This document shows positions 1-46,382 of a DNA stretch of 46,382 nucleotides, one piece after another. The position numbers and the translations under genes were made by a program. The notes under the pieces were generated by a model. That model saw only the letters and a list, made by a program, of their open reading frames with translations. It ran no database searches and was not told where the DNA came from. The stretch spans positions 1-46,382 of the forward strand of contig JAJZWV010000026.1 of assembly GCA_021846505.1 (NCBI GenBank), in the 5' to 3' direction. This stretch comes from Bacillota bacterium (GTDB taxonomy: Bacteria; Bacillota; Sulfobacillia; Sulfobacillales; JAIMBI01). Within the stretch, counting starts at the first letter, position 1. Each line of letters starts with the position of its first letter.

Positions 1-1
1 T

Positions 2-310
2 GCGGGCGTGGTAGCGGCGCCATCGGGCCGCCGGGGCTACCTGGTGGAGCCCTTCCGTGTCTGGCTCAACGCGGGCCGGTATCTGGTGAGTGCGCAGCTG
101 GCGGAAAGTCCAGCACCAGCCATCGAGGTGGGGGTCCTGGAGTGGAAGGGCGCGGCCTCCCATCGGTTTCCGATACGGACCGGATCCACGGCCCTAGTGG
201 AGTCCGTGGCGGTGCCCAAAAGCGGGTGGGTCTACGTAGGGGTCTGGGCCAGTGGCCGAGGTGCGTTCGCGGTTGGGAATCTCACCATCCACCGGGTTGC
301 CCGCGGCTAA
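2..310 (+). CDS. 3' end of an unrecognised gene (partial)
   Basis: The frame is open from the first bases of the window and ends at TAA 310, so only about 102 C-terminal residues are visible and the true start lies outside. The visible part has no obvious membrane segment. It alternates hydrophobic and polar residues in a way that suggests beta strands. I recognise no family. A GT2 glycosyltransferase follows 56 bases downstream on the same strand, so a surface or cell-envelope role is possible but unproven. Codon use is GC-rich at third positions, like the neighbours, which supports real coding. Confidence 0.55.
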   Translation, partial: AGVVAAPSGRRGYLVEPFRVWLNAGRYLVSAQLAESPAPAIEVGVLEWKGAASHRFPIRTGSTALVESVAVPKSGWVYVGVWASGRGAFAVGNLTIHRVARG

Positions 311-366
311 GTGACAAGAAGTCCGCCGCCGTCACCCGCCAGTGGGGCAGGAAAGCAGGAGGGAAC

Positions 367-1170
367 ATGCTAGACGGGAAGCGCATCGCCGTGGTTTTGC
401 CGGCCTATGAGGCGGCCCGCACCCTGACGGTCGTGGTCAATGAGCTTGGGCGGGTGTCCGTGGTGGATGACGTCGTGCTGGTGGACGATGCCAGTCCCGA
501 CGGGACGGCCGAGCTGGCCGAGTCCCTAGGCCTGTTCACGGTGCGGCACGAGCAGAACGGCGGCTACGGCGCCAACCAGAAAACCTGCTACCGGGTGGCC
601 CTGGAGCGCGGCGCGGACGTGGTGGTGATGCTGCACCCCGACCACCAATACTCCACCAAGCTGGTGACGTCTATGGCGGCCATGGTAGCGTCCGAAGAGT
701 ACGACTTGGTGCTGGCCAGCCGCATCACGGCCCAGCACAATGCGCTGTCCGGCGGAATGCCGCGCTATAAGTTTGTAGCCAACCGCGCCCTCACCGCCAT
801 TGAAAACGTGCTGCTGCAGCTGAAAATGTCGGAGTACCACTCGGGCTACCGCGCTTTTTCGCGGCGGCTTTTGGCCACCCTTCCCCTGGAGCTCAACTCC
901 AACGACTTCGTCTTTGACAATCAAATCATCGCACAGGCCCGATGGGCAGGGTTCCGGATTGGCGAAATCTCCTGCCCGACCCGGTATGACGAGGAGTCCC
1001 ACTCCATTGGGCTCAAGCGCTCCATGACCTACGGGTGGGGCGTGCTGGCCACTGCCGGACGGTATCGGATGGCCACGTGGGGATGGTGGGTCCCGCCCTA
1101 CTTGGCGCACATCCCGACGCGGGCCGGCGGGGCTGTGGCGCCGGCCGAGTCGGCGGCGGTGGGCGACTAG
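367..1170 (+). CDS. Glycosyltransferase family 2 protein
   Basis: 267 residues. The start is the ATG at 367 because AGGAGGG lies 3-9 bases upstream, although the frame is open further back. The GT-A/GT2 pattern is clear: a VVLPAYEA nucleotide-binding strand at residues 9-16, VDDASPDG at 39-46, and HPDHQY at 90-95 where the metal-binding DxD sits in this subfamily (dolichyl-phosphate-sugar-synthase-like enzymes often carry LHPDxQY). A GYRAFSR segment follows. There is no C-terminal membrane domain, so it probably acts at the inner face of the membrane, moving a sugar from a nucleotide donor to a lipid or glycan acceptor. The acceptor cannot be told from the sequence. Confidence 0.85.
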   Translation: MLDGKRIAVVLPAYEAARTLTVVVNELGRVSVVDDVVLVDDASPDGTAELAESLGLFTVRHEQNGGYGANQKTCYRVALERGADVVVMLHPDHQYSTKLVTSMAAMVASEEYDLVLASRITAQHNALSGGMPRYKFVANRALTAIENVLLQLKMSEYHSGYRAFSRRLLATLPLELNSNDFVFDNQIIAQARWAGFRIGEISCPTRYDEESHSIGLKRSMTYGWGVLATAGRYRMATWGWWVPPYLAHIPTRAGGAVAPAESAAVGD

Positions 1171-1183
1171 CGCTCACGCACCG

Positions 1184-2773
1184 TTAGGCGCGAAACCGCT
1201 CTTCACCTCCAACCCACGTGGATTGCACCCGCACCGGGGGATTGTCTCCGTCGGGAGCCCAGTCCAGCGGATTGCCATCCAGCACGGCGAAGTCCGCCCA
1301 GCGGCCTGGCTCGAGGCTCCCCACCTGTGACTCGCGCAGGCCCAGGTAGGCGGCCCAGCGCGTGTAAGCCAGAAAGGCCGCTTCGGCCCGGGCGCGGAGA
1401 GTCGGGCCCAGCGTGCGGCCGCTCTGGGTCTTGCGCTCCACGGCCACGCGCATGGACAGCAGTGGGTCCAGCGGCGTCACCGGGCAGTCGGAGTGCAGGG
1501 AAAACAGGAGGCCCAGTTCCACCGCCTCCTGCACCGGGCTGATGCGCGACCCGCGCGCCGGCCCGAGATATTGGTCGTGATGCCGGTCGCCATAGTGGTG
1601 CACGTGCCCCACGAAGAACGACGGCAGGATGCCCAGCGCCTCCATGCGCTCCAGCTGGCGCCGTGTGGCCATCTGGGCGTGCTCAATGCGGTGGCGATGC
1701 GGGTGGGGCCGGGGCGGAAGCACGGCGGCAAACGCGTCCAGGGCCACATCGATCGCGGCGTCGCCATTGCAGTGAATGAGAATCTGGCGGCCCGCCTTAT
1801 GATGCTGCTCCATGACCCGGGTGAGGGTCGGCACGTCGTACAGCAGCATCCCCGTCTCTTGTGGGCTGTCATGGTAGGGCGCCGACAGAGCACCCGTGTG
1901 CCCTTGAATGGATCCGTCGGCAAACAGCTTCACCCCGCCGGCCTGCAGCCACGGCGTGCAGTAGGGGGCGGGCACAAACGCCTCGGCGTGAGGTGCCCTC
2001 GCATAGCACACCGTGCGCACGCCCAGCACCCCGCGCGCCTCGGCGGCCTGGTAGGCCGCCCAATCCGCCTCGGTGGCTCCGGGGCGGGCCAGGCCCATGG
2101 CGGCATCGGTCATGGCGGTGGTCCCGACGGCCAGCGCGGCCTGGGACGCCTCTCCGATAAAGTGCACTTTGTCGTCCAGGGTAGGCACCGGGAGATGCCG
2201 GGACACCAAGTCCAGCGCGGGGTCCTCGCGCAGCAGGCCGGTCAGCCGGCCGTCAGGGCCGTGGGTGACGCCGGGGGTAGAAATGCCGTCCCTGAGCCCC
2301 GCCATCTCCAGTGCCAGCCGATTGGTGATGGCCAAATGGCCCGAGTTGTGGGTGATGTACACCGGGTGGGCGGGCGCTGCGGCAGTTAGCTCATCGAGGG
2401 TGGGGGGCCGGCGCTCGGCTAAGAGGCCCTCGTCGTAGTGAAACCCAATAATCCAGGTGCCGGCGGGCCTCGACGCTGCCGCCGCCCGCACGCGCGACAG
2501 AATGTCGGCCACGGTGGTGTTGGGCGGCGTGGAGCAGTCGACCAAGCGGCTCACCTGGCCCATCCACAGGAGATGGGCATGCGACTCCACAAAGCCGGGG
2601 CTCACCACCATTTCCGGAAGGTGGGTCTCCACGGTGCCCGGTCCGGCCCAGGTGGCAAAGTCATCGGGGCGGCCCGTGCCCACCACCCGGCCGCTGTCAA
2701 TCGCGAGCGCAGTAGCGGTCGAGTCGCCGGCGCCGCTCAGCACGCGGCGCGCGACGATGAGCCGCCGGCTCAC
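1184..2773 (-). CDS. YtcJ-like metal-dependent amidohydrolase
   Basis: 529 residues, amidohydrolase_3 type (TIM-barrel metal hydrolase). The first metal-binding pair is SHAHL at residues 64-68. Later come FADGSIQGHTG, IHCNGD, HRIEHAQM and LHSDCPV, which supply the other metal ligands and the catalytic Asp expected for the family. The C-terminal beta-sandwich segment (GRWADFAVLDGNPL) is typical. The start ATG overlaps the stop of the upstream symporter by four bases, so the two are translationally coupled. Family members hydrolyse amide or formamide bonds; the substrate is unknown, but the coupling suggests it is imported by the symporter. Confidence 0.88.
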   Translation of the reverse strand: MSRRLIVARRVLSGAGDSTATALAIDSGRVVGTGRPDDFATWAGPGTVETHLPEMVVSPGFVESHAHLLWMGQVSRLVDCSTPPNTTVADILSRVRAAAASRPAGTWIIGFHYDEGLLAERRPPTLDELTAAAPAHPVYITHNSGHLAITNRLALEMAGLRDGISTPGVTHGPDGRLTGLLREDPALDLVSRHLPVPTLDDKVHFIGEASQAALAVGTTAMTDAAMGLARPGATEADWAAYQAAEARGVLGVRTVCYARAPHAEAFVPAPYCTPWLQAGGVKLFADGSIQGHTGALSAPYHDSPQETGMLLYDVPTLTRVMEQHHKAGRQILIHCNGDAAIDVALDAFAAVLPPRPHPHRHRIEHAQMATRRQLERMEALGILPSFFVGHVHHYGDRHHDQYLGPARGSRISPVQEAVELGLLFSLHSDCPVTPLDPLLSMRVAVERKTQSGRTLGPTLRARAEAAFLAYTRWAAYLGLRESQVGSLEPGRWADFAVLDGNPLDWAPDGDNPPVRVQSTWVGGEERFRA

Positions 2774-4224
2774 AGGGCTTCCTCCACGGGCTCAGCACTC
2801 TGGGCGGCGACGGGCGTGAAGCTGCCCGGGCGCGCCAGCGAGACCGCTACCAGCACCGCGGCATTGATCGCGAGAGCAATCAGGCCGAGGTTCAATCCCC
2901 AGGGCAGGCTGTGGGTGAAGTACAGCGCCAGCGCCACCAAGTCGCCAACCACGAGGCCGCTGCCCACGCCCCAGGCCGAGGCACGCCGCCAAAACAGGAT
3001 GGCGATGAGGCCCGGGAAAAACTGCGTGAACCCATAGTAGGCGGTGTTGATGAGGTTCAGCATGAGGGTGGGGGCCAGCACCGTCAGCAGCACGCTGATG
3101 AGAAGATAAACGGCCACCACCACCTGCGCCCACCGCTTGACCTGAGGGTCGGTGGCGCGGGGATTAATATACGAGCGCACCAGGTTTTTGGACACCACCG
3201 CCGACACCGTCAGGCTGAGGCCGGTCAGCACCACGATGGCCGACAGCGCCGCGCCGCCGGCCAGCACACCCAGCAGCGCGGGCGGCAGGAGGTGTTGGCC
3301 AGCGGCCACCACCGCGAGGTCGGGAGTGGCTTTCAGCGAGTGAATGTGGAGTGCGGCCCAAAAGGCGGCCACGATGAGAAACGGGTACATGAGCATGTAC
3401 AGCGGCATAAACACCTGGGCCTTGGCGACCGCCCTTTCCGACTTTCCGGTAAACACGTACTGCAGGCCAAAGGGTGAGGCGTAGAAGCCGGCGGCCTGAA
3501 ACACGATGGTGGACAGCACAAACGGGGCTGCCGCAGCTGGCACCAAGATCGCGATGCCGGCGCCCGTGGTGTGGGCCTGCGCCAGCTGATGAAAGATGGG
3601 AGCGGGGGAGCCCGCGGCTGCCCAGGCGGCTACGCCCACCACCACGATGCCCGATATCATGAACACGTCCTTGACGATAGACACGGTGGCGGTGGCGCGC
3701 ATGCCTGAGAGCACGATGTACGCCAGAGCCAGCCCCGCGGCCACTGCCAGCGCGTACACCGCCGTCAGGTGGGGGTCAAAGGCATGCACCACCACTTCCA
3801 AGCCGGCAAACTGCAGCTGGCCCCAGGGGATGATGAAAATCATGCCGGAAAGGGCGGCGGTGAGGCCGAGGCCCTTGCTGCGAAAGTGCCGCTCATACAA
3901 ATCGGGTCCGGTCTCCGCGCCGTAGCGGCGCCCGCCGCGCCAGACGAGCGGGTTGATGAAGTAGCCGATGGGGTAGGCCAGGAGAATGTAGCCCATGAAC
4001 CAAACAGCGTAGGTCGCGCCGCCGGCGTAGATGCCGCCGGGGAACCCCACCAATGTGCCGATGCTGTAAATTTCACCGACGGCCAGGAAGAAAAACAGCA
4101 AGCTGACGAACGAGCGGGAGCCGACGAAAAACTCCGAGAGCGTGTCGCGGCGGCGCGTTACCCGGGCGCGCCACGCGACCACCAAGGTCATGGCGATGAT
4201 GGCCCCCAAGACAATCCCGGCCAT
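2770..4224 (-). CDS. Sodium:solute symporter (SSF family)
   Basis: 484 residues with about 13 hydrophobic segments. The N-terminal stretch (DTLSEFFVGSRS, then GEIYSIGTLVGFPGGIY) and the tyrosine/glycine-rich third helix are typical of the SSF family, in particular the monocarboxylate/pantothenate-like branch that works with a small DUF3311 partner. It uses the sodium gradient to import an organic solute, possibly an acid or amide. Its ATG directly abuts the stop of the DUF3311 gene and its stop overlaps the amidohydrolase start, so the three form one minus-strand operon. The transported substrate is inference only. Confidence 0.88.
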   Translation of the reverse strand: MAGIVLGAIIAMTLVVAWRARVTRRRDTLSEFFVGSRSFVSLLFFFLAVGEIYSIGTLVGFPGGIYAGGATYAVWFMGYILLAYPIGYFINPLVWRGGRRYGAETGPDLYERHFRSKGLGLTAALSGMIFIIPWGQLQFAGLEVVVHAFDPHLTAVYALAVAAGLALAYIVLSGMRATATVSIVKDVFMISGIVVVGVAAWAAAGSPAPIFHQLAQAHTTGAGIAILVPAAAAPFVLSTIVFQAAGFYASPFGLQYVFTGKSERAVAKAQVFMPLYMLMYPFLIVAAFWAALHIHSLKATPDLAVVAAGQHLLPPALLGVLAGGAALSAIVVLTGLSLTVSAVVSKNLVRSYINPRATDPQVKRWAQVVVAVYLLISVLLTVLAPTLMLNLINTAYYGFTQFFPGLIAILFWRRASAWGVGSGLVVGDLVALALYFTHSLPWGLNLGLIALAINAAVLVAVSLARPGSFTPVAAQSAEPVEEAL

Positions 4225-4440
4225 TTAGTGCTCGCCCCCTTCCGGCGCCTGGTAGCGGCGATCCGTCCGCCATACGATATACAGCGCCAAGGTGGTCAGC
4301 ACGAACCACAAAAACATCCAGAAATACAGGAACGGGAAGCCCAGGACTAGAGGGGTGACGCGGTTGTACCAAGGAAAGAGACCCACGATGGCAACAAAAG
4401 GCACGACCAGGCCGATGAGGACCTTCCAGGTGGAGCTCAT
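4225..4440 (-). CDS. DUF3311 small membrane protein, symporter partner
   Basis: 71 residues with two transmembrane helices and a short charged end containing WRTDRRY, the layout of DUF3311 proteins that sit directly before SSF symporters. I chose the ATG at 4440 because a GAGGAGG ribosome binding site lies just upstream on the minus strand; the frame is open to 4563 but the extension is low-complexity and has no comparable site. The stop is immediately followed by the symporter ATG. It is presumed to be a small subunit or assembly factor of that transporter. Confidence 0.8.
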   Translation of the reverse strand: MSSTWKVLIGLVVPFVAIVGLFPWYNRVTPLVLGFPFLYFWMFLWFVLTTLALYIVWRTDRRYQAPEGGEH

Positions 4441-5108
4441 GGGGTTCCTCCTCTCGCTTACGTGCGACATGGCGCCTGCGCCGCCCAGATCCGGGCGCCA
4501 GGCGCCGTGTGGGCGTGCCGGCCACTTGCCGATAGATATCCACCGGTGCGGCCGGCATGCCATGCGGGCATGTTACCAGCTTCGGGATGGCAGCGCGAAC
4601 CAGCGGGGGCGGCTAGCGCGAAGCGCCCGTCAGACCGCTGTCCCTGGAAGCGGGATGCTGGAGGGTCACTGCGCGCCGTTTGCCATCCGCGCCGGCGCGG
4701 TCGCTGGCGCGCCATATCATGAGAGAGGGGGCATCTCATGTCCCCCCGGCCGAAGAACAAGTCGACGACGTGCAATCCCTGTGGGATCGCATAGCGGCAT
4801 CTGACGGCCACGTTCCCCATCCCGGAATGGCACCGGGAACTCATTCGGCGGCGGCTGGCCGACCCGGACCCTCACCCACGGGACTCGAACCACGTTCGCG
4901 ATGGCATCAAACGGGACTTGCGCGGGCGAGCCGAGCCCCACGCATGAAGCGCGCGGCTGGCGTGGCCCCCTCGGCGCCACAGCGATAGAACTGCCACGGC
5001 TCAATCCCGCGCCCTGGATTGGCGGCTTAGGTTCCGTCGCCCTCGGCCGCGCGCGGGCGAGTCTATCCGTGAGAGCCCCTTGCCCGGCGGCAGGGATCGT
5101 GGCGCTGC
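4441..5108. other. Gene-free stretch between divergent units
   Basis: This 668-base region separates the minus-strand symporter operon from the plus-strand membrane protein gene. The frames crossing it look like GC-rich chance frames and I recognise no protein family in them. A GTTCGAGTCC string near 4881-4892 on the minus strand resembles a tRNA T-loop but has no pairing T-stem. An 18-codon frame at 4738-4794 follows a purine-rich stretch, but nothing else supports it. I could not find a convincing promoter for either side. Confidence 0.4.
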
Positions 5109-6920
5109 GTGGCGAACTTCGGACTGATGACTAAGAGTGTGGCAGGCGGGCGGACGGAGACTCGAATTGGACGGCCGCCCGCGCAGCGCCTTTCAATTAT
5201 GGCGGCACTGGCGCTAGTGTACTTGCTCGCGGCTGTGGCCCTTACTTATCCCGGGGTCCTGGCATTTGGCCACGCGGCTCTGGGGTTGCCAGAGGACCTG
5301 TATCAGAACTTGTGGAACATCCTGTGGGTCAAAGGGTGGCTGGCAGGCCGCCATGGGCTGTACTTCACGCACCTCGAGTATTATCCCACGGGCGCCAATC
5401 TCGCGTGGGAAACCTTAAGCCTCCCGGGCACCGTGATGGCCGCCCTCCTGGCCCCAGCCACTGGCTTGGCCGCCGCCTACAACACCGCCTTGCTGGCGTA
5501 TTGGGTGGCCGACGGGCTGGCCATGTATGTCTTTAGCCGCACCGTGGGCCTGCCGCGCTTAAGCGCAGGCTTGGCCGGGCTCGCGTTCATGGCCAGTCCC
5601 TACTTCGTGGGCCAGATGATGGGCCATCTTCACATGGTCGGCGCCTTCGGCGTCCCGTGGTTCCTGGCAATCTTGTGGCAGCTGTACGAACGTCCTGTGG
5701 GGTCGCCGTGGCGATACGTGGGCCTGGCCGCTGTGCTGGCGCTCACCACCTACGTGGTGCAGGATTATGCGGTGTACGCCGTGGCCGTGGGGATCATGCT
5801 GCTGTGGCTGCACCCAGCCCGGCCTTGGCGCCGCGTGATGGCCGACTGGCGGCGCTGGGTACTGGCGGTCGCCACCTATGCGGCTCTGGTGGCGCCGATG
5901 ATGTACGCCATGCTGCTGGGGCCGCTGGCTGTCCATGCGGGCGCCGTGACCCCTGTGTCCACGCCCTGGGTCGTGGATCTGGAAGGCTTGGTGCTGCCGG
6001 AGCCCTGGGGATTGTCTGTGGGGCTGGCCGTGCACTGGACCCTGGCGCCAGACCTCATGGAAGGAGGCATCTTTCCCGGCTACGTGCTGTGGGCGGCGGT
6101 CATTCTACTTCTCGTCGTCCGCAAGCGTCTGTCCCGTCGCGACCGGGTCTTGGCGGGATGGGCGGGCGTGGGAACGGGTGTGTTTGCCTTGTTGTCGCTG
6201 GGACCGGTGCTGCACGTGGGCGGCCGCATTACCACGATCCCCTTGCCCGAGCGACTGCTGGCGGCCCTGCCTGCGTGGCAGGATACCTGGCCCGAGCGGC
6301 TGGCTATGCTCACGGCCCTGTTTGGCGCTATCCTGGTTGGCGTGGCCGCCGACTGGGTGCGGGCCGAGGTCGACCGCCGGACAGCGGAGAGCCGCCCCGG
6401 CAGCGGACGGCGCATCGTGGTGGTTGGAGGGGTGCTCCTCATCGCAGCGGCGTCTTGGTCCGCTTCCTTTCCCGCCACGCGGCCGCCGGCTGTGCCCTAC
6501 GCCCACCTTGTTCGACACGCAGGGGGCACCGTGCTGTACGTGCCCGCCGTGCTGCCCGGAACGCGGCTAGGCTACGGGTCAACTGAGTACATCTATGTCG
6601 AGGCGGTGCTGGCCGTGCCCACCCCTGAAGGGTATGTGAGCCGGATTCCACTGGCGACCGTGAATCACCTGCAGAAGTCATCAGTGCTCACGTATTTGTG
6701 GGGACTGCAGTTCCGGCGCAATCATGCGGCGGCCTTCGCCCAAGCGGCCGCGGCCGAATTTCCCGGCTACCTAAAGCGCAACCACGTGGGCAGCATCGTG
6801 TTTCTCGCGCAGGGGGTCGCACGGCCCGCGCACGCGGTTGCTTGGCTGCGAGCGCACCTGGGGCGGCGCTGGCGTCTGCACAGCTATGGAGCCACACGGG
6901 TGTTCGTACATGACTCCTGA
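5109..6920 (+). CDS. Polytopic membrane protein, GT-C glycosyltransferase-like
   Basis: About 600 residues with roughly 11 membrane helices. After the first helix comes a loop with PEDLYQNLWNILWVKGW and later YYPTGANL, patterns found in large bacterial integral-membrane proteins of the GT-C superfamily type (lipid-linked sugar transferases). There is a smaller soluble C-terminal part after about residue 450. Possible starts are GTG 5109, ATG 5127 and ATG 5199; none has a strong ribosome binding site, so the start is uncertain. It probably works in surface glycan assembly, in line with other glycosyltransferases in the window, but the specific reaction is not known. Confidence 0.7.
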   Translation: MANFGLMTKSVAGGRTETRIGRPPAQRLSIMAALALVYLLAAVALTYPGVLAFGHAALGLPEDLYQNLWNILWVKGWLAGRHGLYFTHLEYYPTGANLAWETLSLPGTVMAALLAPATGLAAAYNTALLAYWVADGLAMYVFSRTVGLPRLSAGLAGLAFMASPYFVGQMMGHLHMVGAFGVPWFLAILWQLYERPVGSPWRYVGLAAVLALTTYVVQDYAVYAVAVGIMLLWLHPARPWRRVMADWRRWVLAVATYAALVAPMMYAMLLGPLAVHAGAVTPVSTPWVVDLEGLVLPEPWGLSVGLAVHWTLAPDLMEGGIFPGYVLWAAVILLLVVRKRLSRRDRVLAGWAGVGTGVFALLSLGPVLHVGGRITTIPLPERLLAALPAWQDTWPERLAMLTALFGAILVGVAADWVRAEVDRRTAESRPGSGRRIVVVGGVLLIAAASWSASFPATRPPAVPYAHLVRHAGGTVLYVPAVLPGTRLGYGSTEYIYVEAVLAVPTPEGYVSRIPLATVNHLQKSSVLTYLWGLQFRRNHAAAFAQAAAAEFPGYLKRNHVGSIVFLAQGVARPAHAVAWLRAHLGRRWRLHSYGATRVFVHDS

Positions 6921-7119
6921 GGCTCAGCGGATGCGCTCGCCAGTGGGGTGTCCAAGCGAACTGGCCCTGAGAGCGGCGCCACCCGCACAAAGCCGGCTCG
7001 AACCTCCGATGGGCGGAGGCACGAGCCAGCCGCTGCCCACCGGTTCAGGCCGCCGCTTGCCGTAGCGGGGGGAGCCTGTATGAGAGCTTCCAGGGTCGAA
7101 TGGGCGCGGGGCGGCGGTG

Positions 7120-8304
7120 TCAGTGAGAGGATTGGGACCTTGCCCCGCCTGGCACCGGGCAGACAGGCACACCTCCGTCCTGGGCTGGGTCTACCTCGCG
7201 AAATTGTTCCAGCGCCCCGACGACGCAGCCCAGCGTGGTGTCAAAAATCGGCGTCACCCACGTCTCCACGTTGCGGCGAGCGCCTGCCGCATCGGCGACC
7301 GTGACCGGCATCGCGTGCACGACCTGCTCCGCCATGCTGTGGACCAGCGGGCAAAAGCCCCGGCACAGCAGATGCCCGTCTGCATCGCGGTGGTCCAGCG
7401 GGCCTCCGGCACATCGCCGGCCCACCAGCTGCTGGGCCGGGTGGCCCAGCAAGTTTTCGGCCGCACGGTTCCAGGCCACCAGCTCCCGCCGCCGATCCAC
7501 CACGTAGCTGGGAATGGCACTGTCCGCCACCGCCTGCGCGTAGAACGCGAGTGCTGGCGAGGGGTTGGCTGCGGGGGGCGGCGACAGCGGGGTGTGCAGC
7601 CGCCGCCGCGATACCGGTCGAAGCTCTGGCGCCGGCTCCGCGAGGTAATAGCCCTGCGCGTAATCGCACCCCAGGCGCGCCACGGCTGCCAGCTCCTCTG
7701 CCGTCTCCACCCCCTCGGCCAGCAGCGCGATGCCCAGGTCATCCGTCCAGGCCCGCACAGCCCGCACCAGGGACTGCTTCTGAATGTTGTGGCCCACTCC
7801 GGCAATCAGCGCCCGGTCCAGCTTCACCAAGTCTGGCTGCAGGACCAACGCTTCGGCCATGCCGGCGTACCCCGTCCCGTAGTCGTCCATGACGATCAGA
7901 TGGCCGTGGCGCCGCCAGCGCTCCAGGGCGGTCAACAACCCGTCATCGTTCAGCACCGATCGCGCCTCGGACACCTCCACAGCCAGTGGGATTTCTCCCG
8001 CCGCGCCAGAGTCCCAGCGTTCGGGCAGGTGCGGCCACCGCCCATCGATGTTCAGGAAGACCCGATGGGTGGGGTCGGTCCACAAATCGTGGGCCGTCTC
8101 ATACGCCAAACGCTTGCAGGTTTCCTCAAGCGCTGGGGCCTGGCCTTCGGTCTCCGCCCACGCAAACAGGGCGGCCGGAGTGGCAAAGGGAGTGCCAGCG
8201 GGGCCGCGGATCAGGGATTCATACCCTGCCACCGTGTCGGTGTGCAAATCCAAGATGGGCTGCCATGCCACCCACAGCTGTGCCAGAAGATTCACCGGCG
8301 ACAT
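7120..8304 (-). CDS. EAL-domain c-di-GMP phosphodiesterase with C-terminal PAS
   Basis: 394 residues. The N-terminal EAL domain (about 1-235) keeps all residues needed for c-di-GMP hydrolysis: YESLIR (the EAL motif as ESL), FLNID, VEVSE, MDDYGTG, KLDR, EGVET and QGYYL. A PAS domain (about 260-385) follows, with a CRGFCP pair of cysteines that could bind a metal or sense redox. The order EAL then PAS is less usual than PAS first. No membrane segment is seen, so it should be cytoplasmic. It is divergent from the GGDEF protein at 8.8 kb, suggesting opposing control of the same second messenger. Confidence 0.88.
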   Translation of the reverse strand: MSPVNLLAQLWVAWQPILDLHTDTVAGYESLIRGPAGTPFATPAALFAWAETEGQAPALEETCKRLAYETAHDLWTDPTHRVFLNIDGRWPHLPERWDSGAAGEIPLAVEVSEARSVLNDDGLLTALERWRRHGHLIVMDDYGTGYAGMAEALVLQPDLVKLDRALIAGVGHNIQKQSLVRAVRAWTDDLGIALLAEGVETAEELAAVARLGCDYAQGYYLAEPAPELRPVSRRRLHTPLSPPPAANPSPALAFYAQAVADSAIPSYVVDRRRELVAWNRAAENLLGHPAQQLVGRRCAGGPLDHRDADGHLLCRGFCPLVHSMAEQVVHAMPVTVADAAGARRNVETWVTPIFDTTLGCVVGALEQFREVDPAQDGGVPVCPVPGGARSQSSH

Positions 8305-8817
8305 CGCCTCCTGTCGTGCTGCCCAGCTATTGGCGTCTTCGGCTCGACGGGGGCAATCCCTCTATTGACGGGCAACAATTTTGACGGACAATTCTTTGTG
8401 TTTTCCCGAGCCGCGCGGTATGGTGAACTGGGTCAGCGCGTGCAAGGCGCCTCTGTCCCTGATTTCCTGGGCTCGCCCCGGGGAAACGTTTCGTCAGCAC
8501 GCGCCGTCCTGTGTGCAGTCGCTGCAGGAGGTGCGTTGCTCCTCGAACTTCGAGCCTACCCTTCCCCCAGCTGACGCTCGGAAGCTTTGCAACCTGTGCG
8601 CCGTACCCGTCGAGCACGCTTGTGGGCAGGTGTGCTCTGGCCGCAGAATCGGCCCAACAGGGCGGGACTCTGAATTCGTTTGGTTCCCGGCAACCGGCAC
8701 GGATAACCCCGGCCGAATTTCTGTCACAGACCGACATTAATGGTGCAAGAAGAAACCTCCGGTGGATTCTCCAGCAACGCTTCTGGGTTTGGCGGCCAGG
8801 GAGGTGGGGTGGTGTCC
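8305..8817. other. Intergenic region between divergent c-di-GMP genes
   Basis: About 510 bases with no recognisable gene. The notable element is a pair of direct repeats near 8365-8391. I looked for a c-di-GMP (GEMM) riboswitch in the leader of the GGDEF gene and saw no convincing match. The frame of the GGDEF gene remains open from ATG 8740, so a 26-residue N-terminal extension is possible. Confidence 0.4.
8365..8391. repeat. Two 11-bp direct repeats TTGACGGRCAA, possible operator
   Basis: TTGACGGGCAA (8365-8375) and TTGACGGACAA (8381-8391) recur with a 16-base period, about 1.5 helical turns. They lie 60-90 bases upstream of the EAL gene start in the divergent region. A looser copy (TCGACGGGGGCAA) starts near 8344. 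Each copy also contains a -35-like TTGACG. They could be binding sites for a regulator of one or both c-di-GMP genes; that role is inference. Confidence 0.45.
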
Positions 8818-10851
8818 ATGCGTGGGATCGGCGAAGCCCTGCTGGTCGGAAGTGTGTTGGCCGCGGTCATCGTGGCGATTTGGGAGGGTTCATACCTCAT
8901 CATGGCCCCGCGCGCCATGCGCGGAAGAACCTGGGCGCAGGTGGCGGTCCCGCTCCTGGCCTTTTGGAGTCTGGATGCGTTGCAAGTTGTCGACGTGCCG
9001 CTCGGGGCTTGGCTGGCACTGTTGGCTGTATGGAATATAGTGGAAGACACACCGAATATTTATGTTCGAGTGACGGGCGACATCCTCTTGGGTTTCGCCG
9101 CCGTTTTCGCCCCGCGCGATGTGTCCACGCTGGTGAGCCATCTGTGGTCGCTGGGGTGGGTGGTGGTGGTCGCGCTCGCGAGCCTCATCCGCCAGCGAGA
9201 GGCCCTGTCGGTGGGAGTGGCCGGGGTGCTGGCTGGTTGCACCGCGAGCGTCGCCTTCAGCCGCGATCCGGTTCAGGACGGCCTCATCAGCGTCGTAGCC
9301 GGTGTGTGGCTCTACGCCTTCATGCGGTTTCACAAAGAGCATCAGACGGTAGTGACCACGCATCGGCATCAAGCGTTTACGGATGCGCTCACCGGGGCGC
9401 TGACGCGGCATGGGTGGGCCGATTGGTATGCGCAGCGGTCCGATGCTGCGCAGGCAGCCAACGTCATTGTCGCCGCGGACATCGACAATTTCAAGTGGAT
9501 TAATGACACGTATGGCCATCACGCCGGCGACATCATTCTGCAGCAATTCACCGCCCGGCTGAAGAACGCCCTGGGGACCGGGTCGGAAATCGTCCGATCG
9601 GGCGGCGATGAATTTCAGCTATGGATGCCCGGCCTGGCAGAGCCAGTGGCGGGGGGCGTCATCGGTCGGCTGCAGCGGGCGGTCACCGACGATGCCTATG
9701 TGATTGACGCCGGGCGAATCCGGCTCGGGGTCACGATGGGCTATGCGGTGGGCCCCCTCTCTGAGGAGACGGCGCACGCGGCGGACCAAGCGCTTCTGCA
9801 GGCCAAGCGCATGGGCAAAAACCGCGTGGCTGCGGCGGGTGCCACCCCCGCCGCGGACGTCAAGCCACCCAGTGTCAACCTGACTTGGCTGGCAGAGGCC
9901 GCCCACACGCTCTGGGCCACTTGGAGTCAGCCGGCTGCCCTGGTGACGGCCACGGGAGACCTGCTCTATCACAATGCGGCTTTCGCACCGGTGGCGGACG
10001 GCGTGCTGGGTGCCATGCCGCTGCCGGAGCGGGTGCCATGGCGGGGATGGCTTGCGGTGGGTGCGGAGCACCCCGCGTCGGCGGCGGTCATGCCGGTCGT
10101 CTACCAAGGAGCGGTCCAAGGCTATTGGGTCGCGCTGGACGATCCTTCCGCGGCCCCGTCCCCATCGGTGTTGAGCGACACGACCTTCAGCGTCGTGTTC
10201 CAGCCGATTGTTGAGCTCGGCAGCGATGCCGTCATCGGCTATGAGGCGCTCTCTCGCCCGGTGCATCCCGGGATTCCCTGGACACCGGCGTCGTTCTTCG
10301 ACGCCGCCCAAGCCCAAGGCGAAGCGCCCCTGGCGGACGCGGCGTGCTTAGAGGCCGTCGAGCGCACCCTGGCGGCGATAGACTGGCCCCCCGGCCAGTT
10401 TCTGTTCTTGAACATCAGCGCCAAGATCTTGGCAGATCCCGTCTTCCCAGTGCACCGGGACATCCTGGCTGCCCGGTTTCCCAACATTTCCGTGGTGTGG
10501 GAGGTTGCGGGGCGAGGGGGCGCCGCCACGCTGGCGGCCGCGCGGGCGGCCGTGAACCCAGACGCGAGTTTGTGGGCCCTGGACGGCTTGGGAGTCGGCG
10601 AGGCGGACTTATGGCGACTCGCGTCCTGGCCCTGGAAGTGGATCAAACTGGGCCGGACCCTCACAAGCCGACTGCCAGAAGATCCTCGAGTGCGGGATGT
10701 CGTCCGCTTGTTGGTGGACTGGGCGCGGACCGCCGCAGCCGAAGTTATTGCGGTGGGCATTGAGACGCCGGAGGAGCGTCGTGCCGCCGCAGATGTGGGA
10801 ATTTCCCTGGGACAAGGCGATTTGTGGCAGGCGCCCAGCGCCTGGCGCTAG
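8818..10851 (+). CDS. Membrane GGDEF diguanylate cyclase with degenerate EAL domain
   Basis: 677 residues from ATG 8818, chosen because GGGAGGTGG lies about 10 bases upstream (GTG 8812 and ATG 8740 are alternatives). Five or six N-terminal helices are followed by a GGDEF domain with an intact active site: IDNFKWINDTYGHHAGD and SGGDEF. The allosteric RxxD site five residues before GGDEF is absent (GTGS there). A PAS-like linker comes next, then an EAL domain that keeps YEALSR and LNIS but has LDGLG for DDFG, KLG for KLD and VGIET for EGVET, so it is probably not a phosphodiesterase. Expected role: membrane-bound c-di-GMP synthesis, with the EAL part acting as sensor or regulator. Confidence 0.87.
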   Translation: MRGIGEALLVGSVLAAVIVAIWEGSYLIMAPRAMRGRTWAQVAVPLLAFWSLDALQVVDVPLGAWLALLAVWNIVEDTPNIYVRVTGDILLGFAAVFAPRDVSTLVSHLWSLGWVVVVALASLIRQREALSVGVAGVLAGCTASVAFSRDPVQDGLISVVAGVWLYAFMRFHKEHQTVVTTHRHQAFTDALTGALTRHGWADWYAQRSDAAQAANVIVAADIDNFKWINDTYGHHAGDIILQQFTARLKNALGTGSEIVRSGGDEFQLWMPGLAEPVAGGVIGRLQRAVTDDAYVIDAGRIRLGVTMGYAVGPLSEETAHAADQALLQAKRMGKNRVAAAGATPAADVKPPSVNLTWLAEAAHTLWATWSQPAALVTATGDLLYHNAAFAPVADGVLGAMPLPERVPWRGWLAVGAEHPASAAVMPVVYQGAVQGYWVALDDPSAAPSPSVLSDTTFSVVFQPIVELGSDAVIGYEALSRPVHPGIPWTPASFFDAAQAQGEAPLADAACLEAVERTLAAIDWPPGQFLFLNISAKILADPVFPVHRDILAARFPNISVVWEVAGRGGAATLAAARAAVNPDASLWALDGLGVGEADLWRLASWPWKWIKLGRTLTSRLPEDPRVRDVVRLLVDWARTAAAEVIAVGIETPEERRAAADVGISLGQGDLWQAPSAWR

Positions 10852-10879
10852 GTCGCCGGGCCAATGCCGGGTTGGCCAG

Positions 10880-10899
10880 CAACCCCGGCCCCGGGGTTG
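10880..10899. terminator. Perfect hairpin between convergent genes
   Basis: CAACCCCGG-CC-CCGGGGTTG is a 9-bp perfect stem in the 193-base gap between the convergent GGDEF and galK genes. There is no T-run on either side, so if it terminates transcription it would be a weak bidirectional or factor-assisted site. Confidence 0.35.
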
Positions 10900-11044
10900 T
10901 GGCCGATGCACGGGCCATCCGGCGCCGCAGTGCTCTGGGGTGAGGATGGCCTGCGTCGCCTGATGCGCCCACAGCACAACCGCCTGCCTGGGGCGGCTTC
11001 TGGCCGCTGCGCCGAGGTGGGCGATGACGGCGGGCCTCGAGGGG

Positions 11045-12190
11045 CTACCCCCCCACTTGCATGAGTCCGCCATTCGGATACAAGATGGGGCGGACCAAAG
11101 GAGCCGGCCACCCTTCCTGCTCGTACAGCGTGGTGAGGCTGGACAGCAGCCCGGACTCCTGGGCGGCAGGCCCCATCGCCACCAGCGAGCCGCCGAATCC
11201 GGCCCCGGTGACGCGTGCTCCGACGCCCAGCTGGCGCAGCCGCGCCGCCGTCTGGTCCAAGCGCGGCGATGACACTTCGTAATCCGCCGCCAGCGACGCG
11301 TGGCTATCGTTCAACAGCGCCATGACGTGGGCCCAGTGGCCGTGCGCCGCGGCATCCACCGCCGCCCGCACGCGCGCGCTTTCCGTGACGATGTGGCGGG
11401 CGCGGCGCGCCAGCAGGGGGTCCGTGAGGCGGGCGACGTCGCCCTCGGAGGCGGCACCCACGCTGGGCAGCGACAGCGCGGCAGCGGCAGCGGCAGCTTC
11501 CTGCACGCGCTGGCGATAGCCCGCGGCCTGCAGCGTGCGCGGGCTCCCGGTGTCGATGACCCACATCCGGTAGCCGGCGTCACGATACGGAAACGCCACC
11601 GGGCGCGCCGACTGGGCCGCGGCATCAATCAGGAGGGCCGAGCGCGGCTGCGCCATCGCGATCGACAGCTGGTCCAACAGTCCCGACGGCACTCCCAGAA
11701 ACTCATTCTCCACCCGCTGCGCTAAGCGGGTGAGCGCTGGCAGTTGGATGGGCTGGCCACCCAAGATCGTGAGGGCAGCTAGGAGGCCCAGTGTGATTGC
11801 TGCCGACGAAGACAAGCCCACCCCCACCGGGAGATCGCTCTCCACCCACACACTGGCGCCGGGGGCCGTGGGCAGCACGCTCCACACACCGGCGAGCAGG
11901 CCGGCCCAGCCGGAGAGCGGCGGTGTGCGGCCCGCTTCCCGCAGCTGGGGCGCGGTGGTGTCCACCCAGGAGCCGTCGTGGCTGGTGCCGGCCCTGACGG
12001 AGAAGGCGGGCCGCTGGCCCGCTGCCACCCACGTGGCCATCGGAAGCGCCATCGACAGCGCCAGCCCCCCCTGATAGTCGGTGTGGTCGCCGATGACGGT
12101 AACGCGGCCGGGCGCGCGAAAGACCGCCAGCGGCCACTCCCCAAAGTGGTCGTGAAAGTGGGCGCGCACAATGTCAGCACGAATGGTCAT
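11045..12190 (-). CDS. galK: Galactokinase
   Basis: 381 residues, the usual length of GHMP-family galactokinases. The galactose-binding signature APGRVTVIGDHTDY is at residues 26-39, the ATP-binding PVGVGLSSSAA loop at 121-131, and the C-terminal GHMP motif TGAGFGGSLV near 340. It phosphorylates galactose to galactose-1-phosphate in the Leloir pathway. The start ATG lies 17 bases inside the end of galT, so the two are co-translated in the minus-strand order epimerase-like, galT, galK. Confidence 0.93.
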   Translation of the reverse strand: MTIRADIVRAHFHDHFGEWPLAVFRAPGRVTVIGDHTDYQGGLALSMALPMATWVAAGQRPAFSVRAGTSHDGSWVDTTAPQLREAGRTPPLSGWAGLLAGVWSVLPTAPGASVWVESDLPVGVGLSSSAAITLGLLAALTILGGQPIQLPALTRLAQRVENEFLGVPSGLLDQLSIAMAQPRSALLIDAAAQSARPVAFPYRDAGYRMWVIDTGSPRTLQAAGYRQRVQEAAAAAAALSLPSVGAASEGDVARLTDPLLARRARHIVTESARVRAAVDAAAHGHWAHVMALLNDSHASLAADYEVSSPRLDQTAARLRQLGVGARVTGAGFGGSLVAMGPAAQESGLLSSLTTLYEQEGWPAPLVRPILYPNGGLMQVGG

Positions 12191-13112
12191 GGCGAGGCTC
12201 CTTTGGATCCCCTGGATGATGCGCCGATGATGCGGGCGACATGAGCGATTCGGCCGCCAGCGCTGCCTGGAGCCGCTCGGCAGCCCGCTCCGCCGGGATA
12301 TCGGTGACGAACGCGCCCATTATCAATTCGGAGGAGGCCAGATACTTTTGCCGCAGCTGGCCGCGCTCGATGGGCAGGCACTCCAGGCGCAGGTGCCCCG
12401 CACGGCCCGGCTGGTGCACCCCCATGGCGAGTGCGGCGCGATAGCCCATGAGCCGGTCATAGGCACGATATGCCCGCTGCAGCAGATGAGCGCCCTCTGC
12501 CACTTCCTCCTGCGATAAGGCGGCCAGCGTGCCCACGTGCCGGCGCGGCACCAGGGCCAGCTGATAGGGCATGCGCATGGCGCGGGGCACCACGAGCCGC
12601 CAGTGGGGCGCCTCGGCGGCCGGCAGCGTCCAGGCGTCAACCCGGCACAGCCGGCACGCGCTGCCGTGACCAACCTGGCGCTCGTGCGCGAGTCGCGGCG
12701 GCACGTACGGGTAGCCGTAAATCTGGCCGTGCGGATGATCAATGGTGGCGCCCATGCGCCGGCCGCGGTTTTCAAAGACCAGCACCGACTCCACATCGGT
12801 GCGCTCCGCCAGCGCGGCCGAGCGGTCGCGCCACACCTGCCAGACCAAGCGGCCATGGGCCGGAGACAGGTGGCCATAGTCGTCTTGGTGGCGGGGCGAA
12901 TACACCACCACTTCGGCCGCGCCCGGGTGATCAAAGACCGGGTACCGATTGGGAAACACCGCCACGTGAAATGGCGTGAGGCCGACTTCGCTCCGCGGCC
13001 CTGGGCAAAACGGACAGGCCGATTCCCCCGGGCTGGTGAGCGGGCGCTCCTGGCGCGCGTCCGCCAGGCTCACCCACTCGTCGGTTAAGACGTCGGCCAC
13101 CAGGCTAATCAT
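12174..13112 (-). CDS. galT: Galactose-1-phosphate uridylyltransferase
   Basis: 312 residues from ATG 13112, preceded by GGAGG; the frame is open to 13271 but the extra residues are low-complexity. The HIT-type active site HPHGQ is at residues 126-130, and CPFCPG at 33-38 gives the zinc-site cysteines. It exchanges UMP between UDP-glucose and galactose-1-phosphate. It overlaps galK by 17 bases and the upstream epimerase-like gene by 8 bases, so the three are one transcription unit. Confidence 0.92.
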   Translation of the reverse strand: MISLVADVLTDEWVSLADARQERPLTSPGESACPFCPGPRSEVGLTPFHVAVFPNRYPVFDHPGAAEVVVYSPRHQDDYGHLSPAHGRLVWQVWRDRSAALAERTDVESVLVFENRGRRMGATIDHPHGQIYGYPYVPPRLAHERQVGHGSACRLCRVDAWTLPAAEAPHWRLVVPRAMRMPYQLALVPRRHVGTLAALSQEEVAEGAHLLQRAYRAYDRLMGYRAALAMGVHQPGRAGHLRLECLPIERGQLRQKYLASSELIMGAFVTDIPAERAAERLQAALAAESLMSPASSAHHPGDPKEPRHDHSC

Positions 13113-14106
13113 GGGGGGCCTCCGCCGGCCGGCCCTGCACTGCTCTCCGGCTGGCGCGCGCCAGCGCGCCGAGGTTCGGAGCGGCCGGCGCCCACCCCCA
13201 GGTGGCCTGCATGCAGGCCATGTCCGCCACGAGCCCCCGCGCGGGCTGGGGCGGCGGAGCCGGGAGGCCAAAGGCGTCGGCCAGCTTGCCTGGCGAAGCG
13301 GCTATGCCGCTGCCCACGTTCAGAACGAGCGACGGGCCGCCGCCGGCCAAGTGGCGCCCCGCGCGCATCAAGGCGGCAACCACCTCATCCAGAGCCACGC
13401 AGTCCCACATCGCGGGAAGGGGCTCGACGAAGCCCGCGGCCAGCCGGGTCCAGGGGTGGGCGCGGCTATCCGCTACCCGGCCCCGGTCGTCGGGCCCCAC
13501 GACCTCAAACACCCGGAGGATCGCGTGGCGCGGTGCCACCTTGGCGACTAAGGCTTCGGCGGCGGCCAGGCTTTCAGCCCAGGCAGAGTCTGGGTGAAGC
13601 GCTGTGCGCTCGCTCACCGGGTGAGGGTCATAGGCGCCATACACCGCGGCGCTGGACAGCAGCACCACCGGAGGCGCGTCATCATCCCGCTCCCACCGGC
13701 GCAGCATCTCGAGCGTGTCGGCCACGTGGGTCTCCCAGGCGAGGGCCGCCTCGCGGCGCGCGGGCCGGGTGCCTCCAGGCGGAAAGGGCCGACGGGTGCA
13801 GTGAAAAATCACCGAGGCATCATGCGCCGCCAACATCGCTTCCCAAGCGGGGTGAAAGCCCGCGCGGCCCAAGACACTGGGGGCCGAGAGGTCCGCTGGC
13901 ACGGCCGCCAGGGCGGCCACGGGCTGGCCCGCGCTGATAAGCGCTTGGGCCAGCGCCCGTCCCACATACGTGTCCGCGCCGGTCACCACCGCCACCGCCG
14001 GCTTGGGCGGCAGCAGCTCCCCCAGCCGGTAGTATCGGACGGAGCGGCCGTCTGGCCGCACCCACACTGCTGCGTCCGCCCCATCTTCCGCGCCGCCAGT
14101 AGACAT
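13105..14106 (-). CDS. NAD-dependent epimerase-like SDR protein lacking catalytic Tyr/Lys
   Basis: 333 residues from ATG 14106 (AGGAGGG seven bases upstream; ATG 14121 is too close to its own site). It has an extended-SDR fold, with a Rossmann strand at VTGADTYVGR (41-50) and SSAAVYG (151-157). In GalE-type enzymes the next motif is YxxxK. Here the aligned segment is SAWAESL (174-180), with Trp for Tyr and Leu for Lys, and the middle Gly of the GxxGxxG loop is also missing. By position it should be the UDP-galactose 4-epimerase of the galactose operon, but it probably cannot do ordinary SDR catalysis. It may be a regulatory or structural homologue, or use another mechanism. Confidence 0.75.
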   Translation of the reverse strand: MSTGGAEDGADAAVWVRPDGRSVRYYRLGELLPPKPAVAVVTGADTYVGRALAQALISAGQPVAALAAVPADLSAPSVLGRAGFHPAWEAMLAAHDASVIFHCTRRPFPPGGTRPARREAALAWETHVADTLEMLRRWERDDDAPPVVLLSSAAVYGAYDPHPVSERTALHPDSAWAESLAAAEALVAKVAPRHAILRVFEVVGPDDRGRVADSRAHPWTRLAAGFVEPLPAMWDCVALDEVVAALMRAGRHLAGGGPSLVLNVGSGIAASPGKLADAFGLPAPPPQPARGLVADMACMQATWGWAPAAPNLGALARASRRAVQGRPAEAPHD

Positions 14107-14206
14107 ACGCCCTCCTGCCATCTCCTCAGGATAGCCCGCCGCCGCGGGAAGGGCCAGCGCAAGCCCCTGCCATCGGCGGCGGGCGGCATGGGGAGGCGCG
14201 CCGTAC

Positions 14207-14212
14207 TACAAT
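14207..14212 (+). promoter_or_regulatory. -10-like TACAAT six bases before folP ATG
   Basis: TACAAT at 14207-14212 fits a sigma-A -10 box and ends six bases before the folP start codon, which would put the transcription start at or next to the ATG (leaderless or nearly so). No good -35 is visible at the right distance, and the ATG has only a too-close GAGG. Low-to-moderate support. Confidence 0.35.
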
Positions 14213-14218
14213 TGAGGC

Positions 14219-15328
14219 ATGCAGGTCGAGCAAGTCGCGAGCGAAGCCGTCGCCCACATCCCGCTGGCCCCAGAGGCCGCCCGGGCGGTCGCGGCATGGA
14301 CGGGCACCCGCGTGCCGCCGGGTGCGTGGGCTTCTTTGATTGGCACCGAGATGGGCAGCGATGCCAGGGATGGTGCGCCGCGCGGCACGAAGCCCTGCCC
14401 GCTGCCGAGCGACTGGGCGCCCAGCCGCCGCTGGTGGTGGGTGGAGGACGCTGCGGCGGTGTCGCGGTGGCTGGGGGACGGTGGGCGAGCAGCCCGCCGC
14501 CGCTGGCCGCTTCACTGGGTTACTGGCGGCGGCACTGCGGCGCTCGGTGCAAAGACTTGCACGATGGGGATCGTCAATGCAACGCCAGACTCGTTTTCCG
14601 ACGGCGGCCGCTGGTCAACGGACGATGCGCTGCGGGAAGCGGCCCAGGCACTTCTGGCCGCAGGGGTGGACTGGGTGGATGTCGGCGGCGAGTCCACGCG
14701 CCCTGGCCACACGCCGGTGGAGGCGCCGGTGGAGTGGGCGCGCATCGCACCGCTGCTGGAGGGCTTGCCCCCGGCGGCCCTCCGGGCGGTGTCGGTGGAC
14801 ACCCGCCATCCGGAAGTGGCGCACCGGGCGGCCGCGCTGGGCGTAGCGGTGCTCAACGACGTGTCCTGCTTGGAAGATCCCGCGTGGCTCGCCGTGCTGC
14901 GCCACTCGAGATCAGGCTACGTCCTTATGTACAATCGGGCGGGCGGCGCCAGCGGCCGACTGGATTGGCGGCATGTGTTAGAGCGCCTCGGGGGCGGGCT
15001 TGATCGCCTCGCCTCCGCCGGCGTGCCGCTGGACCGTGTGATGTTGGACCCGGGGCTGGGGTTTGCCTACAGTGGAGCGGATAACGTGGCGATGCTAAAC
15101 AACCTGGGCCTGCTGCGGATTTTCAATCGGCCCGTGCTGGTGGGGCCAAGCCGGAAGCGCTTCATCGGGCGCCTGACGGGTCGCCCCGTGGAGGACCGCG
15201 ACCGCGGCTCGGCCATTGCCGCCTTTGCCGCCGCTAAGGCGGGCGCCGACGTGCTGCGCATGCATGATGCGGCGGCGGCGCTGGATGCCGCGCGCATGGC
15301 TGATGGGTGGGGATCGGGCCGTGAGTGA
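14219..15328 (+). CDS. folP: Dihydropteroate synthase
   Basis: 369 residues. The catalytic TIM-barrel part begins near residue 114 with MGIVNATPDSFSDGG (116-130) and continues with DVGGESTRPG, VSVDTR, NDVS, DPGLGF and GPSRKRFIG, all DHPS signatures. It joins p-aminobenzoate to hydroxymethyl-dihydropterin pyrophosphate in folate synthesis. The first ~110 residues are an extra N-terminal domain (LIGTEMGSDA region and a WVEDAAAV segment), like the extension on clostridial DHPS proteins. It is the first gene of an overlapping folP-folB-folK-birA run, divergent from the galactose operon. Confidence 0.93.
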   Translation: MQVEQVASEAVAHIPLAPEAARAVAAWTGTRVPPGAWASLIGTEMGSDARDGAPRGTKPCPLPSDWAPSRRWWWVEDAAAVSRWLGDGGRAARRRWPLHWVTGGGTAALGAKTCTMGIVNATPDSFSDGGRWSTDDALREAAQALLAAGVDWVDVGGESTRPGHTPVEAPVEWARIAPLLEGLPPAALRAVSVDTRHPEVAHRAAALGVAVLNDVSCLEDPAWLAVLRHSRSGYVLMYNRAGGASGRLDWRHVLERLGGGLDRLASAGVPLDRVMLDPGLGFAYSGADNVAMLNNLGLLRIFNRPVLVGPSRKRFIGRLTGRPVEDRDRGSAIAAFAAAKAGADVLRMHDAAAALDAARMADGWGSGRE

Positions 15329-15677
15329 CCGGCTGTACCTGACGGACTTGCACTTTATGGCGTGCCACGGGGTGCTGGAGCATGAGCGCAGCCGGCCCCA
15401 GCGGTTTTCGGTGGATCTCACCCTCACCCTCGACTTGAGCGCGGCCGGTGCGTCCGACCGGCTGGAGGCGTCGGTGGACTACCGGTGGATATGGGCCACC
15501 GCGCGCGACGTCATGCTGGGGCCGCCGCGCCAGCTGCTGGAGGCCCTGGCGCACGACCTCGCCCTGAAGCTCTTGGTGCCGCCGGTGCGCGAGGTGTCGG
15601 TGCTGGTGAAAAAGCTGGACCCGCCGCTGGCCGGCGTCGGCGGGTGGGCGGGGGCCGAAGTGACGCGCCGTGCCTGA
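15321..15677 (+). CDS. folB: Dihydroneopterin aldolase
   Basis: 118 residues from GTG 15321, which overlaps the folP stop by 8 bases. FolB signatures are present: CHGVLEHER near residues 15-23 with the pterin-interacting Glu, SVDYR in the middle, and VLVKKLDPPL with the conserved Lys near the C-terminus. It converts dihydroneopterin to hydroxymethyl-dihydropterin plus glycolaldehyde. It overlaps folK by 8 bases, so the enzymes are made in step. Confidence 0.92.
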   Translation: MSDRLYLTDLHFMACHGVLEHERSRPQRFSVDLTLTLDLSAAGASDRLEASVDYRWIWATARDVMLGPPRQLLEALAHDLALKLLVPPVREVSVLVKKLDPPLAGVGGWAGAEVTRRA

Positions 15678-16170
15678 CGTGGTGGTGGGGCTGGGCGCGA
15701 ACCTAGGCGACCCGCGGCAAGCGCTGGCAGGTGCGGTGCGCGAGCTTCAAGCGCGCTATGGGGAGATCCAGGTGGCCTCCCTGTACCGGTCGGCGCCGGT
15801 GGGCGGCCCGCCGCAGCCGCCGTATCTGAACAGCGCCGTGCGGCTGGCCGCGGCGCGCGGCGAGCCCCTCGCGGTCCTGGATGCCTGCCTCGCCATCGAG
15901 GCCGCCTTCGGGAGGACCCGGAGCGGGGTGGCCCACGAGCCGCGAACGCTGGACTTGGATTTGTGGTGGTTCGGCGGCGAGGAGATGGAAACTCCCCGGC
16001 TGACCCTGCCGCATCCACGCGCCCACCAGCGGCGGTTTGTGCTGCTGCCGTGGCGCGAGCTGATGCCCCACGTGCGGCTGCGGGGGCGATCGCTGGACAC
16101 CTGGCTCGACGAAGTCCGCGGGCAGCCCATCTGCCGATTGGAGGGACCCCAATGGCCCTGGACGCACTGA
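15670..16170 (+). CDS. folK: 2-amino-4-hydroxy-6-hydroxymethyldihydropteridine pyrophosphokinase
   Basis: 166 residues from GTG 15670, overlapping folB by 8 bases. The HPPK signature PRTLDLDL, with the Mg2+-binding Asp pair, is at about residues 95-102, and the N-terminal GLGANLGDP strand is typical. It transfers pyrophosphate from ATP to hydroxymethyl-dihydropterin, giving the FolP substrate. Its end overlaps the birA start by 19 bases. Confidence 0.92.
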   Translation: MPDVVVGLGANLGDPRQALAGAVRELQARYGEIQVASLYRSAPVGGPPQPPYLNSAVRLAAARGEPLAVLDACLAIEAAFGRTRSGVAHEPRTLDLDLWWFGGEEMETPRLTLPHPRAHQRRFVLLPWRELMPHVRLRGRSLDTWLDEVRGQPICRLEGPQWPWTH

Positions 16171-17060
16171 GCAAGGGCGACCCGCGCTGGCAAGACGTGT
16201 GTGCCGCCTGGGAGGCGGCCGGCTTGTTTTTCCTCGAAGAGCCTGACCGGTGGGTGGTGGTGGACGGGCCGGGCTGGCTCACCCGCCGCCGGGTGCTGGA
16301 CGCCGCGGCGGCGGTCCCGGCCTCTTGGGACTGGGCGTGGCGGGTGCGGCAGGTGGTGCCCACCACCATGACGGTGGCGCGCGTGGAGCTGATGCAGGCG
16401 GCGGGGCCGGTGGCAGTGCTGGCCGACCGGCAAACCCGCGGGCGCGGCCGCCGCGGGCGCCGGTGGGCGTCGTCGCCGGGAGCGGGGCTGCACCTGTCGC
16501 TGGGGTGGCGTCCTGCCGCCGACGCGGTGGCCGCTGGCGCGCTCACCCTCCGCGTGGGCCTCGCGGCGGCAGAGGCCATCCAGGAGGTGACCGGCGTGGA
16601 CCTGGGCCTCAAATGGCCCAACGATGGGCTGTGGAATGGGCAGAAGGTGATGGGGGTGCTGTGCGAAGGGGGCAGTTATCCAAAGCCGTGGGTCGTCGCC
16701 GGCATTGGGATGAACGTCAGCGGGGCGCCGCCGCCCGGGATTTTGGGGGCGACCACGCTGCAAGCCATTACCGGCCGGCCGTGGTCCCGGGCCGCCCTGG
16801 CAGCGGCGATCGCGGCCGCCGTGGCGCGCGAGTGCAGCCGGACAGATGACAGCTGGTTCGGCAAGTATCAGGTGCGCTCGGACGGGGTGACCTTGGGACA
16901 GCGCGTCCAAGTTTTCGGGGCGGGAGCTCCCGCCTACGAAGCCCGGGCGGAGGCGGTAGATCATGCGGGCGCGCTGTGGGTGCGCCGCGCGGACAACACC
17001 CGGGTGCGGGTGACGGCGGGCGACGTGAGCATTCGCCCGCCCGTCGGGCGCAGGGAGTAA
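16152..17060 (+). CDS. birA: Biotin--[acetyl-CoA-carboxylase] ligase
   Basis: 302 residues from ATG 16152, with GGAGGG seven bases upstream inside folK. The ligase signatures are present: DRQTRGRGRRGRRW (residues 92-105, biotinyl-AMP loop), KWPNDGLWNGQKVMGVL and GIGMNV. A small C-terminal SH3-like domain follows. It attaches biotin to carrier proteins such as acetyl-CoA carboxylase. The first ~65 residues do not show a clear helix-turn-helix, so a repressor role like that of E. coli BirA is not supported. It is the last gene of the fol run. Confidence 0.9.
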   Translation: MALDALSKGDPRWQDVCAAWEAAGLFFLEEPDRWVVVDGPGWLTRRRVLDAAAAVPASWDWAWRVRQVVPTTMTVARVELMQAAGPVAVLADRQTRGRGRRGRRWASSPGAGLHLSLGWRPAADAVAAGALTLRVGLAAAEAIQEVTGVDLGLKWPNDGLWNGQKVMGVLCEGGSYPKPWVVAGIGMNVSGAPPPGILGATTLQAITGRPWSRAALAAAIAAAVARECSRTDDSWFGKYQVRSDGVTLGQRVQVFGAGAPAYEARAEAVDHAGALWVRRADNTRVRVTAGDVSIRPPVGRRE

Positions 17061-17065
17061 AACCC

Positions 17066-17460
17066 GGCCGCCGTCCCCGGAGGCACACCGCATCGGAGCA
17101 GTTGCAAGCCGGGGTGCGGGGCGCGCGCAGCGGTGGCGCACTGGGCCACCACCTCATGAGCCAAGCCACAAGCATGGCGCGCCTCGTCTTCGTCGATCGG
17201 CCGGGCCGTGCTCGGTTCGGAAAGCACCTCGGTCGCGTATTCGCTCAACGTGGCGCCGTGAATGTCGAGCTGCGGGAAGCCAGAAGGGATGTCGCCAATC
17301 AAGGCACGCAGCCGCTCTAAGTCATGTGTCTTGGGAAAGGGTCGGCCCGTCGCCACCAAGACAGCGTTCAAGGCCTTTTCGGCCGCTTTGCTGGGCATGA
17401 AAGCAGCTGATATGACCTCTATCGTGTAGACACCTGCCACGATGTCCAAGTGCGTGCCTC
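17066..17460 (-). pseudogene. HEPN-domain protein relic with frameshifts
   Basis: One minus-strand frame reads AAEKALNAVLVATGRPFP, KTHDLERL, LSEYATEV, ARPIDEDEARHA and AHEVVAQ, the pattern of HEPN proteins that pair with minimal nucleotidyltransferases. The conserved CFHAQQ that should precede AAEKAL is found in the next frame (CAGCAAAGCGGCC near 17390-17402). Removing one A of AAA restores CFHAQQ-AAEKAL exactly. Upstream, a HLDIVAG helix is back in the first frame, so two roughly compensating indels flank CFHAQQ. The frame runs on into the 3' end of birA on the other strand, so its proper end is lost. No intact nucleotidyltransferase partner is visible. Confidence 0.65.
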
Positions 17461-17806
17461 CCCGAAGGATTCGGCCGGGTCCGGTTACCTTCCAGCTGTG
17501 GCCCCAATTGAAGTGCTCCGTGATCCGCACCGCGAGCGCGTCGTCCTGCCGCGATTGGCCCGGTCTCACCCAGAGGTTTCGTGTGGACAGCCGCCCCGGG
17601 GACCGCAAGCACCCCGCGTCTCGCCAAATCGCCGTCGCCCTGCTGCGCACGCGAGCTGATAAACACCCAGCTGGCGGTGGCCGTTCCCCGCCCGCGCCAC
17701 GCCTCGGCAACTTGGAAGCTTTGCGGCACCGAAGGGAGGTCCTGGTGCCGCGCTCAATCCGGCCGCTCGGTGGGCAGCCCCCGCCCCCTGTCAGCGCCCC
17801 GTGCCA
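17461..17806. other. Gene-free stretch beside the HEPN relic
   Basis: About 345 bases between the HEPN relic and the MFS gene. Frames on the minus strand contain pieces that look protein-like (for example VFISSRAQQGDGD and HFNWGHSWKV), perhaps further decayed parts of the same toxin-antitoxin locus, but none can be assigned to a family with confidence. Confidence 0.3.
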
Positions 17807-18955
17807 CTAGCCCGCGGCGGAGCCTTGGGGGGCCGAACCCCGGCGGGGAATCCACCACAGCACGGCTGCCGCCATCACCGCGGCGCCGGAGGCCGACAGC
17901 GCCAGGGGCAAGCTGTGGTCCGCCAGCATCCCGACACCCAACTCGCCGGCCACCGTCACCGCCAGGGAGGGAAGGTCCAAGATGGAGAGCGCGCTCACGC
18001 GGATGGGGTCCGGGAGCGCCTGCGCCATTAGACTGTGCGTCACGGGCCCCTGCAGGGACTGCAGCATCAGCGCTCCCGCCATGAAGCCCGTGAGCGCCCA
18101 GGGAGACGACAGCGTGGGGAGCACCAGCACCAAACTGCCGGCCAGCACCTGAGAGAGCGTGAGCAGGAGCCGAGGATCCAGTCGGGCTTGGACGCGCGGG
18201 GCCAAGAGGCTGGCCCACCCGGCCGCGTACAGGATGGTCACCCCCACGCCCAGCCACACGCCATGCCAGCCGGCGCTGACCCACAGCGGCAGGTCGAGGA
18301 ACATCAAGTTGATCCCGACCAGGCGGAATCCCACCGCGGCCGCAGTCGCCCACGCCAGCAGCCAGGGCGCGGCCGCGATGTGCCGCCAGGCATCGCGAGC
18401 GCCCGGCAGCGGGGAGTCGGCGCGGGCAGCGGCCCGCTGAGGGCGGTCGTGGGGCAGCGTGGCGATGCTGAGGCTGGCCAGTCCGGCGGCGGCGGCATTC
18501 AGGACCACCAGCGCGTGCATGCCATGGGCCTGGAGGACCCAGCCGGCGAGGAGGCTCGAGGCCCCGCCGGCTAACGCGCCCACGGCTTCGTATCGGGAAA
18601 ACCACGACGTGCCTCCGGCGGACAGGAGGGCGGTGTCGGCCCCGCTCTGCCAGGCCAAGCCCAGGCCGTACAGCGCATCACTCAGCACAAACTGCCAGTA
18701 GGCATGAGCCCAAAGGAACACGCCGGCCGCCACCATGAACAGGGCGCTGCCGCACTTTAAGGCGCGGACTCGGCCATGCCGATCGGCCCATACGCCCAGC
18801 GGGACGGTGGCCGCCGCCATCGTCAGCGACAGGATAATTTCGAAGCTGAGGATTTGGGTGTAGTTCAGCCCGTGCGCTCGGTAGTATAGGGTAAGAATCA
18901 CGCCCAGCACATTCGCACTTTGAAAGAAGCGCATGATCAGCAGGCGGATCAGCAT
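17807..18955 (-). CDS. Major facilitator superfamily transporter
   Basis: 382 residues with about 11-12 hydrophobic helices and the MFS motif A between helices 2 and 3 (GVWADRHGRVRALKCG, residues ~54-69). It is probably an efflux pump or metabolite exporter at the cytoplasmic membrane; the substrate is not predictable. The start at ATG 18955 has a GGGGAG about 12 bases upstream. Just upstream there is a near-duplicate (CCATGAAAGGGGAG, then CCATGAGAGGGGAG) and a palindrome, which may concern its control. Confidence 0.8.
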   Translation of the reverse strand: MLIRLLIMRFFQSANVLGVILTLYYRAHGLNYTQILSFEIILSLTMAAATVPLGVWADRHGRVRALKCGSALFMVAAGVFLWAHAYWQFVLSDALYGLGLAWQSGADTALLSAGGTSWFSRYEAVGALAGGASSLLAGWVLQAHGMHALVVLNAAAAGLASLSIATLPHDRPQRAAARADSPLPGARDAWRHIAAAPWLLAWATAAAVGFRLVGINLMFLDLPLWVSAGWHGVWLGVGVTILYAAGWASLLAPRVQARLDPRLLLTLSQVLAGSLVLVLPTLSSPWALTGFMAGALMLQSLQGPVTHSLMAQALPDPIRVSALSILDLPSLAVTVAGELGVGMLADHSLPLALSASGAAVMAAAVLWWIPRRGSAPQGSAAG

Positions 18956-19446
18956 CGGCTTCAGTCTCCCCTCTCATGGTGCACTCCCCTTTCATGGCGC
19001 ACACCTAAAATCGGACCCCTGGGGTCCGCTGAGGCGACGCATGATGGGGAGGAGGACGAGCAAAAGCCTAGCTATCCAATGGCAGTGACCCTCCTGTCTC
19101 AAGGGCAAATCGTGCTGCATCCCAGCATACCAAACCGCTGCGGTGGCGCGGCCGCCAGCGTCTGGAGCACTCCGGGCCCCTTTCCCGCCAGCGCCAAGAC
19201 GCTAGCGCACGGCTCTGCCTGGGCTCGGCACCGACGCCTGGGATCTCAGCCCATCTTGCCGACGCAGCGCAGCGGAAGCAGCGATCACGCCAGCCAGAAC
19301 CTCGCCGGGGTGGCGAAGCAGCGAGGCGCTGCAGGCCCTGGACACGGCACAGCGGCAATGGCGGCGCCTGCACGGCGGTCCTCGCGCGCAGACGTCCCCA
19401 ATCTTCAGATCACGCATGTTTTCACTGTGGGATGCGTCCGCACGGG
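18956..19446. other. Divergent intergenic region upstream of the MFS gene
   Basis: About 490 bases between the minus-strand MFS gene and the promoter of the M-box locus. It holds the palindrome at 19012-19028 and the duplicated CCATGARAGGGGAG block at about 18969-19000. The rest shows no recognisable gene. Confidence 0.4.
19012..19028. promoter_or_regulatory. 17-bp perfect palindrome upstream of MFS gene
   Basis: CGGACCCC-T-GGGGTCCG is a perfect palindrome 57-73 bases upstream of the MFS start. Size and placement fit a dimeric repressor operator, for example for a TetR/MarR-type drug regulator, but no regulator gene is adjacent. A structural hairpin is the alternative. Confidence 0.35.
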
Positions 19447-19475
19447 TTGACACGCGGGGAGCAGCCGCGTACACT
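19447..19475 (+). promoter_or_regulatory. Sigma-A promoter of the M-box locus
   Basis: TTGACA (19447-19452), a 17-base spacer, then TACACT (19470-19475). The -35 is perfect and the -10 matches four of six. Transcription would start near 19482, just before the M-box aptamer. Confidence 0.75.
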
Positions 19476-19497
19476 AGGGGTGGCTGAAATAGCAAAG

Positions 19498-19666
19498 GGT
19501 CCTCGTTAGGCGAGGCGTCGGCATCAACACAGGCCACTGCTCCGACCCGTCGAAAGACGCTCACGCGCAGACCAGAAATTGCCGGATTAAGGCTTTTTCC
19601 GAAGTGGCTGAATCTCAAGGGAGATTCTCACGTGGTGCCGTGCTGAAGCTCAACCAGGGGGGACAG
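19498..19666 (+). ncRNA. M-box (ykoK) magnesium riboswitch aptamer
   Basis: The order of conserved blocks matches the M-box: CTCGTTAGGCGAGGC (19502-19516), CCACTGC (19534-19540), GTCGAAAGACGC (19549-19560) and GTGCTGAAGCTC near the 3' side (19640-19651). The closing stem is GTCCTC (19499-19504) with GGGGGGAC (19657-19664). That 3' arm can instead pair with TGTCCTCC at 19678-19685, which is the left arm of the terminator. With Mg2+ the aptamer stem should form and free the terminator; without it the antiterminator forms. This is the established M-box mechanism, and the competing pairings are visible here. Confidence 0.9.
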
Positions 19667-19678
19667 CGTATTTTGCGT

Positions 19679-19706
19679 GTCCTCCGGCGTGTCGGAGGAC
19701 TTTTTT
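19679..19706 (+). terminator. Riboswitch-controlled intrinsic terminator
   Basis: GTCCTCCG (19679-19686), loop GCGTGT, CGGAGGAC (19693-19700), then six T. This is an 8-bp perfect stem with a U-tract, directly downstream of the M-box aptamer and overlapping the antiterminator arm. Confidence 0.9.
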
Positions 19707-19739
19707 CATGCCTGTGGCTTGCAGAAGGAGGCGATCCGG

Positions 19740-19823
19740 GTGAGTGCGGACCCTAGCGATAGTCACTGTCCATGTGGTTTTCCGGCACACGTACTATGCT
19801 GCGCTGACCCGGGTGGCTGCTAG
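19740..19823 (+). CDS. Small Cys-rich ORF (27 codons) between riboswitch and transporter
   Basis: GTG 19740 follows an excellent AAGGAGG site about 8 bases upstream and the frame ends at TAG 19823. The 27-residue product has five cysteines arranged as CPC, then CC, then a C-terminal GGC, and little hydrophobicity. It lies between the M-box terminator and the transporter. It could be a leader peptide giving a second level of control (as mgtL does for mgtA in Salmonella) or a small metal-binding protein. Only the ribosome binding site and position support it. Confidence 0.4.
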   Translation: MSADPSDSHCPCGFPAHVLCCADPGGC

Positions 19824-19865
19824 CCCAGTGCTGGCCCTCCGGGCGGGTGCTCGGGAGGGATTGCG

Positions 19866-21203
19866 ATGGGGAAGAATTCTGCCGCGATGCTGTGGGAAGA
19901 AGGGGCGCGCCTGCGCGCTGAAGATAAAGCGCGGGCGGCGGCGCTGCGTCAGTCCCCGCGCCTGCTGAAGCGGTTTCTGCTGCTGATTACCTTGCTGGGC
20001 CCAGGGATCTTGGTCATGATCGCGGACAATGACGCGGGCGGCGTCATTACCTACGCCCAGACTGGGGCCGCGTACGGGCTGGGGTTTTTCGTGCCCGCGC
20101 TGGTGGTGGGCGGCATCATCGCATTTCTGGTCCAGGAAATGACGGTGCGGCTTGGCGCCGTGACCCATCGGGGCCACGCCGAGATGATTTGGGGACGGTA
20201 TGGGGAGTTTTGGGGATGGTTTTCCCTCATTGACCTGGTGCTGGCCAACACCCTGACCTTGATCACCGAGTTCATCGGCATCACCATTGGGATGTCGGTG
20301 TTTGGCGTGCCGCCGGTGCTGAGCGCGCTCGGGGGACTGGCGGTCGATGCCGGGATCTTGCTGGTGCTGCGCTACCGTGCCTGGGAGCGCGTCTCGCTGT
20401 GGATTGCCGCTGGCAACCTGGTCTTTGTGCCGCTGGCTCTGATGGCGCATCCCCAGTGGGGGCGGGTCGCGGCCGCCTTTCAGCATTGGTCGGTCCCGGG
20501 GGGGTGGTCGGCGGCATTTCTCTTTGTGGTGCTGGCGAACTTCGGAACGACCATCGCGCCTTGGATGCTGTTCTTTCAGCAGTCGTCGGTGGTCGACAAG
20601 GGGCTGACGGTGGCAGATGTGCGGCATGGCCAGCTCGACACCGCGCTCGGGTCGCTGGCTATGGTGCTCGTCGCTGTGGCGATTGTGGTTCTCACCGGAA
20701 GTCTCGCATTTGGGCACCCCGGCTCCCAAAACTATGACATCCAGCAAATACTGGCGGTCGTCGGCCACAAGCTCGGGCTCACCGGCGAAAGCCTCCTCGC
20801 CCTGGGCCTGGTCGAAGCCGGCACGATTGCGGCCATTGCTCTGACGGCAAGCACGGCCTGGGCGACGGGTGAGGCGTTTGGCTGGCCCCGCAGCATTAAC
20901 TTGCCGGTGCGGCAGGCGTGGCGGTTTTATCTGCCTGGCCTGGCCAGCGCCGGGATCGCCGCCGGCATTGTGCTCATTCCCCAAGCACCCTTGGGGTTTC
21001 TCAACTTGACGGTCCAAGTGCTCGCCTCCATCTTCATGCCCGCCGCGCTGCTGTTTTTGCTGCTGCTGCTCAATGACCGCGAAATCATGGGGCGGCACGT
21101 CAACAAGCCGTGGCAAAACGGCGCCGCGATGGCCATCGTGGGGCTCTTGGTGGTGCTCAGCGGCCTGTACGGGCTCTCGGTGGTATTTCCCAGCCGGCTT
21201 TAG
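19866..21203 (+). CDS. NRAMP-related Mg2+ transporter (NRMT type)
   Basis: 445 residues with 11 membrane helices of the NRAMP fold, starting at ATG 19866 with GGGAGGG upstream. The helix-1 metal motif is DNDAGG (54-59) instead of the NRAMP DPGN. The helix-6 MPH motif is replaced by APW (231-233), so the methionine that favours Mn2+/Fe2+ and excludes Mg2+ is absent. NRAMP-related magnesium transporters described from clostridia share these changes and are often under M-box control, as this gene is. Expected role: Mg2+ uptake across the cytoplasmic membrane when cytoplasmic Mg2+ falls. Confidence 0.88.
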   Translation: MGKNSAAMLWEEGARLRAEDKARAAALRQSPRLLKRFLLLITLLGPGILVMIADNDAGGVITYAQTGAAYGLGFFVPALVVGGIIAFLVQEMTVRLGAVTHRGHAEMIWGRYGEFWGWFSLIDLVLANTLTLITEFIGITIGMSVFGVPPVLSALGGLAVDAGILLVLRYRAWERVSLWIAAGNLVFVPLALMAHPQWGRVAAAFQHWSVPGGWSAAFLFVVLANFGTTIAPWMLFFQQSSVVDKGLTVADVRHGQLDTALGSLAMVLVAVAIVVLTGSLAFGHPGSQNYDIQQILAVVGHKLGLTGESLLALGLVEAGTIAAIALTASTAWATGEAFGWPRSINLPVRQAWRFYLPGLASAGIAAGIVLIPQAPLGFLNLTVQVLASIFMPAALLFLLLLLNDREIMGRHVNKPWQNGAAMAIVGLLVVLSGLYGLSVVFPSRL

Positions 21204-21228
21204 AGAGTTTACAGAGGAGGTGCCACGC

Positions 21229-21402
21229 GTGAGCAAGAAGCGCGACCCCGTGCTGACGGTATTGGACTCCGAGGAGGCGCCGGTCTCCCTGACGCGAATC
21301 ACCCCGCCCCGCAGCATTCGCATCGTATTTTGGGGGCTGCGGGTGTACATCGCGCTGATGGTAGCTCTCGTCATTCTCGGGTTTGTGCGAGGGATGCACT
21401 GA
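21229..21402 (+). CDS. 57-residue single-pass membrane protein after the Mg2+ transporter
   Basis: GTG 21229 follows AGAGGAGGTG, a strong ribosome binding site, 25 bases after the transporter stop. The product has a charged N-terminal half (residues 1-30) and one C-terminal helix (about 36-54). I recognise no family. The tight spacing and shared M-box leader suggest a small accessory or regulatory subunit of the transporter. Confidence 0.7.
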   Translation: MSKKRDPVLTVLDSEEAPVSLTRITPPRSIRIVFWGLRVYIALMVALVILGFVRGMH

Positions 21403-21567
21403 GGCCCTCCACTCTCCCGATCCGGCAGGCGGCCCCAGATACCCGACCTCAGAGGCGCTGAGGCGGAGCATCCGGCGCACCCTCCCACGCGGCCGCTGCC
21501 GGCCGGTGCACTGCGTGTGGCGCACGGGCGGCCATGCACAAGACCGGCACCCCACCCGTGCCGCCCA

Positions 21568-22457
21568 CTAGGGACCTCCCCGCTGGCTGCGGGAGCGCGC
21601 GGCCCGCGGCCACTGGCGGGGATGGGCGTGCGGGCGCATCGTCAGATACAAGCGCCCCCACCCGTTCGGCGTGACCGACGCGACGGGCGCCTCCCGGTCC
21701 AATTGGAGCGGGTAAAGGGCGCGCACCAGCTGCGCCGGCGTGAAAATTCCGAGGAGGGCCCGCTTGAGCGGAAGCGCCGGGTCGACCAGGGCGCTTTCCA
21801 AGAACGCCCGATACCCATCCACCCACTCGGGGGGAGATCGGGGGAGGGACGCCGCTCGAGCACGATCGCCGCGGCGTCGACCGTGGGGGGAGGGACGAAC
21901 GAGGAGGGCGACACGTGCCGCTCCCAGATAAGAGCAAACCACGTGTGCCAGGTGATAATCTCCGGGTCGGATGCGGGGCACCGCGTGAACCGCCGGGCGG
22001 CGCCCCGCTCGATGAGCAGCACCGCCCGCGCTATCGGCGCCCGCGGATCCAGCAGCCGGCGGAGCACCGCCGTCGTGATGCCAAACGGGAGGTTAGCCAC
22101 CACGGTGAACGCGGACCGAGGGAGCGGCCACGCAAGAAAGTCCCGCTGTACCACGGTGACCGTCTCCCTTGTGTGGGTGCGCGTGCGCAAGCGCTCGGCC
22201 AGCACCGGATCACATTCGAGGGCCACGACCGCGCCCGCCCGGGCTGCCAGCGGAATCGTGAGGGCGCCGTCACCGGCGCCAATGTCCATCACCAAGTCGT
22301 GGGGGCCCACGCGAGCCCGGCGCACCATCCACCCCGCGATCCCGCGGTCGCGGAGAAAGTGCTGCCCGAGCGCGGCGCGGGCCCTGTCTGGCCGCCGGCC
22401 GTGGCCAAGCCTGGCATGGGGCGCATCTCGTCTACCTGATTGTGGCCGCCGTGACAT
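21568..22457 (-). pseudogene. Erm-type 23S rRNA adenine-N6 methyltransferase, frameshifted
   Basis: ATG 22457 has GGGAGGG upstream. The first ~205 residues contain GQHFLRD, DIGAGDGALT, ECD and NLPFGITTAVLRRLLD, typical of Erm/KsgA enzymes and closer to actinobacterial Erm. The C-terminal Erm segment (WVDGYRAFLESALVD, KRALLGIFTPAQLVRAL, WGRLYLTMRP) continues in another frame and ends at 21568. The switch falls between two G-rich runs at about 21828-21849. Intact, it would methylate A2058 and give macrolide-lincosamide-streptogramin resistance. A one-base indel explains the break; it may be a true pseudogene or an assembly error in a homopolymer. Confidence 0.8.
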
Positions 22458-22879
22458 CGCGGCCCTCCCTTCTGGCGCACATCAGCGCCGAAAAGAGCGC
22501 GGCCGCTCGCAGCAGGCGAGAACGTCGGAGAAAAGGTTCAGCAGCGACAGCGTTCCGGGCTTGGCAGCCCAGATCGGCCGCCACAAGACGGAGGCTGCCG
22601 AGGTACTGAGATGCGCACAGAGACGCACAGCAAAGGGAGGCGAGACTCGCCCCCCAACGTTCCGGCACTGCTATGCGGGCAGATAGAACAAGGAACAGGC
22701 CAATCCCCGATGCGCGCGGCGAGCGGCCGCGCCCGACCCTATGAAATTAGGGGTGTAAGGTCGGTTGGCGGCGCAAGCGCTCGCACCAGACCATCGGGGA
22801 TCCCTTTATCGCTCCCATGGCCCGAACGGTACGGGATCGGCGCGCCTCCGTCAAGGCGGCCGCCCGGTGTGAGGGACAA
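22458..22879. other. Gene-free stretch upstream of the erm-like gene
   Basis: About 420 bases between the GT4 glycosyltransferase stop and the erm-like start, both on the minus strand. A hairpin-like CCCTA...TAGGG pairing lies near 22737-22755. I could not identify a leader peptide of the macrolide-attenuation type or a clear promoter. Confidence 0.35.
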
Positions 22880-24007
22880 CTATCCGGTGGCCGGCGCCGA
22901 CCCTTGGCCGCTCACTTGGTCCCACAGCGCCGTGAGGCGGTCGGCGCGGGCCAGCCAGGACCGCTCCCGCGCCACGGCCCAGCCGGCTGCCTGGCGCGCC
23001 GCCGCAAACCGGCCCGACCGCACGTCGGAAAGCGCCTGCTGCGCCGCGGCCGCAAACTGGTGGGCCTCCGCCACATACAGGATGTCGGCATAGGGCTTCA
23101 TGACCTCCAGCGGCGTGGCGACCAGCGGCTTGCCGGCGGCCATGCACTCGTAAAGTTTTAGGGGATTGCAGGCCAGCGAGCGCGGGCTCTGGGTGCGCGG
23201 CAGCAGGCACACTTCCATGCCGGCGACGGCCGACGGCAGCAGGTCATGCGCCACGGGGCCGATATAGTCGACGTTAGGCAGGCGCAGCAGCTCGGCCAGT
23301 CCGTCCACCCCTTCGGGGCGGACGGGCCCGATGAGGCCCAGGCGCTCCGTGGGGCAGGCGCGGGCGACGGCGGCCAGCAGGTGGCAGTCGACCCAGTCGG
23401 TGAAATTGCCGAAAAACCCGAACGCCCACCGAGGCGTATCCGGGGCGGGCACGCGCCACTGATCCGGGTCGACGTACTGGCCGAGCGGCACCACGCGCGG
23501 GTCACTGCCCAGGTGCCGGTCGGTGGCGGGGGAGATGGACAGCAGCAGGGAGGCCCGCGCGCGCACGGCATCGTGGTCGGCGCGATTCGCCATCGCCGGA
23601 TCACAAGCATCCTCCAGCACCTGATACATGATGACGTCGGGGACCAGCAGCTGGTCTAAGGCGCGCAGCAGTGTCGCCGAATAGGATTGGCCGTACAGGG
23701 TCACGGGGCCAGTCCGGATGGCGGCATACAGCTGCTCCCCGTGGGCGGACTCCACCTCCACCCCTTGGCCGTCCTTCGTGGGGATGACATGGTGGGCGCC
23801 CAAATCTCCGCCCTGGGAAAGCGACCAGTCCAGCGGGTGCTGGGGGTACCAGGGGTCCAGGAACCACAGATCAAAATCGCCGCGGCGCGCCCAGATGCGC
23901 GCGGTGTGCCGAAAGGAATCCGACAGCTTGTCATCGCGCCACCCAAACACCGCCATCAGGAGCATCACGCCGCGCGGGGGCGTTGGCGCGGCTAGGCGGT
24001 CCGACAT
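22880..24007 (-). CDS. Glycosyltransferase (GT4/GT1-like, GT-B fold)
   Basis: 375 residues. The C-terminal nucleotide-sugar half is recognisable: FGFFGNFTDWVD, then LIGPV, then LLPRTQSPRSLACNPLKLYE followed by CMAAGKPLVATPL, which holds the conserved Glu of the donor site. The N-terminal acceptor half is less conserved. It resembles GT-B enzymes acting in polysaccharide or glycolipid synthesis at the inner membrane face. Its start overlaps the stop of the upstream unknown gene by 16 bases, so the two are one unit. Confidence 0.8.
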   Translation of the reverse strand: MSDRLAAPTPPRGVMLLMAVFGWRDDKLSDSFRHTARIWARRGDFDLWFLDPWYPQHPLDWSLSQGGDLGAHHVIPTKDGQGVEVESAHGEQLYAAIRTGPVTLYGQSYSATLLRALDQLLVPDVIMYQVLEDACDPAMANRADHDAVRARASLLLSISPATDRHLGSDPRVVPLGQYVDPDQWRVPAPDTPRWAFGFFGNFTDWVDCHLLAAVARACPTERLGLIGPVRPEGVDGLAELLRLPNVDYIGPVAHDLLPSAVAGMEVCLLPRTQSPRSLACNPLKLYECMAAGKPLVATPLEVMKPYADILYVAEAHQFAAAAQQALSDVRSGRFAAARQAAGWAVARERSWLARADRLTALWDQVSGQGSAPATG

Positions 24008-24969
24008 GTCTTGGCTCCTCGGATGGCCAATTGGGCCCAGGCGTCGGCGGTGGCGGGGGACTCATCCTGCGGCGCGCGCATCGGCGTCAGGGTGAGGCTC
24101 GCGACAGCCCGAGCGACGTCTCGGGCTGTCTTAGCCGCCAGCGTGCGCAGAGGAGCCGAAGTGGGGCCCACGTGTCCCACCAGCGGAATGCCCCAATCGG
24201 CGAGGTCGGCTAGCCACGCCTGCACCCAGGGGTGGTCCAGCGCCGGCCGATGGGGCGGGACCACAACCGCCTGCCAGGTGGGCAGCTCGCCCAGCAGCAG
24301 GGGGGCGGGAGGGAGCGTAGCGTGGCGGCCGCCCAGCACCCGCCAGTACACCCCGCCGACGCTGGCCAGCGCCTTCACAAACGCTTGATCTTCGGGCGAG
24401 CCGCTGACGAGCACCGGGACGATGGGCCGCCCCGTCCGATCCAAGCCGTCCGGCACGGACAGCGGCACGTCGCGATGGCGAGCGTCCTGAATCAGTGCGG
24501 CCAGCTGCCCCGCCTCCCACAGGCAGCCGCTGTCTAAGCACTCCCGGTGGTGCCAGGGGCCGTCGCCGTCGGCCAGCGCCACCGCGGTGGGCACACGCCC
24601 TTGCAAAAACTCGATGATGGCCCCTGGCCGGGACCGCTGGACGCCCTCCACGATGAGGTCCGGCGGGGCCGTGCCCAAGGCGAGTCCCTGCCAGCGCACG
24701 CTGTGGGCGGCGGCCCACGGCCCGGCGATGCGGGCAAACAGCGTGGCGTCACTCACTGGGGGACTGGGGGCCGGCGACACCTCAATCGCGGCGGGCGTGG
24801 GCGCGAAGTAGAGGCTGGCCCAGCCGCGGCGGGCGGCCAAGAGGCCCAGGCGCTTTACGTCCAAGTCGGCCGCCGCATCCCACGGGCCGCGGCCCACCAC
24901 CACGAGCGTGCTGAGGTGCCGGGCTAATGCTGTGTCGAGGCCAGGCAGGGCCGCCGCGGTAAAAGACAC
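23992..24969 (-). CDS. Unrecognised protein coupled to a glycosyltransferase
   Basis: 325 residues from GTG 24969, with GGGAG about 12 bases upstream. There is no signal peptide or clear membrane helix. A Rossmann-like alternation of hydrophobic strands is suggested by LVVVGRGPWDAA near residue 22 and a C-terminal PLVGHVGPTSAP. It may be a divergent GT-B glycosyltransferase or partner, given its 16-base overlap with the GT4 gene, but no motif proves this. Confidence 0.6.
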   Translation of the reverse strand: MSFTAAALPGLDTALARHLSTLVVVGRGPWDAAADLDVKRLGLLAARRGWASLYFAPTPAAIEVSPAPSPPVSDATLFARIAGPWAAAHSVRWQGLALGTAPPDLIVEGVQRSRPGAIIEFLQGRVPTAVALADGDGPWHHRECLDSGCLWEAGQLAALIQDARHRDVPLSVPDGLDRTGRPIVPVLVSGSPEDQAFVKALASVGGVYWRVLGGRHATLPPAPLLLGELPTWQAVVVPPHRPALDHPWVQAWLADLADWGIPLVGHVGPTSAPLRTLAAKTARDVARAVASLTLTPMRAPQDESPATADAWAQLAIRGAKTCRTA

Positions 24970-25120
24970 ACCTAACAGCTCCCTCGCGCGCGCAGATCAG
25001 GCGCGAATGATTTGCGGTCGCGGGACCGGTTTCCTGCCGCTGATGCTACGGGCACCGGCCCCGGCGGTCAATGCGGGTGGGTGAATTCGGCGGCCCAGGA
25101 TCCATCGGGGGCAGGTGGAT

Positions 25121-25321
25121 CTACTTGCGCCGCGCGGCCCAGATGAGGCCGCCCAGCGCGCCCAGCATCAGGACGATGGCCACGCCTTGCAGCACCAGCG
25201 CCCACGACGTGTTTACCTGGCTCAGCACGCCATCGGCCAGCGCAAACACCGCGATGGCAATCAGGTACTGCCACACGCGGCGCAGGTAGGGGCCGAGGCT
25301 GACAGGGCCGTCGCCGTTCAC
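25121..25321 (-). CDS. 66-residue membrane protein at the end of the riboflavin operon
   Basis: GTG 25321 overlaps the ribH stop as GTGA, with GGGAG about 10 bases upstream, so it is coupled to the riboflavin genes. It has two hydrophobic helices (about 16-34 and 40-60) and a basic WAARRK end. It matches no riboflavin enzyme or known riboflavin transporter, all of which are larger. Its function is unknown. Confidence 0.7.
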   Translation of the reverse strand: MNGDGPVSLGPYLRRVWQYLIAIAVFALADGVLSQVNTSWALVLQGVAIVLMLGALGGLIWAARRK

Positions 25322-25800
25322 GATCCCACGCTCCCGGCAGGCAGCTGGCGCATCAAGTCCGCCATTTCCAGTGCGGCTGCGGCGGCGTCCGCCCCCTTGT
25401 TGCCGGCCTTGCCGCCGGCGCGGTCTCGCGCCTGCTCCATGGTGTCGCAGGTCAGCACGCCAAAAATCACCGGCGTGCGGGTCCGGCCCGCCAGGTTGGC
25501 CAGCCGCCCGGCCGCATTGGCGGCGACGTAGTCAAAGTGGGGCGTATCACCGCGAACCACAGCGCCGAGGCACACGATAGCGGCGTAGCCGCTGGCCAGC
25601 AGGCGCTCCACCACCACCGCCAGCTCCAGGGCGCCTGGCACCTCCACCACGTCGATGGCCGATGGGTCGACGCCTTGCCGCTCCCAAAAGTCGCGGGTCC
25701 CCTGCTCCAGGGCCGCCGTCACCTGCTGGTTAAATCGGCTCACCACGATCGCAAACCGGTCGTCCGGGTGGGCGGTGAGCCGCCCTCTAAACCGTGCCAT
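25318..25800 (-). CDS. ribH: 6,7-dimethyl-8-ribityllumazine synthase
   Basis: 160 residues from ATG 25800, with CAGGAGGG upstream; the frame is open further but the extension is not protein-like. The signatures are VSRFNQQ near the N-terminus, PGALELA, and GDTPHFDYV with the catalytic His. It condenses 5-amino-6-ribitylaminouracil with dihydroxybutanone phosphate, and probably forms the usual pentamer or 60-mer shell. It lies 26 bases after ribBA in the FMN-riboswitch operon. Confidence 0.93.
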   Translation of the reverse strand: MARFRGRLTAHPDDRFAIVVSRFNQQVTAALEQGTRDFWERQGVDPSAIDVVEVPGALELAVVVERLLASGYAAIVCLGAVVRGDTPHFDYVAANAAGRLANLAGRTRTPVIFGVLTCDTMEQARDRAGGKAGNKGADAAAAALEMADLMRQLPAGSVGS

Positions 25801-25826
25801 GCTCGATTCCCTCCTGCCCGGTCCGC

Positions 25827-27089
25827 CTAGAGCCAGTGGCCCATCTGGTCCCGCTTGGCGGCTAGATAGCGCGCATTGCTTTCCCGGGGCGCCACCCGAA
25901 TAGGCACCCGTTCGACAATCGACAGGCCGTATCCTGCCAGCGCATAGTATTTTCTGGGGTTGTTGGTCAGCAGCCGGAGCTCCTTCACGCCGAGATCGGA
26001 CAAAATCTGGGATCCCACGCCATAGTCCCGCATATCCGCCGGGAAGCCGAGGGCCACGTTGGCGGCCACGGTGTCCATGCCTTGGTCCTGCAGGGCGTAG
26101 GCTCGAATCTTGTTGGCCAGCCCAATGCCGCGCCCTTCCTGGCGCATGTACAGCACCAGCCCGCGGCCCTCCGCCGCAATTTGGCGCAGCGCGGCGTCCA
26201 GCTGCTCCCCGCAGTCGCAGCGCTCCGACCCAAACACGTCGCCGGTGAGGCACTCAGAGTGTACGCGCACCAGCACCGGGCGGCCGTCCGCCACGTTTCC
26301 CTTGATGACCGCCAGATGCGTGAGGCCGGCCTCCGGCTCCAAGTACGCGCGGGCGGTGAACAGGCCGTAGCGCGTCGGCAGCTCGCTCTCCGCTCCCCGG
26401 ATGTACAATTGCTCGTGCTGCAGCCGATACCGAATGAGATCCGCAATGTGCATGACCGGCAGATGGTGCTGCTGGGCAAACTGCGCCAGTTCGGGCGCCC
26501 GCATCATGGTGCCGTCCTCCCGAAGAACCTCGCACACGATGCCGGCCGGCTGCCGCCCGGCCATCCGCGCTAAGTCGACCGCCGCCTCCGTGTGGCCCGG
26601 CCGCCTCAGCACGCCGCCTTCCTGGGCGCGCAGCGGGAAAATGTGCCCCGGCCGCACCAAGTCCGCCGGCCCGGCCTCCGGGTCAATCAGCACCTGGATG
26701 GTGCGAGCCCGGTCGGCTGCCGAAATGCCGGTGGTTACCCCCCGCTGGGCATCGACCGATACCGTGAACGCTGTGCGCATGGAATCCTGCGGCGCCGCCA
26801 CCATCTGGGGCAGCGCCAGCTGCTCCAGCCGCTCCGCGGTCATGGGCACGCAGATGAGCCCGCGGCCATACTGCGCCATGAAATTGATGGCGGCCGGAGT
26901 GACGGCATCGGCCGCCATTACCAAATCGCCTTCGTTTTCGCGCTCCTGGTCGTCCAGCACTACGGCCATGCCGCCGCCGCGAATGGCTGCCACCGCGGCG
27001 CTGACCGCGGCAATGCTTGCCTCCAGCGCGGCCCGATCCGCTCGGACCGCTTCGGATTCTTCTGGCAGGGTGTCTCTGGTGGCACTCAT
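25827..27089 (-). CDS. ribBA: Bifunctional DHBP synthase / GTP cyclohydrolase II
   Basis: 420 residues. The N-terminal dihydroxybutanone-phosphate synthase domain has DDQERENEGDLVMAAD (residues ~45-60). The C-terminal GTP cyclohydrolase II domain starts near 215 and has RVHSECLTGDVFGSERCDCG with the three zinc cysteines. It supplies both precursors of riboflavin. Its ATG overlaps the ribE stop by four bases. Confidence 0.95.
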   Translation of the reverse strand: MSATRDTLPEESEAVRADRAALEASIAAVSAAVAAIRGGGMAVVLDDQERENEGDLVMAADAVTPAAINFMAQYGRGLICVPMTAERLEQLALPQMVAAPQDSMRTAFTVSVDAQRGVTTGISAADRARTIQVLIDPEAGPADLVRPGHIFPLRAQEGGVLRRPGHTEAAVDLARMAGRQPAGIVCEVLREDGTMMRAPELAQFAQQHHLPVMHIADLIRYRLQHEQLYIRGAESELPTRYGLFTARAYLEPEAGLTHLAVIKGNVADGRPVLVRVHSECLTGDVFGSERCDCGEQLDAALRQIAAEGRGLVLYMRQEGRGIGLANKIRAYALQDQGMDTVAANVALGFPADMRDYGVGSQILSDLGVKELRLLTNNPRKYYALAGYGLSIVERVPIRVAPRESNARYLAAKRDQMGHWL

Positions 27090-27694
27090 GAAGGCACCTC
27101 CTCCGTGATGCGGTTCAAGGCGTACTTGCCCATCAGGTCGAACTCCAGGTTCACCCGGCGGCCCGGGGCCGCTTGGCCCAGCGTCGTGCGGGAGCGGGTG
27201 TGGGGAATCAGGGCGACTGCAAATCCTCGCGGCGTGAGGCGCACCACCGTCAGGGACACTCCGTTCACCGCGATGGAGCCCTTATCCACCACGAGGGGGC
27301 GGCCGGCGGCAGGCAGCGAGCACTCCAGCTGGACTGTCTCGCCTTCACCCAGGGGCTCCGCCGCCAGCACCACTCCCACCGTGTCCACATGGCCGGTTAC
27401 CACATGGCCGCCCAGGCGATCTCCCAGCCGGAGTGGGCGCTCCAAGTTGACAGCTTCGTCCACCGGGAGGTCCGGGAGCGACAGAGTGGTGACCGACATC
27501 GTCACCGGCGTCACGTCCGCCGAAAACTGGCCGTCGGTGTGGTCCACCACCGTCAGGCAGCACCCGTTGACGGCAATGCTGTCGCCGACGGCCAGCGTGG
27601 CAGACAGGGGGGTGTCGATGCTGAGGCGAGCGCCGTCGGGCGTCGGCACAAACGCTGCCACCACGCCGGTCGCCTCCACTAGTCCGGTAAACAT
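27086..27694 (-). CDS. ribE: Riboflavin synthase alpha chain
   Basis: 202 residues from ATG 27694, with AAGGAG upstream. It begins with the invariant MFTGLVEATG and has the two lumazine-binding repeats, marked by NGCCLTV in the first and NGVSLTV in the second. It dismutates two lumazine molecules into riboflavin. It overlaps ribD by 16 bases and ribBA by 4. Confidence 0.94.
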   Translation of the reverse strand: MFTGLVEATGVVAAFVPTPDGARLSIDTPLSATLAVGDSIAVNGCCLTVVDHTDGQFSADVTPVTMSVTTLSLPDLPVDEAVNLERPLRLGDRLGGHVVTGHVDTVGVVLAAEPLGEGETVQLECSLPAAGRPLVVDKGSIAVNGVSLTVVRLTPRGFAVALIPHTRSRTTLGQAAPGRRVNLEFDLMGKYALNRITEEVPS

Positions 27695-28824
27695 CTCGAC
27701 GCCAGCTCCTTCCACGACACTTCAAAGTATGCGTCCCAGCGCACATCCGGGCCGAGCCGCACCATCCGAGACTTGGCAAGGCGGGGGGCGTCTTGGAGCT
27801 GCGCCACCCCCGCGCCCCCCACGGGCCCCGGTGCGGGGCCACCCAGCAGCAGCGGGGCCCAATAGGCGCGCCAGGCGTCGGCGAGGCCGGCCGTGATGAA
27901 GGCGGCATGAATCGTGGGGCCGCCCTCCACCAGCACGGTGTACAGGCCGCGCTCCCCGAGATCTGCCAATACGGCGGCCAAATTGAGTCGGCCGGGCTCG
28001 GACTCATCCACCTGGACCACCTCGCCCCCGCGCGAGAACACCTGGCGCTCAAACTGCGGGGTGGTGCCGTGGCCGGTGTACACCAGCGTCGGGGCGCCCG
28101 CCCACCGCTGCTCACGCGGGTTCAGCACTCGAGCCGACGGTGCCAGCCGCCCGGCGCTGTCGAGCACCACACGCACGGGATCCCGCCCACCGCGGATGCC
28201 GCGGCAGGTGAGCAGCGGGTCATCGGCCAGCACCGTGCCAATGCCCACCAAGATGGCGTCAGCGGCGGAGCGCAGCCGATGAACGTCGGCCAGCGCCGCT
28301 GGGCCCGTCAGGTACTTGGACTGCCCGGCCACCGACGCGACTTTGCCATCGGCCGACACGGCGCTTTTCAACAGAACCCAGGGACGCCGGCGCACGGTCC
28401 AGGAAAAATACCCAGCATTTTGCTCGAGTGCCTCCTCGGCACCGTCGCCCACCTCCACCGCGAGCCCCGCCCGCCGCAGCACCTCGCCGCCGCCAGCAGC
28501 AGCGGCGTGTGGGTCCGGCAGGGCATACACCACGCGCGCCAGGCCCGCCGCCCGAATGGCATCCGTGCACGGCGGGGTGCGGCCGGTGTGGCGGCACGGC
28601 TCCAGCGTGACATACAGCGTGCCGCCGCGGGCGAGAGCGCCCGCTTGCTGGATCGCCAGCACCTCGGCATGCGGCTCTCCCGCGCGGTGGTGATACCCGC
28701 GTCCCACCGGGGCACCCGCGGCGCTGACAATGACCGCGCCCACCAGCGGATTGGGGTGGGTGCGTCCGATGGCGCGCCGCGCCCAGCGGAGCGCCTCTCG
28801 CATCGGTGCACTGGCGCTGGACAT
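27679..28824 (-). CDS. ribD: Bifunctional diaminohydroxyphosphoribosylaminopyrimidine deaminase/reductase
   Basis: 381 residues from ATG 28824, just after the riboswitch terminator; the open frame above it runs through the terminator and aptamer and is not coding. The deaminase domain has HAEVLA and PCRHTGRTPPC zinc motifs in its first ~75 residues. The reductase domain has LKSAVSADGKVA and VEGGPTIHAAF. It catalyses the second and third steps of riboflavin synthesis and is first in the order ribD-ribE-ribBA-ribH-small membrane protein. Confidence 0.93.
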   Translation of the reverse strand: MSSASAPMREALRWARRAIGRTHPNPLVGAVIVSAAGAPVGRGYHHRAGEPHAEVLAIQQAGALARGGTLYVTLEPCRHTGRTPPCTDAIRAAGLARVVYALPDPHAAAAGGGEVLRRAGLAVEVGDGAEEALEQNAGYFSWTVRRRPWVLLKSAVSADGKVASVAGQSKYLTGPAALADVHRLRSAADAILVGIGTVLADDPLLTCRGIRGGRDPVRVVLDSAGRLAPSARVLNPREQRWAGAPTLVYTGHGTTPQFERQVFSRGGEVVQVDESEPGRLNLAAVLADLGERGLYTVLVEGGPTIHAAFITAGLADAWRAYWAPLLLGGPAPGPVGGAGVAQLQDAPRLAKSRMVRLGPDVRWDAYFEVSWKELASRCLPD

Positions 28825-28839
28825 TCCACCACCCCCAAC

Positions 28840-28870
28840 AAAAAAGGCTCCCCCGGTCTTCGGGGGAACC
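28840..28870 (-). terminator. FMN riboswitch terminator
   Basis: On the minus strand GGTTCCCCCG, loop AAGAC, CGGGGGAGCC, then six T: a 10-bp stem with one mismatch and a U-tract. It lies between the FMN aptamer and the ribD start, as in transcription-attenuating riboflavin operons. Confidence 0.9.
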
Positions 28871-28900
28871 ACAGGAAAAGGCGCCCTTGACGGGCCGTCG

Positions 28901-29033
28901 CCTTCTCCCATCCAGACTGTACTGTCGGTGCCGGATTCTCACCGGCTCCTGCCTATTGGCTCGCGGACTTGACGCCTAAAGCGCATCACCGCCGATCCGG
29001 AATTGGGGTTGCCCCCTCACCGTGCCCCGAAGG
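28901..29033 (-). ncRNA. FMN riboswitch (RFN element)
   Basis: On the minus strand the conserved RFN blocks appear in order: CTTCGGGGC at the 5' end, ACGGTGAG, CCGGATCGGCGGT, AGTCCGCGAGC, then GGTGAGAATCCGG, CCGACAGTACAGTC and GGATGGGAGAAGG at the 3' end. The 5' CCTTC and 3' GAAGG pair to close the aptamer. FMN binding should stabilise it and let the downstream terminator form, shutting down the riboflavin operon. Confidence 0.95.
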
Positions 29034-29041
29034 TCGTACAC

Positions 29042-29403
29042 CTATTGTAGGCGCGGCTGCATCCCGGGGTCAATAGTGTCTTGGAGGACCGTCACGGCCA
29101 CGGCAAAGTCGGGGCCGTCCATGACCGTTTTGGGCACGCGGCAGCCGACTTTATGGCCGCACCCGCTGAAGTGCCCTTTGAGGAAGGGTTGGCGGCGGCA
29201 GAGTGGCCAAGAGCGCGGCGGCGCAGGGGCCGGCGCCGCCGCCCCGCCGAACAGCACGACCCACTGGTCATCCGCACAGGCGACGTCGTCCAGCGCTTCG
29301 CCCACCAGCCCACGACCTCGGCGGGACGGATCAAGCGCACCGTCAAACGGTCGGCCCAATCAGGGGCCGCGACGGGGTCCACGGTGGCCGGTTCGGTATG
29401 CAT
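29042..29403 (-). pseudogene. Possible small frameshifted gene overlapping the rib promoter
   Basis: From ATG 29403 (GGTGGAG upstream) one frame gives about 27 plausible residues (starting MHTEPATVDP). Near 29315-29330 a different frame takes over with GC-rich third positions (GEALDDVACADDQWVVLFGG, later VPKTVMDGPDFAVAV) to the stop at 29042. I recognise no family. It may be a decayed gene or chance coding-like sequence. Its 3' end contains the rib promoter. Confidence 0.3.
29044..29073 (-). promoter_or_regulatory. Sigma-A promoter of the riboflavin operon
   Basis: On the minus strand TTGACC (29068-29073), an 18-base spacer and TACAAT (29044-29049), placing the transcription start at about 29037, directly before the FMN aptamer. 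Confidence 0.8.
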
Positions 29404-30036
29404 GGTGCCACGGGACTCCACCGGGGGGCTGCTGCTCAGTCCACGCGCCAAGCCCTTATGGCGTCTCACGCCCCTCCGCTGTGACAGGGTTTTGGGAGAA
29501 CCGTTTGCCGCACCGAGCTGGCCACAGTGGCCAGTGGTGGCAAAGAGTCGGTACAAGTCATACTGCCGCGAATCGCCAGCCTACGAGGATGGCAGATGGG
29601 AGCTCGATTCGCAATTCGCTTGTGAAGCGGTATCGCCTTGGATCTCTGGGGCAGCCGGGTCCGAGAGGAGAGAGCGCTATGCACGTGATGGTGTGGATGT
29701 TTGTGAAACTGGTCTCGCTGGGTGGGCCCATCCGGCGCAAGAAGCGAAGGTAGCCTGCCCTCGCTCAACGGTGGGCCGTCTACGCCGATTGACTCGGCCC
29801 GATTCGTTCCGATCCCATCCCAACGAAGGGCGCCCACGCCCGCCGCGCCCAAAAGGGCAGCGGGGCTACTTGCTGATTGTAGGCGAGGCGTGCCTCTCTC
29901 CGCCGCCAGCCGCTTGGCGCCAGCATCTCCGCCTCGAACTTTCAGGGCCGGCCGCCGCCCTCAAGCTCTGCCGCCCGGCTCGCTTGTGAGGCGGGAGCCG
30001 CTGTGGCACGATCTTGCCATCACGGGCTAGGAGGCC
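29404..30036. other. Mostly gene-free stretch
   Basis: About 630 bases between the riboflavin region and the fused glycosyltransferase. Open frames here look like chance frames, apart from the small candidate at 29679-29753. No repeats, tRNAs or insertion sequence ends were recognised. Confidence 0.35.
29679..29753 (+). CDS. Candidate 24-residue membrane peptide
   Basis: ATG 29679 follows AGAGGAGAG with about 7 bases spacing. The product is a hydrophobic stretch (VMVWMFVKLVSL) followed by a strongly basic tail (RRKKRR), the layout of small membrane peptides. Nothing else supports it. Confidence 0.3.
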   Translation: MHVMVWMFVKLVSLGGPIRRKKRR

Positions 30037-30099
30037 ATGGCGACGCACGTGCGGCAGGAGGCGGCAGCAGTGCCAGCAGCAGGAGACCCAAGAGGGTGA
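30037..30099 (+). CDS. Candidate 20-codon leader ORF coupled to the next gene
   Basis: ATG 30037 with GGAGG just upstream encodes 20 residues (starting MATHVRQEAA) and ends at TGA 30097-30099, which overlaps the glycosyltransferase GTG at 30096 as GTGA. It may provide translational coupling, or be a chance frame. Confidence 0.3.
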   Translation: MATHVRQEAAAVPAAGDPRG

Positions 30100-32171
30100 G
30101 GCTGTGGCTGGCCACTTCGGGTTTTCCCCCGCGCATGGATGGGGGCATTGCCACCTACGCCGACGTGACCGCGAGGACATTGGCCCAGCGCGGCCACGAG
30201 GTCACGGTGCTGCTGTACGACCAGGCGGTGGCCGATGCCACGTTGGTTCACCGCACGGTCCAGCCGGGCTTGGACCTGGTGCGGTTTGGCGAGGGGTATG
30301 CGGCCGACCCGTCGTGGCGCCTGGAAGGCGTGGCGCGCCGGGCGTGGCAGTATGCCGCAGCCGCGGCCGAAGAGATGGAGCGCCGCGGCCCGCCCGACGT
30401 GATCGAGGCGCAGGACTATCAGGCGCTCGGATACTTCATGGCGATGCGCCGGCTCACCGGGGACCCCGTGTTTGCCGATGTCCCCATCGTGGTGACGGTG
30501 CACGCCCCGAAGTTTCTGCTGGACGCGTATGAAGCGGCCCCGGTCCATCGGCTGCCCGACTTTTGGGTGGCGGAGATGGAGCGGGCTGCGGTGGCTGCCG
30601 CGGACGGGGTCATTTTTCCGAGCCACTTTGTCGCTCGGGCGGTGGAAGAGCGCGTGGCCGTCGGCCGGGCCGCCGTGATTCCGAATCCCTTTCCGGCAAG
30701 CGCCGCCCGGCCGATGGAGGTGGGCGCCCCGGCCGACCGCGTGGTGTTTGTCGGACGGCTGCAGCGCTTGAAGGGTGTCGTGGAGCTGTTTGACGCGATG
30801 GCCCGCCTGTGGGAGCGGGGCCGCACCACCGTGCTGGACGTGGTGGCGGGCGACAGCTGGTACTTTCCCCTCGCCCAGAGCATGCGCGCGTACCTGGAAG
30901 CGCGCTACGCCCGCTACATCGGCCGGGGCCTCATCGTGTTTCATGGCATGCTCCCGCCCGCCGCCATGGCGGAGGTGGCGGCACGCGCTCCGGTGGCGGT
31001 GGTGCCGTCGCTGTTTGAAAACTTCCCCTACACGGTGCTGGAAGCCATGGCGCGCGGGCAAGTGGTTGTGGCCAGTGACGCGGGTGGGCAGCGCGAGCTG
31101 ATTCGCAGCGGCTGGAACGGCATCCTCTGCGCCGCCGGAGACCCCGCAGACCTCAGCGCCAGCCTTGCAGCGGCCCTGGACCTGCCGGCCGACCGGCGCG
31201 CCGCGATGGGGGCCGCCGCGCGGGAGACGGCCACGCAGGTGGCGCATCCGGCCAAGGTGATGGAGGCCAAGGTGGATTGGCTTCGCGGCCTTCCGCGCCG
31301 GCGAGCAAAGCGCGGCGCCTTTCCATTTGCCACACCGGTGGCGCCGCTGCCCGTGCTTCCGCCGGGGCCGCAGCTTACCGTGGTTATCCCGTATTACAAT
31401 CTTGGGGCTTATGTGGATGAAGCGCTGACCAGCGTGCTTGCCAGCACCGTGCCGCCCGACGAGGTGATCATTGTCGACGATGCGAGCCACGATGGGGAAA
31501 GCATCGCCCGCCTTTACCGCCTGGCCGCGCGCCATCCTAGCGTCAGTGTGGTGCGCGCCCCGCACGGCGGCTTGGCTAAGGCGCGCAACGTGGGCGCGGC
31601 GGCCGCGCACGGTGCGCTGCTGGCGTTTGTGGATGCGGACGACCAGGTGGAGCCGGACTACTTTGCGCGGGCGCTGGCCATTTTCGACGCGTACGACAAC
31701 GTGGCCATGGTGGGGAGCTGGATGGGCGGCTACGGCGACCGCCGCGAGGTGTGGCCCACCTGGACCACAGGGTCGCCCTATCTGCTTTACCACAGCACGT
31801 TTCCTGCCGCGTCCATGGTGGTGCGCCGGGATGCCTTTGCCCGCGCGGGACTGAATGACCCGTCACTGGTGTATGGCCTGGAGGATTGGGATTCGGCCAT
31901 TAGCCTGGTGCTGGCGGGCTACGGAGGGGTGGCCATCCCGGCGCCGCTGTATCGGTATCGGCTGCGAGCGGGCTCGATGTCGCGCGGCGACAATCCGGAG
32001 AGTTTGCTGGACACCTACCGCCGCATGGTGGACAAGCGCCCGGAGGCTTTGGCCCCGTACCTGCCCGAGCTCATCGGCTTGCTAAACGCCAACGGCCCGC
32101 AATATCTGGCGCCCCACCCCACGCGCGCCACATGGTGGGTGGAATTGGAATCCCGCTGGAGTCGGAGCTGA
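30096..32171 (+). CDS. Fused GT4-GT2 glycosyltransferase
   Basis: 691 residues from GTG 30096, with AGGAG about 10 bases upstream (the frame is open to 30003). The first half is a GT4 enzyme: GFPPRMDGGIATY at the start, IPNPFP, and the donor-site SLFENFPYTVLEAMARG near residue 305 with the E-x7-E pair. The second half, from about residue 426, is a GT2 enzyme: VVIPYYN, VDDASHDG, FVDADD near 513 and GLEDWD. There are no membrane segments. Both active sites look intact, so one protein may add two sugars in a row during surface glycan synthesis. Confidence 0.85.
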   Translation: MRLWLATSGFPPRMDGGIATYADVTARTLAQRGHEVTVLLYDQAVADATLVHRTVQPGLDLVRFGEGYAADPSWRLEGVARRAWQYAAAAAEEMERRGPPDVIEAQDYQALGYFMAMRRLTGDPVFADVPIVVTVHAPKFLLDAYEAAPVHRLPDFWVAEMERAAVAAADGVIFPSHFVARAVEERVAVGRAAVIPNPFPASAARPMEVGAPADRVVFVGRLQRLKGVVELFDAMARLWERGRTTVLDVVAGDSWYFPLAQSMRAYLEARYARYIGRGLIVFHGMLPPAAMAEVAARAPVAVVPSLFENFPYTVLEAMARGQVVVASDAGGQRELIRSGWNGILCAAGDPADLSASLAAALDLPADRRAAMGAAARETATQVAHPAKVMEAKVDWLRGLPRRRAKRGAFPFATPVAPLPVLPPGPQLTVVIPYYNLGAYVDEALTSVLASTVPPDEVIIVDDASHDGESIARLYRLAARHPSVSVVRAPHGGLAKARNVGAAAAHGALLAFVDADDQVEPDYFARALAIFDAYDNVAMVGSWMGGYGDRREVWPTWTTGSPYLLYHSTFPAASMVVRRDAFARAGLNDPSLVYGLEDWDSAISLVLAGYGGVAIPAPLYRYRLRAGSMSRGDNPESLLDTYRRMVDKRPEALAPYLPELIGLLNANGPQYLAPHPTRATWWVELESRWSRS

Positions 32172-32183
32172 CCGGCTCATCGG

Positions 32184-32952
32184 CAATGCTTGGCTGCCGC
32201 TGGGCGCTGTCCGGGTTGGATTTATCCGTGCCGCGCGGCTCCGCCTTTGGATTTAGGGCCCCAATGGCGGGCAAAACCCCCACCGTGCGCCTGCTGGTGG
32301 GGCTGTTGGCGCCCACCTCGGGATCAGCGGCGGTTTTCGGGCTGAATCCGGTGACCCAAGAGGGAGCGGCGCGCGCGCGTGGGGGCGATGCTGCACCGCG
32401 TGGACCTGTGGGATCGGCGGCACGAACGGGTGTCGGGTTTCAGCAAGGGCATGCGGCAGAAGCTGGGGTTGGCCCGTGCCCTGGTGCCGGCCCTCGACTT
32501 GCTGATCCTGGATGAGCCGACGGCGGGGCTCGACCCCGCCACTATAGTCATGGTGCGGGACGTGCTGGTGTCGCTGGCCGAAGAGTCGCTGTCCAGCTTC
32601 CTCTGCACCCACCTGCTGGCAGAAGCCCAGCGCAGCTGCGACACGGTGAGATTCTGCAGGCGGGGCGCTTCTTGGCGGTGGACGCTCCCGGCCAGATTGG
32701 GGGCGGGGGCCTGCCTGCCGCGCAGCTGGCGCGGAGCGGTCCCGCAGCGGGCGGGGGCTGCCGGGCGGTGCCACGCTGGCGCCACTGGGGGCAGGCGAAT
32801 GGCGGGTGGCCATGGCGGAGGCGAGCGACATTGACGGCGTCGTCGCCGCCCTCGTGGCAACAGAGGTCGGGGTGCGCACCGTCATTCCCGAAGCGGTGTC
32901 GCTGGAGGAAACCTATCTGAAGCGGGTGGGGGGCGATGCGCATGCGTGGCCG
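32184..32952 (+). pseudogene. Decayed ABC transporter ATP-binding protein
   Basis: Pieces of one ATPase lie in successive frames: LSGLDLSVPRGSAFGF, a damaged Walker A (APMAGKTPT in place of GPNGAGKTT), RLLVGLLAPTSGSAAVFGLN, then after a frameshift the signature FSKGMRQKLGLARAL and Walker B LLILDEPTAGLDP, and after more shifts the C-terminal VSLEETYLKRV. At least three frameshifts plus the Walker A damage make it non-functional. It follows the fused glycosyltransferase directly. Confidence 0.85.
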
Positions 32953-33648
32953 GGCCACCATGATCCGCAAGGAAGTCACCGAGTCATTTGGCCACCGCCG
33001 CTTTTTCGCCGTGTTTGGGCTGGTGGCCTGCTGATGGGTGTGCTGCGGCCGCTGGGGCTGGCCGATACCCATGGCCCCTTGGCATCCAACCCCACCACCC
33101 TGTTCCAGGCCGTGGGCGTACGGCTGACAGCGGTGGTGAGGGCGGCCCAGACGGCGCCCGACTTAGTGCTGCAGGAGCGCGTCGGGCGCACGCGGGATTA
33201 TCTCTTCACCACGCCGATCCCCGATGCCGCGCTTCTTGCCGCCCAGCTGGTGGGGGTGGCCGCCAGCGGGTGCGCCGCCGCGCTTCTTGCCACCCCCACC
33301 AGCTGGCGACGGGCCCTCATTACTCACACCGCCTGGCACTGGCTGTATCTTGGCACTCCTATCGGTCGCCTGGCGGCCTTCGCCCTGTCGGTGGCGCTTT
33401 GTGTATATCTGGCGGTGGTGGCACCTTCGTGGCGCTCCGGGCAGGGGAGCAGCGCATCGCCTACATGGCCACCATGCTGTCTGTGGGCGCCATCCTCTCT
33501 CCTTTGCCTTGGGGTGGCTCACCCTCACGCTGACCGCGGCCCAGACGAGCTAGGCGGCGCTGGTGTTTGGGCCGTGATGGTGGTGCTGGCACTGGTGAGG
33601 CTCCGGCTGCTGTGGCGGGAGCGCGTGGTGCTGTATCTGCAGGAGTAG
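32936..33648 (+). pseudogene. Decayed ABC-2 type permease
   Basis: ATG 32936 starts MRMRGRATMIRKEVTESFGH, a typical ABC-2 permease beginning, but a stop follows after about 32 codons. Later pieces in other frames (TAPDLVLQERVGRTRDYLFT and TPIPDAALLAAQLVG, then VFGPVMVVLALVRLRLLW) match the middle and last helix. It is the partner of the ATPase relic. Confidence 0.75.
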
Positions 33649-33680
33649 GGGCGGGCTTGCGAGCAGGCCGGGAGGAGCGC

Positions 33681-34365
33681 ATGCGCATTGGGCTTTTGCT
33701 GCCGCGGTTCAGCTCACCCCCATTAGGGGCTTCAAGGTGGCCGCCGAGTATGGATCCCGCCTGGCCGCGCGCGGCCACCAGGTGGAGCTGATTCACACGC
33801 CCGGCTGGAGGGGACCGCGGGCGGCGCGGTGCAGAACCTGCTGTGGCCCTGGGCCAATCGCCGGGAGCTGGCGCGAGGTTTTTGTTTTCCGGGCTGGGGG
33901 CCAGCCGCCCTGAGATTTTCCGCGCACCTGACCAGGTGCTGGCTGAGCCGCGGGACGCCTCTCGTGGCCACCGGGCTGGCGGGCGGCTGGGCGTCGCCAA
34001 TATTACTTGATACAGCACCACGAAGTTTGGGATGGGCCCCCGGATCGTGGGCGGCGGCCGGGATCTGGGGGTGGCGGGATCCATCTCGTACATCCCCAAC
34101 GGCCTGGACTTTGACCAGTGTCGGCTGCTCACCCCGCCAGCGGATCGCGCCCCCCCACCACGTGGCCATGCTGCATCACTCGGCGGCCTGGCAAGACACG
34201 CCGGGAGGATTGGGGATCTGGCCTGCCGGACCGTGCCGGATCTCACCGTCAGGCTGTTTGGCACCGTCGAGCCGGGGCCGCTTCCGCCGCGGGTGCGCTA
34301 CGAGCGGCTGCCCACCGCGCGTGCGCTCGAGACGCTTTGCAGCCGCGCGGCGATTTTTCTTCAGC
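33681..34365 (+). pseudogene. Decayed GT4 glycosyltransferase, truncated
   Basis: ATG 33681 (GGAGGAG upstream) begins MRIGLLLPRFSS. The next expected segment, GFKVAAEYGSRLAARGHQVE, is in another frame. Further on, SYIPNGLDFDQCRLLTPPAD and LTVRLFGTVEPGPLPP appear, then RLPTARALETLCSRAAIF. The homology stops near 34365, where sequence of an opposite-strand TadG-like gene begins, so the C-terminal donor-site end is missing. Confidence 0.75.
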
Positions 34366-35143
34366 GAGCCGTTGACGGTGACGTTGCCGTCTACGGTCAG
34401 GTTGCCGTCCACCAGCAGGTTGCCCGTTATGGTGGTGCCACCGGGGATCGTGTCGTTGCCGTCAATGACCTGGGCATCCGTCGAAGTGAACAGGGTGGGC
34501 ATGGGCCAGGTGGGCATGGGGATAAGCGGGCCCCGGCCACCCAGCTGCCAACGGTGTTGCTGACCGACGAGGACTCGGGCGGATCGGGGGTCAAGGTGCC
34601 GGTGGCGGACAGCGTGCCGGTCACCTCTTGGGCCTGCCGATCAACGACGGTGTTCTGATTCGAGTGCACCCCGCCATTGACGGTGTTGCTGCCATACTTG
34701 AAAGTCAGCGTCTGGGAGGGGGACCCCTGAAAAATGGCCCAGTCGAAGGCTGGCCCGGGCCCGTGGCACGCCACTGCCGTGGCGCCCACGGTGAACTGCC
34801 GAATGCCAAACAGCCCCGCGAGGCCCGCCGGCACACTTTCGTAGGCGGTGGCCCGCACCAGCGTGGGCTGCCCCGGCACATTGGCGACCGTGTCGCTGGT
34901 GCTGTGGGGGTCATCCGCGGTGATGAGCGCCGCTTGGCTGGACAGTGAAGCGGACGGATGGGCGGCTTGCTGATGGGCCCCCGCCAGGGCTGCCGCGTCC
35001 ACGGCATTTTGCAGCTGCGTCTTGGCGAAGTACACGCTGCCGACGGTCACCCCGACAGCGGCCATGCCCAGCAGCACCGGCAGCATCAGCGCCACGACCA
35101 GGAGTGACTGCCCCCGCTGGGCCTTGCGCCCCCAAACTTCCAC
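34366..35143 (-). pseudogene. TadG-like (Flp pilus-type) secreted protein, frameshifted and truncated
   Basis: GTG 35143 with GGGAG upstream encodes RGQSLLVVALMLPVLLGMAA and then LQNAVDAAALAGAH, the membrane N-terminus of TadE/TadG-like proteins. A secreted Ser/Thr/Gly-rich region follows. Near 34528 the frame shifts, and the continuation (MPTLFTSTDAQVIDGN, then repeats of the type GNLLVDGNLTVDGNVTVNGS) is in another frame. It stops abruptly at about 34366, where the glycosyltransferase relic begins on the other strand. It is probably non-functional. Confidence 0.7.
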
Positions 35144-35384
35144 GTGCGATCTCCCTTCCCTCGTTTGCCTCGTTGAGCGCAGCGTTCCAGCGCACGAAGA
35201 TGCCGCCGCAGCCCATCGCTTCCCGCTGGGGCATCTTCCTTAATGATCCCAGTGTTCTTGTCTGTGCCACATGTTCCTTTTTATGAGGAGAACAATCGCA
35301 GGAGAATCTCGACCGCTGGCGTGCGATCCGGGAGTCGGGGCGGCCCGCCACCGTATGCTAGGATATCGAGCCAGGAGGCGGGAA

Positions 35385-36212
35385 ATGGCGCTGGGTGTTC
35401 CATTGGACAGCTTGTTGGCCATTGATGTCGGCAATACGCACATTAAGTTAGGCCTGCGCCAAGATGGCCAGTGGAGTCATGAATGGCGCATGTCCACGGA
35501 CGTGCGCCGCACGGCGGATGAATATCGCCAACCCCTTAAAGGCTTTTTGGCCGAGGCTGGCTTCGACGTGGTGGACAACGTGGTGCTGGCGAGCGTAGTG
35601 CCGCTGCTGACGCCCGCCTTCGTGCGGGTCGGCGAGGCGCTGTCGGAGGGGAAGGTGTTGGAAGTCTCGCCACCCGGCTACGGGATGGAGGTATCCTACG
35701 CGCCCCCGGACAGCCTGGGCGCGGACCGCTTTGCCAATGCCTTGGCCGCCTTCGCGCTGGTGCAGCGGGCAGTGGTGGTGGTGGACGTCGGCACCACCAC
35801 CACTGTAGATGCCGTCTCGGCCACCGGTCGCTTTATGGGCGGCGCGATTGCGCCCGGGCCGCACTTTATGGCCCAGGCGCTGGCGGAAGGGACCGCGCGG
35901 CTGCCGATGATTCCCCCGTCGCTGACCCAACTGACCGACGCCACGCTGGGCGGGGCCACCCACGAGGCGATCCAGGTCGGCGTGGCCCAAACCCTGGTGG
36001 GCAGTGTGGATCGGCTGGTGCGGCGCACGTGGCGGCTCTTGGGGGCCGAATGCCCGGTGGTGCTGACCGGCGGCTGGGGCGCACGGCTGGCGCCTCACCT
36101 CGACTTCCCGGTCGAGGTCGTGCCGCGCCTGACGCTGGAGGGTTTGGCCATTTGCGCGGATCACGTGTTGGGACGGTCGCGGCTGGCGCCGGCGGCCAAA
36201 GGAGGCGGGTAG
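35385..36212 (+). CDS. coaX: Type III pantothenate kinase
   Basis: 275 residues from ATG 35385, with AGGAGG six bases upstream. The ASKHA-fold motifs are AIDVGNTHIKLGL (phosphate 1), GADRFANALAAF (substrate site) and VVVDVGTTTTVDAV followed by GGAIAPG (phosphate 2). It phosphorylates pantothenate in the first step of CoA synthesis and needs a monovalent cation. The enoyl-CoA hydratase gene starts two bases after its stop. Confidence 0.94.
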   Translation: MALGVPLDSLLAIDVGNTHIKLGLRQDGQWSHEWRMSTDVRRTADEYRQPLKGFLAEAGFDVVDNVVLASVVPLLTPAFVRVGEALSEGKVLEVSPPGYGMEVSYAPPDSLGADRFANALAAFALVQRAVVVVDVGTTTTVDAVSATGRFMGGAIAPGPHFMAQALAEGTARLPMIPPSLTQLTDATLGGATHEAIQVGVAQTLVGSVDRLVRRTWRLLGAECPVVLTGGWGARLAPHLDFPVEVVPRLTLEGLAICADHVLGRSRLAPAAKGGG

Positions 36213-36214
36213 TC

Positions 36215-37018
36215 GTGTCCGCGGAGACATCGGAAAAGACTGTAGCGGTTGAGTGGCCCACGGGTGGCAGCGGGGTGGCCCGGGTGGCCATCAGCCGGCC
36301 GCAGGCGCTCAATGCACTGAATCGCCAGGTGCTGGATGAGCTTGCGGCGGCGCTCAGTGCCCTCGAAGAGGACGTCAGGGTCCGGGTGATCGTGGTGACA
36401 GGCGCGGGGCGCGCCTTTGTGGCCGGCGCTGACATCGGCGAGATTGCCGCGCTGTCGAGCGGAGCGTCCGCCGAAGCGTTCAGCCGCGCGGGTCAGAGTG
36501 TCTTCAGCCGGCTCGCGTCCAGCCGACTGGTCAGCATCATGGCCATCAACGGGTATGCGCTAGGCGGAGGGCTCGAACTGGCTCTGGCCGGCGATCTGCG
36601 CCTGATGGCCGAATCCGCCAAAGTGGGGCTGCCGGAAATTGGCCTGGGGATTATCCCGGGCTTTGGCGGCACCCAGCGGCTCGGGCGCCTGGTGGGAGAG
36701 GGGCGGGCGCTGGAGCTGGTGCTGACCGGCCGGCAAGTTGCGGCCGCTGAGGCGCTGCGCTTGGGTCTGGCCAACCAGGTGGTGCCGGATGCGGAGCTGT
36801 CCGCCACCGCGGACTCCTGGGCCGCGGAGCTGGCGGCGAAAGCGCCACAGGCGCTGGTGGCGGCCAAGCGCGCGGTGCGCGGCGGATGGGATCGCGAATT
36901 GGCGGACGGGCTGGCGTGGGAAGCCCAGTGCTTTGGGGGGGTGGCGGCCACCGCCGACGCGCGGGAAGGCACGGACGCCTTTCTGCACAAGCGGCCGCCG
37001 CACTTCACCGGCCACTAG
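36215..37018 (+). CDS. Enoyl-CoA hydratase/isomerase (crotonase) family protein
   Basis: 267 residues from GTG 36215, with GGAGG inside the end of coaX. Crotonase signatures: AGADIGEIA (oxyanion hole), GGGLELALAGDLRL with the first catalytic Glu, and GLPEIGLGIIPGFGGTQRL with the second. Both Glu residues are present, so a hydratase rather than only an isomerase is likely. It acts in fatty-acid or related acyl-CoA breakdown. Its coupling to coaX is a CoA-related neighbourhood. Confidence 0.88.
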   Translation: MSAETSEKTVAVEWPTGGSGVARVAISRPQALNALNRQVLDELAAALSALEEDVRVRVIVVTGAGRAFVAGADIGEIAALSSGASAEAFSRAGQSVFSRLASSRLVSIMAINGYALGGGLELALAGDLRLMAESAKVGLPEIGLGIIPGFGGTQRLGRLVGEGRALELVLTGRQVAAAEALRLGLANQVVPDAELSATADSWAAELAAKAPQALVAAKRAVRGGWDRELADGLAWEAQCFGGVAATADAREGTDAFLHKRPPHFTGH

Positions 37019-37110
37019 GAGCTGGGCGCGGAAGCCGTCACCCGAATGAACCAAAATCCCGATCGGGGCGTTGACCGTGAATGAATCCCCTCGGTCCGGA
37101 TGGACGGACC

Positions 37111-37165
37111 AGAGATAGAGCAGGGATGGACAAGAGATGGACCAGAGATGGACCAGAGATGGACC
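37111..37165 (+). repeat. Five tandem 11-bp repeats (AGAGATGGACC)
   Basis: Units at 37111 (AGAGATAGAGC), 37122 (AGGGATGGACA), 37133, 37144 and 37155 (three identical AGAGATGGACC). The period is close to one helical turn. They lie in the 203-base gap between the crotonase and MoxR genes. They may be a slippage product or phased protein-binding sites. Confidence 0.8.
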
Positions 37166-37221
37166 CGAGAGGGCATGGGACGGATCGCTGCATTTTGACG
37201 GGAAGGGACTGACCAAAGCGC

Positions 37222-38184
37222 ATGGATGGAGATGGACAGCGGGGCACTGGTCCGGATTCATTTGAGGCGGTGCTGGATCAGCTGGATCGGGTGGTGGTCG
37301 GCAAGCGTGAGGTGGCCAAGCTGCTGCTGGCGGCGCTGGTGGCCCGCGGCCACGTGCTGCTGGTGGATGTGCCGGGAGTGGCCAAAACCCGCATGAGCCG
37401 CGCCTTCGCTGCTTCGCTGGCGCTGGGGTTTCAGCGGATCCAGGGCACCCCCGACTTGCTGCCGGGCGATGTGGTGGGTGTCTCCGTGTACGATCCCCGC
37501 AGTGCTGAGTTCAACTACCGCCCCGGCCCGGTGCTGAGCCACCTGGTGCTGGTGGACGAAATCAACCGTGCGACGCCCCGCACCCAAGCAGCGCTGCTGG
37601 AGTGCATGGAGGAGCGGCAGGTGACGGTGGATGGTGTGACGCATGCGGTGCCCGAGCCTTTCATGGTGCTGGCCACCGAAAACCCGGTCGAGATGGAAGG
37701 CACCTACCCCCTGCCGGAGGCGCAGTTGGATCGGTTTCTGCTGTCGGCCACGGTGGGGTATCCCTCAGCCGCAGAGGAGCTGGACATGATGCGGCGCCTG
37801 GGCGTGGAAGACCCATTGGGGTCGCTGAAGCCGGTGGCCAGGGCCGCGGACGTGGAAGCCTGGCGGAGAGAAGCGGGGCGGGTGTCGGTAGACCCGGTGG
37901 TGGAGGAATACCTGGTGGCGCTGGTGCGGGCCACGCGCGAGCACCCGGGGGTGCGCCTGGGCGCCAGCCCGCGATCCACCCTGGCGCTGGTGCGCACGGC
38001 GCGGGCCTGGGCGTACCTGAATGGCCGCACGTATGTGCTGCCCGATGACGTGAAAGCCATGGCGGTGCCGGTGCTGGCGCATCGCCTGCTGATGGGAGCG
38101 GACGCCGAGGTCATGGGCGACAGCGGAGCAGTGGCCGTGCAGCGGGTGCTGGAGCAGGTGCCGGCGCCTACTGAAGCCCTATGA
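37222..38184 (+). CDS. MoxR-family AAA ATPase
   Basis: 320 residues. Walker A is DVPGVAKTR (residues 49-57), Walker B is LVLVDEINRA (about 108-117), sensor 1 is in VLATENPVEMEGTYPLPEAQ, followed by LDRFLL, typical of MoxR. MoxR ATPases act as chaperones for proteins carrying von Willebrand or related domains. The DUF58 gene downstream overlaps it as ATGA, the usual arrangement. Confidence 0.92.
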   Translation: MDGDGQRGTGPDSFEAVLDQLDRVVVGKREVAKLLLAALVARGHVLLVDVPGVAKTRMSRAFAASLALGFQRIQGTPDLLPGDVVGVSVYDPRSAEFNYRPGPVLSHLVLVDEINRATPRTQAALLECMEERQVTVDGVTHAVPEPFMVLATENPVEMEGTYPLPEAQLDRFLLSATVGYPSAAEELDMMRRLGVEDPLGSLKPVARAADVEAWRREAGRVSVDPVVEEYLVALVRATREHPGVRLGASPRSTLALVRTARAWAYLNGRTYVLPDDVKAMAVPVLAHRLLMGADAEVMGDSGAVAVQRVLEQVPAPTEAL

Positions 38185-39395
38185 GGCTTACCGGCCGCGA
38201 TTGGGCCCTGTCGTTTTTTGTGATCGTGGGCATAGCCGGCCTGTTTGTGGGAGTGCCGCTGGTCAGTGCCGCCGCGGCGTTCCTGCTGGTGCTGGCGCTG
38301 GCTGCGGAGTGGCTCACCAACGAAAGCATCGCCACCCTTAAAGTCGGCCACCGCACCGATGCGGCCGCCGTGGTGATTGGGCAGGCGGCGGAGGTGTGGG
38401 TGACGGTCGAGCATCCGCGCCCCTGGCCGCTGACAGCCGTGCACTTCGAGGACACGGTGCCACTGGGCCTGGAGGTGGCCGACCCCAAGCCGCCGGGATT
38501 TCAGAAGATGGCACTGGGCAGTGCGGTGTGGGGAGCCTTTCCCGTCGGGTCCCACGAGCGCGTGCGCCATCGGGTGACCGTGGTGGCCCGCGAGCGCGGG
38601 CGCTGGATTATGGGCCCCGCCCGGGTGTGGGGCGGAGATCCGCTGGGATGGTCCAAGTTTGAGCTGTTTGCGCCCGACCGGGCGGTGCTCACCGTCTACC
38701 CGCGCCTGTTTGCGGTGCCCCGAAGTTTGCTGAACCCAAACCGGCCCCAGGGCGAGCGCCGCGGGCCCCCCTGGAATCCTCCCGATCCGCTTCGGGTGGT
38801 TGGCGTGCGGCCGTATCAGCCAGGCGACCCGCGGCGGCTGATTCATCCCCACGCCACCGCGCATACCGGCACGCTGCAGGTCAAGCGCCTCGAGACGGAA
38901 GGCGATGAGCAGCTGGAGCTGCTGGCCCTGGCGGCCACGGCACCTTATATCTGGGAAGGCGTCGACAAAGATCGGCTGGAGTCGCTGGTGTCCGCGACCG
39001 CGTCAGTCGCCGACAAGTTCCTGCGCACCGGCTCGGCGCTGGGGCTGTCGGTGGTCGGCAGCGTGTACGGCTGGCCGCGCGGCGTCAACTTGAGCCCGGG
39101 CCGCGGCCCGGAGCACTGGGCCCGCGTGATGACTGCGCTCGCCTGGGTGCAGCCCGGCGGCGGGCAGGGGCACGATCTGGGGCCCAGCCTGGTGCGGCTG
39201 TCCAAGCGGCTCAGGCCGGGCGCGCACCTGATTTACTTTGCGTGCTTCCACCAGGCCAGCTGGACGCCGATGCTGCGGCGCCTGGCTGCCCGGGGCGTTC
39301 AAATCACCTTTGTGCCGGTCGGGATGGCCGACGCTCCGCCGGCCGTGGCCGGGGTGCGGGTGCACCCCTGGAGCCCGGGCTTGGTGGCTCCATAA
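38181..39395 (+). CDS. DUF58 membrane-anchored protein
   Basis: 404 residues with two N-terminal helices and a DUF58 core: VVGVRPYQPGDPRRLIHPHA near residues 211-230, then LQVKRLE. A von Willebrand-like domain is expected in the C-terminal half. It is the usual partner of MoxR, perhaps in envelope assembly. Its stop overlaps the next ATG (TAATG). Confidence 0.9.
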   Translation: MRLTGRDWALSFFVIVGIAGLFVGVPLVSAAAAFLLVLALAAEWLTNESIATLKVGHRTDAAAVVIGQAAEVWVTVEHPRPWPLTAVHFEDTVPLGLEVADPKPPGFQKMALGSAVWGAFPVGSHERVRHRVTVVARERGRWIMGPARVWGGDPLGWSKFELFAPDRAVLTVYPRLFAVPRSLLNPNRPQGERRGPPWNPPDPLRVVGVRPYQPGDPRRLIHPHATAHTGTLQVKRLETEGDEQLELLALAATAPYIWEGVDKDRLESLVSATASVADKFLRTGSALGLSVVGSVYGWPRGVNLSPGRGPEHWARVMTALAWVQPGGGQGHDLGPSLVRLSKRLRPGAHLIYFACFHQASWTPMLRRLAARGVQITFVPVGMADAPPAVAGVRVHPWSPGLVAP

Positions 39396-40483
39396 TGCGC
39401 CGCGCGCTGATTTTTGCCCTCGAGGTGGGCTGGCTGGCGGCGTGGGCAGTGCGCCTGGGGGTCGGCGACGTCGCCTGGCTAATGGCCGCCGCGGGCCTAG
39501 GTGCCGGCTTGGCCCGGCGCCGCGGGCCGGTGGCGATGGTGGTGTGGCTGGCGGTGCTGGTGGCGGGAGGCCTCTTGGGCGGCGTGTGGGGCGTGGGTCT
39601 CGTGCTGGTGGCGCTGTGGCGCGGCGCGTCCCCCTTCGACCCGGAGCACCCGGCGGTGTTTGAGCGCCTGGCTATTGCAGTGGTGGGGGGAGCCGCGCTG
39701 GCCGTCAACCAGCATGCGTATCTGTGGGTCCTGCCGGCCGTGCTGGTGCTGGGATTGGCGACAGCGCTGGCCACCAGCCACGAGCCGGGGATGGACGCCC
39801 GAGTGCATGTGCGGCTGGCGGGGATGCTTGCCGCAGCGGGTCTGCTGGCGGGCTTGGTGGTGCTGGGCCTCGCCGCGTGGGCTCCATGGCAGTACCTGGC
39901 CGGCGCCGTCCGGGATGTGCTGTTCCTAATTGGCCATCTGCTTCCCTCATTCGCTCATGGGCTGCCCCCGCATCACCAGGCGCCGCCCCATGTGGCCAAG
40001 CGCCCGCCTCAGCCGAAGCGGCCTCGCCCGCGTACCACGGCGAGCCTGCTGCCGCTGCTTATCGTCGGCGGGATCTTGGCGCTCGGCTTTGTGTACTATG
40101 CGGTGCGCTTCCTGTCGCGGCTGGGCTGGCCCACGTGGGAGGAGAGCCACAGCGGCGATGAGGCGCTGGTGGTGGAGCACTTGGAGGCCGGGCGGCGGGA
40201 GCGCGTCACCCTGACGCGGCGGGTGGTGCAGCAGCATATGCGCGGGCTGGCGCACCGGCGCCGCGGCCCAGAGCCCGCAGAAACGGTGCGGGAGTGGCTG
40301 GCGCGCCTGTACGGCCGCGCCTCGCCGGCCAACCTGGCGCAGCTGTCGCGCCTGTACGAGGAAGTGCGCTACGGCGGGCACATGGACGATGCACTGCGGG
40401 CCGCCGCCGCGCGCCGGCTGTGGCCAGAGGCCCCGCCGACTTTCCCAGCGGAGCCTGGCGTGCCGCGGAGCGGCTCGCAGTGA
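39395..40483 (+). CDS. DUF4129-type membrane protein
   Basis: 362 residues from ATG 39395. Several helices fill residues 1-180, a proline-rich cytoplasmic or periplasmic loop (PPQPKRPRPR) follows, then a helix and the C-terminal DUF4129-like domain (ETVREWLARLYGR, then LSRLYEEVRYGG). In many bacteria such a domain forms the C-terminus of transglutaminase-type proteins next to MoxR-DUF58. Here no transglutaminase domain is visible. Confidence 0.8.
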   Translation: MRRALIFALEVGWLAAWAVRLGVGDVAWLMAAAGLGAGLARRRGPVAMVVWLAVLVAGGLLGGVWGVGLVLVALWRGASPFDPEHPAVFERLAIAVVGGAALAVNQHAYLWVLPAVLVLGLATALATSHEPGMDARVHVRLAGMLAAAGLLAGLVVLGLAAWAPWQYLAGAVRDVLFLIGHLLPSFAHGLPPHHQAPPHVAKRPPQPKRPRPRTTASLLPLLIVGGILALGFVYYAVRFLSRLGWPTWEESHSGDEALVVEHLEAGRRERVTLTRRVVQQHMRGLAHRRRGPEPAETVREWLARLYGRASPANLAQLSRLYEEVRYGGHMDDALRAAAARRLWPEAPPTFPAEPGVPRSGSQ

Positions 40484-42009
40484 GGGCCCGTGGAGTGGGC
40501 TCGGCGCTGGCGTTTCTGGAGTGGCGTCAAGCCGTCAACAATGTGCGCGGCATCGTCCGGGCCCCACGGCGGTGGGCGGTGTATCTGGTTCTCTTGCTGT
40601 TTGCGGTGCGCTTCGTTCTGGTGGCTCCGTCTGGCGCCGGCGGCCCCATGCCGCTGCCCGCGTCTCTGGCGGATTGGCTGCCCGTGATAGTGGGCCTGGC
40701 GCTGCTGGCGCCCGGGCTCGCACCTCAGCCGGCGGCGCTGTTTGTGAGCCCGGCCGACCGGACGTTTCTGGTGGGCGTCCGCGGCAACGCCCGGCCGCTG
40801 GTGGCGCGCGGGCTCTGGCATCGGTATCTCCGGAGCATGCGGTCCTTGCTGAGCCTGGTGGTGCTGCTGTGGGTGTTCAGCCGCTCCGGCGGCGTGCTGG
40901 CCGCCGTGGTGTGGCTGGCGCCTGCGTTTGCGCTGTACTGGGTGGCCGCGCGGCTCGCCGCGGGCGCGCTCGCGGTGCGCCGTGCGCCGGTCACCTGGCT
41001 GTCGGCGGCGGGCATGGTGGCCTGGACCGCGGGCGCCGTGCACTGGAGCGTCCTGCGCCCGGCGCCCGGGCTGGCGCACTGGCCGCTGTTGTCGGCGCTG
41101 GTGCGCGGCGACGCCTGGCCTTTGGCAGCGGCCTGGCTGGCGCTGACGGCTGTGCTGTCGGCGCTTGCGGTGCTGTGGGCCGTCCCGCCCCGCACCGATG
41201 ACTGGCGCCAGGTGGACCGCTGGGCGCTGGTCGACGCGGTGCGCGGCGGGGGCGACCGGCGGGAGCTGTTTCGGCGGCAGATGGCGGAGCGGCTCAGCCG
41301 CGGGCGCGGCGGGACGCGGCGGTCGCACACGTTTCGCTGGGGCGGGCCCGCCGCGGTGGTGGAGATGGAGGCGCTCACCACCTGGCGCCAGGTGCTGCAG
41401 CCCCCGGCGATGCTGGTGCTGCTGGCCGGTGCCTCCATTGGCGGAGGCGTGTTTCTGGCGGCCGCGCGCCACCTCGCCGTCGTGATGTGGATAGGCGCCA
41501 TGGCGTACGTGGGCATGATGTTCACGGCCGTGCAGTCCCGCCTGGTGGGCAGTCACCCCATTGCGCGCGACCCGTTGGTCATTGGGGCCCCCGGCAGCAG
41601 CTTTGTGCTGGTGCTGGCGGAAGAGGCCGTGGGCTGGGCCGCCGGCGTGCTGTTTTGGGGCGGGGCGGTGCTGGTGGGGATCGCTGGCGGGCTCGCCTGG
41701 CAGTGGGCCGCCGGGGCGCTGCTGCTGGTGGCGGTGGGGCAGGCGGTCGTGCAATCCCTGCGCATCCTGTATTGGACGCTGTTTCCGACGCTGTTTGAGC
41801 GACAGGTGCTGGCGCGGCTGCTGTCGATGGTATCCGCAGGCCTCGTGCTGGGCGTGCCGGCGCTGCCCCTGCTGGCGCTGCCGTGGTGGACCGCGGTCCC
41901 CATCACCTGTGGGCTGGCGCTCGCGGAGGCAGGGCTGCTGTCCTGGTGGGCAGCCGGCCGCCTGCAGTGGGGACACGGGCCGGTGCCGGCCGTAGGAGAC
42001 GAGCGATGA
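40480..42009 (+). CDS. ABC exporter permease, large multi-helix
   Basis: 509 residues from GTG 40480, which overlaps the preceding stop as GTGA. It has about 12 hydrophobic helices with basic loops (AVRRAPVTW, FRRQMAERLSRGRGG). It is followed by an ABC ATPase, so it is the likely membrane half of an ABC exporter. The helix count is high for an ABC-2 permease; this resembles the long putative ABC exporter permeases of Bacillota. The substrate is unknown. Confidence 0.8.
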   Translation: MRARGVGSALAFLEWRQAVNNVRGIVRAPRRWAVYLVLLLFAVRFVLVAPSGAGGPMPLPASLADWLPVIVGLALLAPGLAPQPAALFVSPADRTFLVGVRGNARPLVARGLWHRYLRSMRSLLSLVVLLWVFSRSGGVLAAVVWLAPAFALYWVAARLAAGALAVRRAPVTWLSAAGMVAWTAGAVHWSVLRPAPGLAHWPLLSALVRGDAWPLAAAWLALTAVLSALAVLWAVPPRTDDWRQVDRWALVDAVRGGGDRRELFRRQMAERLSRGRGGTRRSHTFRWGGPAAVVEMEALTTWRQVLQPPAMLVLLAGASIGGGVFLAAARHLAVVMWIGAMAYVGMMFTAVQSRLVGSHPIARDPLVIGAPGSSFVLVLAEEAVGWAAGVLFWGGAVLVGIAGGLAWQWAAGALLLVAVGQAVVQSLRILYWTLFPTLFERQVLARLLSMVSAGLVLGVPALPLLALPWWTAVPITCGLALAEAGLLSWWAAGRLQWGHGPVPAVGDER

Positions 42010-42040
42010 GCCGGGGCACGAGCGAGAGGGGGACATCGGT

Positions 42041-42772
42041 GTGACAGGGGCGGACCGCCTGGTGGTGGAGGGCCTGACCAAGCGCTTTGGCAAGACCGTG
42101 GCCGTGGACGGGCTGTCGTTTGAGGTGGGGGCCGGGCATATCATGGGGCTCGTGGGGCCGAACGGCGCGGGCAAAACGACGACCCTCTACTGCTTGGCGG
42201 GCCTGCTGCCGGCGGACAGCGGGGAGACGCGGTGGGGCGGCCAGGCGCTGCGCCACGACGACGGCCGGGTGGGGCTGGTGCCGGAGTCGCCGGAGGTTTA
42301 TCCCGCGCTCACGGTGTATGAGCACTTGGGGTTTTTGGCACGCCTGCATCGCCTGGGCCCGGAGTGGCAGGCCGCCGCGGAGCGCTGGATGGAGCGGCTC
42401 GATTTGGCACGCCACCGCGACAAGGTCGGCGGGGCTTTGTCCAAGGGCCTTCGCCAGCGCGTCATTCTGGCGGGGGCGGGGCTGGTGCGCGCCCGGCTGC
42501 TGCTGGTGGACGAGCCCATGATTGGGCTGGATCCCATGGGGCAGCGCGAGGTGCGCGAGCTCCTCCGAGAAATGGCGGCCGACGGGGCCGCCGTGCTGCT
42601 GAGCTCACACCAGCTGGGGCTGGTGGAGGCGCTGGCGGAGTCGGTGGTGATTTTGGACCAGGGGCGGGAGCGGGCGGCGGGCACCATCGATGAGCTGCGG
42701 GCGGCAGCGGGCCTGTCGGCGTCCGACGATCTGGAGACCGTGTTCTTCCGCATCTTGGACCGGTCAGGATAG
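42041..42772 (+). CDS. ABC transporter ATP-binding protein
   Basis: 243 residues from GTG 42041, with AGAGGGGG upstream. Walker A is GPNGAGKTT (39-47), the signature is LSKGLRQRV (about 131-139; the usual LSGGQ as LSKGL), Walker B is LLLVDEPMIGLDP and the switch His is in LLSSHQLG. It powers the exporter whose permease lies just upstream. It is the last intact gene of the MoxR-DUF58-DUF4129-ABC run. Confidence 0.92.
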   Translation: MTGADRLVVEGLTKRFGKTVAVDGLSFEVGAGHIMGLVGPNGAGKTTTLYCLAGLLPADSGETRWGGQALRHDDGRVGLVPESPEVYPALTVYEHLGFLARLHRLGPEWQAAAERWMERLDLARHRDKVGGALSKGLRQRVILAGAGLVRARLLLVDEPMIGLDPMGQREVRELLREMAADGAAVLLSSHQLGLVEALAESVVILDQGRERAAGTIDELRAAAGLSASDDLETVFFRILDRSG

Positions 42773-42773
42773 G

Positions 42774-43200
42774 GCGCGGAGGCACGGCCCGGGGCAACTG
42801 AGCCCAGGGGCGCCAGCCACTCGACGCGGAGGCCTCCGTCCCCTGCGAGCGAACGAAATTCGGGGTCCCCGGTGACCAGCAGTGCGTCCAGCGCCAGCGC
42901 TGCCGCAAGAGCAGCCGCCAGCGAGAGCCAGACGCCTTGATGTCCGCGGAGGCCCGGACGCGGGCGCGGCATGCATCGGCGATCTGGACGTTTGGGTGGT
43001 CATAGAGGGTCTCCCTGCGAATCGCGCCCGACCGATTCCGCTGGCGGCACAAGAGAGAGTACACTTCGCCAACGCTGACCGAGCTCATGTACAGCGATCC
43101 GGGAGCGCGGGCCAGCAGCTGGGCGGCGTGTTCTGCACCGGGCTCGCTGCCCAGCCAAGCCAGGATCGCATAGGAGTCCAGGGCCCAGCGCTCATCACAT
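42774..43200 (-). pseudogene. VapC-like PIN-domain toxin relic
   Basis: PIN-domain pieces are in two frames: ALDSYAILAWLGSEPGAEHA and YMSSVSVGEVYSLL in one, then from about 42935 LSLAAALAAALALDALLV and TGDPEFRSL in another. The first PIN Asp and the Glu are present, but the Asp expected in LSLADAFAAA is Ala here (LSLAAALAAA). The only ATG next to the vapB stop is out of frame. The toxin is therefore dead on three counts. Confidence 0.75.
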
Positions 43201-43435
43201 TCAGGCAGGGCGTCGCGCCTGCCGCCGCTCCTCCAGAAGCGCGGCGGTCAGGGAGTCCTCGCCCCGGCACGATCCGCGGAGCGCCAGCACGGGTCGGCAG
43301 GCAGGCGCTGCAGCACAATGCGCCCGTCGCCCATCCGCTGCATGGAAAGGCGATCTCCAGGGCGGAGTGCCGCCTCTTCGCGGGCGCTGGCCGGCAAAAC
43401 CCCGCGGCCTTGGAAGACAGAACCGGTGCCGCCAT
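43201..43435 (-). pseudogene. AbrB/VapB-like antitoxin relic
   Basis: ATG 43435 begins MAAPVLSSK, the usual start of a SpoVT-AbrB antitoxin, but the expected GRGVLPASAREEAALRPGDR is in the next frame (AAGGCC in place of AAGGGCC). The C-terminal EDSLTAALLEERRQARRPA is in a third frame and ends exactly at 43201, next to the vapC relic. Two one-base indels explain it. Confidence 0.75.
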
Positions 43436-43583
43436 GGTGAGTCTTACCTCGTGTTAGTTGGTAAGAATTGCGGTAAGACGACTGAGCCGGCGTGTCAAAG
43501 CTGCATGGCGTGTGGTGCCTCGGACGCCTGCGGGCGGACAGCTCATCAGCGGGGTCGGCGAGGAGGTGGACGGCCTGCGCGAA

Positions 43584-43616
43584 GCACGCCTGCCGCCAAG
43601 GGGCCGGCAGGCGTGC
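43584..43616 (-). terminator. Strong hairpin downstream of the solute-binding protein gene
   Basis: GCACGCCTGCC, an 11-base loop, then GGCAGGCGTGC: an 11-bp perfect stem beginning 20 bases past the minus-strand stop at 43636. There is no T-run, so it may act as a mRNA-stabilising or factor-assisted end. Confidence 0.4.
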
Positions 43617-43635
43617 CGCACTGGGAGGACGCTGG

Positions 43636-45348
43636 CTAGGATCCGGCAGCAAACCCAATCCGGTTGACGGGGGTTTCGCCTACGATGGCGTTGTACTGGC
43701 TTTTGGCGCCGGTCACGCCGTCTTTGACCACTGTCATGATGTCGGGCGTAGGCACCCACAGGACGGGCAGCTGCTGCACCGCGTATTGCTGATACGCGTT
43801 GAAGCGGGCGGCCACCTGTTTCGGTGTGCCGGCGGCATAGGTGGCGCGAATCAGCCGGGTCATGTGTGAGTTGGCGTAGCCGCCCGGGTTGAATCCTGCC
43901 GTGGGGGTAAACAGGCCGCCGCCGGACGGGTAGTAGTCGGGTTCGTAGCTCCACTTGAAGCCCACCTGCATGGCCCAGTGGGGAGATTCCGCAGGGCTGC
44001 CGATGAGATTGGACACCGACGTGATGGACTGTGGATCCAGTGTCACGTCAACGCCTTCGCGGGCCCACCCCGCCTTCAGCAGCTGAGCTTCGTTGGCCAC
44101 GCTGGTGGATCCACTTTGGTACAGCAGGGGGAACGCCAGCCGCTGCCCTGCGGCGTTCACCAGCACGCCACTTTTCAGGTGCCAGCCATGCTGCTCCAAG
44201 AGCGCGAGGCCGCGTGTGGGATTGTACGGATAGGGATTTTTGAGCGCGGTGTCGTAAAACACGTTGGTCGGATGCACAGGCACGGGGCCCAGCGATGGCG
44301 TAGCAAAGCCGTGGTACGCCCCCTGGATGATGGCCGCCTGGTTGATGCCCATCTGCAGCGCCTGCCGGATGTACAGGTGCGAAAACAAGCCGCCCACACT
44401 GTTAGCGTTGCTGCGCAGGTTCACCAGCGCAAAGAAGTACCCAAACAGGCGCTGGGACAGCACGTGATATCCGCTGAGCTGCTTCGCGGAGTGGTACAGG
44501 GAGAACGACAGCGGGGCGATGTCCACCGTCCCGCGCCGGAGCGCGGCAAACGTGCTGGCGGCGGACCCCTCGTACAGGTACGTCACCTTTTTGAACTGAG
44601 GGGGATGCGCGCCGTCATAGTGGGGGTTGGCTGAAAACGTCCAGTAGGCGTCGTGCGCGCTCTGGGTAATGCCGTAAGGCCCGTCGTACACGCGGTACAC
44701 CGGGTTGGACGGCTGGTTGGCCACCCGCGCAATCCACTGCAGCTCCGCCCTCATGTTGCGGGAGTGCTTCCAGACGGGCGGCACCGGCACCAGCTGCGAC
44801 AGGCCGTTGTGCTCGAACCACACGGGATTGACCGGGGTGGTGGTGGTGACCACCAGCGTGTGGGGCCCCTTGACCACCACGGACTTCCAATCGGCGGGCA
44901 CTCCGCCCTCGCCGGCAAAACAATAAGGCAGTGCCGAGTTGGCGGCGCTGGCGGCTTTCATCAGCTGCCAGTCGTACGCCACATTGGAGGCCGTGACCGG
45001 CGTGCCGTTAGACCAGTGCCACTTGGGATTCATGTGAATGGTGTACGTCTGGTCGTGGTTGGTGACCGTGATGCTCGAGGCAATGGACCGGCCGTATTCG
45101 ATGGTGTCTGTCCGGCTGATCCACAGCAGCGACAGGTACATGTCAGGGCCGCTGATGCCGCCGCCGCTGATGGTGCCGCAGTTGGCGGAGGGAACCAGCG
45201 GGGGCCACCAGTTGAGTGGCGTCTGGGGATTCAGCGCAATGGTCAGGACCGGCGGCGCGGAGGGCGCGGCGGTGGGCGTCGCCCCGCAGGCGGCGGCGCC
45301 CAGCAGCAAGGCGGCAGCCAGGCCCCCCTGGAGAACAGAAAGCTTCAC
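43636..45348 (-). CDS. Family 5 extracellular solute-binding lipoprotein
   Basis: 570 residues from GTG 45348, with AAGGGGG upstream (the frame is open to 45390). The signal peptide ends with the lipobox LLGAAACG, so it is a lipoprotein on the outer face of the membrane. SBP_bac_5 features: a long two-lobe protein with YTIHMNPKWHWSNGTPVTA, RQALQMGINQAAII and PYPYNPTRGLALLEQHGW. It should bind oligopeptides, nickel chelates or similar solutes. No permease or ATPase of the Dpp/Opp type is next to it. Confidence 0.9.
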   Translation of the reverse strand: MKLSVLQGGLAAALLLGAAACGATPTAAPSAPPVLTIALNPQTPLNWWPPLVPSANCGTISGGGISGPDMYLSLLWISRTDTIEYGRSIASSITVTNHDQTYTIHMNPKWHWSNGTPVTASNVAYDWQLMKAASAANSALPYCFAGEGGVPADWKSVVVKGPHTLVVTTTTPVNPVWFEHNGLSQLVPVPPVWKHSRNMRAELQWIARVANQPSNPVYRVYDGPYGITQSAHDAYWTFSANPHYDGAHPPQFKKVTYLYEGSAASTFAALRRGTVDIAPLSFSLYHSAKQLSGYHVLSQRLFGYFFALVNLRSNANSVGGLFSHLYIRQALQMGINQAAIIQGAYHGFATPSLGPVPVHPTNVFYDTALKNPYPYNPTRGLALLEQHGWHLKSGVLVNAAGQRLAFPLLYQSGSTSVANEAQLLKAGWAREGVDVTLDPQSITSVSNLIGSPAESPHWAMQVGFKWSYEPDYYPSGGGLFTPTAGFNPGGYANSHMTRLIRATYAAGTPKQVAARFNAYQQYAVQQLPVLWVPTPDIMTVVKDGVTGAKSQYNAIVGETPVNRIGFAAGS

Positions 45349-45491
45349 AAAAACGCCCCCTTGTGACTGATATCGGACAGATTTTGGCACGGAAACAGGA
45401 GACTGTGGTGAGCCACGATGGATCGGGGTGCCGCCCTCGGGCTTTGGGTCGTTGTGGTCGAGACAAGCGGCCGCCTAGCCGCTCCTAAGAA

Positions 45492-45520
45492 ATGCTATCT
45501 AAAGTGGATCCGGTTGTCAA
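45492..45520 (-). promoter_or_regulatory. Sigma-A promoter of the solute-binding protein gene
   Basis: On the minus strand TTGACA (45515-45520), 17-base spacer, TAGCAT (45492-45497). The 5' leader would be about 135 bases. Confidence 0.75.
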
Positions 45521-45840
45521 GACCGCACGGGCTCTATGATGAAACCTGTGGGATGGGCAGGCAGGAAGAAGCGGCAGCACGTCCCATTCGTTGATAGCTG
45601 ACATCGACGAAGGAGGGTGCTCCCGCTAGGGAGGAGTGTACCGCGGATTGGACGACAGTGCGGGGGTTGGCGCACGAACAGGTCGATGCGGTGGTGAGTG
45701 TTCGCGTTCTGTGCACCATGTTGGCCATCGATCGCGAAGACGCAGCGGGGGTGGACGATCAGACATCGGCCACCCCCACCCGCGCATCGGGGCCGTGGGG
45801 TCCCCGGTCGCAATGAGGGCCAGGCGCACCACCTGGAGTT
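45521..45840. other. Gene-free stretch
   Basis: About 320 bases without a recognisable gene. GTACCGCGG near 45638 resembles part of a T-box antiterminator, but the rest of a T-box is not seen. Confidence 0.3.
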
Positions 45841-45892
45841 AGGTTGAAATTGTGGACCGCCCGAATAGAGGTTCAGTCTACAATTTCAACCT
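45841..45892. repeat. 17-bp inverted repeat beside IS3 relic
   Basis: AGGTTGAAATTGTGGAC (45841-45857), an 18-base loop, and GTCTACAATTTCAACCT (45876-45892). Sixteen pairs are Watson-Crick and one is G-T. It is AT-richer than its surroundings. It could be an insertion sequence end, a bidirectional terminator or an operator. Confidence 0.6.
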
Positions 45893-46134
45893 CATGAGGG
45901 AAGACCAAACCGACCGGTGTCCTTGCCGAGGAACTCGGCGTGCCCCGCAAGACCCGTATCGGTGGCTGGCGAGCGGGCGGAAGCATCCCGCCGAACCGTT
46001 TGGCGCCCGGGGGCGGCGCGCGGATGACCAGTCGGGTGCGAGATCTGTAACGCACGGTTCGGGATCTCATTAAGTCCCGGTACAGCCTATTGAAGAAGGC
46101 GTTGGTTTATCTAAGCCACTTCCGCACCCGGGTC
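45893..46134 (+). pseudogene. IS3-family OrfA transposase relic
   Basis: Three frames carry consecutive OrfA pieces: TGVLAEELGVPRKT (helix-turn-helix), YRWLASGRKHPAEPFGARGR, and YSLLKKALVYLSHFRTR, equivalent to the ENEILKKALAYF leucine-zipper end. At least two frameshifts inactivate it. Confidence 0.65.
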
Positions 46135-46382
46135 GACGCCCGGCCCACCCTCTTCGGGTGCATCGAAACCTTGTAAAGCCGGCAACGCCTGCGCAGTGCC
46201 TTGGGGTGCCGCACGTCGCAGGGGGCGGCCGACGTCTATATCACAGCTCAACGCTCGAGTCCCGACTTTGGGTTGCCACGCTCTTGACTTAAGTCCACAT
46301 GCCAGGTAGCCGATGCTCCGGTACCCACCCGGTCCCCTTCGAGTCCTGTCACCGTTGCGGGCCTGGAACACGCACGGCTTCA
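46135..46382. other. Window end, possible IS remnant
   Basis: About 250 bases after the OrfA relic. An OrfB reading could not be recognised. No tRNA folds from the TTCGAGTCC near 46338. Confidence 0.3.

Follow-up and report, generated by a model that had tools for sequence, protein, structure and literature searches.

The window analysed here, a stretch of 46,382 nucleotides from a draft Bacillota genome of the order Sulfobacillales, carries two divergently oriented genes encoding proteins with c-di-GMP turnover domains. The reverse-strand gene (7120-8304) encodes an EAL-PAS protein of 394 aa (alternative start GTG at 8295), a predicted c-di-GMP phosphodiesterase in which Pfam recognized an EAL domain (4.4e-39; residues 10-224, positions 7633-8277 on the reverse strand, assigned together with motif columns) and a PAS domain (PAS/PAS_4; 7192-7545, reverse strand). 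The catalytic residue set of the EAL domain is complete, as E29, N85, E110, E113, D140, D141, K161, D163, E197, E200 and Q217 are all retained, and these 11 residues were invariant across the 14 rows of alignment A1. An earlier note on this DNA had described the protein as an intact phosphodiesterase, and the EAL fold with all metal and catalytic residues agrees with this at the residue level; we predict that the protein is an active EAL phosphodiesterase.

Closer examination of its PAS domain revealed a C298-x6-H305-x8-C314-x3-C318-PL motif (7351-7413, reverse strand), a candidate metal or redox site. All four Cys/His positions were invariant in alignment A4 (14 rows), and in a broader set, 21 rows each spanning a complete PAS domain, C298, H305 and C318 were present in 21/21 and C314 in 20/21. 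A profile search of the PDB with the PAS alignment returned generic PAS folds, and the C-H-C-C residues were not jointly conserved in the three alignments displayed; prediction of the EAL-PAS structure from the single sequence gave a mean pLDDT of 38. Bacillus subtilis YkuI (PDB 2bas/2w27) was a weak match, and E. coli DosP was matched as well. In YkuI the EAL domain is likewise followed by a PAS-like domain, which is not known to carry the C-H-C-C residues. A search of plasmids with the EAL-PAS protein matched 4052 records, with none scored as reaching a query coverage of 80% or more. As far as the cited parts of PMC8846402 describe it, PdeC (CSS-EAL) of E. coli is also an EAL phosphodiesterase with conserved cysteines, a pair acting as redox switch; the PdeC pair is periplasmic and lies in a membrane domain, whereas the EAL-PAS protein, with its predicted activity, carries three Cys and one His in a PAS domain without a predicted membrane segment. 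The invariant C-H-C-C PAS domain on a predicted phosphodiesterase makes it a candidate sensor of interest.

The forward-strand gene (8740-10851) encodes a membrane GGDEF-(PAS remnant)-EAL protein of 703 aa, a predicted diguanylate cyclase. Both ORFs lie at the coordinates that had been given for them, but the second probably starts further downstream: nothing resembling a ribosome-binding site lies in front of the ATG at 8740, an in-frame ATG at 8818 is preceded by GGGAGGTGG, and homologues align only from about residue 20-37, so that a protein of 677 aa starting at 8818 is likelier. About six or seven hydrophobic segments (19-residue hydropathy) form an N-terminal membrane domain without Pfam match (8824-9324, forward strand like all features of this gene), which precedes the GGDEF domain (9373-9825; Pfam 3.3e-23) and the EAL domain (10174-10836; 1.7e-29). 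The GGDEF active site is complete, with the signature and all metal and GTP residues intact in the alignment. At the I-site (9574-9585) GTGS replaces RxxD, with G279 and S282 where R and D are expected. The RxxD I-site is also missing in G019, G031b, G012, G017 and G028, and is kept in 15/20 relatives. Between the two domains the earlier note had missed a degraded PAS domain (approximately 9889-10134, from alignment); Pfam recognized a PAS domain there in five of the seven relatives tested, and not in the window copy.

The divergent intergenic region (8305-8817) is 435 bp long if the cyclase gene begins at 8740 and 513 bp long if it begins, as is likelier, at 8818. Rfam detected neither a c-di-GMP riboswitch nor any other known RNA family in it, and a promoter search between the two genes yielded consensus promoter-like matches only. 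A small ORF at 8327-8737 on the reverse strand, without Pfam match, was rejected as a gene.

In the EAL domain of the predicted cyclase the motifs DDxG, KxD and EG(V/I)E are replaced by LDGLG, KLG and VGIE, respectively, while E502, R506, N558, E588, D615, K636, E675 and Q692 are retained. The replacements are D616G (10585-10587), the second D of the DDFG motif, D638G in the KLD motif (10651-10653), E672V, the first E of the EGVE motif (10753-10755), and E591G (10510-10512), a position where the remaining 11 rows of alignment A2 have E and G010 has K. With D616, D638 and E672 replaced, the protein lacks three residues expected of an active EAL phosphodiesterase, and the missing RxxD site, the complete GGDEF active site and the lost DDFG, KLD and EGVET residues had all been read correctly from the DNA beforehand. 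At the residue level, the assignment as a predicted diguanylate cyclase with a non-catalytic EAL domain and no I-site holds. Since D616, D638 and E672 are intact in all 13 relatives whose EAL domain is readable, their loss is specific to the window copy. Near-invariant EAL sites were broken at seven positions in the window copy versus 0-5 in other copies, and a relative-rate test over the whole EAL domain gave 18 versus 10 changes (p = 0.18), so that general decay was not significant, which would fit a retained non-catalytic role and also simple recency. One copy with four specific losses stands inside a family whose readable relatives all keep intact EAL residues. Other tandem GGDEF-EAL proteins are known in which one half is dead, but it can rarely be seen when and why the loss occurred.

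As described in the cited parts of PMC4823724 and PMC8846402, AxDGC2 of Gluconacetobacter/Acetobacter xylinum is such a tandem GGDEF-EAL protein with diguanylate cyclase activity only. The likeness lies in a GGDEF half that works alone, which for the window protein is predicted; AxDGC2 senses redox state by an FAD-PAS domain, whereas the window protein has a membrane domain and an inter-domain PAS remnant. The degenerate-EAL receptors LapD, FimX and Filp are enzymatically inactive in both halves according to the cited parts of PMC7288161 and PMC4823724, and their EAL domains, like that of the window protein, lack residues required for metal-dependent hydrolysis, but the window protein has a complete GGDEF domain and an unaltered EAL motif. 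A c-di-GMP receptor of this kind, regulating the GGDEF domain or a partner and replacing the I-site, is a tentative reading of the degenerate domain that we would put somewhat below even odds. The preserved EAL match and motif, together with N558, E588, K636, E675 and Q692, and the lack of significant general acceleration would be consistent with it; LapD and FimX, however, carry altered EAL motifs, unlike the window copy, and the PAS domain preceding the EAL domain is degraded too. The concurrent alteration of PAS remnant and EAL domain, and the existence of GGDEF-PAS members without EAL in the same family (G005, G011, G020 and G022), would be in line with simple decay of an unneeded C-terminal half, as a step towards a protein with GGDEF alone, yet the frame is open across the whole EAL domain and the overall rate is not significantly raised, and we regard such decay as rather doubtful.

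The earlier note had proposed that the two proteins form a make/break switch, with a check of co-occurrence in relatives, and had named their separate occurrence there as evidence that would speak against it. In a survey of 42 genomes of the order, the EAL-PAS gene was detected in 17 and the GGDEF gene in 20, with both in seven, EAL-PAS only in ten, the cyclase only in 13 and neither in 12, i.e. the genes occur separately and showed no association across the 42 genomes (Fisher p = 0.54). They were adjacent in one of the seven genomes holding both, the window genome alone (1/42), where a conserved cyclase/phosphodiesterase pair would show adjacent orthologues in several. All three same-genus genomes have an orthologue of the EAL-PAS gene, located elsewhere (83, 68 and 65%), and lack the cyclase, the query for which gave generic GGDEF/EAL matches only, with best E values between 2e-17 and 3e-14. 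In G001 neither gene is present at the syntenic position, which spans 1.3 kb where the window has 4.1 kb. Six-frame reading of this 1.3 kb, judged by eye, showed transposase-like fragments.

Of the proposed switch, the enzyme assignments stand at the residue level, while the idea of one evolutionary unit does not, given the separate occurrence and the single adjacency. We consider it most probable, at roughly 0.6, that two antagonistic c-di-GMP enzymes became neighbours in this lineage, rather than that they represent a conserved switch. The membrane protein would make c-di-GMP via its GGDEF domain, and its EAL domain, having presumably lost hydrolysis, would at most bind c-di-GMP or act on the GGDEF domain as a regulator. 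Degradation of c-di-GMP would fall to the soluble EAL-PAS protein, whose Cys/His-bearing PAS domain probably controls that activity, presumably as a sensor. A complete catalytic signature does not prove activity, and both activities are predictions. Any joint regulation would be exerted through the 0.4-0.5 kb that separate the two genes, and the pair may function jointly in the window genome. The locus itself is modest, consisting of ordinary parts in an arrangement seen in one genome.

A dedicated make/break module, co-regulated from the shared intergenic region with a membrane signal and the Cys-PAS as its two inputs, would be in line with the divergent adjacency and the opposite predicted activities. 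The EAL-PAS family, moreover, adjoins some diguanylate cyclase gene at four of 24 other places in the order (expected 0.13), a recurrence that would be compatible with a functional tendency to pair, and these four cyclases are mutually homologous along most of their length; they belong to a different family, however, and include no orthologue of the window cyclase. DosC and DosP of E. coli are likewise a cyclase and a phosphodiesterase that carry sensor domains and lie side by side, but they are haem sensors of other architectures, co-transcribed from an operon, whereas the window pair is divergent. With adjacency in a single genome, no co-occurrence, and neither a known regulatory RNA nor more than consensus promoter-like matches between the genes, we think a dedicated module unlikely.

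The cyclase tree joins the window protein to G019 and G031b at supports of 100/98 and 100/100. Its best relative, 46-48% identical, comes from a different family within the order, and this is compatible with either horizontal gain or differential loss. The homologue collection for alignment comprised four loci, one of them full length, and among the best 80 of 588 relatives from a database-wide scan there was at least one near-full-length match (46%, MAG WH5.bin23).

The closest relatives (G019, G031) have an intact EAL domain and no full-length EAL-PAS protein. This would suit a hand-off in which the cyclase lost its cis phosphodiesterase domain since a trans EAL-PAS protein, here adjacent, took over. 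In an exploratory count, cyclase-family members with a lost or dead EAL domain were found in 5/7 genomes with EAL-PAS versus 2/13 without (p = 0.022), and in 4/6 versus 2/13 with the window excluded (p = 0.046). The count is post hoc, covers few genomes, several of them of one genus, includes in G029 a frameshifted copy next to an intact one, and is countered by G005, which has neither EAL domain nor EAL-PAS protein; we judge a hand-off distinctly improbable. EAL loss in this family may nonetheless track the stand-alone phosphodiesterase and is countable across genomes. The broadest form of the hand-off reading, which we regard as very doubtful, is that the breakdown half of a chemoreceptor-associated bifunctional GGDEF-EAL family has repeatedly been discarded, by deletion or residue replacement, in genomes with a separate Cys/His-PAS EAL phosphodiesterase, moving the function from cis to trans, with the window as the adjacent case.

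Chemoreceptor (MCP) genes were found beside the GGDEF-EAL family at six of 21 non-window places (expected 0.05-0.10). The cyclase belongs to a family whose EAL domain is usually intact and whose genes often lie beside chemoreceptor genes, and it stands here in a host without a detected one: no MCP was detected in the window's own genome (119 contigs, 96% complete), where a missing gene could lie in a gap because the genome is a draft, and MCPs were also undetected in five of six other genomes of the family. The window's genome does encode a flagellar-type FlhA and two PilZ proteins, one of them 14 kb from flhA, and the likeliest output, as a conjecture, would be flagellar motility or attachment via one of the two PilZ proteins.

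The divergent genes for the EAL-PAS protein (7120-8304, minus strand, 394 aa) and the GGDEF-EAL protein (8740-10851, plus strand, 703 aa) had been proposed in an earlier note to constitute a make/break switch for c-di-GMP. As a conserved switch this is not supported, since the two families were found to occur separately in relatives. Among 42 genomes of the same order, including the own genome (G000), the EAL-PAS family was present in 17 (E below 1e-60) and the GGDEF-EAL family in 20 (E below 1e-40), with seven genomes having both and 12 lacking both (Fisher p = 0.54, odds ratio 0.65; cut-offs chosen after the lists were seen). In the remaining six genomes with both families the genes were located on different contigs of draft assemblies, and in G021, whose two genes are close to contig ends, no partner was apparent by eye within about 1 kb upstream of them. 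Orthologues of the EAL-PAS protein were observed in all three same-genus genomes (83, 68 and 65%), none of which contained an orthologue of the GGDEF-EAL protein. Contig C52 of the same-genus genome G001 is syntenic with the window on both sides of the pair; the stretch between these flanks is 1.3 kb there versus 4.1 kb in the window and contains neither gene, while in G002 the same flanking genes are split over two contigs, both ending near the site of the pair. A functional pair in the own genome alone is possible.

The residue-level observations of the earlier note were correct and careful. An ORF check placed both genes as described, and Pfam recognized EAL and PAS domains in the first and GGDEF and EAL domains in the second. 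The catalytic set of the EAL-PAS protein is complete, with all key EAL residues (E29, N85, E110, E113, D140, D141, K161, D163, E197, E200 and Q217) invariant in the 14 rows of family alignment A1; the motif comparison displayed 21 homologues, one of them truncated by a contig end. C298, H305, C314 and C318 of the PAS domain were likewise invariant (alignment A4, 14 rows), and the natural reading of this set is a candidate metal or redox site. It was not seen in solved PAS relatives in the three alignments viewed from a PDB profile search with the PAS alignment. Across the 13 nearest genomes, this PAS had 11 matches below 1e-12, each of them inside an EAL-PAS gene, and the PAS and this EAL domain therefore travel together. 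A stretch elsewhere in the own genome (L113, contig C74, 4447-4680) exhibited a 75% DNA match with broken frames to the PAS part of the gene and has the appearance of a vestigial second copy.

For the GGDEF-EAL protein, the likelier start is at 8818 (677 aa), preceded by GGGAGGTGG. Alignment with relatives bore out an intact GGDEF active site, the absence of the RxxD product-inhibition site (I-site; G279 and S282 in its place) and an EAL domain with replaced DDFG, KLD and EGVE residues (D616G, D638G and E672V), and additionally revealed E591G; a RocR alignment agreed on the three motif states. Among 20 aligned relatives, the equivalents of D616, D638 and E672 were kept in all 13 with a readable EAL domain, leaving the window copy as the sole exception. 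The I-site is variable, being kept in 15 of the 20, and is absent throughout the clade of the window copy, G019 and G031b (tree supports 100/98 and 100/100). Since this absence is clade-wide and the EAL residues are changed in the window copy alone, the I-site was probably lost first and the EAL residues afterwards. The window copy breaks seven near-invariant family sites in EAL (others 0-5) and two in GGDEF (others 0-4). Faster change across its EAL domain was not significant relative to either G019 (18 against 10 changes, p = 0.18) or G031b (16 against 13, p = 0.71), and the domain therefore shows no visible overall decay. The PAS between GGDEF and EAL, recognized in five of seven relatives, is degraded in the window copy.

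Other family members stop after the PAS without an EAL domain (G005, G011, G020 and G022). G029 has one frameshifted copy, and G007 one EAL-less copy alongside an EAL-bearing one. Five of seven genomes with EAL-PAS had one or more copies whose EAL was missing or dead, versus two of 13 without (p = 0.022; four of six versus two of 13 with the window left out, p = 0.046), and every copy was EAL-less or dead in four of seven versus one of 13 (p = 0.031). These counts are post hoc and ignore kinship (G011, G021 and G029 share one genus, G010 and G022 another), score G036 as intact with an assembly gap interrupting its EAL, and assign the second copies of G029 and G024 by match rather than motif. 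An association of EAL loss with EAL-PAS presence is exploratory.

The EAL-PAS family does keep company with cyclases, but these are not of the kind encoded in the window. The surroundings of EAL-PAS genes were compared at 26 places, comprising the window, G047 (outside the order, without a GGDEF neighbour) and 24 others, of which four (G001:C7, G038, G029:C109 and G015:C12) had an immediately adjoining GGDEF gene; the chance expectation was 0.13, with several of the 24 near contig ends. These four partners, three of them with GGDEF and HD domains, share 27-76% identity over most of their length and are therefore not four independent events. The own genome contains no full-length homologue of this partner; its other GGDEF proteins match around the GGDEF domain alone. 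The cyclase next to EAL-PAS at loci L222, L226, L227 and L076 belongs to a second family, which has an extensive N-terminal region and, at three of the four loci, a GGDEF-HD end; this arrangement is a candidate for a real cyclase/phosphodiesterase pair.

A chemoreceptor (MCP) gene, identified by Pfam in each case, adjoins the GGDEF-EAL gene or is one gene away at six of 21 non-window places (G019, G031 and G009, also checked separately, as well as G028, G016 and G010), with 0.05 to 0.10 expected by chance at an assumed one gene per kb. The two tandem GGDEF-EAL family genes of L081 (G031:C23, 4932-14319) are flanked by three MCP-like genes, one carrying a chemoreceptor zinc-binding (CZB) domain. 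No MCP was found in the whole own draft (96% complete) or in five of the six other genomes of the taxonomic family (the three same-genus genomes, G004 and G006), while G005 has five. FlhA is present in the own genome, a flagellar-type export gene apparently without chemoreceptors. PilZ proteins number two in this genome, and contig C44 encodes one of them at a distance of about 14 kb from flhA.

In the best-supported account, two opposing enzymes would have been brought together in one lineage, namely a predicted membrane cyclase that lacks an I-site and presumably any hydrolysis of its own, and a putative soluble phosphodiesterase carrying the Cys/His PAS; both activities are predicted from residues. 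The parts and their arrangement are of known kinds. PMC4823724 describes GGDEF-EAL proteins in which the cyclase half (AxDGC2) or the phosphodiesterase half (CC3396) alone works, precedents for the single working half predicted here. The literature considered also included the LapD paper (PMC3032553). Degenerate EAL domains serving as receptors are covered in a review (PMC7288161), and redox control of c-di-GMP enzymes in PMC8846402.

Elsewhere in the window, positions 1-708 are 97% identical to G000:C96:43298-44005, a near-duplicate inside one assembly. Positions 4746-4967 may also be repeated in this assembly, at G000:C86:11393-11612 with 83% identity. An M-box (Mg2+) riboswitch (19495-19668, plus strand) and an FMN riboswitch (28897-29038, minus strand) exceed the Rfam gathering scores. 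The gene for a 603-aa protein without a Pfam match (5109-6920, plus strand) is conserved in the same-genus genomes G001 and G002 at 73-74% DNA identity.

Follow-up and report, generated by a model that had tools for sequence, protein, structure and literature searches.

The DNA analysed here (the window, 46,382 nucleotides from a draft Bacillota genome of 119 contigs) probably carries a Mg2+ uptake operon in which two stacked Mg2+-responsive OFF switches control an NRMT-type transporter and its small partner protein. Four elements of this reading are inferred: the signal, the direction in which the second switch works, transport of Mg2+ and physical partnership. The locus runs from its promoter through a 57-aa ORF and fits 19447-21402 exactly, with the following features:

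19447..19475, + strand: sigma-70-type promoter, TTGACA-17-TACACT, the only such site in 19300-21700
19495..19668, + strand: M-box (ykoK leader) Mg2+ riboswitch aptamer, RF00380, 126.7 bits, model positions 1-169 of 169
19658..19685, + strand: antiterminator, 19658-19668 (3' strand of P1) paired with 19674-19685 (5' arm of the terminator), -16.9 kcal/mol
19679..19706, + strand: intrinsic terminator, GTCCTCCG..CGGAGGAC followed by TTTTTT; hairpin 19679-19700, -15.4 kcal/mol
19725-19731, + strand: Shine-Dalgarno sequence of the uORF, AAGGAGG
19730..19749, + strand: putative attenuator arm E1, covering the uORF start and pairing with E2 (minimum free energy fold; duplex -34.6 kcal/mol; swap test p=0.0028)
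19740..19823, + strand: leader peptide uORF, GTG start, 27 aa, MSADPSDSHCPCGFPAHVLCCADPGGC (conserved N-terminus and third-position codon variation at 30 order-level loci)
19799..19818, + strand: putative attenuator arm E2, within the last uORF codons, pairing with E1 or E3 (folding and swap test)
19833..19844, + strand: putative attenuator arm E3, pairing with E2 (-18.9 kcal/mol) or E4 (E2:E3 swap test p=5e-5)
19849..19859, + strand: putative attenuator arm E4, containing the transporter Shine-Dalgarno sequence GGGAGGG, 19853-19859 (E3:E4 swap test p=5e-5)
19866..21203, + strand: NRMT-type NRAMP-related transporter, 445 aa, ATG start, 11 transmembrane helices by predicted model; Mg2+ transport inferred
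21229..21402, + strand: 57-aa small protein with one transmembrane segment, GTG start, Shine-Dalgarno sequence AGAGGAGG (21213-21220), no Pfam or NCBIfam family

The initial annotation of this locus proposed a promoter, an M-box aptamer and competing antiterminator and terminator arms, and our searches recover all of them. The promoter (TTGACA at 19447-19452, a 17-nt spacer, TACACT at 19470-19475) is the one sigma-70-like site in a region for which shuffled sequence averages 0.4. The Rfam covariance model matches the aptamer on the forward strand over its full length, with an E-value of 3.5e-28 and a score far above the gathering cut-off of 44, and a whole-genome Rfam search gave no second M-box. 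The computed P1, antiterminator and terminator helices are mutually exclusive because the antiterminator uses the 3' strand of P1 together with the 5' arm of the terminator, and six T residues lie directly 3' of the terminator hairpin. Judged from the sequence, the layout is that of an ordinary OFF switch acting on transcription, with Mg2+-dependent folding and regulation inferred. At high Mg2+ the M-box would close P1 and leave no antiterminator, and the terminator would then halt transcription ahead of the uORF. An M-box is present at 24 of 29 related loci, and one of the remaining five is cut by a contig end.

The pairing of an M-box with an NRMT transporter is already known. The 2014 work on NrmT established that M-boxes control NRAMP-related Mg2+ transporters, usually alongside a gene for an MgtE N-domain protein (PMC4072509), in agreement with the annotation's statement that such loci are established in clostridia. 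The Clostridium acetobutylicum loci Ca_c0685 and Ca_c3329 likewise place an M-box with a terminator platform before such a transporter (PMC4072509). The annotation also mentioned two extra small ORFs that it did not recognise, and these are the real finding at this locus. They are absent from the 2014 description of M-box-NrmT, in which clostridial loci carry the MgtE-N-domain gene in their place and neither a leader-peptide attenuator nor a one-helix 57-aa protein is described (PMC4072509). Our literature search, which did not cover most subscription journals, found no description of the leader or of the small protein.

The transporter belongs to the Nramp family (Pfam PF01566), and its closest solved relative is EleNRMT, which scores 184 bits where the best Mn-type MntH reaches 48. 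NRMTs are defined by DxxG in helix 1 and TxxA/T in helix 6, replacing DxxN and A/CxxM (PMC8806188), and the alignment gives the signature DxxG-TxxA here, with D56-x-x-G59 in helix 1 and T228-x-x-A231 in helix 6. The proton-path histidines of helix 6b are replaced by W233 (the first His) and Q238, at which EleNRMT has Trp and Asn; E135 and Q384 are retained. In a maximum-likelihood tree, E. coli MntH and ScaDMT separate from all other rows with 100/100 support, and the transporter and EleNRMT fall on the same side of this split, apart from the Mn-type Nramps. Long branches leave finer placements unsure. The AlphaFold model (pLDDT 88.8) contains 11 transmembrane helices by its helix list, and its top Foldseek matches are both EleNRMT structures (7qia/7qji; E 1.9e-19, 31% identity). 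EleNRMT thus shares the fold and the DxxG-TxxA site, but it is only about 30% identical to the transporter, and the small partner protein is a feature of the locus studied here.

These observations support assignment to the NRMTs and not to the Mn/Fe Nramps. The motif changes from which the annotation had argued for a magnesium-type protein are present (DNDAGG at residues 54-59, APW at residues 231-233), and alignment scores, tree, site signature and Foldseek agree with that reading. Clustering with Mn2+/Fe2+ NRAMPs, part of what was named in advance as refuting it, is not seen. Mg2+ transport itself remains an inference: one NrmT relative tested in 2014 behaved as a Mn2+ transporter and not as a good Mg2+ transporter, and the authors suggested that an M-box could usefully mark Mg2+ specificity (PMC4072509).

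The same genome encodes two further proteins of this type. A paralog on contig 67 (L002, 1336-2664) is 44% identical and has an altered metal site, with ENDAPS in helix 1 and ATITPW in helix 6 (DxxS/AxxT); the ORF downstream of it ends in a diverged copy of the one-helix small protein (MLWGLRAYVVFMAVVVAVQVAHSFH). A third Nramp-type protein on contig 7 (L003, 1378-2592) has DxxG in helix 1 and NAVAPW (NxxA) in helix 6, possibly another change in metal selectivity, to go by its sequence. No M-box was found at either paralog locus and no leader peptide ORF was seen in the sequence ahead of them, nor was a small one-helix partner seen at L003.

The 57-aa protein has one membrane segment, identified by eye, and a conserved C-terminal half, FWGLRxYI..M..LV..GF.RG.H. 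It matched no Pfam family and, except for one weak match by a single member, no NCBIfam family. Homologues follow the orthologous transporters of the order, and diverged homologues follow the 44%-identical transporter paralogs, including the M-box-less paralog of this genome. A scan of 84,980 species genomes that was blind to the neighbouring gene found 68 small-protein loci, each of the 68 with an NRMT-type coding sequence immediately before it. In two of them (L096 and L110) this sequence is only fragmentary, and a few others are cut by contig ends. Both fragmentary cases are Acidithiobacillus ferrianus, where the small protein is present and the NRMT frame matches in part; these are possibly decayed or frameshifted copies. 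Among 299 genomes drawn evenly from the phylum, the small protein occurs in two, both of this order. The named hosts are Sulfobacillus, Alicyclobacillus, Acidithiobacillus, Acidiphilium, Acidocella and Acidiferrobacter, all of them acidophiles, and the rest are MAGs.

This linkage is strong evidence that the 57-aa protein is a dedicated partner or regulator of these transporters, with physical partnership inferred. The two roles are harder to separate. In Salmonella, the 30-aa MgtR and the 28-aa MgtU deliver MgtC and MgtB to the protease FtsH (PMC8092293), and the 57-aa protein could be a co-inherited regulator of this kind, such as a protease adaptor, and not a transporter subunit. We regard this as a serious possibility, though less likely than not. 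Nothing decisive stands against it: the strict linkage, which extends to the 44%-identical paralogs, fits a subunit or a regulator.

The second small ORF lies between the terminator and the transporter, and an ORF is found at this place in 30 of 30 loci of the same order; loci fetched later have it too. It encodes 24-48 aa across the order, with the consensus M-S-[T/S/P]-D-P-G-G-H over the 30 loci. Asp occupies position 4 in 29 of them and Pro follows at position 5 in 28, and P5 and G6-G7 rank among the most conserved residues. The peptide of the window is among the more diverged members (DPSDS). For codons 4-7 the mean pairwise difference is 0.034, 0.094 and 0.477 at codon positions 1, 2 and 3, and in-frame differences comprise 591 synonymous and 192 non-synonymous changes, against 36/775 and 168/643 in the other frames. 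Differences are mainly third-position and synonymous in the uORF frame only, and the peptide is therefore under selection, which is confined to its first eight or nine residues. Two other explanations of this conservation were rejected. A conserved RNA element at the uORF start, in place of a peptide, fails because differences pile up at third positions in this frame only, and an internal Shine-Dalgarno sequence acting as a pause signal (GGAGG within the Pro-Gly-Gly codons) fails because DPGD variants lack GGAGG.

The leader is not tied to the riboswitch. It is kept at four loci where no M-box was found (L028, L030, L031 and L032), at least at the first of which a TTGACA/TACAAT promoter lies directly 5' of the uORF. 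Other leaders start M-D-S-x-P or M-[DE]-x-D-P. Outside the order, those of Alicyclobacillus and related loci with an M-box start MDSSPSR, MDSGPGSR and similar, and in Acidithiobacillus several M-box-less loci show MDSDPS, MDSHPR, MDSHPN or MDSYPG. With the criteria used, no leader was found upstream of alphaproteobacterial NRMTs or of some Acidithiobacillus copies (L088, L104). A degenerate DNA pattern for the leader, applied across the order, returned mostly background and was used only to see recurrent full matches; these sit ahead of NRMT genes, and the leader was found nowhere else.

Folding of the region between the uORF start and the transporter gives two alternative states. An E3:E4 hairpin (19835-19859, -17.2 kcal/mol) holds the transporter Shine-Dalgarno sequence in its 3' arm. 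Its 5' arm, E3, can alternatively pair with the last uORF codons, E2, which also pair with the uORF start region, E1, so that E1:E2 together with E3:E4 is set against E2:E3. This arrangement is read as a four-arm attenuator in which 1:2 with 3:4 would be OFF and 2:3 would be ON, the switch direction being inferred.

To examine co-variation, fixed windows around the four arms were taken from 23 loci, with near-duplicates dropped, and pairing with a locus's own partner was compared with pairing to partners from other loci over 20,000 permutations. Swapping partners weakens E2:E3 and E3:E4, both beating 20,000 of 20,000 permutations, and also weakens E1:E2; for the controls E1:E3 and E1:E4 the effect does not reach significance (p about 0.13). 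Significance of E2:E4 is expected because E2 and E4 both complement E3, and this pair is not counted as support. The test does not fully remove shared GC content and base composition; within that limit, the competing pairings co-vary. A different hairpin (CCATCACCCG..CGGGTGATGG, with variants carrying compensatory changes) comes after the leader in Acidithiobacillus. At L097, L099, L109 and L111 this conserved hairpin, with loop GGTCCTC, lies far upstream of the transporter start, in some cases with a T-rich tail, which suggests a transcriptional version of the attenuator.

We propose that the two switches act in series at high Mg2+, on transcription and then on translation. Transcripts that escape the terminator would carry the leader peptide, whose first residues (M-S-x-D-P) would be the sensor. 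A ribosome reading the uORF to its end would mask E2, E3:E4 would form and the transporter Shine-Dalgarno sequence would be hidden. A ribosome that paused or dropped off at the N-terminal acidic-Pro stretch would instead have opened E1:E2 and left E2 free, so that E2:E3 could form and the transporter be translated, yielding an NRMT that acts with its 57-aa one-helix partner. The most likely trigger is low Mg2+, which would destabilise ribosomes at such sequences as it does for MgtL and MgtQ.

A close functional parallel is mgtQ of the Salmonella mgtCBRU operon, likewise a short ORF with a strong Shine-Dalgarno sequence, early acidic residues and a Pro, with alternative stem-loops 1:2/3:4 and 2:3 in which 3:4 hides the transporter RBS, an arrangement demonstrated by experiment (PMC8092293). 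Acidic residues near the start of mgtQ hinder its translation and thereby expose the RBS of mgtB, and its conserved Pro acted via RNA pairing, not as a residue (PMC8092293). However, mgtQ encodes 8 aa, lies inside an operon before a P-type ATPase and has no M-box; the uORF described here encodes 24-48 aa in the order and lies in a 5' leader, behind a riboswitch and before an NRMT. By analogy the attenuator may work like mgtQ; the peptides are too short for homology or membership to be claimed. MgtL of enterobacterial mgtA offers a second likeness, with an N-terminal acidic/Pro motif, EPDP, that senses Mg2+ by ribosome drop-off when Mg2+ is low (PMC11282234), but it acts through Rho-dependent termination, and a sequence relationship to the uORF cannot be shown. 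In Mycobacterium tuberculosis, the pe20 Mbox is likewise followed by a conserved uORF, rv1805A; there the Mbox is itself a translational switch for the uORF, acting with Rho (PMC12810186), whereas the locus here has an intrinsic terminator and a uORF with its own attenuator.

Mg2+ sensing through ribosome destabilisation is the likeliest reading of the leader because of the N-terminal position of the motif, its conserved acidic-Pro pair and the gene controlled. It falls short of certainty because many members have a single acidic residue and variants of the MDSHP type exist. Work on MgtL and EttA-dependent genes stresses two acidic residues (PMC11282234). Most Sulfobacillus-type leaders have one before the proline, which by this analogy counts against the mechanism; MDSDP, MEGDP, MEADP and MDGDP have a pair, and MDSHP, MDSYP, MDSGP and MSSDAG also occur. 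Further points weigh against it: E1:E2 in the window is so stable that the uORF start may be poorly used, direct E2:E4 pairing would blur the switch logic, the peptide of the window is one of the more diverged, and the Pro of mgtQ works by pairing and not as a residue.

The main rival is a genuine leader attenuator that senses something else, namely uncharged tRNA (Pro, Gly or His), low cytoplasmic pH or a ribosome-stalling ligand, with tRNA charging and pH foremost. The high conservation of P5 and G6-G7 speaks for it, as do the acidophily of every named host genus of the small-protein module and the Salmonella leaders mgtP and mgtM, which respond to charged tRNA-Pro and to ATP (PMC8092293). 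We nevertheless hold it unlikely, if far from negligible: there is one conserved Pro only, without the single-amino-acid run typical of classical tRNA-sensing leaders, all leaders found precede NRMT genes, and the M-box-less loci would be left without a Mg2+ sensor.

A simpler possibility is that the uORF senses nothing and merely couples translation, its ribosome opening the hairpin or re-initiating at the transporter. The strong Shine-Dalgarno sequences would suit such coupling, as would the distance of only 30-56 nt from uORF stop to transporter start at most loci, but it leaves the selection on N-terminal residues unexplained, and given the co-varying E2:E3 pairing, for which it also has no explanation, we give it little credence. 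That this is an ordinary M-box-NrmT operon with two incidental small ORFs is scarcely tenable: an M-box ahead of nrmT is established (PMC4072509), but both ORFs are conserved over an order and, in related form, across phyla, and the codon-level selection on the uORF and the 68/68 linkage of the small protein already contradict it.

If Mg2+ sensing by both switches is right, control of one transporter gene rests on two readings of Mg2+, a direct one by an aptamer and one by a ribosome by way of leader-peptide stability, a combination for which no description was found in the literature searched. Sensing of the MgtL/MgtQ type, so far described for Proteobacteria in that literature, would extend to a Bacillota order and to Acidithiobacillus. 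The one-helix protein family, with its single clear partner, would provide a testable lead on the assembly or control of SLC11-type Mg2+ transporters in cells that live at very low pH. A bolder proposal, which we offer only tentatively, is that the M-[SD]-x-[D/x]-P leader senses Mg2+ and has moved together with NRMT genes between Bacillota and the acidithiobacilli, and that in Sulfobacillus relatives it is stacked behind the M-box, placing two mechanistically different Mg2+ sensors, RNA aptamer and ribosome, on one gene. In this proposal acidophile NRMTs have the 57-aa protein as an obligate subunit, which may contribute, in trans, a twelfth helix that 11-helix NRMTs lack.

Elsewhere in the window, a gene on the reverse strand at 21642-22457, convergent with the transporter operon, encodes a ribosomal RNA adenine dimethylase (PF00398, KsgA/Erm type). 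An FMN riboswitch (RF00050, 87 bits) at 28897-29038 on the reverse strand precedes a riboflavin operon whose genes, read by eye, are ribD (27679-28911), ribE (27086-27715) and ribBA (25827-27089), an ordinary arrangement.
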